Below are positions 1 to 64,000 of a DNA stretch of 64,000 nucleotides, piece by piece. The notes under the pieces are model-generated. The model did not search any database and was not told the DNA's origin. It saw nothing but the letters and a program-made list of their open reading frames with translations. Position numbers and translations under genes: made by a program. Position 1 is the first letter of the stretch, and the number at the start of each line of letters is the position of its first letter. This DNA is from Pseudomonadota bacterium (GTDB lineage Bacteria; Pseudomonadota; Gammaproteobacteria; Xanthomonadales; Xanthomonadaceae), in NCBI GenBank assembly GCA_021821195.1, contig JAKACT010000002.1, positions 310,001 to 374,000 of the forward strand, read 5' to 3'.

Positions 1-10
1 GCGCGACCAA

Positions 11-550
11 GTGAGCGCCAGCTTCGTCCCGGCGTGGAAACAGGTGACCCCCGCGCTCGCCGAGGAGTTGGCTGCGTTCTGGCGGGAAAACAAGGCGATT
101 GGCAACGATGCGGAAATGGCGCGGCGCGCGCAGCAGGCGGTGTGCGTCGCCCGCGACGAGGCGGGTGCGCTGTGCGGCGTCGGCACCGCGGTGGTGAAGG
201 TGCTGCCGCGGTTGCGCCAGCCGACCTATTACTACCGCCAGTTCTTCGCCAAGTCGCTGCGCGGCCGCCAGCAGGAGCTGGCGTTCTTCCAGCGCTGCAA
301 GCAGCTACTGCAGGACTACAACGGCAAGCTGCCGCGGCCGGAGGCCCTGGGCATGCTGCTGGAGATCGAGAACGCCAAGATCGCCACCGCCTACCGGCGT
401 GCGGTCGAGCCGGGATTTGATGCGGTTTTTATCGGATACTCGCCGCGTGGCCTGCCGCTGCGCGTGTCCTATTTCGACAACGCCAGCCTCTTGCCCGCGG
501 GGCCGGCCGGGGGGCGGCAACGCGGGCTGGCGGCAGAAGCGTCACGTTAA
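11..550 (+). CDS. GNAT-like hypothetical protein (possibly 5'-truncated)
   Basis: A 179-residue soluble protein with no signal peptide or membrane segment. The alternation of short helices and strands, with a central stretch resembling the core of GNAT acetyltransferases (residues ~45-70, ARDEAG..GVGTAVVKV), suggests an N-acetyltransferase-like fold. No catalytic residue can be fixed by eye. The first available start is a GTG 11 bases from the window edge with no stop before it, so the true start may lie outside. It precedes the secreted protease by about 60 bases on the same strand. The function is unknown and the fold assignment is an inference. Confidence 0.6.
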   Translation: MSASFVPAWKQVTPALAEELAAFWRENKAIGNDAEMARRAQQAVCVARDEAGALCGVGTAVVKVLPRLRQPTYYYRQFFAKSLRGRQQELAFFQRCKQLLQDYNGKLPRPEALGMLLEIENAKIATAYRRAVEPGFDAVFIGYSPRGLPLRVSYFDNASLLPAGPAGGRQRGLAAEASR

Positions 551-612
551 CGGGGTTTCCAACAACCAGTCCCGACGCAACAGTCGGGTTGCACACCAGG
601 GAGAACGCAACA

Positions 613-2235
613 ATGAAAGTCCAAGCAAGTCTGCTGAGCCTCGCCATCGCCGCCGCCATCGCTCCGGCGACGGCGGATGCTGCGGTTTCCGCGAAGTCCG
701 CTGCGGTGGCGCGCGCGAACGTGCTGATCGGCAACCAGGCCGCTGCGGTGCGCAAGCACGCGCTCGATGCCTTCGTCGCCAGCGACGCGAGCGTGGATGC
801 CAATGGCACCGAGCACGTGCGCTACCAGCGCAGCTGGCGCGGCATGCCGGTGATCGGTGGCGACTTCGTCGTCCATTCCCGCGGCGGCAAGCTGGCTGGC
901 GTGAGCCAGACCCTCGCCACCGCCGCCCGCCCGGGCCTGGCGGCCCGCGTCAATGGCGACCAGGCCATCGTCGAAGCCGGCGCGGCCTTCCCGGTGCGCT
1001 TCACCCAAGCGCCGACCTCGCGCAAGGTCGTCTATGCCCGCAACGTCGCGCCGCTGCTGGCGCATGAGGTGGTGTTCCACGGCTTCAAGGCCGACCAGAC
1101 GCCGACCGAAATGCATTACATCGTCGATGCGGCCAGCGGCAAGGTCATCGACCAGTGGGACGGCATCCACACCGCCAAGCCGGGTGCGGGCGGCAGCGGC
1201 TGCACCAGCCCCGCCGCGGCCACCGGCACCGGCAAGACCCTGATGGCCGGCGACGTCGTGCTGGGCACCAGCAAGTGCGGCACCAGCTACCAGATGGTCG
1301 ACGTGTCCCGCGGTGGCGGCGCCACCCACAACATGGCGATGCGGACCTCCGGCATGGGCACGGTGTTCACCGGCAGCACCAACGTCTGGGGCAACAACCT
1401 GCTCAGCAATTCGCAGACCGTCGGTGCCGACGCCCACTACGGCGTGGCCACCACCTGGGACTACTTCAAGAACGTGCACGGCCGCAACGGCATCGCCAAC
1501 GATGGCAAGGGCGCGATCAGCCGCGTCCACTACGGCCGCAACTACCAGAATGCGTTCTGGAACGATTCCTGCTTCTGCATGACCTTCGGCGACGGCGACA
1601 ACGGCGCGTCCATCTATCCGCTGGTGGCGATCGACGTGGCCGGCCACGAGATGTCGCATGGCGTGACCAGCCGTTCCGCGGCCCTCGTGTATAGCAAGGA
1701 GTCGGGTGGCCTGAACGAGGCGACCTCCGACATCTTCGGCACCATGGTCGAGTACTACGCCAACAACGCTTCCGATCCAGCCGACTACGTGGTGGGTGAG
1801 GAGCTGTTCCCCAACAACGCCAGCATGCGCAACGCGATCCGTTGGATGTTCAAGCCGAGCCTGGACGGCGCCTCGCCGGACTGCTACAGCTCGACCCTGG
1901 GCAACCTCGACGTGCACTACAGCTCCGGCGTGGCCAACCACTTCTACTACCTGCTGGCGGAAGGCGCGGTGGTGCCCAGCGGGTTCGGCGCCGGCACCTG
2001 GGCCAACCTGACCCCGGCCTCGCTGGTCTGCAACGGCAACACCTCGCTGGCCGGCATCGGCCGCGATGCCGCCGGCAAGATCTGGTACCGCGCGCTGACG
2101 GTGTACATGACCTCCAGCACCAACTACGCCGCCGCGCGTACGGCCACGATCAATGCGTCGACCGACCTGTTCGGCGCCACTTCCGCCCAGACCAATGCGG
2201 TCAAGGCGGCGTGGAGCGCGGTTAGCGTCAACTGA
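613..2235 (+). CDS. secreted M4 (thermolysin-family) zinc metalloprotease precursor
   Basis: 540 residues. A signal peptide (residues 1 to ~22, MKVQASLLSLAIAAAIAP) is followed by a propeptide of the FTP/PepSY type seen in M4 zymogens, then the catalytic domain from about residue 195. The zinc site is visible: HEMSH at 345-349 and the third ligand Glu369 in GGLNEATSD, spaced exactly as His142/His146/Glu166 of thermolysin. Paired cysteines occur near the start of the mature part (GCTSP...SKCGTS) and in WNDSCFC. The ATG at 613 is chosen because it follows GGGAGA and begins the signal peptide; an in-frame ATG at 589 would add eight polar residues. It probably degrades extracellular protein for nutrition or predation. 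There is no C-terminal PPC domain. A strong hairpin terminator follows. Confidence 0.95.
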   Translation: MKVQASLLSLAIAAAIAPATADAAVSAKSAAVARANVLIGNQAAAVRKHALDAFVASDASVDANGTEHVRYQRSWRGMPVIGGDFVVHSRGGKLAGVSQTLATAARPGLAARVNGDQAIVEAGAAFPVRFTQAPTSRKVVYARNVAPLLAHEVVFHGFKADQTPTEMHYIVDAASGKVIDQWDGIHTAKPGAGGSGCTSPAAATGTGKTLMAGDVVLGTSKCGTSYQMVDVSRGGGATHNMAMRTSGMGTVFTGSTNVWGNNLLSNSQTVGADAHYGVATTWDYFKNVHGRNGIANDGKGAISRVHYGRNYQNAFWNDSCFCMTFGDGDNGASIYPLVAIDVAGHEMSHGVTSRSAALVYSKESGGLNEATSDIFGTMVEYYANNASDPADYVVGEELFPNNASMRNAIRWMFKPSLDGASPDCYSSTLGNLDVHYSSGVANHFYYLLAEGAVVPSGFGAGTWANLTPASLVCNGNTSLAGIGRDAAGKIWYRALTVYMTSSTNYAAARTATINASTDLFGATSAQTNAVKAAWSAVSVN

Positions 2236-2255
2236 TCGACCCGGCAAGACGGTAT

Positions 2256-2285
2256 ACGGACGGCCCGCGCAAGCGGGCCGTCCGT
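2256..2285 (+). terminator. hairpin terminator after the M4 protease gene
   Basis: A perfect 13-bp stem (ACGGACGGCCCGC pairing with GCGGGCCGTCCGT) closes on a GCAA loop about 20 bases after the protease stop codon. It lacks a long T run, as is common in very G+C-rich genomes, so it may work as a weak intrinsic terminator or an mRNA 3' end stabiliser. Confidence 0.7.
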
Positions 2286-2355
2286 TCCTGGGGCAGCCAA
2301 AAACCGGCGAACCGTGCGAGAATGCCGGCTTCGCTGCCGCAATCGGCAGTGCGAC

Positions 2356-2432
2356 GCGCCTGTAGCTCAGCCGGATAGAGTAGTGGCTTCCGAAGCCATT
2401 GGTCGGGGGTTCGAATCCCTCCAGGCGCGCCA
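2356..2432 (+). tRNA. tRNA-Arg (anticodon CCG)
   Basis: A complete 77-base cloverleaf can be folded. The acceptor stem is GCGCCTG/CAGGCGC with discriminator G and an encoded CCA end. The D arm is GCTC..GAGT, and the anticodon stem carries the loop TTCCGAA (anticodon CCG, reading CGG arginine codons). The T arm is GGGGGTTCGAATCCC-like. It sits just upstream of the restriction-modification unit, a frequent insertion neighbourhood. I see no duplicated tRNA 3' end on the far side of that unit. Confidence 0.96.
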
Positions 2433-2592
2433 TCCTTCCCCTGCGGATCCCTCCACGCTGGTCCTCGCGGCGATGGGCGCGTGGCTAGCGTGTTCGTGGC
2501 GCGTGCGGAACCGCTAGGTGGCTCCCGCTTCGAGCCTGGTCGACGGTGCCGCTGCTTGGCCTGCCGCCGGCACGCCGGGCGAACCGGCGCCG

Positions 2593-3156
2593 CTAGCGCT
2601 GGGCGGCGGATGACGCGTATTTTTCGAGGAGCTCGGTCATCGGCCGCAGGTCCTGGATATAGACGTTCTTGCAGTCGGTCCAGAATGTCGTCCCGTTGGC
2701 GGGGTCGGTCTCCCCGGCACGCCATACTTTTCCCCGGTCCAGCTCTTCCAGCGAGCACCAGCCCACCACGAACGCGCGCTTGAACCGCTCCATCGTTGCC
2801 CGATGGTCGTCGCGGTCGCGCTGCAGCGATACGAAGATGAATGCATTGGGCCGCTGGTGTTCGTGGTTGTACAGCGGCACGCTGCATTCGTAGCCTGGCA
2901 ACGGGCGAACGGTTCGGTCCTTCGTCTTTACATCGATCGTCAGGCCGGGGAGAACGAGGTCTTGGGTCGTTTCGTAGGCCTGCTCGAAGGGAACCGAATG
3001 GGCCTCGAGCAGCCGCTCGACGACGACCTCGCCCAGCGCCCCCACTTGGTTGGCCGCCGCCTCGCGGTGGCTGTTCCCATAAATCGGCATCCCGTCGGCC
3101 CGATCCTGCGCGCGCCGCCAAAGACCCTGCTCATAGTCGATTACGTGGAAGGCCAC
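2593..3156 (-). CDS. PD-(D/E)XK nuclease, putative type II restriction endonuclease
   Basis: 187 residues from a GTG start. The nuclease signature is readable: Gly42-Glu43 in an early helix, then a core strand ending Ile74-Asp75-Val76-Lys77 (the D-x-K half), followed by KTKDR and the block SVPLYNHEHQRP. The last block resembles one in phage-type PD-(D/E)XK proteins of unknown specificity. The start is uncertain: ATG codons occur only downstream (Met23), and the GTG at 3156 overlaps the methyltransferase end by 16 bases, implying translational coupling. The adjacent cytosine methyltransferase makes a restriction partner by far the best guess. The recognition sequence cannot be inferred. Confidence 0.78.
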   Translation of the reverse strand: MAFHVIDYEQGLWRRAQDRADGMPIYGNSHREAAANQVGALGEVVVERLLEAHSVPFEQAYETTQDLVLPGLTIDVKTKDRTVRPLPGYECSVPLYNHEHQRPNAFIFVSLQRDRDDHRATMERFKRAFVVGWCSLEELDRGKVWRAGETDPANGTTFWTDCKNVYIQDLRPMTELLEKYASSAAQR

Positions 3157-4475
3157 GCCTTGGGATCCAATTCGCCACGAGCCCCCCCGGCCGGGCGGCG
3201 GAGGATTTCGGCAAGGTGGCGGCCGACGGCTTCCGCCAACCCCACCGGCACCGCGTTCCCGATTTGGGTGTACTTCGGAACTTCGCGATCGAAGACGCCC
3301 TCGCGCGGATTGCCGGCCCGGCGCAATCCGCCCGTGGTCTTCTTGCCCTCGAATTGGTACCAATCCGGGAACATCTGCAGCCGGGCCCACTCGCGGACGG
3401 TAAGGATCCTGGGCTCGGCGAAATGCACGTAGTCGTCGGGCAGGGAGGTTGCGGTGATGGATGGGCCGCTTGGTCCCCATGTCGACGGCAAGAGCTTCTG
3501 CGCGAACTTCTTGGTCTTGAATTCCTCCGGGATGCGCCCGTTGCCCGCATGCATGGCCTTGAACTTGGCCAAGACGCGGGGCGAGTGGTTGGTGTATTCC
3601 ATTTCGGTGAGGGGCGCGCCCTTCCGCGCGGGCTCCTTGCCGCCGCGCGGCGTACGCAAGCGCTTCTGGACCGGCGTGGTGGCGGCGGACGCGTACTTGG
3701 TCATCGGGGCCGCAGCGGTCGAGCCGCTTGGATCCTTGGCGACCAAGTCGCCAAGCAGTTCCTCCAGGCTGGGCGCGCCGCCGGTGGGCTTGGGCAGGAA
3801 GCCCCGCTCCAGCGCGTCATCCGACGCGCTGTCGTTGACCAGGGGGGACTGCACGTCCTTGCGGATTCCGATCATTAGCACGCGCGGTCGGTTCTGCGGC
3901 ACGCCATAGTCCTTCGCATAGACCAGGCGGTAGGCCACGCGGTACTTCCCCAGGCCCTTGAACGTGGCGTGCACCGCCTGCCAGATCTCGCCCTTCTGCC
4001 CATCGCTCGTCCACTTCGAATTCAGCAGGCCGCGGACGTTCTCGAACAGGAAGGCGCGCGGTTCAAGCCGGCGGATGATCTCCGCCATGTCCTGGAACAA
4101 ATGATTCGAGGGCAGCTCCTTCTTGTCCACCGAGTACGAGCGGCGGTGGCCAATGCCGGAGAAGCCTTGGCAGGGGGGGCCGCCGGCGATGAGGTCCAAC
4201 TCGCCGTGCTTGATGCCGAATTTTTCCTCCAGGCGCTTCTCCAGGTCCGCAAGGTAGGACGGGCTGGACAGCATCGACTTGACGTCCGCGGCATGGAACT
4301 CGGGACGCGCCAAGTCGGGATTGATCTCCAGCCGGTTCCTTATGTAGGTGGCGCGGGCATCGTCATTGAGCTCATTGACGAATACCGGGTAGAAGCCTGC
4401 GTTTTCCAGGCCAAGGGAAAGCCCCCCGCAGCCCGCGAAGAGGTCCATTACCTTGAGCGAATTGCTTGGATCCAT
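3141..4475 (-). CDS. DNA (cytosine-5) methyltransferase of a type II R-M system
   Basis: 444 residues with the ordered motifs of C5 methyltransferases. Motif I is DLFAGCGGLSLG (residues 11-22, S-adenosylmethionine binding). Motif IV is GGPPCQGFS with catalytic Cys102, motif VI is ENV at 145-147, motif VIII is QNRPR at 194-198, and motif X is QIGNAVPVGL near 404. The long stretch between VIII and X (~205-395) is the target recognition domain. It should methylate cytosine in the site cut by the downstream nuclease, protecting host DNA. It lies 33 bases after the regulator gene and overlaps the nuclease gene, so regulator, methylase and nuclease look like one operon. Confidence 0.95.
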   Translation of the reverse strand: MDPSNSLKVMDLFAGCGGLSLGLENAGFYPVFVNELNDDARATYIRNRLEINPDLARPEFHAADVKSMLSSPSYLADLEKRLEEKFGIKHGELDLIAGGPPCQGFSGIGHRRSYSVDKKELPSNHLFQDMAEIIRRLEPRAFLFENVRGLLNSKWTSDGQKGEIWQAVHATFKGLGKYRVAYRLVYAKDYGVPQNRPRVLMIGIRKDVQSPLVNDSASDDALERGFLPKPTGGAPSLEELLGDLVAKDPSGSTAAAPMTKYASAATTPVQKRLRTPRGGKEPARKGAPLTEMEYTNHSPRVLAKFKAMHAGNGRIPEEFKTKKFAQKLLPSTWGPSGPSITATSLPDDYVHFAEPRILTVREWARLQMFPDWYQFEGKKTTGGLRRAGNPREGVFDREVPKYTQIGNAVPVGLAEAVGRHLAEILRRPAGGARGELDPKAWPST

Positions 4476-4508
4476 GTAGCTTGTCGTCCTGCGTGGTGGC
4501 CCGTGGGC

Positions 4509-4784
4509 TCATTCTCGTGGGTTTGTCGTGGCCGGTTGGGGGGCCGCGGCCGCCGCGTCCCCGGCATCCGCGACATGCTCGACCAGGTCCTCGATCCGGC
4601 AGCCGAAATAGCTGCACAACTTGTCCAGCACATGGGTCTGGACGTTGGGGCCGTGCTGGTTCACCAGCTTGGACAGTGTCATTCGATTGAGCCCGGTGGC
4701 GCTAGCCAAATCTTGCAGCTGCATTCGCTTGCGTTCCCGGAATTCGTAGTCAGCAATCCTTTCGCGAAGTTTGAATCTCAACAT
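4509..4784 (-). CDS. XRE-family helix-turn-helix regulator of the R-M operon (C-protein-like)
   Basis: 91 residues from the ATG at 4784; a TTG further upstream could add ten residues. Residues ~15-65 form a Cro/C1-type helix-turn-helix domain (LQDLASATGLNRMTLSKL, then LDKLCSYFGCRIEDLVEHV) followed by an Ala/Pro-rich tail. It opens a probable three-gene operon with the methyltransferase and nuclease. Small XRE controllers of R-M systems delay nuclease expression, and this one has a palindromic operator-like site directly ahead of its start and a second copy 82 bp away. Unlike many C proteins it precedes the methylase rather than the nuclease. Autoregulation is inferred. Confidence 0.85.
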   Translation of the reverse strand: MLRFKLRERIADYEFRERKRMQLQDLASATGLNRMTLSKLVNQHGPNVQTHVLDKLCSYFGCRIEDLVEHVADAGDAAAAAPQPATTNPRE

Positions 4785-4796
4785 AGTCCGAATACC

Positions 4797-4812
4797 GATT
4801 ATTTTAATAATC
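4797..4812. promoter_or_regulatory. operator-like palindrome 1 (GATTAT-N4-ATAATC)
   Basis: GATTATTTTAATAATC is a perfect dyad ending 13 bases upstream of the regulator ATG, over its expected core promoter or ribosome-binding region. The same GATTAT-N4-ATAATC arrangement recurs at 4879-4894. It lies in an A+T-rich block (about 4780-4920) that contrasts sharply with the rest of the window. Confidence 0.6.
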
Positions 4813-4813
4813 A

Positions 4814-4835
4814 AATGATCTTTATCTTGATCATT
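4814..4835. promoter_or_regulatory. inverted repeat AATGATC-N8-GATCATT
   Basis: Seven-base perfect arms separated by eight bases, immediately next to operator-like palindrome 1. It may be a second protein-binding site or part of the regulator promoter. It differs in sequence from the GATTAT dyads. Confidence 0.45.
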
Positions 4836-4878
4836 CAGGGATGTTGCGATCCGTGCGAGATAGATTTAAGCATCATGC

Positions 4879-4894
4879 GATTATTAAGATAATC
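4879..4894. promoter_or_regulatory. operator-like palindrome 2 (GATTAT-N4-ATAATC)
   Basis: GATTATTAAGATAATC repeats the arms and spacing of the site at 4797-4812, 82 bp away centre to centre (close to eight helical turns). This site is nearer to ubiA, so it could mark a divergent promoter boundary or allow looping by the XRE regulator. Confidence 0.6.
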
Positions 4895-5001
4895 ATACGA
4901 TAGATTTGGTAATCTTGGTCGAGTTTGCGATCCATGGCAAGCATGGCAGGCACGGCATGCGAAGCTGTCCGTGCGATCACATCGAACCCCGCGCATCCAC
5001 G

Positions 5002-5925
5002 ATGGCCAACGACCAAGACCCCCATCCCACTTCCGCCACCGAGCCGTACTGGCGGCAGCGCTTGCGGCTGTACTGGAAGCTGGTGCGCGCGGATCGCCCG
5101 ATCGGCTGGCTGCTGCTGCTGTGGCCGACCTGGTGGGGGCTGTGGATCGCTGCCGATGGGGTGCCGCCGCCGTGGCCGCTGCTGGTGTTCTCGCTGGGGG
5201 TCTGGCTGACCCGTTCGGCCGGCTGCGTGATCAACGACTACGCCGACCGCTGGCTGGACGGCAGCGTGGAGCGCACCAAGCACCGGCCGCTGGCCACCGG
5301 CGCGGTGTCCGGCCGCGAGGCGCTGGTCGTGTTCGCGGTGCTGATGCTGGTGGCATTCGCGCTGGTGCTGACGCTGAACCGGCTGGCCATCTACATGAGC
5401 GTGGTCGGGGTGCTGCTGGCGGCCAGCTATCCGTACCTGAAGCGTTACACCTACCTGCCGCAGGTCTACCTGGGGATGGCGTTCGGCTGGGGCATCCCGA
5501 TGGGCTTTGCCGCGCTGACCGGCGGGGTGCCGCCGGTGGCGTGGGTGCTGTACGTGGCCAACATCTTCTGGGCCACCGCCTACGACACCTGGTATGCGAT
5601 GGTCGATCGCGACGACGACATCCGGATGGGATCGAAGTCCACCGCGATCCTGTTCGGCGAGATGGACCTGGTGGCGCAGGGCGTGCTGTACGCCTGCATG
5701 TTCTTCGCGCTGGCGCTGGTCGGCCGCGAGGCCGGCATGGGCGCCTGGTACTGGGCCGGCATGGGCGCGGCATTGGTGCTGGTGGCGTGGGAGTTCGGGC
5801 TGGCGCGCGGGCGCGAGCGCGCGGCCTGCTTCCGCGCCTTCCTGCACAACAACTGGGTCGGGATGGCGCTGTTTGCCGGCATCGCGCTGGACTTCGCCCT
5901 GCGCGCGAAGGTGGTTGCGGCCTGA
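5002..5925 (+). CDS. ubiA: 4-hydroxybenzoate polyprenyltransferase
   Basis: 307 residues, a multi-span inner-membrane prenyltransferase that attaches the polyprenyl tail to 4-hydroxybenzoate in ubiquinone synthesis. Both Asp-rich motifs are present: NDYADRWLD (78-86) for the Mg-diphosphate, and [13 protein letters not shown] (194-206). Eight to nine hydrophobic helices follow the family pattern and the length matches E. coli UbiA (~290). The ATG at 5002 (MANDQDPHP) is preferred over an in-frame start at 4906 that would run into the A+T-rich R-M control region. Confidence 0.95.
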
Positions 5926-5941
5926 GCGCCGGCGCGGCGGG

Positions 5942-6664
5942 TCAGGCCACACGCGCGCAAATCCAAGCATCGATGCGCGCCACGCCCGCGGCGCGCAGCG
6001 CCCTGGCGGCGGCGTGGAGGGTGGCCCCGGTGGTCATCACGTCGTCGACCAGCACCACGTGTGCCGGCAATGTCGCCCGGGCATCCACGCGGAACGCGCC
6101 GCGCAGGTTGCGGCCGCGCGCATCCGCGTCCAGCCGCGACTGCGCGCGGGTGGCCTTGCAGCGGTGCAGCAGCCCGGCGTGCAGCGGCAGGTCCAGCGCC
6201 TTGGCCAGCGGTCGCGCCAGTTCCAGCGCCTGGTCGTAGCCGCGCCGGCGTAGCCGCCCGCGGTGCAGCGGGACCGGCACCAGCGCCTGCGGGCGCGGCA
6301 GGCTGGCGAAATGCTCCGCCATGCACTGCGCCAGCACCCGCCCGGCGGCGAAATCGCGATGGAACTTCAGCCGCGGCAGCAGCCGATCCAGCGGGAATGC
6401 GTAGTCGAAGGCGGCATGCGCCGCGTCCAGCGGCGGCGACTGTGCGATGCAGGCCGGGCAGGTGGCTGGTTCGGGCATCGGCAGGGCGCAGCGCGGGCAG
6501 GCGTGGCGCTGGCGCGGCAAGGTGGCGTGGCAGGCGCCGCAAAGGTCGCGGCCCGGCAGGCCGGGATCGCCGCAGACCAGGCAGCGCGGCGGGAACAGCC
6601 AGCACAGCGGCGCGCGCAGTCTGTCAACTTTGCTAGATCTTGTTTGGTTGACGGTAGTCGACAT
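5942..6664 (-). CDS. comF: ComF family phosphoribosyltransferase-like protein
   Basis: 240 residues. The N-terminus has four CxxC pairs (28/31, 42/45, 56/59, 69/72) forming the zinc-binding region, followed by a type I phosphoribosyltransferase domain with the PRPP loop [13 protein letters not shown] at about 205-217. ComF proteins aid natural transformation by handling incoming single-stranded DNA; the enzymatic role is unsettled. The gene converges on ubiA (16-base gap) and diverges from bioB. Its first ~14 codons are unusually A/T-rich (ACA AGA TCT AGC AAA GTT), probably because they overlap bioB control sequence. Confidence 0.9.
6623..6652. promoter_or_regulatory. putative biotin operator (GTCAAC-N18-GTTGAC)
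   Basis: An inverted repeat lies 61 bases before the bioB start, inside the first codons of comF. The E. coli BirA operator has GTAAAC-N18-GTTTAC as its core; this site keeps the same spacing and differs by one symmetric base pair per arm. TGTCAAC also keeps the outer TG of the canonical left arm. The position fits repression of bioB-bioF by BirA. It is a prediction only, since birA is not in the window. Confidence 0.5.
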
Positions 6665-6713
6665 GCGTTCCAGACTGCCCGCCTTCGCGTCCTGCGTCAG
6701 TCGGAAAACCCCC

Positions 6714-7748
6714 ATGCCCGAGGTCGTCGCTTTTCCCATCCGCCATGACTGGAGCCGCAGCGAAGTGGAAGCGCTGTTCGCGCTGCCCTTCACCGAGCTG
6801 CTCCATCGCGCCGCCTGCGCCCATCGCCAGCACTTCGACCCGAGCGAGGTGCAGGTGTCCACCCTGCTGTCGGTGAAGACCGGCGGCTGCCCGGAGGATT
6901 GCGGTTACTGCCCGCAGGCGGCGCGTTACCACACCGGCGTGAACGCGACCAAGCTGATGGACCCCGCCGAGGTGGTGGAGAAGGCGCGCCAGGCCAAGGC
7001 CGCCGGCGCTTCGCGCTTCTGCATGGGGGCGGCCTGGCGTTCGCCGAAGGACCGCGACATCCCCAAGGTCGCCGAGATGATCCGCGAGGTGAAGGCGCTG
7101 GGGCTGGAAACCTGCGCCACCCTCGGCATGCTCAGCGGCGGGCAGGCGCGGGCGCTGAAGGACGCCGGGCTCGACTACTACAACCACAACATCGACACCG
7201 ACCCCGAGTTCTACGGCGACGTGATCCACACCCGCCAGATGCAGGACCGCTTCGACACCCTCGCGCAGGTGCGCGATGCCGGCATGAAGACCTGCTGCGG
7301 CGGCATCGTCGGCATGGGCGAGTCGCGTCGCCAGCGCGCCGGGTTGCTGATGACGCTGGCCAACCTGCCCGCCCATCCGGATTCGGTGCCGATCAACCGA
7401 CTGGTGCAGGTGGAAGGCACGCCGCTGCACGGCATCGTCGAACTGGATCCGTTCGAATTCGTGCGCACCGTCGCAGTGGCCCGGATCCTGATGCCGAAAT
7501 CGATGGTCCGGCTGTCCGCGGGCCGTGAGACGATGTCCGACGAGCTGCAGGCGCTATGTTTTGCCGCAGGGGCGAATTCGATCTTCCACGGGGAGAAGCT
7601 GTTGACCACCGGCAATCCGGATACCGGGCGCGACAAAGCGCTGTTCGAACGCCTCGGCCTGCGGCCGATGCTGGTCGACGCCGTGCGCGACGACGGCATC
7701 GACGCCTGCACCGCCACGGTGCACGCCGGCATCACCGAAGCGGCCTGA
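6714..7748 (+). CDS. bioB: biotin synthase
   Basis: 344 residues, matching E. coli BioB (346). This radical S-adenosylmethionine enzyme inserts sulfur into dethiobiotin in the last step of biotin synthesis. The cluster motif CPEDCGYC gives Cys59, Cys63 and Cys66 for the 4Fe-4S cluster. The downstream motifs [24 protein letters not shown] and [10 protein letters not shown] are family hallmarks. The ATG at 6714 is chosen over the ATG at 6663 (which would overlap the comF start) because it gives the family length. bioF follows after one base. Confidence 0.98.
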
Positions 7749-7749
7749 G

Positions 7750-8970
7750 ATGGCGCGCGAGTCGCTGCCCGCCCGCATCGCCGCGCAGCGTGAACGACGC
7801 GCCGCCGAGCAGCGCATCCGCGTCCGCCGCAGCGTGCTGCATCGCGATGGCGCACGTTGCGAGGTGATGGGCGCCGACGGCGTGCCGCGCTGGCTGCTGA
7901 ATTTCTGCGGCAACGACTATTTGGGACTGTCGCAGCAGTTCGCGGTGGCCGGGGCCCTGCAGGACATGGCCTCGCGTGAGGGCGCCGGCGGCGTCGCCTC
8001 GCACCTGGTCTGCGGCCACCATGCCGCCCACGAAGCGCTGGAGCGCGAAGTCGCCGAGTGGCTGGGCGTGCCGGCTGCGCTGCTGTTCGGCAGCGGCTAC
8101 CTGGCCAATCTGGCGGTGCTGCAGGCGCTGCTGGGCAAGGGCGACGTTTGCGTGCAGGACCGGCTCAACCACGCCAGCCTGATCGACGGCGCCCAGCTGG
8201 CCGGTTGCGCCCTGCGCCGCTATCCGCATGCCGATGCCGAGGCTGCCCTGCGGCAGCTGCGCGGCTGGCCGGATGGCGCCGCGCTGCTGGCCACCGACGG
8301 CGTGTTCAGCATGGACGGCGACATCGCGCCGCTGAAGCAGCTGGCGCTGGTGGCGCGGGTGCAGCGCGCCACCCTGTACGTGGACGATGCCCACGGCATC
8401 GGCGTGCTGGGCGAGGAAGGCCGCGGCAGCATCGATGATGCCGGTCTGGACAGCGCCGCGGTGCCGCTGCGCCTGGCCACCCTCGGCAAGGCGCTGGGCA
8501 GCTATGGCGCGGTGGTCGCCGGCGACGCCGACCTGGTCCGCCACCTGGCCGAAACCGCGCGTCCCTATATCTACACCACCGCGCTGCCGCCGGCGCAGGC
8601 AGCGGCCTCGCTGGCGGCGGTCAAGCTGGCGCGTCGCGAACACTGGCGGCGCGAGAAGCTGGCCGCGCTGGTGCAGCGCTTCCGCGCCGGCGCCCGCCGC
8701 CACGAACTGGAACTGCTGCCTTCCGATACGCCGATCCAGCCGCTGCTGTGCGGCGCCGATGCGGACGCGCTGGCGATGGCCGCGGCGCTGGAACGGCAGG
8801 GGTTCTGGGTGGCGGCGATCCGTCCGCCCACCGTGCCGGAGGGCAGTGCGCGCCTGCGCATCACCCTGTCGGCCGCGCATACCGAAGGCGACGTCGACAA
8901 GCTGCTGGATGCATTGGCGCGCGCGCGCGATTACGCGCGGGCCGGCGTGTTCGCCGCTGCCGCCACCTGA
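7750..8970 (+). CDS. bioF: 8-amino-7-oxononanoate synthase
   Basis: 406 residues, a PLP-dependent enzyme joining pimeloyl-ACP (or CoA) and L-alanine to make 8-amino-7-oxononanoate, the first step of biotin ring assembly. The signatures are [10 protein letters not shown] near the N-terminus, the substrate loop [26 protein letters not shown] and the Schiff-base lysine Lys247 in [12 protein letters not shown]. It starts one base after the bioB stop codon, so the two are co-translated. The pathway enzymes bioA and bioD are not in the window. Confidence 0.97.
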
Positions 8971-9009
8971 GGCAGCGGTCCGGCGCGATCACCCCGGCGA
9001 CGTTGCGCG

Positions 9010-10482
9010 CTACACGCCGCCGATGCAGACGTACTTCAGCTCGGTGTAGTCGTCGAGGCCGTGCTTCGAGCCTTCGCGGCCGCTGCCGGACTGCTTCACC
9101 CCGCCGAACGGCGCCACCTCGGTGGAGATCAGCCCGGTGTTGATGCCCACCATGCCGGCCTGCAGCGCCTCCGACACCCGCCAGCTGCGGGCGAGGTCAC
9201 GGGTGTAGAAGTACGCGGCCAGCCCGAATTCGGTGGCATTGGCCCGGCGCAGCACCTCGTCCTCGCTGTCGAAGCGCAGCAGCGGCGCCACCGGGCCGAA
9301 GGTTTCCTCGCGGGCCAGCAGCATGTCGTCGTTGGCATCCAGCAGCACGGTGGGTTCGAAGAAGGTGCCGCCCAGCGGGTGGCGATGGCCGCCGCTGGCG
9401 ACGCGCGCGCCCTTCGCCAGCGCATCGGCGATATGCGTTTCGACCTTGGCCAGCGCCTTGGCATCGATCAGCGGGCCTTGCTCGGTATCGCCCTGCAGGC
9501 CGTCGCCCACCCGCAGCGCGCGCACCGCCGCCACCAGTTTCTCCGCGAAGGCGTCGTACACGCCGGCCTGCACGAACAGGCGGTTGGCGCAGACGCAGGT
9601 CTGCCCGGTGTTGCGGAACTTGCTGGCGATGGCGCCGGCCACCGCGGCATCGAGGTCGGCGTCGTCGAACACGATGAAGGGCGCGTTGCCGCCCAGTTCC
9701 AGCGACAGCCGCTTGAGGTCGGTGGCGCACTGCGCCATCAGCTGCTTGCCCACCGCGGTGGAGCCGGTGAAGCCGAGCTTGCGGACCTTCGGGTTGGCGG
9801 TCATCTCGGCGCCGATGGCGGGCGCGTCGGCGCCGGTCACGATGTTTATCACGCCCGGTGGCAGCCCGGCGCGTTCGCCGATCACCCCCAGCGCCAGCGC
9901 CGAGAACGGCGTCTGCAGCGCCGGCTTGCACACCACCGTGCAGCCCGCCGCCAGCGCCGGCCCCAGCTTGCGGCCCAGCATTGCAGAGGGGAAATTCCAC
10001 GGCGTGATCGCGGCGACCACCCCCACCGGCTGGCGCAGGGTGAGGATGCGCTTGTCGGCGGCATGGCCCGGGATGGTGTCGCCATCCATGCGCTTGGCCT
10101 GTTCGCCGAACCATTCGAAATAGCTGGCCGTATAGGCGACCTCGCCCAGCGCTTCCGCCAGTGGCTTGCCCTGCTCGGCGGTCATCAGCACGGCCAGGTC
10201 GTGCTGGTGCTGCATCATCAGGTCGTGCATCCGGCGCAGGATCTGCGCGCGTTCCTTCGCGGTCTTTTTCGCCCACGCGGGAAAAGCGGCGTGGGCGGTA
10301 TCGATGGCGCGGCGGGTTTCCGCCGCGGCCATGTCCGGCACCGTGCCCAGCAGCGCGCCACTGGCGGGATTGCGCACCTCGCAGCGGCCGCCGGCATCGG
10401 CGTCGCGCCAGCGCCCGTCGATGAGCGCCTGCTCGCGCCACAGCCCGGGATCGGCGAGGGACGGCTGGCGATGGGCGTTCAT
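9010..10482 (-). CDS. gabD: NAD(P)-dependent succinate-semialdehyde dehydrogenase family protein
   Basis: 490 residues of the aldehyde dehydrogenase superfamily. Visible features are PWNFP, the cofactor-loop FTGSTAVGK, the general base Glu262 in LELGGNAPF and the nucleophile Cys296 in GQTCVCANR. The 34-residue separation is normal. The ending FGGVKQSGSGREGSKHGLDDYTE is typical of the GabD branch, which oxidises succinate semialdehyde to succinate. The ATG at 10482 gives the family length. It sits on the opposite strand inside the biotin cluster and diverges from bioH; a role in biotin synthesis is not expected. Confidence 0.9.
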   Translation of the reverse strand: MNAHRQPSLADPGLWREQALIDGRWRDADAGGRCEVRNPASGALLGTVPDMAAAETRRAIDTAHAAFPAWAKKTAKERAQILRRMHDLMMQHQHDLAVLMTAEQGKPLAEALGEVAYTASYFEWFGEQAKRMDGDTIPGHAADKRILTLRQPVGVVAAITPWNFPSAMLGRKLGPALAAGCTVVCKPALQTPFSALALGVIGERAGLPPGVINIVTGADAPAIGAEMTANPKVRKLGFTGSTAVGKQLMAQCATDLKRLSLELGGNAPFIVFDDADLDAAVAGAIASKFRNTGQTCVCANRLFVQAGVYDAFAEKLVAAVRALRVGDGLQGDTEQGPLIDAKALAKVETHIADALAKGARVASGGHRHPLGGTFFEPTVLLDANDDMLLAREETFGPVAPLLRFDSEDEVLRRANATEFGLAAYFYTRDLARSWRVSEALQAGMVGINTGLISTEVAPFGGVKQSGSGREGSKHGLDDYTELKYVCIGGV

Positions 10483-10589
10483 GGCGGCTCCGGTGGCGGG
10501 TCGATCCGCACACGATACGGCGGCCGGCGTGGGCTTCGCGCGATAATGCGCGGTTCCGGAACCCGCCGCGCGCTGTTGGCGCGAGATCA

Positions 10590-11366
10590 ATGAACAAGCT
10601 GCATGTGGAAATCGCGGGCAGCGGCCCGCCGCTGGTGCTGCTGCATGGCTGGGCCATGCACGGCGGCATCTTCGCGCCGCTGGTAGAGGCGCTGCGCGCG
10701 CACCGCACCCTGCACGTGGTGGACCTGCCCGGCCACGGCCACAGCCGCGACAGCGGGGTGCCGCTGGCGCTCGATGCCTGCGCGCAGGCGCTGCTGGAGA
10801 CGCTGCCGGTGGCGCCGTGGTGCGGCTGGTCGCTGGGCGGGCTGGTCGCGCTGCGCGCGGCGTCGCTGCAGCCGTCGCGCGTGCCCGCGCTGGCGATGGT
10901 CTGCGCCACGCCGAAGTTCGTGGTCGCCGCGGACTGGCCGCAGGGCATGCCGGCCGAGGTGTTCCACGGCTTCGCCGATGGCCTGCGGCTGGACTGGCAG
11001 GCCACCATCGACCGCTTCATCGCGCTGGAGGCCTTCGGCTCCGACCACATGCGCGAGGAATTGCGGATGCTGCGTGACGCCGTGCTGGCGCATGGCGAGC
11101 CGTCGCCGCGGGTATTGGCGGAAGGGCTGCAGGTGCTGGAGCACGGCGACCTGCGCGATGTCCTGCCGGCGCTGGCCATGCCCAGCCTGTGGATCAGCGG
11201 GCGCCGCGACCGGCTGGTCAATCCGGCGGCCATGCAGGCCGCCGCCGCGCTGGCTCCGGATGCGCGCTACCTCCAGATCGAGCATGCCGGTCACGCGCCA
11301 TTCCTGACCCACGCCGATGCAGTGGCCGATGCGATGCTGGGCTTCCTCGCGGAGGCAGGCGCATGA
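10590..11366 (+). CDS. bioH: pimeloyl-ACP methyl ester carboxylesterase
   Basis: 258 residues with an alpha/beta-hydrolase fold. The triad Ser81 (GWSLGG), Asp207 (SGRRDRL) and His235 (HAGHAPF) is almost identical in position to E. coli BioH (82/207/235). BioH removes the methyl group that BioC adds, releasing pimeloyl-ACP for BioF. It shares an ATGA overlap with bioC, whose product makes the methylated starter, so the two opposing steps are translated together. Upstream is the divergent aldehyde dehydrogenase gene. Confidence 0.96.
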   Translation: MNKLHVEIAGSGPPLVLLHGWAMHGGIFAPLVEALRAHRTLHVVDLPGHGHSRDSGVPLALDACAQALLETLPVAPWCGWSLGGLVALRAASLQPSRVPALAMVCATPKFVVAADWPQGMPAEVFHGFADGLRLDWQATIDRFIALEAFGSDHMREELRMLRDAVLAHGEPSPRVLAEGLQVLEHGDLRDVLPALAMPSLWISGRRDRLVNPAAMQAAAALAPDARYLQIEHAGHAPFLTHADAVADAMLGFLAEAGA

Positions 11367-12283
11367 GCGCACTGTTCGACGCCCGGCAGGTGCGGCGCGC
11401 GTTCTCGCGGTCGGCGGCCAGCTACGACGCAGTGGCGCAGCTGCAGCGGTTGGCCGAGGCGCGGTTGATCGAGTCCCTGGATTACCTCGACGATCCCGCG
11501 CTGGCGCGCAAGCCGCCGCAGCGCGTGCTCGACCTGGGCAGCGGCACCGGCCACGCCAGCGCGCTGCTGCAGCAGCGCTGGCCGAAGGCGGAGATCCTGT
11601 CGCTGGACCTGGCCCTGCCGATGCTGCGGCAGGCACGCGCCGCGTCGAAGCCGTCCTCGCGCTGGCTGCCCAACCCGTTCGCGCGCGCGCCGGTGCAGGT
11701 CTGCGCCGATGCCCGCCGGCTGCCGCTGGCCGACGGCAGCGTGGACGTGCTGTTCTCCAACCTGTGCCTGCAGTGGGTGGAAGACCTCGAAGGCGTGCTC
11801 AACGGCTTCCGCCGCGTGCTCAAGCCGCAGGGCCTGCTGCTGTTCTCCACCTTCGGCCCGGAAACCCTGTGGGAGCTGCGCGGCGCGTTCGCGCAGGCCG
11901 ACGCCGCCCCGCACGTCAGTCCGTTCGTGGACACGGCCGGGATCGGCGATGCGCTCATCAACGCCGGCTTTTTCCAACCGGTGGTGGACCGCGACGAGGA
12001 GATCACCGTGTATCCGGACATGCCGGCGCTGATGCACGAGCTGCGCGCGCTGGGCGCGACCAACGCGCTGGCCGGCCGCCGCGCCACCCTGACCGGGCGC
12101 GGGCGTTTCGCCGCCGCCGCCGCCGCGTATGAAGCGCATCGCCTCGATGCCGGCCTGCCGGCGACCTGGGAAATCATCAGCGCGATGGCGTGGGCGCCGG
12201 AGCCGGGCGCGCCGATCCGCGAGGGCGGCGCCGACCTCGCGGCGGTGCCGGTCTCGCGCATCCCGATCCGGCGCCGCGGATGA
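11363..12283 (+). CDS. bioC: malonyl-ACP O-methyltransferase
   Basis: 306 residues. The class I methyltransferase core has the S-adenosylmethionine loop VLDLGSGTGHAS at 56-66, the acidic strand-end LDLALPML and the post-motif DVLFSNLCLQWVED, all characteristic of BioC. It methylates malonyl-ACP so that the fatty-acid machinery can extend it to pimeloyl-ACP methyl ester. The start ATG overlaps the bioH stop (ATGA), and its own stop overlaps the next gene in the same way. It is slightly longer than E. coli BioC (251) because of a C-terminal extension. Confidence 0.95.
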   Translation: MSALFDARQVRRAFSRSAASYDAVAQLQRLAEARLIESLDYLDDPALARKPPQRVLDLGSGTGHASALLQQRWPKAEILSLDLALPMLRQARAASKPSSRWLPNPFARAPVQVCADARRLPLADGSVDVLFSNLCLQWVEDLEGVLNGFRRVLKPQGLLLFSTFGPETLWELRGAFAQADAAPHVSPFVDTAGIGDALINAGFFQPVVDRDEEITVYPDMPALMHELRALGATNALAGRRATLTGRGRFAAAAAAYEAHRLDAGLPATWEIISAMAWAPEPGAPIREGGADLAAVPVSRIPIRRRG

Positions 12284-13272
12284 GCGCGTCGCGGCGCGCC
12301 CTGCTGGCGGTCGGGCTGTCGCTGCTCTCGGCGCTGTTCTTCACCGCCACCTATGTGCTCAATCGCGCCGCGGCGCTGGAGGGCGGGCACTGGGCGTGGA
12401 CCGCCGCGCTGCGCTACCTGTTCGTGCTGCCGCTGCTGCTGCCGCTGATGCCGTGGCAGGGCGGGGTGGCGCCGGTGTGGAAGGCCATCCGCGCCGCGCC
12501 CGGCGCGTGGCTGCTATGGAGCGGGATTGGGTTCTTCCTGTTCTACGTGCTGCTTTGCCATGCCGCTGCCAGCGGGCCGTCGTGGCTGGTCGCGGGCACC
12601 TTCCAGGTGACCGCCCTGGCCGGGATGCTGTGCGCGCCGCTGCTCTACGACGATGCGCGCGCGCGCATCCCGCGCGCCGGCTTCGCGGTGGCTGCGCTGA
12701 TCGTGGCCGGCGTGCTGCTGATGCAGCGCGGCCATGCGCACGGCGCGCTGGATGCGCAGGCGTGGGTGGCGCTGGCCTGCGTGGCCGCCAGCGCGTTCGC
12801 CTATCCGCTGGGCAACCGCGGGCTGCTGCTGCACCTGGAGAAACGCGGTGTCGAACTCAATGCCACCCAGCGGGTGTTCGGCCTGACCCTCGCCAGCCAG
12901 CCGGCATGGCTGGCGCTGTCGCTGTGGGCCTGGACGCAGGCGGGGCCGCCGCCCGCGGCACAGGTGGGGCTGGCGTTCGGGGTGGCGCTGAGTGCCGGCG
13001 TGGTCGCCACCATCCTGTTTTTCCAGGCCACCGGCATGGTCCGCGACAACGGCACCGCGCTGGGCGCGGTGGAGGCGATGCAGGCGGCGGAGGTGCTGTT
13101 CGCGGCGCTGCTGGGCGCACTGCTCCTGGGCGAGGCCTGGCCGCGCGGCCAAGCCCTGCTGGGTGCGCTGGTGGTGGTGGCGGGGATCGCCCTGTTCGCC
13201 TGGGTGGTGGCCCGCGATGCCGCCAGCGACCGCCGCGAAGTGCGCGCGCTGCGCAGCGACCGCGGCGGTTGA
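12280..13272 (+). CDS. EmrE-type multidrug efflux transporter family (DMT superfamily)
   Basis: 330 residues with about ten hydrophobic helices and internal two-fold repetition, as in the drug/metabolite transporter superfamily. The closest feel is the multidrug resistance efflux transporter family. No signal peptide or soluble domain is present. The ATG overlaps the bioC stop codon (ATGA), so it is probably the last gene of the bioH-bioC transcript. A link to biotin or precursor transport is possible from context but unsupported by sequence; the substrate is unknown. Confidence 0.85.
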   Translation: MSASRRALLAVGLSLLSALFFTATYVLNRAAALEGGHWAWTAALRYLFVLPLLLPLMPWQGGVAPVWKAIRAAPGAWLLWSGIGFFLFYVLLCHAAASGPSWLVAGTFQVTALAGMLCAPLLYDDARARIPRAGFAVAALIVAGVLLMQRGHAHGALDAQAWVALACVAASAFAYPLGNRGLLLHLEKRGVELNATQRVFGLTLASQPAWLALSLWAWTQAGPPPAAQVGLAFGVALSAGVVATILFFQATGMVRDNGTALGAVEAMQAAEVLFAALLGALLLGEAWPRGQALLGALVVVAGIALFAWVVARDAASDRREVRALRSDRGG

Positions 13273-13326
13273 CGCGGCCTCCACGGTCCAAGGGTTAGGC
13301 TAGGGCGTCCCCCAACGGGTTAGCGC

Positions 13327-16421
<3,095 letters not shown>

Positions 16422-16425
<4 letters not shown>

Positions 16426-17246
16426 ACGAGGAGGCGCTGTTCGACCTGGAGGTGCGGCTGCTGTTGGAGGCGCTGTTCCAGCGCTACCAGCACGACTTCC
16501 GCGACTACGCCATGGCCTCGGTGCGCAGGCGCGTGCGCCAGGCCATGCAGCGGCTGGGATGCCAGCGCGTGGCCGACCTGCAGCACCTGGTCCTGCACGA
16601 GCCGGATGCGTTCGCGCAGGCGCTGCCGTTCTTCACCGTGCAGGTCTCGGAGATGTTCCGCGACCCGGCCTATTTCCTGGCCCTGCGTGGGCACGTGGTG
16701 CCGGTGCTGCGCACCTATCCGTCGCTGAAGGTCTGGGTGGCCGGCTGCAGCCATGGCGAGGAAGTGTGGTCGCTGGCGATCCTGCTGGCCGAGGAGGGCC
16801 TGCTGGAGCGTACCTTGATCTACGCCACCGACATCAACCCGCAGGCGCTGCGCGCGGCCGAAAGCGCGACCTACGAGACCCGGCGGATCGCCGGCTTCAG
16901 CAAGAACTACCAGGCCGCCGGCGGCACCGGCTCGCTGGCCGACTACTACAGCAGTGCCTATGGCCGCGCGGTGTTTGATCGCCGCCTGCGCAAGCACGTG
17001 GTGTTTGCCGACCACAGCCTGGCCACCGACGCGGTGTTTTCGGAGGTGCACCTGGTGTCCTGCCGCAACGTGCTGATCTACTTCAACGCCGGGCTGCAGG
17101 ACCGCGCGATCGGCCTGTTCCGCGAAGCCCTGGTGCATCGTGGCTTCCTTGGTCTTGGCAGCCGCGAGTCGCTGCGCTTCGGTGCCAACGCCGACGCGTT
17201 CGAGCCGCTGGTGCCGGCGCAGAAGCTGTTCCGGAAGCGGACATGA
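16422..17246 (+). CDS. cheR: CheR-type protein-glutamate methyltransferase
   Basis: 274 residues from a GTG that overlaps the kinase stop codon (GTGA); an in-frame GTG at 16407 is an alternative. The N-terminal CheR helical domain (to ~75) includes [13 protein letters not shown], and the catalytic domain has [17 protein letters not shown] for S-adenosylmethionine binding, ATDINPQAL and SCRNVLIYF. It should methylate glutamates of a receptor-like protein. No chemoreceptor, CheA or CheW is encoded nearby; the partners are the flanking hybrid kinases. It therefore probably tunes a sensor kinase rather than swimming. Confidence 0.93.
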
Positions 17247-17821
17247 GCCTCCTGCAACCGACGCCGCGGGCGATCGTGATCGGTGCTTCCGCCGGCGGCG
17301 TGCTGGCGGTGCGCGAACTGCTGTCCGGGCTGCCGGCCGACCTCCCCTGCGCGCTGCTGGTGGTGATCCACCTGCCGCGTGGGCGCCCCAGCCAGCTGGC
17401 GGAAGTGATGGATGGCGCCGTTGCCCTGCCGGTGATGGAGGCCGAGGACAAGCAGCCCATCCTTCCCGGCCAGGTCCTGCTGGCGCCGCCGGACTACCAC
17501 CTGATGGTGGAGGACGCCGGGCACGTGGCGCTGTCGGTGGATGCGCCACCGATGTATTCGATGCCGTCGATCGACCTGCTGTTCGAATCCGCCGCCCACG
17601 TCTGGCAGCACCAACTGCTGGCCATCGTGCTGACCGGCGCCAGCGCCGACGGTGCGCAGGGTGCGGCTGCGGTCCGGCGCGCCGGTGGTAGGGTCTGGGT
17701 GCAGGATCCCGGCGAGGCGGAAATGCCGGTGATGCCGGCGGCGGCGTTGGCGGCCGCGGGCGCCGATGCCGTGCTCACGTTGCAACAAATGGTCCAGCAG
17801 CTGGCGGAGGTGGGTCGATGA
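17243..17821 (+). CDS. cheB: CheB-type protein-glutamate methylesterase lacking a receiver domain
   Basis: 192 residues, only the CheB esterase domain. The catalytic Ser16 (GASAGG), His43 (VIHLPRG) and Asp136 (LTGASADGA) are intact, as is the MPSIDLLFESAA substrate region. Canonical CheB has an N-terminal receiver that inhibits the esterase until phosphorylated; this protein has none, so control must come from elsewhere, for example a receiver in the neighbouring kinases. It overlaps cheR upstream and the next kinase downstream by ATGA, implying coupled translation. Confidence 0.93.
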   Translation: MSLLQPTPRAIVIGASAGGVLAVRELLSGLPADLPCALLVVIHLPRGRPSQLAEVMDGAVALPVMEAEDKQPILPGQVLLAPPDYHLMVEDAGHVALSVDAPPMYSMPSIDLLFESAAHVWQHQLLAIVLTGASADGAQGAAAVRRAGGRVWVQDPGEAEMPVMPAAALAAAGADAVLTLQQMVQQLAEVGR

Positions 17822-18978
17822 ATCTTTCGCAGGCGGAGGCGGCGCCGCTACAAGCCAGCGTGTTGGTGGTGGACGACGTGCCGCAGAACCTGATGGCGAT
17901 GCGCGCGATCCTGGAAGGCGAAGGCCTGTCGGTGCTGACCGCCGAATCCGGCGCGCAGGCGCTGGAGCTGCTGTTGGCGCATCCCGTCGCGGTGGCGTTG
18001 CTCGACGTCAACATGCCGGAAATGAGCGGCTTCGACTTGGCCGAGCTGATGCGCGGGTCCAGCCGCACTCGCGAGGTGCCGATCATCTTCCTGACCGCCT
18101 CGCCACGCGACCTACGCCGGATGTTCCGTGGCTACGACAGCGGCGCGGTGGATTTCCTGTACAAGCCGGTGGAGCCGCACGTCATCCTCGGCAAGGTGCG
18201 GGTGTTCGTGGAGATGGCGCGCCAGCGCGAGCTGATGCGGCTCAGCAACGAACGGTTGGCGCGGGCGTTGGCGCTCAACGAAACCATGATCGCGGTGATG
18301 ACGCACGACCTGCGCACGCCGCTGTCGGTGATCAGCCTGTGCGCCGAATCGCTGGAGTTGATGCCGCCGGAAACCGACCGCAGCCGCATCGCCGGGCGCA
18401 TCCTCGACAGCGCCCACCGGATGGCGCGGATGATCGCGCAGCTGCTCGACTTCTCGAAGATCCGTTCCGGCGTGCTGCGGCTGGAGCCGCGCGAGGGAGA
18501 CCTGCGCGTGGTCGCCGACGAGGTGGCCGAAGAGTTCCGCCAGTCGGCGCCCGGGGTGGCGGTGGACGTCACCTGCGAAGGCACGCTGGGCGGTCGTTTC
18601 GACGTCGACCGGATGGCCCAGGTGCTGTCCAACCTGGTGGGCAACGCGGTGCGCCATGCCGCGGACGCGCGGGTGTCGCTGCATCTGGACGGCAGCGACT
18701 GCAGCCGCCTGCAGGTGCAGGTGCGCAACCGCGGGCACATCGACAACGAACTGCTGCCGCGCCTGTTTGAACCGTTCAAGGGCAGCTTCCAGGCCTGCAG
18801 CGGGCTGGGGCTGGGGCTGTACATCGTCGACCAGTTCGTGCGCGCGCATGGCGGCGAAGTGGCGGCCACGAACCGCGATGGCGAGGTGGTGTTCAGCCTG
18901 TGGATCCCGCGCCAACCTGCCACCACGCCGCTCGCCAGCGACGCGCGCCCGCACGCTGCGCCGCTGTCGCTGGACTGA
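17818..18978 (+). CDS. receiver-histidine kinase fusion protein
   Basis: 386 residues, soluble. An N-terminal receiver domain (residues ~14-125, Asp63 in LLDVNMPEMSG, KP switch in LYKPVEP) is followed by HisKA with His163 (MTHDLRTPLS) and a HATPase_c domain (NLVGNAVRHA, GLGLGLYIVDQF). It is the last gene of the CheR/CheB operon, overlapping cheB by four bases. The receiver-first layout suggests it is a downstream relay that takes phosphate from the membrane hybrid kinase. Its output partner is not evident in the window. Confidence 0.9.
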   Translation: MNLSQAEAAPLQASVLVVDDVPQNLMAMRAILEGEGLSVLTAESGAQALELLLAHPVAVALLDVNMPEMSGFDLAELMRGSSRTREVPIIFLTASPRDLRRMFRGYDSGAVDFLYKPVEPHVILGKVRVFVEMARQRELMRLSNERLARALALNETMIAVMTHDLRTPLSVISLCAESLELMPPETDRSRIAGRILDSAHRMARMIAQLLDFSKIRSGVLRLEPREGDLRVVADEVAEEFRQSAPGVAVDVTCEGTLGGRFDVDRMAQVLSNLVGNAVRHAADARVSLHLDGSDCSRLQVQVRNRGHIDNELLPRLFEPFKGSFQACSGLGLGLYIVDQFVRAHGGEVAATNRDGEVVFSLWIPRQPATTPLASDARPHAAPLSLD

Positions 18979-18981
18979 GCT

Positions 18982-19959
18982 TCAGGCGGCGCGGGCCAGC
19001 AGCGCCGGCAGCGCGTCCAGGTCGACGTTGCCGCCGGACAGCACGATGCCGACGCGGCGCCCGGCGAAGTGCCCGGGATGCGCCAGCACCGCCGCCAGCG
19101 CGACCGCCGACGAGGGTTCCACCAGCTGCTTGGTGCGCGTCCATAGCAGCCGCATCGCGGCGACGGTGCGCGCGTCGTCCACCGTCAGCACCTGCGCGCC
19201 GGCCGCGCGCAGCAGTTCGAAATTGATCGCGCCGAGGCTGCCGCGCAGGCCGTCGCAAATGGTGTCTGGCACGAAATCGATGTCGAGCGCGCCGCGTGCG
19301 AACGAACGCGCGCCGTCGGCCGCGCCCGCGGGTTCGGCCAGGAACAGTTCGCAGGATGGCGCCAGCGCGCGCATCGCCAGCGCGGTGCCCGCCGCCAGCC
19401 CGCCGCCGCCCAGCGGCACAACCAGCGCCTCCAGGTCGGGCTGCACTGTCAGCAGCTCCAGCGCGGCGGTGCCTTGGCCGGCGATCACCCGCGGATCGGT
19501 GTAGGGGTGCACGATGCTGCCGCCGGTATCGGCCTGCACCTGCGCGCAGGTCGCCTCGCGCGCGGCGATCGTGGGCGCGCAGCGATGCAGGATTGCGCCG
19601 TAGTGTTCGATCGCCGCCAGCTTGGCCTGCACGGCGCCGTCGGGCACCACCACGTGGCAGGGGATGCCGCGCAGCTTTGCCGCCAGCGCCAGCGCCGCGC
19701 CGTGGTTGCCGGAGGAGTGCGTGACCACCCCGCGTGCGGCCTGCGCCGGGTCCAGCGAGGACACCGCGTTGCAGGCGCCGCGGAACTTGAACGCCCCCAC
19801 GCGCTGCAGCTGTTCGGCCTTGAAATACAGGCTCGCGCCGGCCTCCGCATCGAGCGCGCGAGAGGCCAGCACCGGGGTGGCGTGGGCGTGCGGGGCGATG
19901 CGCGCGGCGGCATCGAAGATGTCGTCGATGGTAGGCGGTGGCAGGTCGGGGTTGGTCAT
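18982..19959 (-). CDS. PLP-dependent threonine/serine dehydratase family protein
   Basis: 325 residues of fold-type II PLP enzymes. The Schiff-base Lys58 lies in FKFRGACNA, the phosphate-binding loops are SSGNHGAALA and LGGGGLAAG, and the ending LSGGNVDLD is typical. The short length without an ACT regulatory domain points to catabolic threonine dehydratase, serine racemase or 3-hydroxyaspartate dehydratase rather than biosynthetic IlvA; substrate specificity cannot be settled by eye. It converges with the kinase operon, the stop codons only a few bases apart. A CRP/Clp-like site lies 59 bases upstream of its start. Confidence 0.88.
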   Translation of the reverse strand: MTNPDLPPPTIDDIFDAAARIAPHAHATPVLASRALDAEAGASLYFKAEQLQRVGAFKFRGACNAVSSLDPAQAARGVVTHSSGNHGAALALAAKLRGIPCHVVVPDGAVQAKLAAIEHYGAILHRCAPTIAAREATCAQVQADTGGSIVHPYTDPRVIAGQGTAALELLTVQPDLEALVVPLGGGGLAAGTALAMRALAPSCELFLAEPAGAADGARSFARGALDIDFVPDTICDGLRGSLGAINFELLRAAGAQVLTVDDARTVAAMRLLWTRTKQLVEPSSAVALAAVLAHPGHFAGRRVGIVLSGGNVDLDALPALLARAA

Positions 19960-20017
19960 CGGCGCATGCTAGCGCATGCCATCCAGGCGGCCGATCGGGC
20001 GCGGCAGGAGCGTGTTT

Positions 20018-20033
20018 TGTGCGTCACGTCACA
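20018..20033. promoter_or_regulatory. CRP/Clp-like site (TGTGC-N6-TCACA)
   Basis: TGTGCGTCACGTCACA differs from the CRP/Clp consensus TGTGA-N6-TCACA at one position. In Xanthomonadaceae the CRP homologue Clp binds this consensus and is released by c-di-GMP. The site lies between the dehydratase start and the structured region ahead of mnmG and could serve either. Prediction only. Confidence 0.4.
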
Positions 20034-20100
20034 GCCTGGACCAGGGATTGTCAAAACATTGACCCGTGGCGTCACATCGCGCCGGTTCGCGCTAATCTAG

Positions 20101-20300
20101 CGCCGCCGGTGCCTTGCGGGATTCTCCGGATCCCCCCTGTTCCGCGTCTCGCGGGCACCGGCGCTTTCCTTTCCGGCTGGCCTTGCCGCCCTCGATCTAC
20201 TGGATCGACGTGCACGCGGATGTGGCCGGAAACAAAGTGGGGGCCGGCTGTCCCCCGACAACCGGCCCCCGTAGCGTCCCCGTCCTGCGCGTAATCGGCC
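20101..20300 (+). other. structured intergenic region upstream of mnmG, possible small RNA or leader
   Basis: The space between the dehydratase and mnmG (19960-20416) has no convincing protein gene. It contains a 10-bp perfect stem CGCCGGTGCC/GGCACCGGCG (20104-20113 with 20154-20163) enclosing a smaller GGGAT/ATCCC hairpin and followed by CTTTCCTTTCC. A second 9-bp stem GGGGGCCGG/CCGGCCCCC lies at 20239-20247 with 20262-20270. A weak TAATCT box just before the first stem would place a transcript start near 20101. The remaining bases up to mnmG show nothing recognisable. Function is unknown. Confidence 0.4.
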
Positions 20301-20416
20301 CCTGTTCAGTCCGATCATCGCCAACTGGCGTGCCAGGGCGGGTGCTGATCTATCCAAAGCATGAACCGTGCCAACCCTGCCCAGCCGCGCCCTGCGCGGC
20401 GCGCGATAATGCCCGC

Positions 20417-22306
20417 ATGAGCGCCAGCTTCTACGACTTCGACGTCATCGTCATCGGTGGTGGCCATGCCGGCACCGAAGCCGCGCTGGCGTCCGCCCGC
20501 GCCGGTGCGCGCACGCTGCTGCTGACCCACGGCATCGAGACGGTGGGGGCGATGAGCTGCAACCCGGCCATCGGCGGCATCGGCAAGGGCCACCTGGTCA
20601 AGGAGATCGATGCCCTTGGCGGCATCATGGCCAAGGCCGCCGACGCCGCCGGCATCCAGTGGCGCACGCTCAACGCGTCGAAAGGCCCGGCCGTGCGCGC
20701 CACCCGCTGCCAGGCCGACCGGTCGCTGTATCGCGCCTTTGTCCGCCGCGCGGTGGAAACGCAGGACAGGCTCACCGTGTTCCAGGCCGCGGTCGATGAC
20801 CTGGTCATCGAGCAGGACGCGGTACGCGGCGCGATCACCAATACCGGCCTGCGTTTCAACGCACCGGCGGTGGTGCTGACCGCAGGCACCTTCCTTGCCG
20901 GCAAGATCCATATCGGCGAAACCCAGTACGCCGCCGGGCGCATGGGCGATCCGCCGTCCACCGCGCTGGCGCACAGGCTGCGCGAAGGCCGCTTCGTGGT
21001 GGACCGGCTCAAGACCGGCACGCCGCCGCGCATCGACGGACGCACGCTGGACTATTCGGTGATGACCGAACAGCCCGGCGACGACCCGCGCCCGGTGATG
21101 TCGTTCATGGGCCGCCACGAGGACCAGCCGGCACAGGTCAGCTGCTGGATCACCGACACCTGCGAGCGCACCCACCAGATCATCCGCGACGCGCTCCATC
21201 GCAGCCCGCTGTACTCGGGCCAGATCGAGGGCATCGGTCCGCGCTACTGCCCGTCGATCGAGGACAAGGTGGTGCGATTCGCCGAAAAGGCCAGCCACCA
21301 GATCTTCGTTGAGCCCGAAGGCCTGGCCGTCAGCGAGATCTACCCGAACGGCATCTCCACCTCGCTGCCCTTCGACGTGCAGCTGGCGTTGGTGCGCAGC
21401 ATCCGCGGCTTCGAGCAGGCGCACATCACCCGCCCCGGCTACGCCATCGAATACGACTTCTTCGATCCGCGCGGATTGAAAGCCTCGCTGGAAACCAAGG
21501 CGGTGGCGGGGCTGTTCTTTGCCGGCCAGATCAACGGCACCACCGGCTACGAGGAGGCCGCCGCGCAGGGCCTGCTCGCAGGCGTCAACGCGGCGCGGTT
21601 CGTGCGCGAACAAGAGGCGTGGAGCCTGCGTCGCGACGAGGCCTACCTCGGCGTGCTGGTCGATGACCTGATCACCCACGGCACGTCCGAGCCGTACCGC
21701 ATGTTCACCAGCCGCGCCGAATACCGGTTGCAATTGCGCGAGGACAACGCCGATGCGCGGCTCACGCCGATGGGCCGCGAGCTCGGGCTGGTGGATGACG
21801 CGCGCTGGGAAAAATATTCGCGCAAACATGAAGCCATCGCCGTCGAAACCGCGCGGCTGTCGGCGTTGTGGGCGGCGCCGAACAATGCGCTGGGCGCGGC
21901 GCTGGCGCGCCACCTCGGCATCGAGGTCAGCCGCGAGAACAGCGCGCTCGACCTGCTGCGCCGGCCAGAGCTGGACTACGCCGCGCTGATGCGGGTGCCG
22001 GAACTGGGGCCGGCGGTGGACGACGCCAAGGTCGCCGAACAGGTGGAGATCGAGACCAAGTACGCCGGCTACCTGGACCGCCAGCGCGAGGAGATCGCGC
22101 GCCAGCGCCGCCACGAGGCCACCGCGATCCCCGAGGCGTTTGACTACGCCGGCGTGCGCGGGCTGTCCGCCGAGGTGCTGCAGAAACTCCAGCGCGTGCG
22201 CCCGCAGACCGTGGGGCAGGCGCAGCGCATCCCCGGCGTGACCCCGGCGGCGATCTCGCTGCTGCTGGTGCATCTGGAGCGGGCGCGGCGCGAGCGCGCG
22301 GCCTAG
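20417..22306 (+). CDS. mnmG: tRNA uridine-5-carboxymethylaminomethyl synthesis enzyme (FAD subunit)
   Basis: 629 residues, the length of E. coli MnmG/GidA. With MnmE it installs the cmnm5 group on wobble uridine 34 of several tRNAs. The FAD-binding [10 protein letters not shown] lies at residues ~14-23, followed by the signatures [18 protein letters not shown] and [12 protein letters not shown], and by [16 protein letters not shown]. The C-terminal helical domain ([16 protein letters not shown]) is complete. The ATG at 20417 is chosen because it begins the conserved N-terminus; the open frame extends upstream through the structured region without conserved sequence. No mnmE neighbour is present. 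Confidence 0.98.
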
Positions 22307-22352
22307 GGGGACGGCCGCGGCCATCCCGGGCAGGTGGGCGTATCCTGCGCCC

Positions 22353-23618
22353 ATGGACACACGCACAGCCTTCGCCTTCGCCCTCGCCTGCACGCTGCCG
22401 CTGCTGGCCGCCTGCAAGCGTGACGCCGCCCCCGCCAAATCCGCCACCGGCGACTACGCGGCCCAGACCTGGGTGCTGCCGGCCGAAGCCGGGTCGATGG
22501 CCCCCGACCTGGTATTGGCGCCCGGCGAGCGCGTGCTGCTGAGCTGGATCAACCGCCGTGAAGGCCGCCGCAGTGCGCTGCAGTTCGCTTCCTATACCGA
22601 ACGGGCCGGCTGGCAGAGCCAGCCGCGCACGATCGCGGTGGGCAATTCGCTGATCGCCAATGCCGCCGACACGCCGCATTTGCTGGCCACCCCGGACGGC
22701 GCGCTGTGGGCGCAGTGGCTGCAGCGCCAGCCGGACGATGCCGGCGGCTACGACGTGGTACTGGCGCGTTCGCGCGACGGTGGCATGGCCTGGACCCAGA
22801 TCACCCGCGTCAACGACGACGCGCAGCCGGTCGAACACGGCTTCGCCGCGCTGTGGCCGGACGGTGCCGATGCGCTGGGCATCGCCTGGCTGGACGGCCG
22901 TGCGCAGGATGGCGCGGCCCCCGCGGCCGGGGACCATGCCGGGCATGCCGGCGCGACCCAGCTGCGCGCCAACCGCTTCGACATGAGCCTGAACCGCGGC
23001 GCCGATGCGCAGCTCGATGCGCGCGCCTGCGACTGCTGCCAGACCGCGGTGGCGATGACCGCGCGCGGCCCGCTGCTGGCGTACCGTGATCGCAGCGACG
23101 ACGAGATCCGCGACATCGCGGTGACGCGTCTGGACAACGGCGTCTGGACCGCACCCAAACCGGTTCACGCCGACGGCTGGAAGATCGACGCCTGCCCGGT
23201 GGCGGGCCCGGCGCTGGCCGCATCCGGCGACACCGCGGTAGTGGCCTGGTACAGCGAAGCCGGCGGCACGCCGACGCTGCGGCTGGCGCGCAGCCCGAAT
23301 TCCGGCGAGCGCTTCTTCGCGCCGGTCACGCTGGATGCCGGCGCCGCGGTGCTGGGCCGCGCCGCGGTGGCCATCGACGCGCAGCAGGTGTGGGTGGCCT
23401 GGCTGCGCGAAGATACGCAGGGACAGGCGCTGATGCTGGCGCGCTACACGCCCGACCTGTCGAAGCCGCTGCAAAAGATCGAGGTCGCCAAGCTGGGCGC
23501 GCGCGGCCTTGCCAGCGGCTACCCGAAGCTGGCGGTGGATGCCGGCGGCGCGTGGCTGGTGTGGACCGACGTGGTCAAGGGCGTCGCCCACCTGAAGGGC
23601 GCGCGGATCGCGCGCTGA
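22353..23618 (+). CDS. sialidase-like beta-propeller lipoprotein
   Basis: 421 residues. A lipobox (LPLLAAC, Cys21) marks it as a lipoprotein. The rest consists of repeated blocks with Asp-box-like or Trp-rich strands (LARSRDGGMAW, AIAWLDGR-like, LVWTDVVKG), as in six-bladed propeller/exo-sialidase-like proteins. An unusual Cys cluster ACDCCQTAVA lies mid-protein (about residue 226-229) and could bind metal or form disulfides. No sialidase catalytic set is evident, so enzyme activity should not be assumed. It stands alone between mnmG and the convergent tamB. Function unknown. Confidence 0.75.
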   Translation: MDTRTAFAFALACTLPLLAACKRDAAPAKSATGDYAAQTWVLPAEAGSMAPDLVLAPGERVLLSWINRREGRRSALQFASYTERAGWQSQPRTIAVGNSLIANAADTPHLLATPDGALWAQWLQRQPDDAGGYDVVLARSRDGGMAWTQITRVNDDAQPVEHGFAALWPDGADALGIAWLDGRAQDGAAPAAGDHAGHAGATQLRANRFDMSLNRGADAQLDARACDCCQTAVAMTARGPLLAYRDRSDDEIRDIAVTRLDNGVWTAPKPVHADGWKIDACPVAGPALAASGDTAVVAWYSEAGGTPTLRLARSPNSGERFFAPVTLDAGAAVLGRAAVAIDAQQVWVAWLREDTQGQALMLARYTPDLSKPLQKIEVAKLGARGLASGYPKLAVDAGGAWLVWTDVVKGVAHLKGARIAR

Positions 23619-23642
23619 CGGCGCGCCTTCGGCTGGCCACCG

Positions 23643-26600
23643 CTACTTCTCGGTGCGCCAGTTCACCGAGGCGCGGTTCTCTACGGTGGACGATTCGATC
23701 TGGATGTCGAAGCCCTTGCGCAGCAGGTACTTCAGCGTCACCACTTGGCCGGTGCCGAGCAGCGACACGCCGTAGCTGACATAGAGTTTCGGCGACAGGT
23801 ATTTGCCGATGCCCAGCACCTCCGCGCCAAGCGCGCGCGAGGTGGCCACGCCGGCGTCGTCCAGGCCGATGCGTGCGCCCAGCTGCGCGGTGAGCAAGCC
23901 TACCCCGGCATTGAGCGCGGACTTGGCCATGTCGACCTGCTGCATTTCCTTGCTGCCCAGGGTGGGCAGCGGGCGGCCGAGGGTCAGGTAGGCCAGTGCT
24001 TCGGACTGGCTCATCGCCGGGTTCGACCAGACGCTGGCTTCCGGTGCGGAGGCGCGTCCGTCCACCTGCACGCCGGCGGTGACCGCGCCGATCTCGCGCT
24101 GCGCGCGGATGTCCAGCAGCGGGTCGCCGGCGCGCGTGTTCGACCACAGCAGGCGGCCGCGGGTGATGCGCAGGTCCTGGCCGTAGGCGCGGTAGCGGCC
24201 GCCGACGTCGAGCGCGCCGGTGGCGCGCAGCGCGCCGCCGGGCGGCTGGCGCACGCGCAGGCTGCCGCCCAGCGTGCCGGCCAAGCCGAAGCCGTCGATG
24301 CGCACGCGTTCGCCCACGGTGACCAGCACGTCCAGATCCAGCGGCAGCGGGACCGCCGCGGCCTGCTGCGGGTCGACCGGGTCCAGCACCACCACGTCGG
24401 GCGAGGGTGAGACGCCCATGTCCAGCCGCTCCAGGTGCAGGTCCGCTTCCGGCACCGCCACCGTGCCGCGCACCTGCAGCGGCGCGCCGGCGCGATAACT
24501 GACCGCGATATCGGGCGAGGCAAGGATGCGCGCCTGACGGGTGTCGGCCAGCAGCACGTCGCTGCCGCGCAGGTTGAGCTGCAGCGGGGTGGCGTCATCC
24601 CGCCAGCCCAGGCTGCCGTCGATGCCCAGCACGCCCTTGCCGGTGCCCAGCCGGCCGGCGATCAGCGCGCTGCCGTCCTCCAGCGCCTGCAGTCGGACCT
24701 CGCCGTCCTGCAGTGCGATCCCCAGCGCCGGCAGCTCTGCGGCGAATTCGCGCAACTGGCCGTTGCCGCCCAGCAGCGGGCGCGCGCGTGTGCCCGCCAG
24801 GCGCACGTCCAGGTCCAGCGTGCCGGTGGGCTGGACGATGTCGGGCGAGAACAGCTCCAGCCAGCCGAGTTCGCGCAGGTTGGCCTTGAGCGTCCCCGCC
24901 AGCGGCGCGTAGGCATCCCAGCCGGTGGCGACATGGGCGTCGACGCGGCCGCCTTTCGCCAGCGCGGTGGCGAGGGTGGCGTCGATGCGATGCGGGTCGA
25001 AGCGTGCATCAAGCTCCAGCTCGCGATAGCCAAGCAGGTCGCGGCGCGCGCGCGGGCCATTGCGCAGGCCGCCGCTGGCCGAGCGCAGGCTGGCCGTGGC
25101 GCTCCAGGCACCACCCTGCGGGCGCAGTTGCGAGACCAGGTCGAGCTTGCCGTCGAAGGCCCAAGGGCGACCGTCCTCGCGCTTGGGCAACCAGTCGGAG
25201 GCCAGCGCCAACGGCAAGCCATTGCCGCGCAGGTCCACGCCGCGGCGCGGCCAGTTGGCGCTAACGCATAGCGCGCCGCCGAGCGCGGACTGCAGGCAGG
25301 TAGAGGACAGTGCGCCGTTCCGGCCATCCCAGGACCAGGTGGCCGGCTGCTGCAGCGTCCATTTCGCCGCCGCGGCGGGGGTGAGCACGGCGCTCGCCAG
25401 CCCGCCCTGCCAGCGCGTGCCCTGCTTCGCTGCGCTGCCGGCCAGCGCCAGTGCGACGGTGTCGTTGCCGGCGTCCACGTCGAAGCGCAGCCGTTCCACC
25501 GCACCGCGCAGCGAGGCGTGCAGGCGGGTCAGCGGGATGCCGGCCTGCACGCCATCGGCATCGACCAGCAGCGCACCGTCGCCCTGCCGCCACGGCAGCC
25601 TGCCCTTGGCTTGCAGGCGCGTGGCGCGGTAGTCGCCGAAGGCCAGCGCACTACCGGCCAGGTCCACCGCCACGTCCGGCGCATTGCGGGCGCCACGCAG
25701 CGTCAGGCTGCCGCGCAGCACGCCCTCGCCGGCGGGCAGCAGGTCGTCGAGGTGCAGCGGCGCGAACTTCGCGTCCACGTCGAGGGTGGAAGCCACGCGG
25801 CCCTTGGCGTCGATGCGGCTGCCGCCGAGCGCGAGCGCGATGTCACCGGCATAGGCATTCCCGTCGATGTCGAGATCGCCGCGCCCGGACAGCCCGCGCC
25901 CGCGCAGCGTGCCGCCCAGCGCGCGCGCCTCGACGTGCGCCAGCAGGCCCTTGCCGTCGCGCAGCGTGCCGTTGCTGCGCAGCGCGCCGTCGATCGCACC
26001 CGGCCAGTCCGGTGCGAAGTAGCCGGGGTCGAAGCCGGCCAGTTGCGCCTGCGCCTGCCACTGCAGCGCAGGCGTCCACGCCAGCGTGCCGCTGGCGTCC
26101 AGCCGGCCCTGCGGCATCGCCGCGTGCAGGGTGTCGAAGCGCATGCCGTCGCGATCGCCGTTGCCGGTCACATCGACGGTCGCGTGATCGTCGCCGCGGG
26201 CCAGTCGCGCCTGTCCCTGCACCGCCCAGCGCTCCAGTTTGCCGGCGACGCCAAGGTCGGCATCGGCCAGCACCGCGGTGTTGCCGGCGGCGTCCTGCCA
26301 GCGCAGCCCGCGCGCGTTCAGCGCCAGCTTCAGCGAGGTGTTGCCTGGATCGCGCAGGTCGGCCACGCCGCTGGCAACGATGCGTCCACCCAGCGTCGCT
26401 ACCGCCAGCGGCTGCAACTGCAGGCGCTGGTCCTGCAGCTGCAGTGTCGAAGGCAGCACCGACAGGCTGAAATCCCCGCGCTGCAGCGCGCCCTGCAGCC
26501 GTGCGTTGCCGCCGCTGCCGCTGGCCGCCAGCTGCAGGCGCAGGGGCGTGCCGGGTTCGCCGCTGCCGGCCAGCAGTGCGATATCCAGCGCCTCGCTGCC

Positions 26601-27557
26601 GGCATCCAGCTGCCAGCGCGGTGCGTCCGCGCTGCCCTGCAGGGTCAGGGTGGCACGCAACGGCGCCGGCGCGCGTCCGCCCAGCGCAACCACCATCCGC
26701 GACAGGTCGCCACGTGCCACCAGCCCCAGCCGCGGCGCGGTCTGCCCGGCCGGCGTCGGCAGCACCGCGGTGGCGAGCAGGTCGCTGCGGTAGTTGTCGC
26801 CGGGCGCGTAGTCGCCATGCAGGGTGAAGCGGCCGCGGTCGCTGGCCACCGCCAGCCGCTCCACGTGCAGGTGACCGCTGCGCGCATCCAGCCCGCCGCG
26901 CGCACGCTGGATGGCGATGAGCGGCTGGCCTTCCTGCAGCACGCGCAGGCCGTCGATGCGGATGGTGTCGGCGCGCAGGTCCAGCGGTGGCTCGATGGCC
27001 GGCAGCACGTCCGGCCAGGTCGGCAGCTTGAAGGGGGAGTCGCTGCGCGGCAGGTCGAGGGTGGCGCCGGCCACGTCCAGCGCGTCCAGGCGCAGGGTGC
27101 GGCCGAGCAGCGGGCGGATCGCCGGATCGAGCACGAGGGTGCGCGCGTTGAACACGATGGTGCCCATCGCGCAGCTGGCCTGCGGCGTCGGCACGCAGTC
27201 GGGGTCGCGCTGGCGCGGCAGCGAGAAATGCACGCCGCGCAGGGTCATTGGTCCGGAGACCGGTCCCTCCGCCTGTTCCCAGGTGAGCACGGCGTCGGCC
27301 GGCAGGCGCGAGACGATCTGCCGCAGCAGGAAGTCGCGCCCGCCGATGGTGGTGGCCAGCCAGTAGATCGCCGCCACCGCCAGCAGCGCCACCGCGCCGA
27401 TGCCGATGCCGCTGCGGATCGCGATCCTGCGCCGGCGTTTGCGGCGCAGCACCCGCAGCTCGGCGATGCGTGCCTCGCGCTGTTCGCGGCTGGCGTCGGC
27501 CGGCAGCGGTTCCAGCCCGTAGCGGCGATAGCGGCGGTAGCGTTCGCGCCAGTTCAC
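23643..27557 (-). CDS. tamB: translocation and assembly module inner-membrane component
   Basis: 1304 residues, comparable with E. coli TamB (1259). A basic N-terminus is followed by one membrane helix (~47-70), then a very long periplasmic beta-rich region of the AsmA-like/lipid-transfer type, and the conserved DUF490 C-terminal domain (YLTLGRPLP, RIGLDDAG, GKYLSPKLYVSYGVSL). TamB spans the periplasm and, with TamA, helps insert outer-membrane proteins and move phospholipid. The GTG at 27557 (M/V-NWRERYRR) is chosen; no ATG is available nearby. It lies 22 bases after tamA, bridged by a nine-codon reading frame that overlaps both. Confidence 0.92.
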   Translation of the reverse strand: MNWRERYRRYRRYGLEPLPADASREQREARIAELRVLRRKRRRRIAIRSGIGIGAVALLAVAAIYWLATTIGGRDFLLRQIVSRLPADAVLTWEQAEGPVSGPMTLRGVHFSLPRQRDPDCVPTPQASCAMGTIVFNARTLVLDPAIRPLLGRTLRLDALDVAGATLDLPRSDSPFKLPTWPDVLPAIEPPLDLRADTIRIDGLRVLQEGQPLIAIQRARGGLDARSGHLHVERLAVASDRGRFTLHGDYAPGDNYRSDLLATAVLPTPAGQTAPRLGLVARGDLSRMVVALGGRAPAPLRATLTLQGSADAPRWQLDAGSEALDIALLAGSGEPGTPLRLQLAASGSGGNARLQGALQRGDFSLSVLPSTLQLQDQRLQLQPLAVATLGGRIVASGVADLRDPGNTSLKLALNARGLRWQDAAGNTAVLADADLGVAGKLERWAVQGQARLARGDDHATVDVTGNGDRDGMRFDTLHAAMPQGRLDASGTLAWTPALQWQAQAQLAGFDPGYFAPDWPGAIDGALRSNGTLRDGKGLLAHVEARALGGTLRGRGLSGRGDLDIDGNAYAGDIALALGGSRIDAKGRVASTLDVDAKFAPLHLDDLLPAGEGVLRGSLTLRGARNAPDVAVDLAGSALAFGDYRATRLQAKGRLPWRQGDGALLVDADGVQAGIPLTRLHASLRGAVERLRFDVDAGNDTVALALAGSAAKQGTRWQGGLASAVLTPAAAAKWTLQQPATWSWDGRNGALSSTCLQSALGGALCVSANWPRRGVDLRGNGLPLALASDWLPKREDGRPWAFDGKLDLVSQLRPQGGAWSATASLRSASGGLRNGPRARRDLLGYRELELDARFDPHRIDATLATALAKGGRVDAHVATGWDAYAPLAGTLKANLRELGWLELFSPDIVQPTGTLDLDVRLAGTRARPLLGGNGQLREFAAELPALGIALQDGEVRLQALEDGSALIAGRLGTGKGVLGIDGSLGWRDDATPLQLNLRGSDVLLADTRQARILASPDIAVSYRAGAPLQVRGTVAVPEADLHLERLDMGVSPSPDVVVLDPVDPQQAAAVPLPLDLDVLVTVGERVRIDGFGLAGTLGGSLRVRQPPGGALRATGALDVGGRYRAYGQDLRITRGRLLWSNTRAGDPLLDIRAQREIGAVTAGVQVDGRASAPEASVWSNPAMSQSEALAYLTLGRPLPTLGSKEMQQVDMAKSALNAGVGLLTAQLGARIGLDDAGVATSRALGAEVLGIGKYLSPKLYVSYGVSLLGTGQVVTLKYLLRKGFDIQIESSTVENRASVNWRTEK

Positions 27558-27583
27558 GGCCGTGCCTTCACGCGCGCCTTCAT
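27554..27583 (-). other. nine-codon coupling frame between tamA and tamB
   Basis: An ATG overlapping the tamA stop (ATGA) opens a frame for MKARVKARP, whose TGA overlaps the tamB GTG start (GTGA). Ribosomes finishing tamA could thus reinitiate and be delivered to tamB. No ribosome-binding site would be needed. It may also be coincidence; a stable peptide is not claimed. Confidence 0.3.
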
Positions 27584-29460
27584 AGATCGGCGCCGATGTT
27601 GAGGTGCAGGGTGATCGGCGAATCGGGCGCGTTGAGCCCGCGCGCGATGTCGATGCGCACCGGCCCCACCGGCGAGCGCCAGCGCAGGCCGATGCCGACG
27701 CCGGTATGCAGGTCGGCATCGCGGCCCTCGAACGCGCTGCCGGTATCCACGAACACCGCCATGCCCCATGGCCCACGGATGAAGCGCTCGTATTCCACGC
27801 TGGCGGTGACCACGTTGGGTGCGCCGGTGAAATAGGTGCCGCCGTTGGTGCGGATGCTGGGGCCGATCTCGTGCCAGCCGTAGCCACGCACGCTGCGGTC
27901 GCCGCCGGCGTAGTAGCGCAGGCTGGGCGGCAGTTCCAGCAGGTCGGCGGTGAAGGTGTGGCCCAGCTCGCCGCGCGCCAGCAGCCGGCTGCTGGCATCC
28001 AGCCCGTGGAACCACTGCACGCTGGCATGCAGCTGGGTGAAGGTGGCCCTGCCGTCGGCGCCGCCCTTGCCGCCGCGCAGCGTCAGCGTGCCGCCGCCGC
28101 CGCGGCGCGGCGCCATGCGTTCGTCCACGTCGATGTATTCCGCGCGCAGCGACGGGTAGACGAAGCTGGCGTACTGGAAGTCGGGCGTCGGCCGGGTCAC
28201 GCTGGCGTAGGCCCAGCGCTCGCGCAGCACGTGCAGCGAAGCGACCAGGTTGAGGTGGTCGTTGTATTGGCCGCTGCGGCTGCCCACCAGTTCCAGCCGG
28301 CGGCTGTTGACGTAGTCGGTCTGCTCGTCGGCGGCCTGCAGGCTGGCGGTGTACCAGCCGTCCAGCCAGGCGAAGGCGGGGATGCGGTATTGCAGCGTCG
28401 CGGTCTTGCGCTTCTCCGCCCAGTCCACCTGCGCCAGCGCCTTGTGCCCGCGCGCATTGAGGTAGCGCCGCTCCACCCCGGCGCTGATGCCGGCGCCGCT
28501 GAGCGTGCCGTAGCTGGCGCCAAGGCTGTAGATGCTGCGCTTGGCGGGGGCCAGCTGCACGTCCACCGGCACCTGCAGGTCGCTGGCCTGCCGCGGTGCG
28601 GCCTGCACGTCGACCAGCGCGAAGTAGTCCAGCGCCACCAGCGATTTGCGCAGGTGCTCGAGTTCGGCCTGGTCGTAGGGCTGGCCCGGCGACCACGGCA
28701 CCAGCTTGCCCAGCAGACGCGGGTCGATGACCGCGTCCGGCGTCTGGGTGAAACGCGCCTCGCCCAGCGCGTGGCGGGCGCCGCTGTTCCAGCGCAGGTC
28801 GATGTCGGCGGCCTGCTGCGTGCGCGTCACTTCCACCCGATGGTTGGCCAGTTCGGCATCGAAATAACCGTGCTCCGCCAGCGCGGTGGCGATCCGCGCC
28901 TTGCCGTCTTCGTACAGGCGATGGTCGAGCACCGCGCCGGGCCGCGGCTGGAACGCCGCCAGCGCTTCGCCGACGCGACGGTCGTCGCCACCCGGCCCGT
29001 CCACGCCGAGTTCGAGCCCGCGCACCCGCACCGGCTGGCCGGGATCGATGTGCAGGGTCACGGTCAGCACGCGGTCGCGGTTGCCGCGCGCACCGGCTGC
29101 ATCCGTGCGGTCGCTGTCGTCGCCATCATCGGCATCGGACGGCGCATCTTCGGTGTCCGCACCGGCAACGGGCGCGGGCCGGTCGCTGCGCACCACGCGG
29201 ATCGTCGGCGCGTAGTAGCCGAACGGTTCCAGCGCGCGCCGGGCCTCGTCCTCGGCCACCCGCAGCAGATGCCCCAGCCGGCGCGCGCGCAGGTCGCGGT
29301 CCAGCTCGTCGCTCAGCGACAGCGCGCTGCGCACGTTGGCTTCCATCGCCTCGTCGCGCAAGCCGACGATCTCCACCCTCTGCACCTTGATCGCCCACGC
29401 CGGCGCAGTGGCCAGCAGGCAGGCGAGCAACAGCGGCAGGCGAAGGCGGGGCGCGGGCAT
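27580..29460 (-). CDS. tamA: translocation and assembly module outer-membrane component
   Basis: 626 residues. A signal peptide (MPAPRLRLPLLLACLLATAPAWA) is followed by three POTRA-type modules (~25-290) and a C-terminal 16-strand barrel of the Omp85 family (surface-antigen domain, ending IDIARGLNAP..LHLNIGADL). The RGYGWHEIGP motif matches the family's conserved barrel signature. An Asp-rich insertion (DTEDAPSDADDGDDSDR) interrupts the first POTRA region, absent from E. coli TamA (577 residues). The ATG at 29460 starts the signal peptide; one nine codons upstream is less likely. The partner tamB follows directly. Confidence 0.93.
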   Translation of the reverse strand: MPAPRLRLPLLLACLLATAPAWAIKVQRVEIVGLRDEAMEANVRSALSLSDELDRDLRARRLGHLLRVAEDEARRALEPFGYYAPTIRVVRSDRPAPVAGADTEDAPSDADDGDDSDRTDAAGARGNRDRVLTVTLHIDPGQPVRVRGLELGVDGPGGDDRRVGEALAAFQPRPGAVLDHRLYEDGKARIATALAEHGYFDAELANHRVEVTRTQQAADIDLRWNSGARHALGEARFTQTPDAVIDPRLLGKLVPWSPGQPYDQAELEHLRKSLVALDYFALVDVQAAPRQASDLQVPVDVQLAPAKRSIYSLGASYGTLSGAGISAGVERRYLNARGHKALAQVDWAEKRKTATLQYRIPAFAWLDGWYTASLQAADEQTDYVNSRRLELVGSRSGQYNDHLNLVASLHVLRERWAYASVTRPTPDFQYASFVYPSLRAEYIDVDERMAPRRGGGGTLTLRGGKGGADGRATFTQLHASVQWFHGLDASSRLLARGELGHTFTADLLELPPSLRYYAGGDRSVRGYGWHEIGPSIRTNGGTYFTGAPNVVTASVEYERFIRGPWGMAVFVDTGSAFEGRDADLHTGVGIGLRWRSPVGPVRIDIARGLNAPDSPITLHLNIGADL

Positions 29461-29522
29461 TGCCGCAGGATACCGGCGCGGCGTCAACGCGCGATTAACC
29501 CGGCGTGGCGCGTGCGCTGGCC

Positions 29523-31624
29523 TCAGGCGGAGAGATGCTCGATCGCCGCCACGCTGCCCAGTCGGCTGGCCAGCCGCTGCAGCAGTGCCAGCCGGTTGGC
29601 GCGCACCGCCGGGTCGTCGGCGTTGACCATCACCGCATCGAAGAACGCGTCCACCGGCGCGCGCAGCGCCGCCAGCCGGGTCAGCACGCTGACGTAATCG
29701 CCCTGCGCCAGCGCGGGGCCGGTCTCGGCATAGGCGGCTTCCACCGCCTCGGCCAGCGCCAGCTCGGCGGGTTCGCGCAGCAGCGCCGCATCCTCCAGCG
29801 CCGGGATGTCGATGTCGGCCTTCTTCAGGATGTTGCCGATGCGCTTGTTGGCGGCGGCCAGCGCGGTGGCCTCGGGCAGCTGGGCGAAGGTGCCGATGGC
29901 GTCGAGGCGGCGGTCGAAGTCGTACAGCGAGGCATCCGCAATGCTTCGGATCTTGTTCGATACCGCTTCGAAATGCTGGGCCGGCACGCCCTTTTCGGAG
30001 TAGTAGCCGCGCAGGCGGTCGAGAACGAACTCGAAAAGGTCCGCGCCGAGGGTTTCGGTATTTCTGTCCGCGTGCGGCTGCACGCTTTCAGGCAAGAGGG
30101 CGATTGCCTCGTTGATCAGACCGCGCAGGTTGAGCGCAAACCCGCTCTCGATGTTCGTCCGCGCCAGCCCCAGCGCGTTGCGGCGCAGCGCGAACGGATC
30201 CTTGTTGCCGGTCGGCTTCAGGCCCGCGGCGAAACCGCCGGCCAGCGTGTCCAGCCGCTCGGCGATCGCCAGCACCTTGCCCAGCGTGGACGCGGCAATG
30301 TCGTCGGCGGCGAAGCGCGGACGGTAGGCCTCGTCGATGGCCAGCGCCACCGCGTCCTGCTCGCCCGCGCGCTGCGCGTAGTAGCGACCAGCGATGCCCT
30401 GCAGCTCCGGGAACTCGTTGACCATGCGGCTCTGCAGGTCGTTCTTGGCCAGCTCCGCGGCGCGCCGTGCCTGCGCCGGATCGGCGCCGACCTGCGCGGC
30501 AATCGTTTCCGCCAGCGCAGCGACGCGCGCCACTTTGTCGGCCACGCTGCCCAGCTTGGCCTGATAGGTGACGCTCGACAGCCCTTCGCCCATCGAGGCG
30601 AGGCCCTGCTTGAGGTCCTCGTCGAAGAAGAACTTCGCATCGCTGAAGCGCGGGCGGATCACCCGCTCGTAGCCCTTGCGGATTTCCGCGGGGTCTTTCG
30701 AGGTGATGTTGGCGATGCCGATGAAGTGCTCGGTCAGCCGGCCTTCCCCGTCCAGCACCGGGAAGAACTTCTGGTTGGCCTCCATGGTTTCCACCAGCGC
30801 TTCCTGCGGCACCGCCAGGAACGCGCGTTCGAAGGTGCAGGCCACCGCCACCGGCCACTCGTTGAGGCAGTTCACCTGGGCAAGATTGCCTGCGTCGATG
30901 CGGGCGCGGCCGCCGACCGCGCTGGCCGCGTGCTCCACTTCCGCCACGATGCGCGCGCGGCGCTGGTCGGGGTCGACCAGCACGCAGGCTTCGCGCAGGG
31001 CCTGCACGTAGTCCTGCGGCTGCGCGATGGCGATGTCGCCCGGCGCGTGGAAGCGGTGGCCGCGCGATTGCCGGCCGGCGCGGATGCCCAGCGCCTGCAC
31101 GCTGGCCACGGTGCTGCCCAACAGCACCACCAGCCAGTGCAACGGGCGCGCGAAGCCGTAGGCGTGGTCGCCCCAGCGCATCGGCTTGGGAATCGGCATC
31201 GCCGCCAGCGCCTCGTCCAGCACGTCCTGCAGCAGGTCCAGGGTCAAGGCGCCGGGCGTCACCGCGCGGTGCACGAAGCGTTCGCCCTTGCCGTCGGTGG
31301 TCTTCTGTAGCGCGGTCCACGCCACCCCCGCCTTGGCGGCAAACCCGTCCAGCGCGCGGGTCGGCTTGCCGTCGGCATCCAGCGCGATGTTGAGGTACGG
31401 CCCCAGCACTTCCGAGGCCTGCTCGGGCTGCTCGCTGGCCACGCCCGGCAGCAGCACGGCGATCCGGCGCGGCGAATACAGCGGCTTGGCATCGCCGCGG
31501 TCGATGGCCACGCCGCGCTTGTCCAGCGCGGCGATCACGCCGTCGAAGAACGCCTGCGCCAGCCCCGGCAGCGCCTTGACCGGCAGTTCCTCGGTGCCCA
31601 GTTCGATCAGCAGCGGTTGCATGT

Positions 31625-31628
<4 letters not shown>
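29523..31628 (-). CDS. glyS: glycyl-tRNA synthetase beta subunit
   Basis: 701 residues, close to E. coli GlyS (689). The N-terminus [16 protein letters not shown] and the internal motifs ([37 protein letters not shown]) are diagnostic. The beta subunit binds tRNA-Gly and carries the HD-like and anticodon-binding regions of the bacterial alpha2beta2 enzyme. The start ATG overlaps the glyQ stop (ATGA), ensuring equal production of the two subunits. The C-terminal helical region ends [21 protein letters not shown] as in homologues. Confidence 0.98.
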
Positions 31629-32548
<920 letters not shown>

Positions 32549-32630
32549 GTCGGGCTGGGAAGTGCGAGGTAGCGGATTAGTATAAGGGCGCCTGTTTTGC
32601 CGCCCGCCGCCACGCCGCCCGCCAACGCCG

Positions 32631-33344
32631 ATGACCACGCCCTTCCTGATCCTCGAAACCGGCCAGCCCACCCCGTCGATGCGCCGCCACGGCAGCTTCG
32701 CCCACTGGATCCGGGTGGCCGCCGGGCTGGGACGCGACGACGCGGTGGTGGTGGATGTCCAGCGCGGCGATGCATTACCCGGCCGCGAGGGTTTCGCCGG
32801 CGCAATAGTGACCGGCTCGGCGGCGATGGTCACCGAACGCCACGACTGGAGCGAACGCAGCGCCGGCTGGCTGCGCGAGGCCGCGCACGCCGGGCTGCCG
32901 CTGCTGGGCATCTGCTACGGCCACCAGCTGATCGCACACGCGCTGGGTGGCACCGTCGACGACAATCCCAACGGTCGCGAGATGGGCACCGTGCACATCG
33001 ACCTGCACCCGCAGGCGCAGGACGACCCGCTGTTCGCCGGCCTGCCGGCGCGCATCAAAGCCCAGGCCACCCACCTGCAGAGCGTGCTGCAGCCGCCGCC
33101 GGGCGCCACCGTGCTGGCGCGCAACGACCACGACGCCTGCCATGCCTTCCGCTGGGGCGATGCGGCCTGGGGCCTGCAGTTCCATCCCGAGTTCAGCGCC
33201 GGCCACATGCGCGGCTACATCCATGCCCGCGCCGATGCGCTGGCCCGCGAGGGCCGTTGCGGCAAGCGGCTGGCGCGCGAGGTCGGCGCGGCGCCGCATG
33301 CGCGCGAGGTCCTGCGCCGGTTCGTCCGCCGCGCGCGGCGCTGA
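32631..33344 (+). CDS. class I glutamine amidotransferase
   Basis: 237 residues with the triad of GATase1 domains: Cys95 in GICYGHQL, His185 and Glu187 in FHPEFS. Stand-alone proteins of this type (GuaA amidotransferase-like, YfeJ/PuuD-like) release ammonia from glutamine or hydrolyse gamma-glutamyl bonds; the exact substrate is unknown. It is divergent from glyQ and followed by a membrane protein gene 42 bases on. No synthetase domain or partner gene is visible. Confidence 0.88.
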
Positions 33345-33386
33345 CGCACGCTCCGGTATCCTGTGTGCCTCTTTCCGGGGCGCACC

Positions 33387-34322
33387 ATGGACATTCGTAG
33401 ATTGCCGGCCAGCCAGGGGCTGGTGTGGTTCCGCCAGGCCATCGACTTGGGCGCGAAAAACCCGCGCGCGGTGTTCGGGGCGGCGGCGCTGGCGATCATC
33501 GCGCTCTATGCGGCGGTGCTGGCGTTTGCGCTGCTGGTGGGCATGCTGCTGGCCGGGAGCAAGGCCGCGGGGCAGCCGCCGGGCATCGGCCTACTGATGG
33601 CGGTGGCACTGCCGCTGACGCTGGCGGTGATGCTGCTGGTGCCGGTGCTGCTGGGCGGGCTGATGCATGTGATCCGCGAGGCCGAGGCCGGGCGCGCGGT
33701 ACGCGCACGCGACGTGTTCGTGCCGCTGCGCAGCGGCCGCGGCCGCGGCCGCCAGCTGGCCTGGCTGGGGCTGGTGCAGGTGGCGCTGGCGGTGGTCGGC
33801 GGCGTGCTGATGGTGGCCGTGGCCGGCAGCGACTACTGGCGCGACTATCTTGAGGCGATGCAGGCGGCGATGCAGGGCGCCGCCCCGGCGGTGCCGCAGC
33901 CACAGAACGCGGGCCTGCTGTTCCTGGTGCAACTGGTCTTCAACTATTTCAGCTATGCGCTGATGTTGTTCGCGATCCCGCTGATGCTGTTCTCCGGCAA
34001 TGGCCTGGTCGAGGCGTTGCGCAATGCCTTGCGCGCCTCGGTCAGCAACATCGGCGCCAACCTGGTGGCCGGCGTGCTGTTCGTCGGCGCGCTGCTGCTG
34101 GCGGCAGTGGTGGTGGCGCTGCTGGCCAGCCTGCTGGCGGTGCTGGGCAGCGCCATCCATCCGGCGCTGGGCGCGCTGCTGACGATGCTGACCATGCTCG
34201 GTTTTGCCGGGGTGGTGCTGGTGCTGGTGGTGGGCGCGGCCTACCTTGCCTGGCGCGACACCTTCGGCGATGCCGGCATGCCGCCATCGGTCCCCATGCA
34301 GGTGCACGGCTTCGAAGCCTGA
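33387..34322 (+). CDS. multi-span membrane protein (BPSS1780-like)
   Basis: 311 residues starting MDIRRLPASQG with a short cytosolic lead and about six hydrophobic helices in pairs, separated by a basic loop (SGRGRGRQ). The opening and layout resemble the BPSS1780 family of uncharacterised proteobacterial membrane proteins; that assignment is from memory of the family pattern and moderate. No catalytic motif is seen. It follows the amidotransferase on the same strand and is convergent with tatC, a G+C-rich hairpin lying between the stops. Confidence 0.65.
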   Translation: MDIRRLPASQGLVWFRQAIDLGAKNPRAVFGAAALAIIALYAAVLAFALLVGMLLAGSKAAGQPPGIGLLMAVALPLTLAVMLLVPVLLGGLMHVIREAEAGRAVRARDVFVPLRSGRGRGRQLAWLGLVQVALAVVGGVLMVAVAGSDYWRDYLEAMQAAMQGAAPAVPQPQNAGLLFLVQLVFNYFSYALMLFAIPLMLFSGNGLVEALRNALRASVSNIGANLVAGVLFVGALLLAAVVVALLASLLAVLGSAIHPALGALLTMLTMLGFAGVVLVLVVGAAYLAWRDTFGDAGMPPSVPMQVHGFEA

Positions 34323-34340
34323 GCCCGCGTCCGCGCGGGC
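34323..34340. terminator. hairpin between convergent genes
   Basis: GCCCGCG-TCCG-CGCGGGC forms a 7-bp stem immediately after the membrane-protein stop and just before the tatC stop from the other side. There is no T run, so a bidirectional terminator is only likely from its position. Confidence 0.45.
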
Positions 34341-34347
34341 CTGACGC

Positions 34348-35091
34348 TTACGCAGGCTGGGACTCGCGCGGCGCGACCAGGCGCGCGGCGAGGATGCCGG
34401 CCTCGTACAGCAGGCACATCGGGATCGCCAGCATCAGCTGGCTGACCACGTCCGGTGGGGTCAGCACCGCGGCGACGATGAAGATCCCGACCACCGCATA
34501 GCCGCGGCCTTCGCGCAGCTGCGCCGGGGTTACCCAGCCCAGCAGCGACAGGATCACCAGCGCCACCGGCAGTTCGAAGGACAGGCCGAAGGCGAGGAAC
34601 ATCACCAGCACGAAATCGAGGTAGGCGCTGATATCGGTCATCATCGCCACGCCGTCCGGCGTCACCCGCGCCATGAAGCCGAACACCATCGGCAGCACCA
34701 GGAAATAGGCGAACGCGCAGCCGGCGTAGAACAGCAGCAGCGCCGAGCTCAGCAGCGGCAGCGCCAACCGCTTCTCGCGCCGGTACAGCCCCGGCGCCAC
34801 GAAGGCCCAGGCCTGGTAGAGCAGCCACGGCATCGCCACCACCAGTGCGGCGAAGAAGGCCAGCTTCATCGGCGCGAAGAACGGCGAGGCGACCTGGGTG
34901 GCGATCAGCTGGCCGCCCTTGGGCAGCTTGGCCAGCAGCGGCTGGGCCAGGTAGCCGTACAGGGTGTTGGCGAACGGCAGCAGGCAGGCCAGCGCCACGC
35001 CCAGGCCGGCCACGCCGCGCAGCAGGCGCGTGCGCAGTTCCAGCAGGTGGGCGATCAGCGGGCGTTCGCTGTCGTGGTGCTCAACCGTCAC
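34348..35091 (-). CDS. tatC: Sec-independent protein translocase, TatC
   Basis: 247 residues with six membrane helices. TatC is the receptor for twin-arginine signal peptides of folded exported proteins. Conserved features include the N-terminal LIAHLLELRTRLLR, the periplasmic loop FFAPMKLAFF and FELPVALVILSLLGWV. The start is a GTG at 35091 that overlaps the tatB end by 11 bases (frame V-TVEHHD); no ATG lies close enough to the conserved start. Last gene of a tatA-tatB-tatC operon. Confidence 0.96.
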   Translation of the reverse strand: MTVEHHDSERPLIAHLLELRTRLLRGVAGLGVALACLLPFANTLYGYLAQPLLAKLPKGGQLIATQVASPFFAPMKLAFFAALVVAMPWLLYQAWAFVAPGLYRREKRLALPLLSSALLLFYAGCAFAYFLVLPMVFGFMARVTPDGVAMMTDISAYLDFVLVMFLAFGLSFELPVALVILSLLGWVTPAQLREGRGYAVVGIFIVAAVLTPPDVVSQLMLAIPMCLLYEAGILAARLVAPRESQPA

Positions 35092-35398
35092 GGCGTTCCC
35101 CGTCGCTGGTGGCCGGCGGGTCCAGTGCGCGCGGCGCGTCCGCCTGCACCTGCGCGGTGGCCTCGCGCAGCCGCGCCTCGGCGTCGCGCAGCGCCTGCTG
35201 GCTTTCGCGCAGGCTGCGCTGCAGTTCCTCGCTGGCCAGCTCCTGCTCCAGCTCGCTGCGCACCGCGTGCCACTGCGCGCGCGCCTTGCGTACCCACAGG
35301 CCGGCGAAGCGCGCCGCCTTCGGCAGCCGCTCCGGACCAAGTACGACCAGCGCCACCAGGGCGACGACCAGCATCTCGCCGAGGGAGAAATCGAACAT
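35081..35398 (-). CDS. tatB: Sec-independent protein translocase, TatB
   Basis: 105 residues. One N-terminal membrane helix (MFDFSLGEMLVVALVALVVLG), the hinge GPERLPKAAR, then a long amphipathic helix and a disordered Pro/Asp tail. The Glu at position 8 and the GPERLP hinge are TatB traits. TatB pairs with TatC to bind substrates. It starts 18 bases after tatA and overlaps tatC. Confidence 0.96.
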   Translation of the reverse strand: MFDFSLGEMLVVALVALVVLGPERLPKAARFAGLWVRKARAQWHAVRSELEQELASEELQRSLRESQQALRDAEARLREATAQVQADAPRALDPPATSDGERRDG

Positions 35399-35416
35399 GG
35401 AAGCCGCCTGGCGGCG

Positions 35417-35641
35417 TCAGCGTGCCGCGTCGTCGCGTTCGCGCTGCTCGGCGGACGACGGCGCCTTGTCCTCGCCGATCCGCGCGGCCGGCTTGTCGTC
35501 CTCGTCGCCGTGCATGCCCTTCTTGAACTCGTTGACCGCCTTGCCGAGATCGCGCGCACCGGAGGTCAGCCGCTTGGTGCCGAACACCAGCAGCACGACG
35601 ACCAGTACGATCAGCCAATGCCAGATGCTGAAGCCGCCCAT
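35417..35641 (-). CDS. tatA: Sec-independent protein translocase, TatA
   Basis: 74 residues. A short N-terminus ([12 protein letters not shown]), one membrane helix, the FGTKRL hinge (FG motif) and an amphipathic helix ([17 protein letters not shown]) mark TatA, which oligomerises to form the transport pore. The ATG at 35641 is followed by the conserved start; the frame extends upstream through the SYLF gene region without meaning. First gene of tatABC. Confidence 0.96.
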
Positions 35642-35681
35642 GGATGCACCGTGGTTATAGGGGAAGACCGCCGATTCTAGC

Positions 35682-36500
35682 TTACGGCTTGGTGGCCGGC
35701 GGCAGCGGGGTGGTGGTGGCCGGGTTGCCGGCATCCAGCGGTTGCACCGAAGCGGCGGCCGGGGTGGGTTCGGCCGGTGCGGCGGGCGCGGCGGCACCCC
35801 GGCGCGCGTAGCGGGCGGCGGCGGTGGCTTCCTCCAGCGCATCGCGGAAGGCGACGATGGCGGCCGACGGCGCCTGCGGCGCGCGGCCCTCGAAGATCAT
35901 CCGCGGGGTCACGCCGCTGCCGTAGGCGGTGCGGTTGGCGCCGTTGTCGATCGACAGCACCGCGCCGTCCAGCGCCACGCCGGCGAACAGCCCGCGCGCG
36001 CGCGACCACGACCAGATCTCGGCCTTCAGCGCGCCATCGGTGGCGGCGGCGGCATTGCGGCCGACCGGGCCGGCGGCCACGCCGGCATCGGCGCCGAGGG
36101 TGATCTTGCCGTTGACCAGGTTGTCCAGCCCGCGCTCGCTGCGGAACACCAAGATCACGTCGGCCGACTGCACGCCGGCCTGCAGGCCGAAACTGGCGCC
36201 GGCCAGCTTCACGAACACCGGGTTGGACCAGCTGCCGTCCGGGGTCTTGGTCGCCATCAGGCCGAGGCCGCGGCGGCCGCCGATCATGAAGCCGGCCTTG
36301 ATGGTGTCGGGGACGACGACGATCGCCTTGGCATCTTCCAGCAGGCGGTCCGGGATCGACGCCTCGGGGATGGACTGGATCTGCCGCACCACCCGCACTG
36401 CGTCGTCGGCGCGCACGTCCTCGCGCGAACCCGCGACGACGGCACCGGCAGCCAGCAGCACGGCAAGGGCAAGGGTCAGGCGTCGCGGCGTCGCAGTCAT
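35682..36500 (-). CDS. SYLF-domain (Ysc84-type) lipid-binding protein
   Basis: 272 residues. A signal peptide ([18 protein letters not shown]) precedes a single SYLF/DUF500 domain with the family blocks [48 protein letters not shown] and a lipid-binding core around [17 protein letters not shown]. The C-terminus is a Pro/Ala-rich tail. SYLF proteins bind phosphoinositides in eukaryotes; bacterial roles are unclear. Three 9-bp repeats abut its start codon and partly make up its ribosome-binding region (GGAG). It lies 40 bases before tatA on the same strand. Confidence 0.85.
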
Positions 36501-36527
36501 CGTGGTCTCCGTGGTCTGCGTGGTCTG
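36501..36527. repeat. three 9-bp direct repeats (CGTGGTCTC/G) at a start codon
   Basis: Units CGTGGTCTC, CGTGGTCTG, CGTGGTCTG run directly upstream of the SYLF gene ATG. Copy-number change would shift the GGAG ribosome-binding sequence or, because each unit is three codons, lengthen an N-terminal extension in frame. Confidence 0.6.
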
Positions 36528-36623
36528 TGTGGAAAACGCGGGGAAGCCGCATCGTGGCGCGGCGGCCATGAATCGATATTAAGTCAGCGCATGGCACGCG
36601 GGTGCCCATGCGATCCTATGCCC

Positions 36624-37592
36624 ATGTCGACGCCCCATGATTCCGCCCCCGGTCTGGTACTGGTCAATCTCGGCACCCCCGCCGCGCCCACCGCGCCGGC
36701 GGTGCGCCGCTACCTGGCGCAGTTCCTGCACGACCACCGCGTGGTCCAGCTGACCCGCTGGCTGTGGTGCCCGCTGCTGCACTTTGTCATCCTGCCGCTG
36801 CGCAGTCCGAAGGTGGCGCACAAGTACGCGCAGATCTGGATGGAAGGCGGGTCGCCGCTGGCGGTGCATACCGCGGCGCTGGCCGAGGCGGTGGCCGCGC
36901 GCCTGCCGGGCTGGCGGGTGGCGCATGCGATGCGCTACGGCGAGCCGTCGGTGGCCTCGGTATTCGATGGGCTGCGCGCCGCCGGCGTGCGCCGGGTGCG
37001 GGTGCTGCCGCTGTACCCACAGTACTCCACCACCACCACCGCCAGCGTGGCCGATGCGGTGGCCGCGGCCGCGGCCGGCCTGCAGGTCGAACTGCTGCAC
37101 GACTACCACACCGATGCCGGCTGGGCCGCGGCGGTGGCCGATTCGATCCGCGCGCACTGGGCCGTGCACGGCCGCGGCGAGCGCTTGCTGCTGTCCTTCC
37201 ACGGCATCCCGCGCCGGTTGGTGGATGGAGGCGATCCCTACGCCGACCAGTGCGAGGCCAGCGCCCGCGCGATCGCGGCGGCGCTCGGCGTTTCGCGCGA
37301 CGAACTGCTGCTGACCTTCCAGTCGCGCTTCGGCCGCGAGCGCTGGCTGGAGCCCTACACCCAGCCGACGCTGGAAGCGTTGGCGCGCGAGGGCGTGCGC
37401 CGCGTCGACGTGGCCTGCCCCGGCTTTGCAGTGGACTGCCTGGAAACGCTGGAAGAGATCTCGGTGGAGAACGACGCCGCTTTCCGCGCCGCCGGCGGCG
37501 AGTCGCTGCGCTACATCCCGTGCCTGAACGCGGGTGGCGCGCATGCCGACGCGCTGGCCGCATTGGCGCGCGGCGACGCGGGCTGGGCCTGA
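36624..37592 (+). CDS. hemH: ferrochelatase
   Basis: 322 residues. HemH inserts ferrous iron into protoporphyrin IX to make heme. The active-site His193 (LSFHGIPRR), the substrate loop VLPLYPQYSTTTT and the acidic CPGFAVDCLETLEEI segment are present. Length matches bacterial enzymes (~320). Two near-identical starts exist (36618 and 36624); the second is chosen because it begins MSTPHDS before the conserved GLVLVNLGTP. Its stop overlaps the next gene (TGATG). Confidence 0.97.
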   Translation: MSTPHDSAPGLVLVNLGTPAAPTAPAVRRYLAQFLHDHRVVQLTRWLWCPLLHFVILPLRSPKVAHKYAQIWMEGGSPLAVHTAALAEAVAARLPGWRVAHAMRYGEPSVASVFDGLRAAGVRRVRVLPLYPQYSTTTTASVADAVAAAAAGLQVELLHDYHTDAGWAAAVADSIRAHWAVHGRGERLLLSFHGIPRRLVDGGDPYADQCEASARAIAAALGVSRDELLLTFQSRFGRERWLEPYTQPTLEALAREGVRRVDVACPGFAVDCLETLEEISVENDAAFRAAGGESLRYIPCLNAGGAHADALAALARGDAGWA

Positions 37593-38449
37593 TGCACGAG
37601 GCCGGTTTCCACGTCGCGCTGGGCCGGCTGGCCGCGCTGCGCAACGACGGCCGCGGCCCGCGCGTGCTGGCCCTGCACGGCTGGCTGGACAACGCCGCCA
37701 GCTTCCTGCCGATGGCACCGTACCTGCGCGGGTTCGACCTGGTCGCGCTGGACCTGCCCGGCCATGGCCGCAGCGCGCATCTGGCGCCGGGCGCGGAGTA
37801 TTCCTTCAGCGTCGCCATCGGCGCGGTGCTGGATGCCGCCGACGCACTGGGCTGGGACCGCTTCCACCTGCTCGGGCATTCGATGGGCGCCGGCATCGCC
37901 AGCATGGTCGCGGCCGCCTGCCCGGAGCGCATCGAGCGGCTGGCAGTGATCGAGATGCTGGGCGCGCTGGCGGAGGTGCCGGAGCACACCGCGTCACGGA
38001 TGCGCGAAGCGGTGGCCGCGCAGCGGCTGGTGGCGGGCAAGCGCCTGCGCGTGTTCCCGGATATCGACACTGCCGTGCGCGCGCGCCTGCACGCCGGCCG
38101 GGTGCCCGGCAGCGGCCTGGACGAGGCGCTGCTGCGCCTGCTGGTCGAGCGCGGCGTGACCCCGGTGGCCGGTGGCTATGCCTGGAGCAGCGACCAGCGC
38201 TTGACCCTGCCCAGCCTCAGCCGCCTGACCGAGGCGCAGATCGACGACATGCTGGCCGCGATCGGCTGCCCGACCCTGGCCGTGTTCGCCGAGCCGGCCC
38301 AGCCCTATTTCCCCGATGCGCAGCGCCGCCGCCGGGTGGAACTGCTGCCGCACGGGCGCCTGCTGGCGATGTCGGGTGGCCACCACCTGCACATGCAGCA
38401 GCCGGAAACGGTGGCCGCGGCGGTGCGGGAGTTCCTGGGACGGCCGTAG
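37592..38449 (+). CDS. alpha/beta hydrolase
   Basis: 285 residues, alpha/beta-hydrolase fold with oxyanion motif ALHGWLDNAASF, nucleophile Ser97 in GHSMGAG, the general acid region AVFAEPAQP and a C-terminal His in MSGGHHLHMQQ. The YDDL-free, lid-containing arrangement is like many MhpC/haloperoxidase-type proteins; substrate unknown. The start overlaps the hemH stop (TGATG), so the two are co-translated, a frequent pairing in this family of bacteria without a proven biochemical link. Confidence 0.88.
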   Translation: MHEAGFHVALGRLAALRNDGRGPRVLALHGWLDNAASFLPMAPYLRGFDLVALDLPGHGRSAHLAPGAEYSFSVAIGAVLDAADALGWDRFHLLGHSMGAGIASMVAAACPERIERLAVIEMLGALAEVPEHTASRMREAVAAQRLVAGKRLRVFPDIDTAVRARLHAGRVPGSGLDEALLRLLVERGVTPVAGGYAWSSDQRLTLPSLSRLTEAQIDDMLAAIGCPTLAVFAEPAQPYFPDAQRRRRVELLPHGRLLAMSGGHHLHMQQPETVAAAVREFLGRP

Positions 38450-38468
38450 GCGGGGCATCGGCCCCGCC
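38449..38468. terminator. hairpin between convergent genes
   Basis: GGCGGGG-CATCGG-CCCCGCC forms a perfect 7-bp stem at the end of the hydrolase gene, facing the convergent lipoprotein gene. No T run; bidirectional termination is inferred from position. Confidence 0.45.
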
Positions 38469-38512
38469 ACGTGCCGCGCGCGCGCTGGAGCCGTTTTGCC
38501 GTGCGCGCCGGG

Positions 38513-39028
38513 TTATTCGCTGGTGCCAGCGCGGATGGCGAGCTGGGTGCCGCCTTCCTCCGCCTTCATCAGCTGGTAGAACACCTGCCGCTTGTCCTTG
38601 CTGTAGGCCAGGCTGCTGCCGTCGCCGGTCTGCATCTCCATCTCGCGCTTCCAGCCGCCGTCCTGCATCGCCTTGTCGGTGGCGGCATGCACGGCGGCCA
38701 TGTCGGCCGCGGTGGACAGGTTGACCATCTGCGCGCCGCCCATTTCCATCGCGCTCATCACCTTGTGTCCGTCCGGCAGGTAGATGTCGGCGGCGAAGCC
38801 CGCCGGCAGCGGCACGCTGCCGCCGTCCTCGGCGGTGGCCACTTTCAGGTCGCCCTGTTCGGTCTTGATGGTGACGGCGTTGCCGTCCTTGTCCACCTTC
38901 ATGCCGGTGGCTTTTTCCATCGCGGCTTCGACCGCGGCGTCCTGGGCCTTCTTGCAGGCGGGCAGTGCCACGATCGCGGCGATCAGGGCGAGGGCCAGCA
39001 GGCGGCGATGGGTCTGGATCATGGACAT
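38513..39028 (-). CDS. small lipoprotein of unknown function
   Basis: 171 residues. The signal peptide ends in a lipobox (ALPAC), followed by a Lys/Glu-rich segment and a soluble region without recognised domain: repeated Met-rich patches (MSAMEMGGAQM, MEMQTGDG). Two ATG codons (MSM) are two codons apart and either may be used. It is convergent with the hydrolase gene and precedes a metallopeptidase gene in the opposite orientation of hemH. No function proposed. Confidence 0.7.
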   Translation of the reverse strand: MSMIQTHRRLLALALIAAIVALPACKKAQDAAVEAAMEKATGMKVDKDGNAVTIKTEQGDLKVATAEDGGSVPLPAGFAADIYLPDGHKVMSAMEMGGAQMVNLSTAADMAAVHAATDKAMQDGGWKREMEMQTGDGSSLAYSKDKRQVFYQLMKAEEGGTQLAIRAGTSE

Positions 39029-39074
39029 GGGTTCCCCGGGGTTGTCGTCACCGGAGGATACGTGAATCGCCGCC

Positions 39075-39869
39075 TCAGCCGGCCAGCAGCTGGCGCAGCC
39101 TGCCCTTCAGCGCACGGCCTTCGACGCGCAGTAAATCGCGCTGGTCGCGCCACGCCGGGAACCGCGCCTCCACCTCGCCCCAGAAGCGCGGCGAGTGGTC
39201 GGCATGCAGCAGGTGGCAGAGCTCATGCACCAGCACGTATTCGAACGCCGGCGGCGGTGCCAGCAGTAGGGCCAGGTCCAGCGCCAGCGTCCCGTCCGGG
39301 GCCAGCGAACCCCACAGCGACGAGGTGCGCTTGAACACGATGCGGCGCGGCGTGCGCGGCATGTCGGGCAGGTACTTCGGCAGCCAGCGCCCGGTGTCGG
39401 CGCGTCCCTGCGCTTCGTAGAAATCCTTCAGCGCGCGACGCAGCGCGGCGTCGCCGGCATTGGCCGGGGCGGTGAAGCACAGGCCGTCGTCGCCGCGCTC
39501 CAGCCGGGTGGCGCGCCCGCCCTGCCAGCGCAGCGGCAGTTCGAGACCGCGCAGCGGCAGGGTGGCGGTGCCGTCGCGCACCAGCCCGCTGCCCGCGGCA
39601 TCGGCCTGCCGATCCAGCTGCGCGGCCAGCCAGCCGCGGTGCTCGTGCAGGAAGCGCTCGCCCTCGGCCCGGCTGGCGCGCAGCGGCAGGGTCAGCCGTG
39701 CGCCGCGCTCGTCGACGCTCAGCTTGATCCGCTTCGCGCGCGGGTCGTGCACGCGCAGCAGTTCGATGCTGCGCTGCGCGTCGAGCTGGAAACTGACCTG
39801 CTCGCGCCGCGGTGCACGGGTCGTCGGCGCGGTGCGCAGGGTGGGCAGCAGGCGGAACAGGGAACGCAT
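39075..39869 (-). CDS. YgjP/SprT-type zinc metallopeptidase (DUF45)
   Basis: 264 residues. The zinc motif HELCH (His215, His219) with the third ligand His225 in HADHSPRFW is characteristic of the YgjP-like DUF45 family, whose members have a C-terminal catalytic half and a basic N-terminal half. SSLWGSLAPDGTLALDLALL lies just before the active site as usual. Substrates of this family are unknown. Forty bases separate it from rdgC. Confidence 0.9.
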   Translation of the reverse strand: MRSLFRLLPTLRTAPTTRAPRREQVSFQLDAQRSIELLRVHDPRAKRIKLSVDERGARLTLPLRASRAEGERFLHEHRGWLAAQLDRQADAAGSGLVRDGTATLPLRGLELPLRWQGGRATRLERGDDGLCFTAPANAGDAALRRALKDFYEAQGRADTGRWLPKYLPDMPRTPRRIVFKRTSSLWGSLAPDGTLALDLALLLAPPPAFEYVLVHELCHLLHADHSPRFWGEVEARFPAWRDQRDLLRVEGRALKGRLRQLLAG

Positions 39870-39909
39870 GGCGCCAGTGTAGAACGCCGGCCGCGGCGAA
39901 ACCGCGGCG

Positions 39910-40812
39910 TCACTCCGCCTTGCTGAGCTTGAACGCGCTTTCGAGCACGGCGAACAGGCGCTTGAACTCGCCGGTCATCAGCGCGAAGCGGGCCTGCAGT
40001 TCGGCCACGATGTCGTCGTGCTCGGTGGACTCCATCTGGTCCACCGCGCCGTCCAGCAGCTTGAACTTGCGCACGATCAGGTCTTCCCCGATCACGAAGC
40101 TGACATGGTCGTCCAGCACCAGCGCCAAACGCGTGCACTGCTTGCCGGCCTCGAGATGCTTGCTGATCTCCTCGCCGGACAGCTCCATGCGCTGGATCTT
40201 CACCACCGCGCCGGTGTCGGTGGGGTCGCGCAGCTCGCACTCGTCGCCCAGCGCCAGCCCGTCGGGCAGCGCGTCGCCGGCCAGCCAGCCGGTGAGGATG
40301 GCGCGCGGCGCCACTTCGGCGTTCAGCGGCAGCGCCGGGAAGCTGCCCAGCGCGCGGCGCACTTCCGACACCACCGACTCGGCCGACTTGCGCGAGGAGG
40401 TGTCCACCGCGATCACGCCCAGCTGGCCGTCGAGCAGGGCGTCGCTGCGCACCGGACGCACGAACGCGCGCGGCAGCAGTTCGGTGATCAGCTCGTCCTT
40501 CAGCCGCTTGCGGGTGCGGCCGCCGGGCTTGCGGCCTTCCTTCTCCTCGATCGCGGCCAGTTTCTTCTGCAGCAGGTCGTTGACCACCGCGCCGGGCAGC
40601 AGCTTGTCCTCGCCGCCGACCGTCAGCCAGCGCGCGCCGTCGCACAGGTGCTGGAAGCCATCGTGGTGCTGGCCCATCGGCGCGACGAAACCGCGCGAGG
40701 ACAGCTCCAGCGGGCCGACCGGCTTGAGCGCGCATTCGGCCAGCTGCGGTTCGAGGTCGGACAGCTCCAGCGAGGCGGGGAAGCGGAACAGGGTCAGGTT
40801 GCGGAAGAACAT
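39910..40812 (-). CDS. rdgC: recombination-associated protein RdgC
   Basis: 300 residues, as in E. coli RdgC (303). It forms a dimeric ring on DNA and restrains RecA. Family blocks include MFFRNLTLFRFP at the start, GFVAPMGQHHDG, LITELLPRAFVR and LALVLDDHVSFVIGEDL. The ATG at 40812 fits the family N-terminus; the frame continues upstream without conserved sequence. Confidence 0.97.
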   Translation of the reverse strand: MFFRNLTLFRFPASLELSDLEPQLAECALKPVGPLELSSRGFVAPMGQHHDGFQHLCDGARWLTVGGEDKLLPGAVVNDLLQKKLAAIEEKEGRKPGGRTRKRLKDELITELLPRAFVRPVRSDALLDGQLGVIAVDTSSRKSAESVVSEVRRALGSFPALPLNAEVAPRAILTGWLAGDALPDGLALGDECELRDPTDTGAVVKIQRMELSGEEISKHLEAGKQCTRLALVLDDHVSFVIGEDLIVRKFKLLDGAVDQMESTEHDDIVAELQARFALMTGEFKRLFAVLESAFKLSKAE

Positions 40813-40888
40813 CGGGAATCCTGTGGAAAGGCCATCGCCAGCGGATGGGCAGCGGCCGGGGTGGTGGTGCGTGGGCGGCGGCGCGGGA

Positions 40889-41830
40889 TCAGGACTTGAG
40901 GATGTCCAGGCCGTCATGGTTGCGCACGGGATGCAGCGCCATCGCCACCGGCTCCGGCGCGTCGGGGGCGCCGGTCAGCCACGCATGCGCATCGGGCAGC
41001 GCCGCGTCGCCGCGCTTGCCGAGGGCGAGGAAGTCGAACAGCTTCGGGTCGCTGAGCTGCGACGGGCGGATGTCGCCCAGCGCGCGCGCCATGGTCTCGA
41101 TGCGGCCGGGCGTCTCCTTCTCCCACTGCGCCAGCATCTTCTTGACCTGCTTGCGCTGCAGGTTCTCCTGCGAGCCGCACAGGTTGCAGGGGATGATCGG
41201 GAAGCCCTGCGCCTCGGCGTAGGCTTCGATATCGTCCTCGCGCACGTAGGCCAGCGGGCGGATCACCACGTGCTTGCCGTCGTCGCTGAGCAGCTTGGGC
41301 GGCATGCCGCTCAACTTCGCGTGGAAGAACAGGTTGAGGAAGAAGGTGTTGACCAGATCGTCGCGGTGGTGGCCCAGCGCGATCTTGGTGAAGCCGTGCT
41401 GCTCGGCATGGGTGTACAGCGCGCCGCGGCGCAGCCGCGAACACAGCGAGCACATGGTCTTGCCTTCCGGGATCACCCGGCTGACCACCGAGTAGGTGTC
41501 CTGCTCGAGGATGTGGAAGTCCACGCCGATCGAACGCAGGTATTCCGGCAGCACGTGCTCGGGGAAGCCCGGCTGCTTCTGGTCGAGGTTGACCGCGGTG
41601 ATGCCAAAGCGGACCGGCGCCTTCTTCTGCAGCTGCAGCAGCACGTCCAGCATGGTGTAGCTGTCCTTGCCGCCGGACAGGCAGACCATGACCCGGTCGC
41701 CGTCCTCGATCATGCCGAAGTCGGCGATCGCCTTGCCCACCTGGTGACGCAGGCGCTTGGCCAGCTTGTCGGCCTCGTGCTTGCGCTTGGGGGTGGGTAG
41801 GTCGGTGAGCGGGGGCGCGGTGGTATTCAT
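40889..41830 (-). CDS. ttcA: tRNA 2-thiocytidine biosynthesis protein
   Basis: 313 residues. TtcA thiolates cytidine 32 of certain tRNAs using a 4Fe-4S cluster. The PP-loop LSGGKDS is at 51-57, and the cluster cysteines are Cys127/Cys130 (CSLC) and Cys215/Cys218 (CNLC). The block [17 protein letters not shown] is intact. It is divergent from a YdcH-type gene 55 bases away and 76 bases from rdgC on the same strand. Confidence 0.97.
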
Positions 41831-41885
41831 CGAACCGCCATTTTACCCGCCCGCCGGCGGCATCCGGGCGCGCTATGCTCGGCAC

Positions 41886-42104
41886 ATGAACCAGCCGACC
41901 GATCCAGCCGAACTGTCGCGCATGGCGCGGCGCGTGGTGGACCTGCGCCAGCAGCACCGCGACATGGACGAAGCCATCGCGCGCCTGCAGGCCGACATCC
42001 AGGCCGACGAGCTGATGCTGAAGCGGCTGAAGAAACGCAAGCTGCTGCTGAAGGACCAGATCGCCTGGCTGGAGAACGCGCTGATCCCGGACGAGCCGGC
42101 GTAA
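41886..42104 (+). CDS. YdcH family (DUF465) small coiled-coil protein
   Basis: 72 residues, almost entirely one or two charged helices. The pattern HRDMDEAIARLQ and the Lys-rich LKRLKKRKLLLKDQIAWLE matches the DUF465/YdcH family of small coiled-coil proteins of unknown role. It starts at the ATG at 41886, divergent from ttcA and convergent with plsB. Confidence 0.88.
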   Translation: MNQPTDPAELSRMARRVVDLRQQHRDMDEAIARLQADIQADELMLKRLKKRKLLLKDQIAWLENALIPDEPA

Positions 42105-42125
42105 GCCGCCGGCCAAGGCGCATCC

Positions 42126-44849
42126 TCAGGACGACGGGGTGCCCGCGTCCTCCGGCGGCAGCGCCGGGATCTCGCCGGTGGTGCGCGCGCTGGCCGGGCT
42201 GATCTTCTCGATGGTCGCGCGCAGCTCGCGCCCTAGCACCACCCGCGCGTCCTTGGCCCAGGCGTTGAGGCGCTCGTCGAACATCAGCTTGCTGGTTTCC
42301 GGATGCGGCCAGACCAGCTTGAGTTCGCGCAGCTGCTGGATGAAGCCGCGGAACAGCGACTTGTCGAAGAATTCCGGCGCGGCCGGGGCGTACAGCAGCG
42401 ACAGCCGCTGCGCGGTGAGCTGGCACAGGCTTTCCAGCTCGCCGGCGCCGAGGATGCCGGAGCCGTTCTTCACCAGCACCGCGATGGCGATGTAGTAGCG
42501 CTCGAACGCCTGCTGCAGGGTGTGGCCGAGCGCGCGCAGGCGGAACACCTCGTCGCTCTGGCCGGCATAGCGCTGCAGGATGCCGCCGTCCTCGTCGCTG
42601 ACCTGCTCCAGCAGGCCTTCGCGGATGAACACCTCGATGGTGCGGTCGATGCGGCTGGCGAAGGTGTCCTCGTCCCAGGGCAGGAACAGCTCGGCCTGCA
42701 GGAACGGATACAGGGTGCGGCCGATCTGCTGCAGCTGGCGGCGGCCCATGCGGCGGTTGTTCTGGAAGCACACCGCGATCCACGAGGAGGCGGTGAACAG
42801 GTGCAGCACGTTGTTGCGGAAATAGCTCAGCAACACCGCGTTGTCGCCTTCCACGCCCAGCACGTCGCCCAGCGGATGGCTGGTGCGGGTGACCAGGCCG
42901 ATCTCCTCGCCGTGGGCGATGATCTGCTCCGGCGAATGCGGGGTCACCGTCACCCAGTCGGAATACGGCACCTCCGCCAGCAGCGTCTTCGACAGCGCGA
43001 TCTGCGCGCGCAGGTCGGCTTCGCCCATCGCGTGCTTGGGCGTGGACAGCAGCGCCAGTGCCAGCAGGTTGATCGGATTGACGTCGGCGGCGCGGTTGAC
43101 GTGGACCTGGATCTTCTGCGCCAGCGCATCGATGGTGCGGGCGAACCAGGCCGGTTTTTCGTCGTCGCCGACCGGCTTGCCGTCCCATTCCGGCGCGTGC
43201 TCGGCCAGGATCTGGTCGAGCCGGATGCGTTCGCCGAAGTTCACCACCACCTGGCCGTAGTTGCTCCGCAGCACCTTGGGGATGCCGGTCAGCAGCTGCC
43301 AGATCGATTCCTTTTCCTTCGGCTTGCCGGACAGCTCGTCGAGGTAGCTGCCGCCTTCCATCAGTTTTTCGTAGCCGATGTAGACCGGCTGGAACAGCAG
43401 CGGCCGGGTCGGCTGGCGCAGGTAGGCGCGCACGGTCATCGCCAGCGAGCCGCCCTTGGGCTGCAGCAGCCGGCCGGTGCGCGAGCGCCCGCCTTCGATG
43501 AAGTATTCGATCGAATAGCCGCCGGCCACCAGCTGCGCCATGTATTCGCGGAACACCGCCGAATACAGCGCGTTGCCCTTGAAGCTGCGGCGGGCGAAGA
43601 ACGCGCCGCCCTTGCGCAGCACGGTGCCCACCACCGGCAGGTTGAGGTTGATGCCGGCGAAGATGTGCGGGGCGACGATGCCGTGGCTGTAGAGCAGGTA
43701 GCTCAGCAGCAGGTAGTCCATGTGGCTGCGGTGGCTGGGCACGTAGACCACTTCGTGGCCCGGCGCTTCCTGCTTGAACTGGTCCAGGTGGTGCACCAGC
43801 ACGCCGCGGTAGATGCGGTTCCACACCGAGGTCAGCAGGAAGCTCAGCGAGCGCACCACCGTATTGGAGTAGTCGGCGGCGATTTCCCAGAAGTAGGCGT
43901 TGGCCTTCTTCCACGCTTCCTCGGGCTTGCTGTTGTCGCGGCGCGCCTGGTCGGCGATGGCGTCCTTGACCAGCGGCGCGGACAGCACCTGGTCGGCCAG
44001 CATGCGGCGGGTCGAAAGATCCGGCCCGATCACCACCTCGCGCACGCGGCGGAAATGGGTGCGCAGCACGCGCGAGAGCTTGCGCACGGTGCGTTCGGGC
44101 GCCAGGCCCTCGGCCACCGTGTCGCGCACCGAGATCGGCGCGGAGAACTGCACCAGGGTGTCGCGGCCGTTCAGCAGGATGGCCAGCAGCCGGCGGAAGC
44201 GGCCGACCAGGGTCCAGTTCTCCGAGAACAGCACGGAAAACCAGCCGCTGCTGCGCTTGGGCGCCTGGCCGACGAAGATGGAGACCGGCACCAGCCGCAC
44301 GTCCAGCGCCGGGTTGGCGCCGTGCGCGGCCAGCAGCCGCGCCAGCGAGCCGGAATGGGTCTTGTGCTCGGCACCGGGCAGCAGGCCCAGCGCGTTGGCG
44401 TGGCGGCGCGACAGCGCCACGTAGGCGCGCTTGCGCCCCAGCGGGTCGCCGGCGATCGGCTGCAGCGGCGGCGGCAGGCCGGCCTCGCGGCAGGCCCGGG
44501 CCAGGATCAGCGCGTTGGACAGGCCGTAGTCTTCCAGCACGTAGCAGATCGGGCGCGCATCGGCGCCCACCTGCGGGTCGGTCTCGATGTCCAGCTTCAG
44601 CCACGGATGCAGCGGCCGCCCGAGCAGGCGCGCCCATAGCGGCAGCTTGACCTTGGCGGGGCGCGGCGACGGCGCGGCGGAAGCATCGGCCGGGGGCAGG
44701 AAGCCGGGCAGCGGCAGCGGTTCGCCGGCGGTTGCGGCGTCGGATCGGGTATCCGTGCCGGCGGCGCGCGTGGCGTCCGTGGCATCTGCGGTCGGCGGGT
44801 CGAACAGGCCGGCCTGGGCGGGAGTCTGGCGATCTGGCATCGCCGCCAT
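42126..44849 (-). CDS. plsB: glycerol-3-phosphate 1-O-acyltransferase
   Basis: 907 residues, longer than E. coli PlsB (807) because of a Pro/Ala-rich N-terminal extension (~1-75). It attaches a fatty acyl chain to sn-glycerol-3-phosphate, the first step of phospholipid synthesis. The acyltransferase block has catalytic His373 and Asp378 (PSHRSHMDYLL), followed by the substrate-binding YFIEGGRSRTGR motif and VYIGYEKLMEG. The C-terminus is all-helical as in the family. A CRP/Clp-like site lies 56 bases upstream. Membrane-associated by analogy. Confidence 0.97.
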   Translation of the reverse strand: MAAMPDRQTPAQAGLFDPPTADATDATRAAGTDTRSDAATAGEPLPLPGFLPPADASAAPSPRPAKVKLPLWARLLGRPLHPWLKLDIETDPQVGADARPICYVLEDYGLSNALILARACREAGLPPPLQPIAGDPLGRKRAYVALSRRHANALGLLPGAEHKTHSGSLARLLAAHGANPALDVRLVPVSIFVGQAPKRSSGWFSVLFSENWTLVGRFRRLLAILLNGRDTLVQFSAPISVRDTVAEGLAPERTVRKLSRVLRTHFRRVREVVIGPDLSTRRMLADQVLSAPLVKDAIADQARRDNSKPEEAWKKANAYFWEIAADYSNTVVRSLSFLLTSVWNRIYRGVLVHHLDQFKQEAPGHEVVYVPSHRSHMDYLLLSYLLYSHGIVAPHIFAGINLNLPVVGTVLRKGGAFFARRSFKGNALYSAVFREYMAQLVAGGYSIEYFIEGGRSRTGRLLQPKGGSLAMTVRAYLRQPTRPLLFQPVYIGYEKLMEGGSYLDELSGKPKEKESIWQLLTGIPKVLRSNYGQVVVNFGERIRLDQILAEHAPEWDGKPVGDDEKPAWFARTIDALAQKIQVHVNRAADVNPINLLALALLSTPKHAMGEADLRAQIALSKTLLAEVPYSDWVTVTPHSPEQIIAHGEEIGLVTRTSHPLGDVLGVEGDNAVLLSYFRNNVLHLFTASSWIAVCFQNNRRMGRRQLQQIGRTLYPFLQAELFLPWDEDTFASRIDRTIEVFIREGLLEQVSDEDGGILQRYAGQSDEVFRLRALGHTLQQAFERYYIAIAVLVKNGSGILGAGELESLCQLTAQRLSLLYAPAAPEFFDKSLFRGFIQQLRELKLVWPHPETSKLMFDERLNAWAKDARVVLGRELRATIEKISPASARTTGEIPALPPEDAGTPSS

Positions 44850-44904
44850 TATGGACGCCCGTCGCTTGCCGGCGTGGCCGGGGGCCGCCGATTGCCGGGT
44901 TTCA

Positions 44905-44920
44905 TGTGACGCTCGTCACG
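44905..44920. promoter_or_regulatory. CRP/Clp-like site (TGTGA-N6-TCACG) upstream of plsB
   Basis: TGTGACGCTCGTCACG matches TGTGA-N6-TCACA at nine of ten positions, and sits between the end of a c-di-GMP gene and plsB. The Clp regulator of Xanthomonadaceae uses this consensus. Binding is unproven. Confidence 0.45.
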
Positions 44921-44921
44921 T

Positions 44922-47894
44922 TTATTGGGCGGTGGTGGCGGGCGTATGCGCCGCGCCAGCCTGCCAGTACCCGGCCGGCTGCGGCCGCCCGAACAGGAAG
45001 CCCTGTGCGTATGCGCAACCCGTCGCCAGCAGCGCCTGCCGCTGCGCTTCGGTTTCGACGCCTTCCGCCACCACGTTCAGGCCCAGCGAGCGGGCCAGCC
45101 CCTGCACCGCCTCGATGATCGCCAGGCTGCGCCGCGCGTCGGCCTGGCCGAGGTCGCAGATGAACGAGCGGTCGATCTTGATCGATTTCAGCGGGAAGCG
45201 GTGGACGTAGCTGAGCGAGGAATAGCCGGTGCCGAAATCATCCAGCGCGGTGCCGATGCCGGCGTCCTGCAGCCGTTGCAGGATCCGCGCGGCGGCCTCG
45301 GGGTCGCCCAGCAGGGTGCTTTCGGTGACTTCGATGCGCAGCTGCGCCGGCGGGAACCCGGTTTCCCGCAGCAGGTCGAGCAGGCGCTGGTCGAAATCTT
45401 CGTATTGGAAGTGGCGCGGCGAGATGTTGATGCTGATGAAGCCGCCGTCGGCGACCAGCGCCGCGCCGGCGATGCAGGCCAACCGGTACATGTGCCAGTC
45501 GATCGCCTCGATCAGGCCGCTTTCCTCGGCCACCGGCAGGAATTCACCGGGCCCAAGCAGGCCGCGGCTGGGATGCTGCCAGCGGATCAGCGCCTCATAG
45601 CCCACCGCACCGCTGTCGTCGAGGCGCACGATGGGTTGGAAGTACGGGACGAATTCCCCGACGTGCAGGGCGTTGCGCAGCTGCAGCTCCAGCTCCAGCA
45701 CGTTCATCGCCGCCTTCTGCTGGCTTTCGTCGAACAGCACGAAGCGCTGCCGGCCGGTGGCCTTGGCGCGGTACAGCGCCACGTCGGCGTCGTGCAGCAT
45801 CTCGTCGATGGTCTGGTAGCGCGGGTGGCTGATGGCGATGCCGATGCTGACCGAGGCCAGCAGGTCGCGCTCGCCCACCTGCACCGCGGCCTGCATGCGC
45901 GATTGGATGCGCTGGGCGATCTTCACCGCGGTGGCGGGCTGGGCGCCCTCTTCCAACAGGATCGCGAACTCGTCGCCGGACAGCCGGGCGACGATGTCGG
46001 GGCCGCGCACGCAGTCCAGCAGTCGGCGCGAGACTTCGCGCAGCACGGCGTCGCCGGCCAGGTGGCCGAGGCTGTCGTTGAACAGCTTGAAGCGGTCGAC
46101 GTCGAGGTACAGCAGGGCGAAGGCGTGCTGCGGGTTGCGCTGCTGGCTGGATAGCGCCCGTTCCAGCCGGTCGCGCAGGTACAGCCGGTTGGGCAGGCCG
46201 GTCAGCGGGTCGTGCATGACCTGGTGCTTGAGCTGGGCCTCGACCTGTTCGCGCACCGAGATCTCGCGGCGCAGTTCGCGGGTGCGTGCCTGCACCCGCT
46301 GCTCGAGCTCGGCGTTGAGCGCGTGCAGGGCCTCGGCGTGGCGGCGGCGCTGCACGCTGTTGGCGATCTGGTGGGCGACGAAGGTCAGCAGTTCGGCGTC
46401 CTCGCTGCTGTACACCAGGTCCGGCCGGTAGCTCTGCACCACCACCAGCCCCATCACCCCGTCCGCACCCAGCAGCGGTGCGCCCAGCCAGCACACCGCG
46501 GGGGTGCGGCTGGCATGGTGGTCGGCGTCCATCTCGCCGTTGGTGACCAGGTCGCGCACGCCCTGTTCGTCGATCAACAAGGTCCTGCCATGGCGCAGCG
46601 CGTATTCGCTCAGGCCGCGGCCCAGTATCCGGTCGCCGCGCTTGTCGCCGGCCACGTCCACCGAATAGGGGATTTCCAGGTGGCTGCCGTCGGCCGACAG
46701 CAGCGCGATGTAGAAATTCTCGGCGTAGAGCAGCTCGCCCACCGCCTGGTGGAGGCTGCGGTAGAAATCCTCGTCGCGCTCCTGGTTGTTGGCCAGCGCC
46801 GCGATCTTGTAGAGCGTGGTTTGCAGGTGCGCCGCACGCTCGCGCTCGGCGACCTGCGATTGCAGCTGCACATTGGCGTGCGCCAGCTCGCGGGTGCGGT
46901 CGGCGACGCGCTGTTCCAGCGCCTCCTGCCCGCGCTTGCGCTCCACCGCGTTGAGCACGTGCTCGGCGACGAAGCTGAGCACCGCGCAGTCCGACTGGGT
47001 GTAGCTCATGCCTTCCCGGTAGCTCTGCACCACCAGCGCGCCGTAGACCTGGCCGTCGCGGTGCATCGGTACGCCCATGAAGTCCACGGAGGGCGTGCCG
47101 AAGCCGTCGTCGGGCGGTAGTCCCAGCAGCTCGACGATTTCCTCCGAAGGCCCGCGGACCGGGCGGCCGTGCCGGATCAGGCCCAGGGTCAGGCTGCCGC
47201 CCATCTGCGCGGTCGGGATCTCCTGCTCCGGGTCGTACATGCCGGCGTCCATCTCGTCGGCGAAGTAGATGAAGCGGACGGTCTCGCGCTGGCGGTCGTA
47301 CAGGGCGATGTAGAAGTTCTCGGCGTACATCAGCCGGCCGATGATCTGGTGCAGGCCACGCAGCAGGCTCTGCATGTCGCGGTCGGAGGCGGCCATGTCG
47401 GCGATCGCGAACAGCGCGTGTTGCAGCTGTTCGGACTGTTCCAGGTCCTTGACCGAGGCGTGCAGGCGCTGGATCGAGAACAGCTCGGACAGGCGCCGGC
47501 CGGCCAGCGCGAGCAGGCGGTTGGCGGTTGCACCTGGGGTTGCCAGCGCGCCGGGGGCGGCCAGCAGCACCGCGCCGGCCTCGGCCACGCCCGACGGCAG
47601 CAGGTGGGTATCGGGGCCGCTGCCGGCGGTTGGCGGGCGCCCGGCGAAGGCCGCCACGGCGGCAGCGCGATTGGCGTCGTTGCCGGCATCGGCCGGTTCG
47701 AACAGCAGTTCGCCGTGGTCGGTCCAAGCCACCGCGGAGGCGGCGATGCCGCAGCCGTGCAGGCCCTCCAGCAACGCGGCGGCGGCGGCGCGCACCTCGG
47801 TGGCGGTGAGGATCGACAGGCCGGACGCGGCGAATGCGGATGCGCCCTGCAATTGGCCGCCACCATCTGTGTTCGAGGTTTGCCTGTCGCTCAT
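44922..47894 (-). CDS. GAF-GAF-GGDEF-EAL protein (c-di-GMP turnover)
   Basis: 990 residues, soluble. Two related GAF sensor domains (~165-325 and ~370-530; each contains the repeated phrase LMYAENFYIAL or LLYAENFYIAL) are joined by coiled coils to a GGDEF domain and an EAL domain. The GGDEF active site reads SGDEF (639-643), an allowed variant, and an inhibitory RxxD (RGPD) lies five residues ahead. The EAL domain keeps Glu767 (YEALIRW), EVTEST, DDFGTGYSSL, Lys in KIDRSF and AEGVET, so it should cut c-di-GMP. Both synthesis and hydrolysis are predicted possible. The cue could be a small molecule or redox signal bound by GAF. Confidence 0.92.
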   Translation of the reverse strand: MSDRQTSNTDGGGQLQGASAFAASGLSILTATEVRAAAAALLEGLHGCGIAASAVAWTDHGELLFEPADAGNDANRAAAVAAFAGRPPTAGSGPDTHLLPSGVAEAGAVLLAAPGALATPGATANRLLALAGRRLSELFSIQRLHASVKDLEQSEQLQHALFAIADMAASDRDMQSLLRGLHQIIGRLMYAENFYIALYDRQRETVRFIYFADEMDAGMYDPEQEIPTAQMGGSLTLGLIRHGRPVRGPSEEIVELLGLPPDDGFGTPSVDFMGVPMHRDGQVYGALVVQSYREGMSYTQSDCAVLSFVAEHVLNAVERKRGQEALEQRVADRTRELAHANVQLQSQVAERERAAHLQTTLYKIAALANNQERDEDFYRSLHQAVGELLYAENFYIALLSADGSHLEIPYSVDVAGDKRGDRILGRGLSEYALRHGRTLLIDEQGVRDLVTNGEMDADHHASRTPAVCWLGAPLLGADGVMGLVVVQSYRPDLVYSSEDAELLTFVAHQIANSVQRRRHAEALHALNAELEQRVQARTRELRREISVREQVEAQLKHQVMHDPLTGLPNRLYLRDRLERALSSQQRNPQHAFALLYLDVDRFKLFNDSLGHLAGDAVLREVSRRLLDCVRGPDIVARLSGDEFAILLEEGAQPATAVKIAQRIQSRMQAAVQVGERDLLASVSIGIAISHPRYQTIDEMLHDADVALYRAKATGRQRFVLFDESQQKAAMNVLELELQLRNALHVGEFVPYFQPIVRLDDSGAVGYEALIRWQHPSRGLLGPGEFLPVAEESGLIEAIDWHMYRLACIAGAALVADGGFISINISPRHFQYEDFDQRLLDLLRETGFPPAQLRIEVTESTLLGDPEAAARILQRLQDAGIGTALDDFGTGYSSLSYVHRFPLKSIKIDRSFICDLGQADARRSLAIIEAVQGLARSLGLNVVAEGVETEAQRQALLATGCAYAQGFLFGRPQPAGYWQAGAAHTPATTAQ

Positions 47895-47923
47895 GCGTTC
47901 GCCCCTGGCGTGGTGGTTTTGCG

Positions 47924-47947
47924 CCCGTGCCCGTGTCCGTGCCCGGG
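47924..47947. repeat. short hexamer repeat near the c-di-GMP gene start
   Basis: CCCGTG, CCCGTG, TCCGTG and CCCGGG run in tandem about 30 bases upstream of the GAF-GGDEF-EAL start codon. Short and imperfect; it may be simple G+C-rich drift. Confidence 0.4.
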
Positions 47948-48044
47948 GGGCGGGTATCGCTTCGCCAGTGTATCGGCCGCCGTCGCCGATTCTTGGGCCG
48001 CACGGCCGCCTAGATCCGTCACGCCCGCCATTCCCATCCCCGGC

Positions 48045-48962
48045 CTAGCGTGGGTTGGCCTGCAGCGACCGCTCCGCCCGGCGCACGAAATTGGCCAGGT
48101 ACCAGTGCCCGTCGATGCGCACCGCGGGCGCGAGGGCGTCGATGCGGGTGCCGGCGAAGCTGTATTGCAGGCGCAGCTCGGCGGTATCGCCGGTCTGCTT
48201 GAGCAAGCTGACGTGCAGGCTGCGCAGGGCGGCGTCGATGTCCAGGCCGTATTGCAGGCGCAGCTGGGCCAGCAGGGTGGCGAAGAACGGCGACAGCCGG
48301 TTCAGGCCCTGGGTCATGCCGAGCGCGGCGAAGGCGGCGTTGCCGGCCTTGCCGTCGATGCCGCTGCGCACCGCGGCGGCGGCCAGCGCAGTGAAGAAGG
48401 GCTGCGCACGCTTGGGGTCGGCCAGCGGCGCGGCCAGCGCCCAGTCGCCGAGGGCGTTGATGGCTTGGCTGACGTGGGCGCGCTCTTCGTCGCTGTAATC
48501 GGCGTCCTTCTGCACGTACTCGCCGCCGAAGACCACCAGCGTGCGCACCGCTTGGTCGATGTCCTTGTCGGCATGCGCGAATTGCTTGCGGTAGGTCGCC
48601 ATCAGCGCCTTGTCGGCCTGCGGCGCCTGCAGCGCCACCAGCATGCGCGGGATGTGGGTGTCCAGCGGCAGTTCGTCCAGCGGCCAGCGGCTTTCCCCGC
48701 GCGCCCATGCGGCTTCCAGTTGGGCGTGCAGGGCCGGCGGCACCGCCAACCGGGCGAAGCCGGCGCCGTCGCGGGCCAGCAGCCGGTCACGCAACACGTG
48801 CACCGCATCGACCGGGCGCGCCGCGGCCACTTCGGCGGTGGCGGTGGCATCGGGGCTGGGACCGGGGCTGCGCTGGCAGGCCGGCAACCATGGCAGCGCC
48901 AGCCCCAGGCACAGGGCCAGCGCGTGGCGTCGGTAGCGGGTGGAGGCGTCCGCGGCAGGCAT
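48045..48962 (-). CDS. lipoprotein of unknown function
   Basis: 305 residues. A signal peptide with lipobox (LPWLPAC, Cys29) precedes a mostly helical soluble domain with no motif I recognise. The start ATG at 48962 is selected because it opens the signal peptide; the longer frame would add an unlikely Arg/Pro-rich leader. It is upstream of and co-oriented with the c-di-GMP gene, 150 bases away; functional linkage is unproven. Confidence 0.65.
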   Translation of the reverse strand: MPAADASTRYRRHALALCLGLALPWLPACQRSPGPSPDATATAEVAAARPVDAVHVLRDRLLARDGAGFARLAVPPALHAQLEAAWARGESRWPLDELPLDTHIPRMLVALQAPQADKALMATYRKQFAHADKDIDQAVRTLVVFGGEYVQKDADYSDEERAHVSQAINALGDWALAAPLADPKRAQPFFTALAAAAVRSGIDGKAGNAAFAALGMTQGLNRLSPFFATLLAQLRLQYGLDIDAALRSLHVSLLKQTGDTAELRLQYSFAGTRIDALAPAVRIDGHWYLANFVRRAERSLQANPR

Positions 48963-49033
48963 GGGGCGGAGTGTCGGCGGGCGCGTCCGCCAGCGCAAGC
49001 GTGCCCGCGGCGCATGCGTGGGCGGCCCGCGGG

Positions 49034-49060
49034 AAAGAAAAAGGAGACCCGAAGGTCTCC
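49034..49060 (-). terminator. rho-independent terminator after the HAD phosphatase gene
   Basis: Read on the minus strand: GGAGACC-TTCG-GGTCTCC followed by TTTTTCTTTC. This is a classic intrinsic terminator and the clearest in the window, 120 bases after the phosphatase stop. It separates the rep/phosphatase unit from the lipoprotein gene. Confidence 0.9.
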
Positions 49061-49183
49061 CCAAGCCGGCGATGCCGGTGAACGACAGTTGTAGCAGGGC
49101 TCCGGCACGGGCCGGACGCGGGCAGCCTAACCCGGCGTCAATCTTTATGCAATGGTCAAGAATTGACGCCTAAGTAGTTGATT

Positions 49184-50017
49184 TCAATAATCACAATTTC
49201 CCTGCTCGAACGCCTGCAGGCGCTGCGGATAGGTCGTGGACAACAGCTGGCGCCAGGCTTGCCAGCCGGCGCGGCCGGCGGCGGCGTCATCGGCGCCGAT
49301 GGATTTGTCGACGCGGGTGTAGTGCAGGCCGAGGTAGTCGATGCCGGCGTCGTGCAGCGCCGCGCGCATGTTGTCGATGTTCTTGCGGCCGTCATCCACC
49401 AGCACCACGCGGTCGTAGCGCAGGGACGAGCGGCGCAGCAGGTCCAGCAGCACCAGGCCCTTGTCCTGCCCGGTGGTCATGAACAGGCCTTGGTCATAGA
49501 GCACGCGCACCGGCTTGGCCTCGGGCGTCTTGCGGAAATCCCAGCTGCGGCCGTCGGCCTGGCCGCCCAGCATCGCCGGCAGCGCATAGCCGGCGTCGCG
49601 CAGGGTGCGCAGGGTGCCGCCCCGGTACAGCGGGTTGCGCGAGGTCAGCAGCAGCTTGTCCACCTGCAGGCCGTTGACCAGCGCCGGGCCATCGGGCTGG
49701 GTGGCGCGCTGGGTGCCGGTTTCGTAGTTCAGCGCGATCACGTCGAACAGGCAGGCGACCTTGCCCGGATCGCCGGCCGGCAGGGTCTTCTGCCATTCGT
49801 ACCATTTGTCGCTGCCGAAGAAGCCGGTCGAGGTCAGCAGGGTGTCGTCGATGTCCAGCACCAGCAGGGTGCGTTCGGAAGACTCCTGCAGCGCCGGCGC
49901 GACCGCGGCCAGGTCGTCGATGGTGCGGACGATGGAGGCCGCACCATCGATGCGGGGGGCAATGGCTGCACAGGCGCCAAGCAGGGCGACGAGGGCGGCG
50001 GCAAGCAGGTGGCGCAT
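49184..50017 (-). CDS. HAD-superfamily phosphatase-like lipoprotein (DUF2608)
   Basis: 277 residues. A signal peptide with lipobox LLGAC (Cys16) is followed by the HAD motif I LLVLDIDDTLLTS (nucleophile Asp55, acid Asp57) and later RVVLVDDGRKNID as motif IV. This matches the DUF2608 branch of HAD proteins, periplasmic or surface-attached. Substrate unknown. It lies 53 bases after the rep gene on the same strand and ends at a strong terminator. Confidence 0.85.
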   Translation of the reverse strand: MRHLLAAALVALLGACAAIAPRIDGAASIVRTIDDLAAVAPALQESSERTLLVLDIDDTLLTSTGFFGSDKWYEWQKTLPAGDPGKVACLFDVIALNYETGTQRATQPDGPALVNGLQVDKLLLTSRNPLYRGGTLRTLRDAGYALPAMLGGQADGRSWDFRKTPEAKPVRVLYDQGLFMTTGQDKGLVLLDLLRRSSLRYDRVVLVDDGRKNIDNMRAALHDAGIDYLGLHYTRVDKSIGADDAAAGRAGWQAWRQLLSTTYPQRLQAFEQGNCDY

Positions 50018-50070
50018 GGACGTATCCGGAAGTGCGGTGACGGGCCAGTGTAGCCGGCGCAAATGACAGC

Positions 50071-52065
50071 TCAGTCCGCCAGCATCGCCTGGATGTCGGC
50101 GAAGCTGGCGCGGCGGCGCTCGGCCTTCTGCACCGCTTCGGCTTCGGGGTCGGCGCCGTCGCGCTGTACCTCGGCGGGCGGCAGTTCGTCGAGGAAGCGG
50201 CTGGGCGACAGCCGCAGCTTGTCGCCCCAGCGCTGGGCTTCCTTGGCATGCGACAGCCACAGCCGTTCCTTGGCGCGGGTGATGCCGACGTAGAACAGCC
50301 GGCGCTCCTCGTCGATGCGCCCTTCCTCGATGCTGGCCTCGTGCGGCAGGTTGCCGTCCTCCACCCCGACAATGAACACGAAGCGGAACTCCAGCCCCTT
50401 GGAGGCGTGCATCGACATCAGCCGCACCTGGTTGCCGGCATCGCCCTTGTCGGCGTGCGAGAGCAGGGCGAGTGCGGCGGCCAGCTCGCCCGGGCCGGAC
50501 GTCTTGGGGCCGTCGAACCAGTCGGCCAGTTCGTCGAGGTTGCGCCGGCGCGCCTGGAACTGCGCCTCGTCCTTGCAGGTGGCGCGCAGCGCGGCCAGCA
50601 GGCCTGAGCGCTCGTTGAGCTTGCGCACCAGTTCGGCCGGCGGCAGCGTGCGGGCGTCCGCGCGCAGGCCCTGCACGATGGCCGTGAAGCCCTGCAGCGC
50701 GTTGGCGGCGCGCGCCGGCAGCTGCTGCGCCACCGCCATCGACTCGGCGGCGCGGGCCAGCGGCAGGTGCTTCTGGTTGGCCAGCTCGCCCAGCTTCGCC
50801 AGCGTGCCGGCGCCGACGCCGCGGTTGGGCGACTGCACCGCGCGCAGGAAGGCGGCATCGTCGTCGGGATTGGCCAGCAGGCGCAGCCAGGCCAGCGCGT
50901 CCTTCACCTCGCCACGGTCGAGGAAGGCGGTGCCGCCGCTCAGGTGGTAGGGAATGCGCAGCAGCTGCAGCGCCTTTTCCAGCGCACGGCTCTGGTGGTT
51001 GCCGCGGAACAGGATGCAGACCTCGTTCCATGGCAGGGTGCCGTCGGGTGCCGCGTGCTGCTTGGTGATGAACTGGATCTCCGCCGCCACCTTGTCCGCC
51101 TCGTGGGCGGCATCGCGGCACTCCCAGACGCGGATGCGCTCGCCGTCGGCGGCCTCGCTCCACAGCGTCTTGGGGTGCTCGTGCGGGTTGTTGGCGATCA
51201 GCGCGTTGGCGGCGCGCAGCACGCGGTTGGAGCAGCGGTAGTTCTGCTCCAGCTTGATGATCTCCAGCGCCGGGTAGTCGCTGCCGAGCGCCAGCAGGTT
51301 GTCCGGGTTGGCGCCGCGCCAGGCGTAGATGCTCTGGTCGTCGTCGCCCACGCAGGTGAACTGGCCGGCGTCGCCGGCGATCGCCTTGAGCAGGCGGTAC
51401 TGCGCGTCGTTGGTGTCCTGGCACTCGTCCACCAGCAGGTAGCCGATGCGTTCGCGCCAGCCCATCCGCGCCTCCTCGTCGGATTCCAGCAGCTGCACCG
51501 GCAGCCGGATCAGGTCGTCGAAGTCCACCGCGTTGAACGCGGAAAGCCGCTGCTGGTAGCGCGCGTACAGCGCCGCGGCCTCGCGTTCGCGGCTGCTGCG
51601 CGCCGCTTCCGCCGCCTGTTCGGGCGACAGGCCGGCGTTCTTGGCTCGGCTGATCAGCTGCTTCACCGCCTCGATCGCGTCCGGCTTGCTGCCCGGCGGC
51701 AGCAGGTCCTTGACCTGCGAGGCGGAATCGTCGGCGTCGAAGATCGAGAAGCCGCGCCGCAGGCCCAGCTTGGCGTGGTCGATCTGGACGATCTTCAGCC
51801 CCAGCGCATGGAAGGTGCTGACGGTCAGTTCCTGCGCGGCATCGCCCTTGATGCGCTTGCCCACGCGCTCGCGCATCTCGCGCGCGGATTTGTTGGTGAA
51901 GGTGATGGCGGCGATGCGCCGTGCCGGGTATCGCCCGCTCTGCACCAGGTGCGCGATCTTCTCGATGATGACGCGGGTCTTGCCGCTGCCCGCGCCGGCC
52001 AGCACCAGCAGGGGGCCTTCGGTGTGCAGGACGGCTTGGCGTTGCGGGGGATTGAGACCGTGCAT
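50071..52065 (-). CDS. rep: ATP-dependent DNA helicase Rep
   Basis: 664 residues, close to E. coli Rep (673). Superfamily 1A 3'-5' helicase that clears proteins ahead of replication forks. The Walker A is LAGAGSGKT (22-30), then [24 protein letters not shown] (Walker B), [25 protein letters not shown] and [24 protein letters not shown]. The [12 protein letters not shown] start matches Rep better than UvrD, whose C-terminus is longer. It is divergent from tdk. Confidence 0.96.
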
Positions 52066-52172
52066 GGAGCGGAAGTGGGAGGCAGCAGGAGCGGGGGCGG
52101 TTATTCTGGCATCGCCGTCCGCGGCCTGCGTCCTTGCCTTCCACCCATTCGCCCAATTCCACTGCCCGCCTG

Positions 52173-52793
52173 ATGGCCAAGCTCTATTTCTATTACTCGG
52201 CGATGAACGCCGGCAAGACCACCACCCTGCTGCAATCCGCGTACAACTACCGCGAGCGCGGCATGCGGGTGGCCATCCTGACCCCGAAGCTGGACTTCCG
52301 CGCCGGCAGCGGCACCGTGGCCTCGCGGATCGGGCTGCAGGCCGATGGCATCGCGTTCGACCGCGACGCGGACCTGCAGCGGATCGTGGAGGCCGACATC
52401 GCGGCGCGCGGCCCGCTGCACTGCGTGCTGGTGGACGAGGCACAGTTCCTGACCAAGTCGCAGGTATGGCAGCTCAGCGAGGTGGTGGACGCATTGCGCA
52501 TCCCGGTGCTGTGCTACGGCCTGCGCACGGATTTCCGCGGCGAGCTGTTCGAGGGCAGCCAGTACCTGCTGGCCTGGGCCGACGACCTGCAGGAGATCAA
52601 GACCATCTGCCACAGCGGCAGCAAGGCGACCATGACCGTGCGTGTGGACGAGGCCGGCCGCGCGGTGCTGGACGGGCCGCAGGTCGAGATCGGCGGCAAC
52701 GAGCGCTATGTCTCGGTGTCGCGCAAGGAGTTCAAGAAAGTGATGCGCGGCGAAGGCAGCATCGAACCGCTGCAGGCGCCGCTGCCGCTCTGA
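52173..52793 (+). CDS. tdk: thymidine kinase (type II), zinc site apparently lost
   Basis: 206 residues, the length of E. coli Tdk (205). It phosphorylates thymidine for DNA salvage. The Walker [13 protein letters not shown] (8-19), the Asp-Glu-Ala-Gln segment VDEAQF with Glu89, and the lasso region [11 protein letters not shown] are present. The four zinc ligands of type II kinases are not: only Cys146 remains (ICHSGSKAT), with Ser148, Ser183 and Glu186 in the places of the others. The kinase fold is otherwise intact. The ATG at 52173 begins the conserved N-terminus; an upstream ATG adds only disordered residues. Confidence 0.93.
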
Positions 52794-52817
52794 CGGCAGC
52801 GCGCCTGCCCGGCGCGG

Positions 52818-54191
52818 TTACAGGATGTAGCGGCTCAGGTCCGGATCCTGCGCCAGTTCGCCCAGCTGGGCGTCGACGTAGGCGCGGTCGACGATGACGC
52901 TGCCGCCCTTGTCCGGGGCCTCGAAGCTCAGCGATTCCAGCAGCCGCTCCAGCACCGTGTGCAGGCGACGTGCGCCGATGTTTTCCTGGCGCTCGTTGAC
53001 GTGCGCGGCGATTTCGGCGAGGCGGTCGATCGCCTCGGCCTCGAAGCGCAGCGTCACGCCCTCGGTCTGCATCAGTTCGACGTACTGCCTGGTCAGCGCT
53101 GCCCTGGGTTCGGTCAGGATGCGGACGAAATCGTCCTTGCCCAGCGCCGACAGTTCCACCCGGATCGGGAAGCGGCCCTGCATTTCCGGAATCAGGTCGG
53201 ACGGCTTGGCGAGATGGAACGCGCCGCTGGCGATGAACAGGATGTGGTCGGTCTTGACCGGGCCGTACTTGGTGCTGACCGTGCTGCCTTCCACCAGCGG
53301 CAGCAGGTCGCGCTGCACGCCTTCGCGCGACACGTCCGCGCCCATGCCCTCGCTGCGCTTGGCGACCTTGTCGATCTCGTCGATGAACACGATGCCGTGT
53401 TGCTCGCAGGCTTCGATGGCGGCCTCGCGCACGTCGTCCTCGTTGACCAGCTTGCCGGCCTCTTCCTCGATCAGCAGCGGCCGCGCGGCCTGGATGGTCA
53501 TGCGCTTCTTGTGGGTCTTGCCGCCGGAGATCTGGCTGAACATCTGCCGCAGCTGCTGGCCCATTTCCTCCATGCCCGGCGGGGCCATGATATCCACGCC
53601 GATGTTCATGCTGAGGTCGAGTTCGATCTCGCGCGCGTCCAGTTCGCCGGCGCGCAGCTGCTTGCGCAGCTTCTGCCGGGTGGACGATTCCTGCGCCGAC
53701 GGCTCCGCGCCGATGTCGATGGTGGTGGTCTGCGCCGGGTTGAAGCCGAAGCCGGGTGCGGTTTCGCGCTTGGGCAGCAGCGCATCGAGGATGCGGTCCT
53801 CGGCGCGCTCCTCGGCCTGCGTGCGCACGCGCTGCTTGGCCTGGCCGCGGTAGAGCTTGACCGCGGTGTCGGCCAGGTCGCGGATGATCTGCTCCACGTC
53901 CTTGCCGACGTAGCCGACCTCGGTGAAGCGGGTGGCTTCCACCTTCACGAACGGCGCGTTGGCCAGCGTCGCCAGCCGGCGCGCGATTTCCGTCTTGCCG
54001 ACGCCGGTGGGGCCGATCATCAGGATGTTCTTCGGCATCACCTCGTTGCGCAGTTCGGGCGCGAGTTGCGCGCGCCGCCAGCGGTTGCGCAGGGCGATGG
54101 CCACCGCGCGCTTGGCGCCGTGCTGGCCGATGATGTGGCGGTCGAGTTCCGCGACGATCTCGCGCGGGGTCATGGAGGAGGAGTCGGTCAT
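52818..54191 (-). CDS. hslU: ATP-dependent protease ATPase subunit HslU
   Basis: 457 residues, matching the family. HslU (ClpY) unfolds substrates and feeds them to the HslV peptidase. It has [25 protein letters not shown], the Walker [16 protein letters not shown], an intermediate domain (~110-240), [13 protein letters not shown] as Walker B, sensor-2 [15 protein letters not shown] and the C-terminal DPDLSRYIL that docks into HslV. GAAGGA lies eight bases before the start. It follows hslV across a 266-base spacer that holds two large hairpins. Confidence 0.98.
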
Positions 54192-54207
54192 CGGAAATCC
54201 TTCACGA

Positions 54208-54286
54208 GGCACTCCCGGCGGGGAGGCACCATCAACAAAGCGAGTATCGGGGAGCGACTTGATGGGGCCTCCCCGCCGGGAGTGCC
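54208..54286. repeat. large stem-loop 1 in the hslV-hslU spacer
   Basis: Perfect 20-bp arms (54208-54227 and 54267-54286, beginning GGCACTCCCGG) enclose a 39-base loop. The loop part 54238-54263 is the exact reverse complement of 54394-54419 in stem-loop 2. It ends 17 bases before the hslU start codon, just ahead of its ribosome-binding sequence. Confidence 0.9.
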
Positions 54287-54370
54287 CGCGGCAAAGCTTC
54301 AACAAGCCGCGTCTGTGGTGAAACTTCACATGGCGTTAGAAATGTGCGCAGCCGCTGGAGGTCCGTCGCG

Positions 54371-54449
54371 GCCCACCCGCCCGGGCCAATCCGATCAAGT
54401 CGCTCCCCGATACTCGCTTGGTTGATCGGATTGGCCCGGGCGGGTGGGC
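54371..54449. repeat. large stem-loop 2 in the hslV-hslU spacer
   Basis: Perfect 28-bp arms (54371-54398 and 54422-54449, beginning GCCCACCCGCCC) enclose a 23-base loop. It starts nine bases after the hslV stop on the minus strand. Core 54394-54419, spanning the loop and stem edge, complements the loop of stem-loop 1 over 26 bases. The arm sequences differ completely from those of stem-loop 1. Between the two lies a smaller CGCGGC/GCCGCG hairpin (54287-54311). Confidence 0.9.
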
Positions 54450-54457
54450 TGGATAGG

Positions 54458-55009
54458 TCAAAGCGTCTCGACCACGATGTTGCGGTTGGTGTAGATGCAG
54501 ATGTCACCGGCGATGCCCAGTGCTTCGGTGGCGATGGCTTTTGCATCCAGTTGGGTATGCGCCAGCAGCGCGCGCGCCGCGGACAGCGCGTACATGCCGC
54601 CGGAACCGATTGCGATCAAACCGTCTTCCGGCTCGATCACGTCGCCGGTGCCAGAAATCACCAGCGAGGTGTCGGCATCGGCCACCGCCAGCAGCGCCTC
54701 GAGCTTGCCGAAGCGGCGCTCGGTGCGCCAATCCTTGGCCATCTCCACCGCCGCGCGGGTAAGCTGGCCGTGCTTCTCGAGCTTGGCTTCGAACAGCTCG
54801 AACAGGGTGAACGCATCGGCGGCGGCGCCGGCGAAACCGGCCAGCACGCGGCCGTCCTTGCCCAACCGGCGCACCTTGCGCGCATTGGCTTTCATCACCG
54901 TGTGGCCCAGCGTCACCTGGCCGTCGCCGGCAATGACCACCTGGCCGTTGCGGCGCACCGAACAGATGGTGGTGGCGTGGAACACGTTGGGGTTCTGGCT
55001 GGGATCCAT
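54458..55009 (-). CDS. hslV: ATP-dependent protease peptidase subunit HslV
   Basis: 183 residues. HslV (ClpQ) is a proteasome-like threonine peptidase. Catalytic Thr13 follows a 12-residue prosequence ([12 protein letters not shown]), as in Xanthomonas homologues, rather than standing directly after Met as in E. coli. The family blocks [24 protein letters not shown] and [10 protein letters not shown] are present. hslU follows. The ATG at 55009 matches this prosequence; the alternative upstream start adds an unconserved leader. Confidence 0.97.
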
Positions 55010-55073
55010 CGTTTTCTCCGTTGAACCGGCTATCTGGGGGCGCACGCCCCGGCTTCAAGCAGGAGGGACGGGC

Positions 55074-55856
55074 ATGGCGTCACCGCTGGTCAGCATCGCG
55101 ATGCCGATCTTCAATACCGAACGCTTCCTGCCGGCGGCGCTGGACAGCCTGCTGGCGCAGACCTGCGGCGATTGGGAAGCGCTGCTGTGGGACGACGGCA
55201 GCAGCGACGGCAGCGCCCGGATCGCCGCCGACTATTGCACCCGCGACCCGCGCTTCCGCCTGCTCGGCGACGGGCGCAACCATGGGCAGGCGCCAGCGCT
55301 GGCGAAGACCCTGGCACAGGCGCGCGGCGCCTACTTCGGCACCCTCGACAGCGACGACGTGCTGGAGCCGCAGGCGCTGGGCGCGATGCTGGCGTTCCTG
55401 CGGTCGCAGCCGGCACTGGGGATGGGTTATTCGCGGCACGTGGAGATCGACGAAGCGGGCGCCGTGCTGGGGCCGGGCCGGCGCAGCCTCACCCCGTATT
55501 CGCCGGCCGGCCTGCTGGTGGAGTTCATGACCTTCCAGTTCCGGCTGGTGCGCGCGGATGCCTACCGCGCGGTGGGCGGCTTCGACCCGGCGGCCGCCTA
55601 TGCCGAGGACTACGACCTGTGCTTGCGCCTGTCCGAGCGCTACCCGGTCGGCCACCTGCCGCAGCCGCTGTACCGCTACCGCATCCGCCGCGGTTCGATC
55701 TCGCAGTCCAGCCGCCTGCGCCAGGTGCAGGCCAGCTTCGCCGCCGCCCAGCGCGCGCTGCAGCGGCGGGGGCTTGAGCGCGAGCAGGCGCTGTCGCTGG
55801 GCATCCGCGCCCGCCACGTGCTGCGGCCGAAGGCCAGCGCGGCGCCGGCACCATGA
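55074..55856 (+). CDS. family-2 glycosyltransferase (first of a tandem pair)
   Basis: 260 residues with a GT-A fold. The nucleotide-binding WDDGSSDGS (39-47), the DxD-type Asp92-Ser-Asp94 (TLDSDDVLEP) and the C-terminal acid motif AEDYDLCLRLSERY are all intact. It presumably adds a sugar to a surface glycan; donor and acceptor unknown. A strong Shine-Dalgarno AGGAGGG lies before the ATG. It is divergent from hslV and overlaps the next glycosyltransferase by ATGA. Confidence 0.92.
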   Translation: MASPLVSIAMPIFNTERFLPAALDSLLAQTCGDWEALLWDDGSSDGSARIAADYCTRDPRFRLLGDGRNHGQAPALAKTLAQARGAYFGTLDSDDVLEPQALGAMLAFLRSQPALGMGYSRHVEIDEAGAVLGPGRRSLTPYSPAGLLVEFMTFQFRLVRADAYRAVGGFDPAAAYAEDYDLCLRLSERYPVGHLPQPLYRYRIRRGSISQSSRLRQVQASFAAAQRALQRRGLEREQALSLGIRARHVLRPKASAAPAP

Positions 55857-56608
55857 CGGCATCGATCAGCGTGCTGCTGCCGCTGCGCGGCGCGACGCCG
55901 TTCCTCGGCGAGGCGCTGGCCAGCCTGCAGGCGCAGGCCTCCGGCGACTGGCGCGGCGTGCTGTGCCCGGTGGGCGAGGCGGCCGCGGCGCTGGCGGCGC
56001 GGGTGGCCGCCGCGGATCCGCGCTTCCGCGCCGGGCCGACAGGTGCGAGTGAAGCCGCCGCGCTGGCGCTGGCTGCGGAGGGCATCGACAGCGAATTCCT
56101 GTGCGTGCTGGATCCCGACGATGCGCTGGCGCCGCAAGCGCTGGCAGCCCTGCACGCCGCGCTGGCCGCGCGGCCCGACGCCGGGATGGCCTACAGTCGG
56201 CATGTGTTGGTGAACGCCGGCGGGCGCGTGCTCGGCCCGGGTCCACTGTGCGAGCTGCCGTATTCGCCGGAGGCGCTGTTGCTGGACTGGATGACCGGGC
56301 CGCTGCGGCTGCTGCGCACGGCCGCCTACCGGCGCGCCGGCGGCTACACCGATGCCCATCCAGACGCGATCGACTACGACCTGTGCCTGCGGCTGTCGGA
56401 AACCGGCGCGGTGGTGCACGTGCCACAGCCGCTGTACCTGCGCCGCATCCACGCCGCGGCGCCGGAGGTGGCACGCTGGGCGGAAGGCATCGAGGCGCGC
56501 TATGCCGCCTTCGTCGCGGCGGTGCGGCGGCGCGGGCTGGATGCGCAGTACGACACCGCCCTGCAGGTGGACAGCTGGCACATCCTGCAGCCGCTGCCGG
56601 CTCAGTAG
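55853..56608 (+). CDS. family-2 glycosyltransferase paralogue with degraded nucleotide motif
   Basis: 251 residues, clearly related to the preceding protein (shared LDWM/VEFM, GYxDAHP/AAAYAED and YDLCLRLSE blocks). The DxD-type DPDD (87-90) and C-terminal IDYDLCLRL remain, but the first Asp motif is gone: where the neighbour has DDGSSDGS this has CPVGEAAA (38-45). It may use a different donor, pair with its neighbour as a heterodimer, or be inactive. The end overlaps the convergent CxxC-protein gene by seven bases. Confidence 0.85.
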   Translation: MTASISVLLPLRGATPFLGEALASLQAQASGDWRGVLCPVGEAAAALAARVAAADPRFRAGPTGASEAAALALAAEGIDSEFLCVLDPDDALAPQALAALHAALAARPDAGMAYSRHVLVNAGGRVLGPGPLCELPYSPEALLLDWMTGPLRLLRTAAYRRAGGYTDAHPDAIDYDLCLRLSETGAVVHVPQPLYLRRIHAAAPEVARWAEGIEARYAAFVAAVRRRGLDAQYDTALQVDSWHILQPLPAQ

Positions 56609-56913
56609 AGCGGCTTGGCGTCATCGAGCAGGCGCCTGGCGCGCGCCTGCAGGGCCGCCCACGAATCGGCCAGCCGCTCCGGTTTCGGGGTGGTCCGCGC
56701 GATCAGCGCCAGTGCCTCCTCCAGCGCCTCGACCCGCAGCACCAGCGCGGCGTAGTCCTCGGCCAGCACCAGTTCCACCCGTTTGTCCGTGCACACGCCG
56801 ATGCAGGGGCGCGGTGCGTCCACCTTGCCGCAACCGATGCAGCGCCAGCCTTCGATGGTCTCGATCATGCCGCCATGCTGCGACCGCGCGTCGGCGGCGG
56901 CATTGATCGACAT
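56602..56913 (-). CDS. small CxxC protein of unknown function
   Basis: 103 residues. GWRCIGCGKVDAPRPCIGVC gives four cysteines in a zinc-ribbon-like arrangement, followed by an acidic helix (VLAEDYAALVLRVEALEEAL). A downstream ATG (MIETIEG) 15 codons later is an alternative start. It lies between xerC (11-base gap) and a glycosyltransferase, overlapping the latter's stop by seven bases. Reminiscent of conserved Xanthomonadaceae hypotheticals that follow xerC-like genes. Confidence 0.75.
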   Translation of the reverse strand: MSINAAADARSQHGGMIETIEGWRCIGCGKVDAPRPCIGVCTDKRVELVLAEDYAALVLRVEALEEALALIARTTPKPERLADSWAALQARARRLLDDAKPLY

Positions 56914-56924
56914 CAAACGGCGGT

Positions 56925-57791
56925 TCAGGGCTTGCGCCGCGCGCGCGGATGGGCGGCGTCGTAGACCTTGGCCAGGTGCTGGAAATCCAGATGGGTGTAG
57001 ATCTGGGTGGTGGCGATGTCGGCGTGCCCCAGCAGCTCCTGCACGCCGCGCAAGTCGCCCGACGATTCCAGCACGTGGCTGGCGAAGCTGTGGCGCAGCA
57101 GGTGCGGATGGATGCGCTTGAACATGCCCTGCCGCAACGCCAGCTGCTTGATCCGCAGCTGGATGGCGCGCGCGCTGATCCGGGCGCCGCCGCGGCCGGG
57201 GAACACGAAACCGGTGCTGGTGCCGGCCGAGGCTTCGCGCCAGTCCAGCAGCGCCCGGCGCGCGTGCGAACCCACCGGCACGATGCGCTGCTTGCTGCCC
57301 TTGCCCATCACCGTGACCAGCCCGGCCTCGAAATCCAGGTCGCCCCAGCGCAGCATGCAGACCTCGGACAGGCGCAGCCCGGAGGAATAGAACAGCTCCA
57401 GCAGGGCGCGGTCGCGCAGGCCCAGCGGGGCGTCGGTGGGCAACTGCACCAGCTGGACCGCCTCGTCCACGTCCAGCACCTGCGGCAGCTTGCGCGGCGG
57501 CTTCGATGCGCGCACGCCGTCGGCCGGGCTGGCCTGTAGCCGGCCCTGCTTCAACAGCCAGCGGTACAGGCTGCGGCAGGCGGACAACCGCCGCTGCAGC
57601 GACTTCGGCGACAACCCGCGGCGGTGTTCGGCGGCGATGAAGGCGCGCAGGTCGTTGCCGTCCAGCGCCAGCAGGTCGCGGCCGTTCGCCCAGCCGGCCA
57701 ACGCGGCCAAGTCGCGGCGGTAGGCGTCCAGGGTGTGTGCCGAACCCTGCCGTTCGATCGCCAGGTGGGCAAGGAACTCGTCGATGGCCAT
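56925..57791 (-). CDS. xerC: tyrosine recombinase XerC
   Basis: 288 residues with the full catalytic set: Arg140 (SGLRLSEVC), Lys164, His230 and Arg233 (HPHLLRHSFASH), His256 and Tyr265 (QIYTHLD). The C-terminus FQHLAKVYDAAHPRARRK is of the XerC type. XerC with XerD resolves chromosome dimers at dif. Its nearness to hslV-hslU, with only the glycosyltransferase insertion between, is the ancestral Xanthomonas order (xerC-hslV-hslU). The CxxC gene follows. Confidence 0.95.
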   Translation of the reverse strand: MAIDEFLAHLAIERQGSAHTLDAYRRDLAALAGWANGRDLLALDGNDLRAFIAAEHRRGLSPKSLQRRLSACRSLYRWLLKQGRLQASPADGVRASKPPRKLPQVLDVDEAVQLVQLPTDAPLGLRDRALLELFYSSGLRLSEVCMLRWGDLDFEAGLVTVMGKGSKQRIVPVGSHARRALLDWREASAGTSTGFVFPGRGGARISARAIQLRIKQLALRQGMFKRIHPHLLRHSFASHVLESSGDLRGVQELLGHADIATTQIYTHLDFQHLAKVYDAAHPRARRKP

Positions 57792-57893
57792 GCGCCGAGT
57801 GTAAGCGCGCCGGGCTGGCGCGACCGCCCACTCCCAAGACCCCCGCATGCTGCGGTAGGCTTGCGATTCACCGCATGCGTCCGGGGAGAGGGC

Positions 57894-59090
57894 ATGGACT
57901 GGTCGGAACTGCAGGTGATGGTGGTCGAGGATCACGGCTTCCAGCGCCGCATCGCGCTGCGCCTGCTCGCGGAGCTGGGCGTCGAGCGCGCGCTGGAAGG
58001 CGCCGACGGGCTGGATGCGCTGGACGTGCTGCGCCGGCAGCCGGCGCCGCCGGACGTAGTGCTGGTGGACCTGGACATGCCCGGCATGGACGGCATCGAA
58101 TGCATCGGCCAGATCGCGCAGGAGCGGCTGGCGCGCGCGGTGGTGGTGGTGAGCGCGCTCGATCCGGCGCTGCTGCATACCGTGCAGACCATGGCCCGCG
58201 CCTACGGGCTGCGCGTGCTGGGCAGCGTGGAGAAGCCGCTGACCCGCGACAAGCTTGAAGAAGTGCTGGTGCGGTTCGGCGACCATGTCGGCGAACAGCA
58301 CGACGAAAGCGAGGCGGACTTCACCGTGCCCGCGTTGCTGGAAGCGCTGGGCAACGGCGAGATCGTGCCGTGGTTCCAGCCGCAGGTGGAGTTCGGCAAC
58401 GGCAAGGTGGTGGGGGTGGAGGCGCTGGCGCGCTGGGAGCGCCCCGACGGCAGCGTGGTGCGGCCGGTGCTGTTCGTGCCGCTGCTGGAGCGCGAAGGCC
58501 GCGCCGACGCGCTCACCGAACGCATGCTGGACGAGGGCTGCCGCTGGCTGCAGCGCTGGTGCCGCGACGGCATGCGGCTGAAGCTGTCGGTCAACGTCTC
58601 GCCGCTGGCGCTGGCCGACCCGGCAGCGGCCGACCGCTACCAGGCCATCGTCGAAAGCCATGCGGTCAGCCCGGAGGACGTGGTGCTGGAGATCACCGAG
58701 AGTTCGGTGATGACGGATGCCGCGCGCGGGCTGGGGGTGCTGGCGCGGCTGCGGCTGAAGGGCTTCGGCCTGTCGATCGACGACTTCGGCACCGGCTATT
58801 CCTCGCTGGCGCAGCTGGCGCAGGTGCCGTTCACCGAACTCAAGGTCGACAAGGAATTCGTGTGTTCGGCGCACTCGCAGCCGCGCAAGCGGGCGGTGGT
58901 GGAGGCCAGCCTGGACCTGGCCCGCAAGCTCAACCTGACCACGGTGGCGGAAGGCGTGGAGACCGTGGAGGACTGGCAGTTGCTGGCCGAGCTTGGCTGC
59001 AGCATCGCCCAGGGCTGGCTGATCGGGCGGCCGGTGCCGGGCAGCGAACTGCCGGCGGCGATCGCGCGCTGGCGCCGCCCGGTGCTGTGA
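57894..59090 (+). CDS. response regulator with EAL c-di-GMP phosphodiesterase output
   Basis: 398 residues. Receiver domain (~5-125, Asp59 in LVDLDMPGMDG, Lys-Pro in VEKPLT) fused to a complete EAL domain: Glu176 (VEALARW), the asparagine of VNVSPLAL, EITESSV, DDFGTGYSSL, KVDKEF and AEGVET. It should degrade c-di-GMP when activated by phosphorylation. GGGGAGAGGG precedes the ATG at 57894. It lies 45 bases upstream of an Hpt-type hybrid kinase, its likely partner. Confidence 0.93.
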   Translation: MDWSELQVMVVEDHGFQRRIALRLLAELGVERALEGADGLDALDVLRRQPAPPDVVLVDLDMPGMDGIECIGQIAQERLARAVVVVSALDPALLHTVQTMARAYGLRVLGSVEKPLTRDKLEEVLVRFGDHVGEQHDESEADFTVPALLEALGNGEIVPWFQPQVEFGNGKVVGVEALARWERPDGSVVRPVLFVPLLEREGRADALTERMLDEGCRWLQRWCRDGMRLKLSVNVSPLALADPAAADRYQAIVESHAVSPEDVVLEITESSVMTDAARGLGVLARLRLKGFGLSIDDFGTGYSSLAQLAQVPFTELKVDKEFVCSAHSQPRKRAVVEASLDLARKLNLTTVAEGVETVEDWQLLAELGCSIAQGWLIGRPVPGSELPAAIARWRRPVL

Positions 59091-59135
59091 CGATGGCCGT
59101 CGGTCGCCGCACCGGCCCGGACGCCCGCTGACGCC

Positions 59136-62051
59136 GTGCGCCTGGACCTGTCCCGCCTCGGCATCCGCCACCAGCTGCTGGGGCTGTTCGGGCTGTTCCT
59201 GCTCACCGGCGCGCTGGTGGTGACGGTGGACGAGGTCGGCCAGCACTACGCGCAGCGTTCGATGGAGGCGATGCGCGATGACGTGCTGGTGGGCATGCGC
59301 CGGATCCGCCGGCTGGCCGACGCCTACGGCACGGAGATGGTGGGTGTCACCTTCCGCACCCGCAATTACCTGATCGACTGGGAGCAGGCCGGCCGGCGGA
59401 TCGGGCAGGCGCAGGAGACGATGGATCGCGAGTGGCGCGCGCTGCAGGCGATGCCGCTGGACGACGAAAGCCGTGCGCTGTTGGAACAGGCGCTGCGCGC
59501 GCGCGCGCGCGCCGACAAGGCCGCCGCCAGCCTGCGCACGATCCTGCGCCAGCGCGACATCCTCGCGCTGGGCCGGTTCGCCGACCGCGAGCTGTACCCG
59601 GCGGTGGACCCGTTGGTGCAGCGGCTGGAGCGGATAGCCACGCGCAGCCAGACGCGCGCCGACATGCTGACGCAGAACGCGCTGGAACACGGGATCTGGG
59701 TCAGCCGGGTGCGGATCGGGCTGTCGCTGGCCTGCTTCCTGCTGGCGCTGCTATTCGGCCGGCGCATCCTGCGCGACGGCTACCGCGGCGTCGAAAGCCT
59801 GACCTGGCTGGCGCGGCGGATGACCCAGGACGACTACACCGCGCAGCCGCGTTACCTGCCGCGTGGCGAGCTGGGCGAGGTGATGGACAGCTTCCTCGGC
59901 ATGCGCGACCACGTGCATCGGATCGAGGGCCAGCTGACCGAACAGCTGAGCCGGATCGACCGTGCGCGGGTGGCGCTGGAGCGGCGCGAACAGTTCCAGC
60001 GGCTGCTGCTGGAGGCTGCGCAGACGGCGATCATCGCGGTCGATGAGGACGGTGTGTTCTCGCAGGTCAATCCGTTCGCGGAAAAGCTGCTGGGCTGGCC
60101 GGCCGGTTCGCTACTGGGGCGCGAGAAGCTGGACGTGGTGCTGGACCCGGAGGCGCTGGGGGCGCTGGCGCGCTCGCTCAGCGAAGCCTACGGCCGCACC
60201 GTGCCGCCGGACTGGACGGCGCTGCGCGAGCTGGCCCGGCACCGCGAGCCGCCGCGCGAGTTCGCCCTGCGCCACCAGCGCGGCCGCACCCTGCCGGTGC
60301 TGCTGGCGCTGTCGGCGATGCGCGACGACACCGGCGCGATGGTCGGGCTGCTGGCGGTAGGCACCGACCTGACCATGCAGAAGCGGCTGGAACGCGCCCT
60401 GCGCGACAGCGAGGCGCGCGCGCGCGAAGCCAGCCACGCCAAGAGCGCGTTCCTGGCCGCGATGAGCCACGAGATCCGCACGCCGATGATCGGCGTCACC
60501 GGGATGATCGAGATCCTCGGCCACACCGCGCTGGATCCGGAGCAGCGGCGTTCGCTGGGCATCATCCAGGCCTCGGCGGAAACCCTGCTGCGGATCATTG
60601 GCGACATCCTCGACTTCTCCAAGATCGAGGCCGGCAAGATGGAAATCGAGCCGGTGCCAACCTCGCTGCCGGAGCTGGTGCGCAGCGTGGCCGCCAGCTT
60701 CTCCGGCTCGGCCTCCAGCAAGGGCCTGGTATTGGACAGCCAGGTCGATCCACAGGTCGCGCCGGCGCACCGCGCCGACCCGGTGCGGCTGCGGCAGGTG
60801 ATCGGCAACTTCCTGTCCAACGCGATCAAGTTCACCGACCACGGCATGGTGACCGTCGCGGTCAAGCTACTGCGCCACGTACCGGCCGAAGGCGCGCTGG
60901 GCACCGACCTGCTGGAACTGAGCGTGGCCGACACCGGCATCGGCATCAGCGAGCAGGCGCAGGCGCGGCTATTCAAGCCATTTTCGCAGGCCGAGCTGGA
61001 CACCACCCGCCGCTTCGGCGGCACCGGCCTGGGGTTGGCGATCAGCCGCCGCATCGCTGAGCTGATGGGTGGCCACATCGAAATGGAATCAACGCCCGGC
61101 AAGGGCACCACCATGCGCCTGAAGCTGGAGCTGCCGCGGGCGCCGGCGGACCAGCTGCCGGAGCTGTCGATGCCGGGTCGGCACGCGCCCGGCTTCGTGC
61201 CGCGGCCGCTGCCGGCGTTGGCGGAAGCGGAGGCGGAGCGCAGCCTGGTGCTGCTGGTCGACGACCATGCCACCAACCGGCTGGTGATCCAGCGCCAGCT
61301 GTCGTTGGCGGGATACGCCTCGGAAACCGCCGAAGACGGCATGGAGGGGCTGGAGCGCTGGCGCAGCGGACGCTATGCGCTGCTGCTCAGCGACGTGCAC
61401 ATGCCGCGGATGGACGGCTACCAGCTGGCGCGCACGATCCGCGCCGAAGAGCTGGGCCGCGGCCTGTCGCGCACCCCGATCGTGGCGCTGACCGCCTCGG
61501 CGCTGAAGGGCGAGGCCGAACGCTGCCTGGGCGCGGGCATGGACGACTACCTGACCAAGCCGGTGGGTATCGCCAGCCTCGGTGCCTGCTTGCAGCGCTG
61601 GCTGCCGCATACCGCCAATGGCTCGCCTGCGCCGCTGCCGGCGCCGGTCGCGCCAGCGGCAAGTGCCGATGCCGCGGCGCCGCCGTTGCCGCAGGCCGCG
61701 GCGGCGGCGAACGAAACCGTGCTGGCCAGCGACGCGCTGCGCGAGTTGGCGGGCGACCGCCCCGACGACATCCGCGCGCTGCTGGAGGACTACCTGCGTT
61801 GCACCCGTGACGACATGGAGGCGCTGGAGCGGCTGCGCGACGCCGGCGACCTGCCGGCGCTGGTGACCCAGGCGCATCGCTTGAAGGGCGCGGCGCGGTT
61901 GGTCGGTGCGGTCGAATTGGCGGACGCCGCGGCGGCCCTGGAAACTGCCCTGCGCGGGGGTGCCCGCGAGCGGCTGGCGGCGCTGGAGGAAGCCCTGCAC
62001 GCCGCCCACTGGCGGCTGCGCGACCAGGTCGCCCGCCAGTACCCCGGATAA
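59136..62051 (+). CDS. hybrid histidine kinase with receiver and Hpt domains (tripartite phosphorelay)
   Basis: 971 residues from a GTG. A membrane helix (~17-35), a periplasmic four-helix sensor-like region, a second membrane helix (~190-210), a HAMP-like linker, a PAS domain (~295-405), HisKA with His445 (SHEIRTPMIG), HATPase (DTGIGISE, GGTGLGLAIS), one receiver with Asp753 (LLSDVHMPRMDGY) and a C-terminal Hpt with His914 (AHRLKGAARLVG). Layout as in BvgS/EvgS-type relays. The Hpt should pass phosphate to the adjacent EAL regulator. A pure (GC)9 run occurs at 59495-59512. Confidence 0.94.
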   Translation: MRLDLSRLGIRHQLLGLFGLFLLTGALVVTVDEVGQHYAQRSMEAMRDDVLVGMRRIRRLADAYGTEMVGVTFRTRNYLIDWEQAGRRIGQAQETMDREWRALQAMPLDDESRALLEQALRARARADKAAASLRTILRQRDILALGRFADRELYPAVDPLVQRLERIATRSQTRADMLTQNALEHGIWVSRVRIGLSLACFLLALLFGRRILRDGYRGVESLTWLARRMTQDDYTAQPRYLPRGELGEVMDSFLGMRDHVHRIEGQLTEQLSRIDRARVALERREQFQRLLLEAAQTAIIAVDEDGVFSQVNPFAEKLLGWPAGSLLGREKLDVVLDPEALGALARSLSEAYGRTVPPDWTALRELARHREPPREFALRHQRGRTLPVLLALSAMRDDTGAMVGLLAVGTDLTMQKRLERALRDSEARAREASHAKSAFLAAMSHEIRTPMIGVTGMIEILGHTALDPEQRRSLGIIQASAETLLRIIGDILDFSKIEAGKMEIEPVPTSLPELVRSVAASFSGSASSKGLVLDSQVDPQVAPAHRADPVRLRQVIGNFLSNAIKFTDHGMVTVAVKLLRHVPAEGALGTDLLELSVADTGIGISEQAQARLFKPFSQAELDTTRRFGGTGLGLAISRRIAELMGGHIEMESTPGKGTTMRLKLELPRAPADQLPELSMPGRHAPGFVPRPLPALAEAEAERSLVLLVDDHATNRLVIQRQLSLAGYASETAEDGMEGLERWRSGRYALLLSDVHMPRMDGYQLARTIRAEELGRGLSRTPIVALTASALKGEAERCLGAGMDDYLTKPVGIASLGACLQRWLPHTANGSPAPLPAPVAPAASADAAAPPLPQAAAAANETVLASDALRELAGDRPDDIRALLEDYLRCTRDDMEALERLRDAGDLPALVTQAHRLKGAARLVGAVELADAAAALETALRGGARERLAALEEALHAAHWRLRDQVARQYPG
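59495..59512. repeat. pure (GC)9 dinucleotide run inside the hybrid kinase gene
   Basis: Nine uninterrupted GC units encode part of ALRARARADKA in the predicted sensor helices. Loss or gain of one unit would shift frame and remove the kinase domains. Such a run is rare but could arise by chance at this base composition. Confidence 0.7.
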
Positions 62052-62122
62052 GCCGATGCGATTGGCCGATGGCGGTGTACCCTGCCTGCAACCGGCCGCC
62101 GCGGCCGAGGAAGGACCCCCAG

Positions 62123-62596
62123 ATGCGCGAATTGATCCTGCTCCGCCATGCCCATGCCGATGCCTCCGCGGTCGGCCAAGACGACCTGCTGCGCCCGCTG
62201 TCGGCGGCCGGTCTCGCCGAGGCGCAAGCTGCCGGCGACTGGCTGCGCGCGCACGCCCTGCTGCCCGACCGGGTGCTGTGCTCGACCGCCGCGCGCACCC
62301 GCCAGACGCTGGCCGCGCTGGGTGAACTGGGCTGCACCGACGTACGCGAGGAAGCGGCGATCTACGAAGCCAGCCCGGGCACCCTGATCGCGCTGGCCGA
62401 CGCCCATCGCGACGCGCGCCGGCTGCTGCTGGTTGGCCACAATCCTGGCCTGGAACAGTTGGCGGCGCTGCTGCATAGCGGCCAGTCCGGCGACTACCGC
62501 GGCATGCCGCCGGGCGGGGTCGCGGTGCTGGAATTCCCGGTCGACGCGACGATCGAGCCCGGCGTGGCGCGGCTGTCGCGCTTCTGGTGGCCGTGA
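62123..62596 (+). CDS. sixA: phosphohistidine phosphatase SixA
   Basis: 157 residues. The histidine phosphatase motif is LLRHAHADA (His9 as nucleophile), with AARTRQTL and a second catalytic His in LVGHNPGLEQL. SixA dephosphorylates the Hpt domain of ArcB in E. coli. The gene lies 71 bases after a hybrid kinase that ends in an Hpt domain, so this kinase is the obvious substrate. ATG at 62123 follows AAGGA. Confidence 0.93.
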   Translation: MRELILLRHAHADASAVGQDDLLRPLSAAGLAEAQAAGDWLRAHALLPDRVLCSTAARTRQTLAALGELGCTDVREEAAIYEASPGTLIALADAHRDARRLLLVGHNPGLEQLAALLHSGQSGDYRGMPPGGVAVLEFPVDATIEPGVARLSRFWWP

Positions 62597-62624
62597 GCCC
62601 CGCTGCCGCAGGATGCTGGGCCCG

Positions 62625-64000
62625 ATGAGTCGCCGTAGCCCCGGCCGCGCACTGGCGGGGCTGCTGGCCCTGCTGCTGGCCGGCTGTGCCACCCTGTCGC
62701 CGCAGCAGCGCAGCGCCGCCGCCGACGTCGCGACCAGCGCGCGCAGTACCCAAGTAGATTGCGCGCGCGCCGACGCCTGCGCGCTGCCGTCGCCGCTGCT
62801 GGCGATGGCGCGCGACACCCTGGCCGCCTCCACCGCGGCCGCGCCGCGGCACCGCGCGCTGATCCTGGACGATGCCCCCGACGCGCTGCTGGCGCGGGTG
62901 CACTTGATCCGCGCGGCGCAACGCAGCATCGACCTGCAGACCTACATCTTCGACGAGGACGATGCCGCCCAGCTGGTGCTGGACGAACTGCAGGCGGCGG
63001 CCTTCCGTGGGGTCAAGGTGCGCATCCTCATCGACCAGCTGGCGGCGCTGCGCAAGGTGGAGACGCTGGCGGCGCTGTCGTCGCTGCACGCCAACCTTGG
63101 GCTGCGCGTCTACAACCCGGTGCTGGACCGCGCGCGGCTGTCGCTGCCGATGTACGCGGTGGCGGCGGCCTGTTGCTGGGGCCAGCTCAACCGGCGCATG
63201 CACAACAAGCTGCTGGTGGTGGATGGCGCGGTCGGGATCGTCGGCGGGCGCAACTACCAGGACGACTATTACGACTGGGGCGGCGAGTTCAATTTCCGCG
63301 ACCGCGACCTGCTGCTGGCCGGGCCGGCGGTGGCCGACATGGTGGCGAATTTCGATGCGTTCTGGGCATCGAAGCGCAGCGTGCCGGCGGAACGGCTGGG
63401 CGACGTGGCGCGCTACCTGCGCGAGCACGGTCCCCCGCCGGCACCGCACCACGTGTTCCACAACCCGGCGCGGGTGCGTGCGCTGTTGGCCGAGGTGGCC
63501 GACGACGCGGTGCTGCGCACGCGCTTCGTCGCGCCGGCGCTGCCGGTGCAGGGCGTGCGCTTCCTCGCCGACCTGCCCAACAAGCATCGCCTGGATGCCA
63601 CCGATGACGCCACCAGCGCCACCAGCGTCGCTACGCAGGCTACGTCCGACACCAGCCACGGCCTGCGCGGGTTGATCACCGGCGCGGACCGCGAAATCCT
63701 CCTGCAGACGCCCTACCTGGTGCTGTCGAAGCCGGCGCAGGCACTGTTCCGTGAACTACGGCAGCGGCCGCAGCCGCCGCGCGTGCTGGTATCGACCAAC
63801 AGTCTGGCCGCCACCGACGCCTTCATCGCCTATGCGCTGTCCTACAAGTACAAGCGCCGCTACCTGCGCGACTTCGGCTTCGAGATCCACGAGTTCAAGC
63901 CGTTCCCGGCGGATGCGCCGTTCGAGCTGGGCGCCACCGGCGCCGGCTTGCAGGAGGCCGAGCCGCCGGCCGCGTCCGCGCGCGCCGGTGCCGGCAGCCT
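62625..64000 (+). CDS. phospholipase D/cardiolipin synthase-like lipoprotein (3'-truncated by the window)
   Basis: The frame from the ATG at 62625 stays open to the window end (458 codons seen). A signal peptide with lipobox LLLAGC (Cys21) leads to a phospholipase D domain: IDLQTYIFDED, VKVRILIDQ, and the first HKD motif HNKLLVVD at 193-200, with IVGGRNYQDDYYDW after. The second HKD should lie beyond the end. Proteins of this type (ClsC-like) make or remodel cardiolipin. An alternative ATG at 62613 is out of frame with nothing to recommend it. Confidence 0.9.
   Translation, partial: MSRRSPGRALAGLLALLLAGCATLSPQQRSAAADVATSARSTQVDCARADACALPSPLLAMARDTLAASTAAAPRHRALILDDAPDALLARVHLIRAAQRSIDLQTYIFDEDDAAQLVLDELQAAAFRGVKVRILIDQLAALRKVETLAALSSLHANLGLRVYNPVLDRARLSLPMYAVAAACCWGQLNRRMHNKLLVVDGAVGIVGGRNYQDDYYDWGGEFNFRDRDLLLAGPAVADMVANFDAFWASKRSVPAERLGDVARYLREHGPPPAPHHVFHNPARVRALLAEVADDAVLRTRFVAPALPVQGVRFLADLPNKHRLDATDDATSATSVATQATSDTSHGLRGLITGADREILLQTPYLVLSKPAQALFRELRQRPQPPRVLVSTNSLAATDAFIAYALSYKYKRRYLRDFGFEIHEFKPFPADAPFELGATGAGLQEAEPPAASARAGAGS

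Follow-up and report, generated by a model that had tools for sequence, protein, structure and literature searches.

Two hairpins in the hslV–hslU spacer

The DNA analysed here (the window, 64,000 nucleotides) comes from a genome that we assign to Thermomonas on the basis of its kin, and it contains hslV (54458..55009, minus strand) followed downstream by hslU (52818..54191, minus strand, start codon at 54191-54189). Two long hairpins lie in the spacer between these genes. The one adjoining hslV (54371..54449, minus strand), 8 nt beyond the stop codon, has a perfect 28-bp stem: its 28-nt arms, 54371-54398 and 54422-54449, are 100% complementary and separated by a 23-nt loop (54399..54421, CCAAGCGAGTATCGGGGAGCGAC on the minus strand), and the strand bearing the loop core is sense to hslV–hslU. 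The one adjoining hslU (54208..54286, plus strand), which ends 16 nt before the start codon, also has 28-nt arms (54208-54235 and 54259-54286; one mismatch, 96% complementary) around a 23-nt loop (54236..54258, CAAAGCGAGTATCGGGGAGCGAC on the plus strand), with its core strand antisense to the operon. Between the two hairpins lies the segment 54287..54370, and the cores converge, 160 bp apart.

The first-pass annotation of this region described two perfect inverted repeats with unrelated stems and mutually complementary loops. The complementarity is exact: read from the sequence, 54238-54263 is the reverse complement of 54394-54419. The stem given as a perfect 20 bp is in fact 28 bp with one mismatch. 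The two stems do differ, as they do across the family described below; an alignment of the two inverted copies nonetheless extends past the loop, reaching 73% over 71 nt with the loop counted in.

Folded as RNA, the spacer reaches -165.1 kcal/mol, versus a mean of -112.96 for shuffled sequences (z -9.2; 0 of 200 shuffles equalled it), and the hairpins folded singly as DNA gave z-scores of -8.7 to -11.2 on either strand. Neither is followed, on either strand, by the T run of an intrinsic terminator. Across the whole window, the only Rfam matches above gathering threshold were asX1 and a tRNA, neither of them at the hairpins, and the element itself matched Rfam models (mostly miRNAs) weakly and far under their thresholds. 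The match to asX1, a Xanthomonadaceae sRNA, lies at 20234-20344 (77.2 bits).

The hairpins belong to a dispersed family

In the genome that contains the window, the 20-mer AGCGAGTATCGGGGAGCGAC was found 13 times, with no further occurrences at one to three mismatches and none for a reversed control; all 13 form the loop of a long hairpin, and the stems differ among them. A covariance model of the element, R1, matched 17 places in this genome and 128 across 21 of 25 Thermomonas genomes, and the 20-mer with up to three mismatches was likewise found in 21 of the 25. The four genomes that lack the element are G015, G016, G017 and G023. A few weak R1 matches are doubtful and were not relied on (G018:C22, which reads as a GTAG REP, and G011:C1:679485). 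In G009, an intact copy with the second loop class described below was found by covariance model.

Among the 369 genomes of our class sample, the exact 20-mer was present in one, its own, and within Lysobacteraceae the exact 18-mer core was present in 21 of 296 genomes from 6 of 54 genera, with Thermomonas supplying 12. A degenerate scan of Lysobacteraceae matched 29 of 296 genomes, with two matches for the reversed control; dropping G213 and G084, each with a single match and no R1 match, leaves 27 of 296 genomes, again in 6 of 54 genera. The first-pass annotation had named absence of the core from relatives among the findings that would count against its reading, and relatives do carry it. 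Scanning named genomes returned at least 112 stretches, and among the matches listed were Thermomonas, Luteimonas, Lysobacter and Zeimonas arvi (Burkholderiales) as well as two Burkholderiaceae MAGs, several MAGs from Gammaproteobacteria and a single Sumerlaeia MAG, which may be misbinned since its copy matches those of MAG.332. The exact core recurs beyond Lysobacteraceae in scattered beta- and gammaproteobacteria. Two of the stretches returned, in a Woeseiaceae MAG (L100) and an Armatimonadetes MAG (L158), match the loop but have no hairpin and were taken as chance. No viral contig contained the degenerate 21-mer, and plasmid and phage collections gave weak partial matches only, at the sensitivity used.

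Neighbouring copies less than 400 bp apart, usually separated by 89-190 bp, are arranged as 35 diverging, 9 converging and 8 tandem pairs. Together with the dispersal of the copies, these inverted pairs support the earlier suggestion of a REP-like element pair.

A constant loop on changing but paired stems

From 230 distinct copies with the loop class found in the window (class 1), we kept the 211 short-form hairpins with six or more matches among their inner 8 pairs and set 19 aside. Every loop position except 2, 3 and 23 is 97-100% one base in these hairpins, and the two arms pair in 71-99% of cases at positions 1-24, versus 29-66% when arms are swapped between copies, a swap after which the closing pair still forms in 85%. 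Within 52 diverse copies, a set selected for good pairing, double changes were seen in 22 of 22 stem pairs, and the covariation score was 1.174 compared with 0.206 for shuffled and at most 0.211 for slid arms.

Orthologous copies give the same picture. For 187 same-orientation ortholog pairs (not independent of one another, and with at least 15 of 22 pairs matching in both members), identity was 84.1% in the flanks, 70.6% in the stem and 94.6% in the loop, the last figure overstating loop conservation because our searches favoured similar loops (up to three mismatches); the stems had undergone 933 double versus 364 single-arm changes. Where hslV–hslU spacers could be delimited and read without a loop filter, they contained an intact or near-intact loop, another repeat, or nothing.

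Arm length over 258 copies has a median of 24 bp and a range of 5-36. The feet of these copies are rich in G and C, no foot position exceeding 0.76 for a single base and the commonest base always being G or C. Over roughly 20-36 bp, the sequence of the stem is free while its pairing is kept. In some lineages the copies have near-identical stems, as in Lysobacter concretionis (G228), with 32 degenerate-loop matches.

Loop orientation and strand asymmetry

Sorting the 121 Thermomonas places by flanking sequence gave 25 groups, of which all but three (L192, L233 and L263) have a hairpin, leaving 22. Most of the larger site groups contain both loop orientations: the two occur 8 and 10 times at hslV–hslU (10 sense, 8 antisense) and 7 and 5 times at lpxA–lpxB, with 7 and 0 at hemE, and the 72 copies at six co-directional operon sites divide into 32 sense and 40 antisense. 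Flipped copies at infC–rpmI sit on plainly homologous stems, and at orthologous loci the loop occurs either way round on homologous stems. Of the invertible segment suggested earlier, inversion is borne out for the loop, and we saw no sign of it in the stretch between the two hairpins. Inversion of a loop between its arms is also seen in related species in the flip-flop of plastid DNA hairpins, although the plastid loop, unlike that of the element, is not known to be a conserved dispersed sequence.

These comparisons also bear on what the pair might do for hslV and hslU. With 26 nt of mutual complementarity, the two loops might be imagined to kiss within one transcript as a device specific to hslV:hslU, but two hairpins were seen in this spacer only in our genome (G000) and G020, with one in the other element-bearing spacers read, and the same loop recurs at 21 other Thermomonas sites; we consider this arrangement extremely improbable. 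The more general idea that an RNA switch adjusts the hslV:hslU ratio gains no support, given the 22 Thermomonas sites, the antisense orientation of 40 of the 72 operon copies and the species whose spacer has no element (about 26, 4 and 0 nt in G009, G017 and G023), and a role of the hairpins as a dedicated hslVU regulator is not supported. GTAG-type REPs fill the same spacer in G011, G012, G015 and G016. The G019 spacer (L277) is long and has short tandem repeats, CCCGAAT/CCCGTCT, in place of the hairpin, and the match to hslV in G014 is broken into three pieces (L288-L290), which suggests frameshifts or assembly errors.

Either loop orientation on homologous stems, and the many double changes, would fit an exchange between arms, and one could suppose that the hairpins are neutral palindromes in which arm-to-arm template switching maintains complementarity and flips a loop that spread recently. 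Such palindromes should show no strand asymmetry, but the stem mismatches do. Read on the loop strand, G.T outnumbers A.C by 61:13 in Thermomonas (101 of the 121 places contributed, and repeats within a site entered the tally only once) and by 124:29 over all taxa after clustering (binomial p 1.7e-15); loops with A at position 9 gave 60:6, not deduplicated. At the same loci, 124 other inverted repeats gave 62:71, although these controls have no defined strand and so exclude a general asymmetry only. With this bias, and with loops so much more similar than stems at orthologous sites (94.6% versus 70.6%), we regard neutral maintenance as distinctly unlikely.

The Thermomonas bias is also as strong in antisense (24:5) as in sense copies (15:3), implying that the folding of the loop strand, and of that strand only, is constrained independently of the operon transcript. 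This bias speaks for a folded single DNA strand; alternatively, the active form may be an antisense RNA of its own. The claim that a loop conserved on changing stems reflects selection on structure is upheld by the dispersal of the copies, their strong covariation and this strand-specific G.T bias.

Architecture of the apex and loop classes

The conserved part of the element, presumably the part that is recognised, is a 23-nt apex of roughly C-M-R-AGCGA-R-T-N-N-CG-K-GG-AGCGA-M. Across 260 hairpins, the two loop position pairs with the highest mutual information are 9x15 (GG in 204, AT in 48, AA in 5 and others in 3) and 3x23 (A/C in 235, G/A in 20 and others in 5). The RNA fold of the spacer pairs G5-C20 and C6-G19 within the loop; with DNA energy parameters the loop folds otherwise, without this apex, and the RNA fold alone gives both G-C pairs. 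On our model, G7.A18, A8.G17 and A4.G21 could be sheared pairs, and the geometry assigned to 9x15 and 3x23 is likewise putative. The apex would then be closed by G5-C20 and C6-G19 with sheared G.A pairs on either side of these, and R9.K15 and R3.M23 would be non-canonical pairs.

There are two main loop classes. The second, CMAAGCGAATNNCGTGGAGCGAC, was found via the covariance model and outnumbers class 1 in several Lysobacter genomes, G228 among them. A long form of the element has an additional hairpin after GGGGAGT; its sequence was matched at 6 places in 5 of 25 genomes, and the extra hairpin itself was seen at five of them (L200, L201, L205, L217 and L255).

Individual copies vary further. 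In our own genome, the lpxA–lpxB spacer (L407; G000:C4:602405- and 602521+) has adjoining class-1 and class-2 hairpins. In the infC–rpmI spacer of G002 (L319), two added hairpins enlarge the apex, and the outer stem resembles the element stem of other species. By eye, the MAG.332 copies (L075, L116, L121 and L166) look like palindromes of about 170 bp with further long outer inverted repeats, in the manner of a fold-back MITE with this apex at its centre.

Genomic context

In the genome containing the window, copies often lie close after stop codons between co-directional genes, namely infC–rpmI, lpxA–lpxB, adk–mpl, pabB–pabC and hslV–hslU, and others lie between convergent genes. Spacers occupied in other genomes include atpA–atpG and tuf–rpsJ (two MAGs each), ilvN–ilvC, leuB–asd and rpoZ–gmk, the genes being named by inspection of their sequences; the gene clusters shared by several loci also resemble housekeeping genes by eye. 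The adk–mpl spacer is without the element in G001 and G010. Among the 25 of 158 Pfam families listed for 105 neighbouring proteins (out of 426 ORFs within 2.5 kb of copies), there was no transposase.

This placement raises the question of whether the hairpin works in the operon transcript and sets the expression of the flanking genes, be it by stabilising the mRNA, by attenuation or by binding a protein. Its frequent position soon after stops between co-directional housekeeping genes (infC–rpmI, lpxA–lpxB, adk–mpl, atpA–atpG and tuf–rpsJ) would suit such a role, as would the G.T wobbles and non-canonical loop pairs and the two loop G-C pairs of the RNA fold; for GTAG REPs, frequent GT pairing has itself been taken to hint that they function as RNA (PMC3733652). 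An element acting in the transcript is hard to reconcile, though, with antisense orientation in 40 of 72 operon copies and a G.T bias equally strong in these, with the existence of hslV–hslU and adk–mpl spacers that have no element, and with the lack of any Rfam family at gathering threshold. On balance we think an RNA role of this kind unlikely, if still worth serious consideration.

One site lies within a gene. In an SDR gene (L007:932-1870) and its orthologs (L011, L202, L226, L241 and L245), from six Thermomonas genomes, the element is in frame in 6 of 6 copies with no stop, and both loop orientations occur, giving peptides such as INQASIGERL or SLPDTR accordingly.

Relationship to known repeat families

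GTAG REPs, as described in PMC3733652, are marked at the foot by the tetranucleotide GT(A/G)G and combine a stem of 5-13 bp with a loop of 2-20 bp. The element is like them in consisting of short extragenic palindromes with inverted doublets, lineage variants and folding of one strand, and in occupying some of the same Thermomonas spacers; it differs in its median arm of 24 bp, its invariant 23-nt apex and its lack of a consistent tag. Among the 258 copies, GT(A/G)G was found on the core strand at 36 left and 9 right feet (shuffled means 30.4 and 10.8) and on the opposite strand at 9 and 27 (20.4 and 46.5). The CGTC repeats (neisserial dRS3, rickettsial RPE-4 and RPE-6) are given in that paper stems of 8-9 bp, loops of 4-5 bp and a CGTC tag (PMC3733652). 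They too are dispersed palindromes, some of them intragenic, but few copies of the element have a CGTC foot: on the core strand we counted 20 left and 16 right (shuffled means 12.5 and 20.5), the left-foot value of 20 of 258 being a mild excess (8 of 300 shuffles as high) that is far from a defining tag.

RPE palindromes of Rickettsia, according to PMC10969869, insert in frame into protein genes and form families of about 150 bp that are often intragenic. The element resembles them where it lies in frame in the SDR gene, and differs in being mostly extragenic and in its constant loop. Integron attC sites, in turn, are recombination substrates that fold as a single strand, with a variable apex and a conserved foot (the R box, with GTT). 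A folded single strand would be common to both, but the foot of the element is weakly conserved and shows no R box. Literature searched by topic and by sequence string, with subscription journals mostly outside its reach, yielded no description of the element, and one human-cancer paper contained a matching string.

We also considered whether the element could be one of the known REP types, GTAG (or CGTC), with a RAYT to mobilise it. Its palindromic, mostly extragenic copies, inverted doublets and spacers shared with GTAG REPs agree with this, as do the mild left-foot excess of CGTC and the strand-specific folding that RAYTs need, as stated in PMC8266576. Most copies have no foot tag, however, and genes of the Y1-transposase family (PF01797) do not track the element. 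Such genes were found in 18 of 25 Thermomonas genomes and in 8 of 17 named bearing genomes; G006 has 7 R1 matches and no PF01797 gene, and the genes occur without the element in G015, G016 and G023. PF01797 was also not found in the bearing genomes G005 and G008 (the latter 86% complete), nor in 9 of the 17 named bearing genomes, whose completeness is unstated. The Y1 genes of two Lysobacter genomes adjoin GTAG REPs, and the R1 match beside one Y1 gene (L308) is in fact a REP pair. Membership in such a family therefore appears very improbable, and for want of co-occurrence, together with the GTAG REPs beside the two Lysobacter genes, we rejected RAYT as the mobiliser. After the Y1 gene of our own genome (L188) stands an inverted repeat other than the element, GGGGACGGAGGGAATTAAG..., and no R1 match lies within the 3.3-kb locus of this gene.

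A free stem with a probably recognised apex

The element is a real and unusual repeat family, best filed among the dispersed bacterial palindromes. The hairpins of the hslV–hslU spacer are probably two copies of a dispersed REP-like family in which the apex is recognised and the stem is free in sequence so long as it pairs. The active form would be a folded single DNA strand, the apex of which may be bound by a trans-acting, strand-specific factor whose specificity varies by lineage, much as RAYT transposases act on folded REPs, although our analysis turned up no such factor. A RAYT-like recognition step could have spread copies in some lineages, Lysobacter concretionis and Luteimonas among them, and recombination or template switching between the arms might flip the loop. 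A difficulty for this reading is that the old Thermomonas copies, were they no more than passive products of transposition, should have decayed; selection on each copy is implied.

More tentatively, we propose that this is a new apex-recognition system unlike known REPs, in which a horizontally scattered, lineage-tuned factor reads the 23-nt non-canonical DNA tip, the stem does no more than present it, and individual copies are selected while their stems drift; the balance of our judgment is somewhat against this stronger version.

Both described superfamilies of short bacterial palindromes have a tag at the foot and family-specific stems; the element reverses this plan, with an invariant apex on a free stem, and so amounts to a natural experiment that separates sequence recognition from folding. 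The strand test used here, which compares G.T with A.C mismatches in sense and antisense copies, lends itself to other families of dispersed hairpins. For annotation, the repeat calls for caution: it can lengthen called ORFs or overlap with them, and one gene translates it in frame. For the Lysobacteraceae themselves, the element suggests an activity, so far undiscovered, that binds or cuts single strands.
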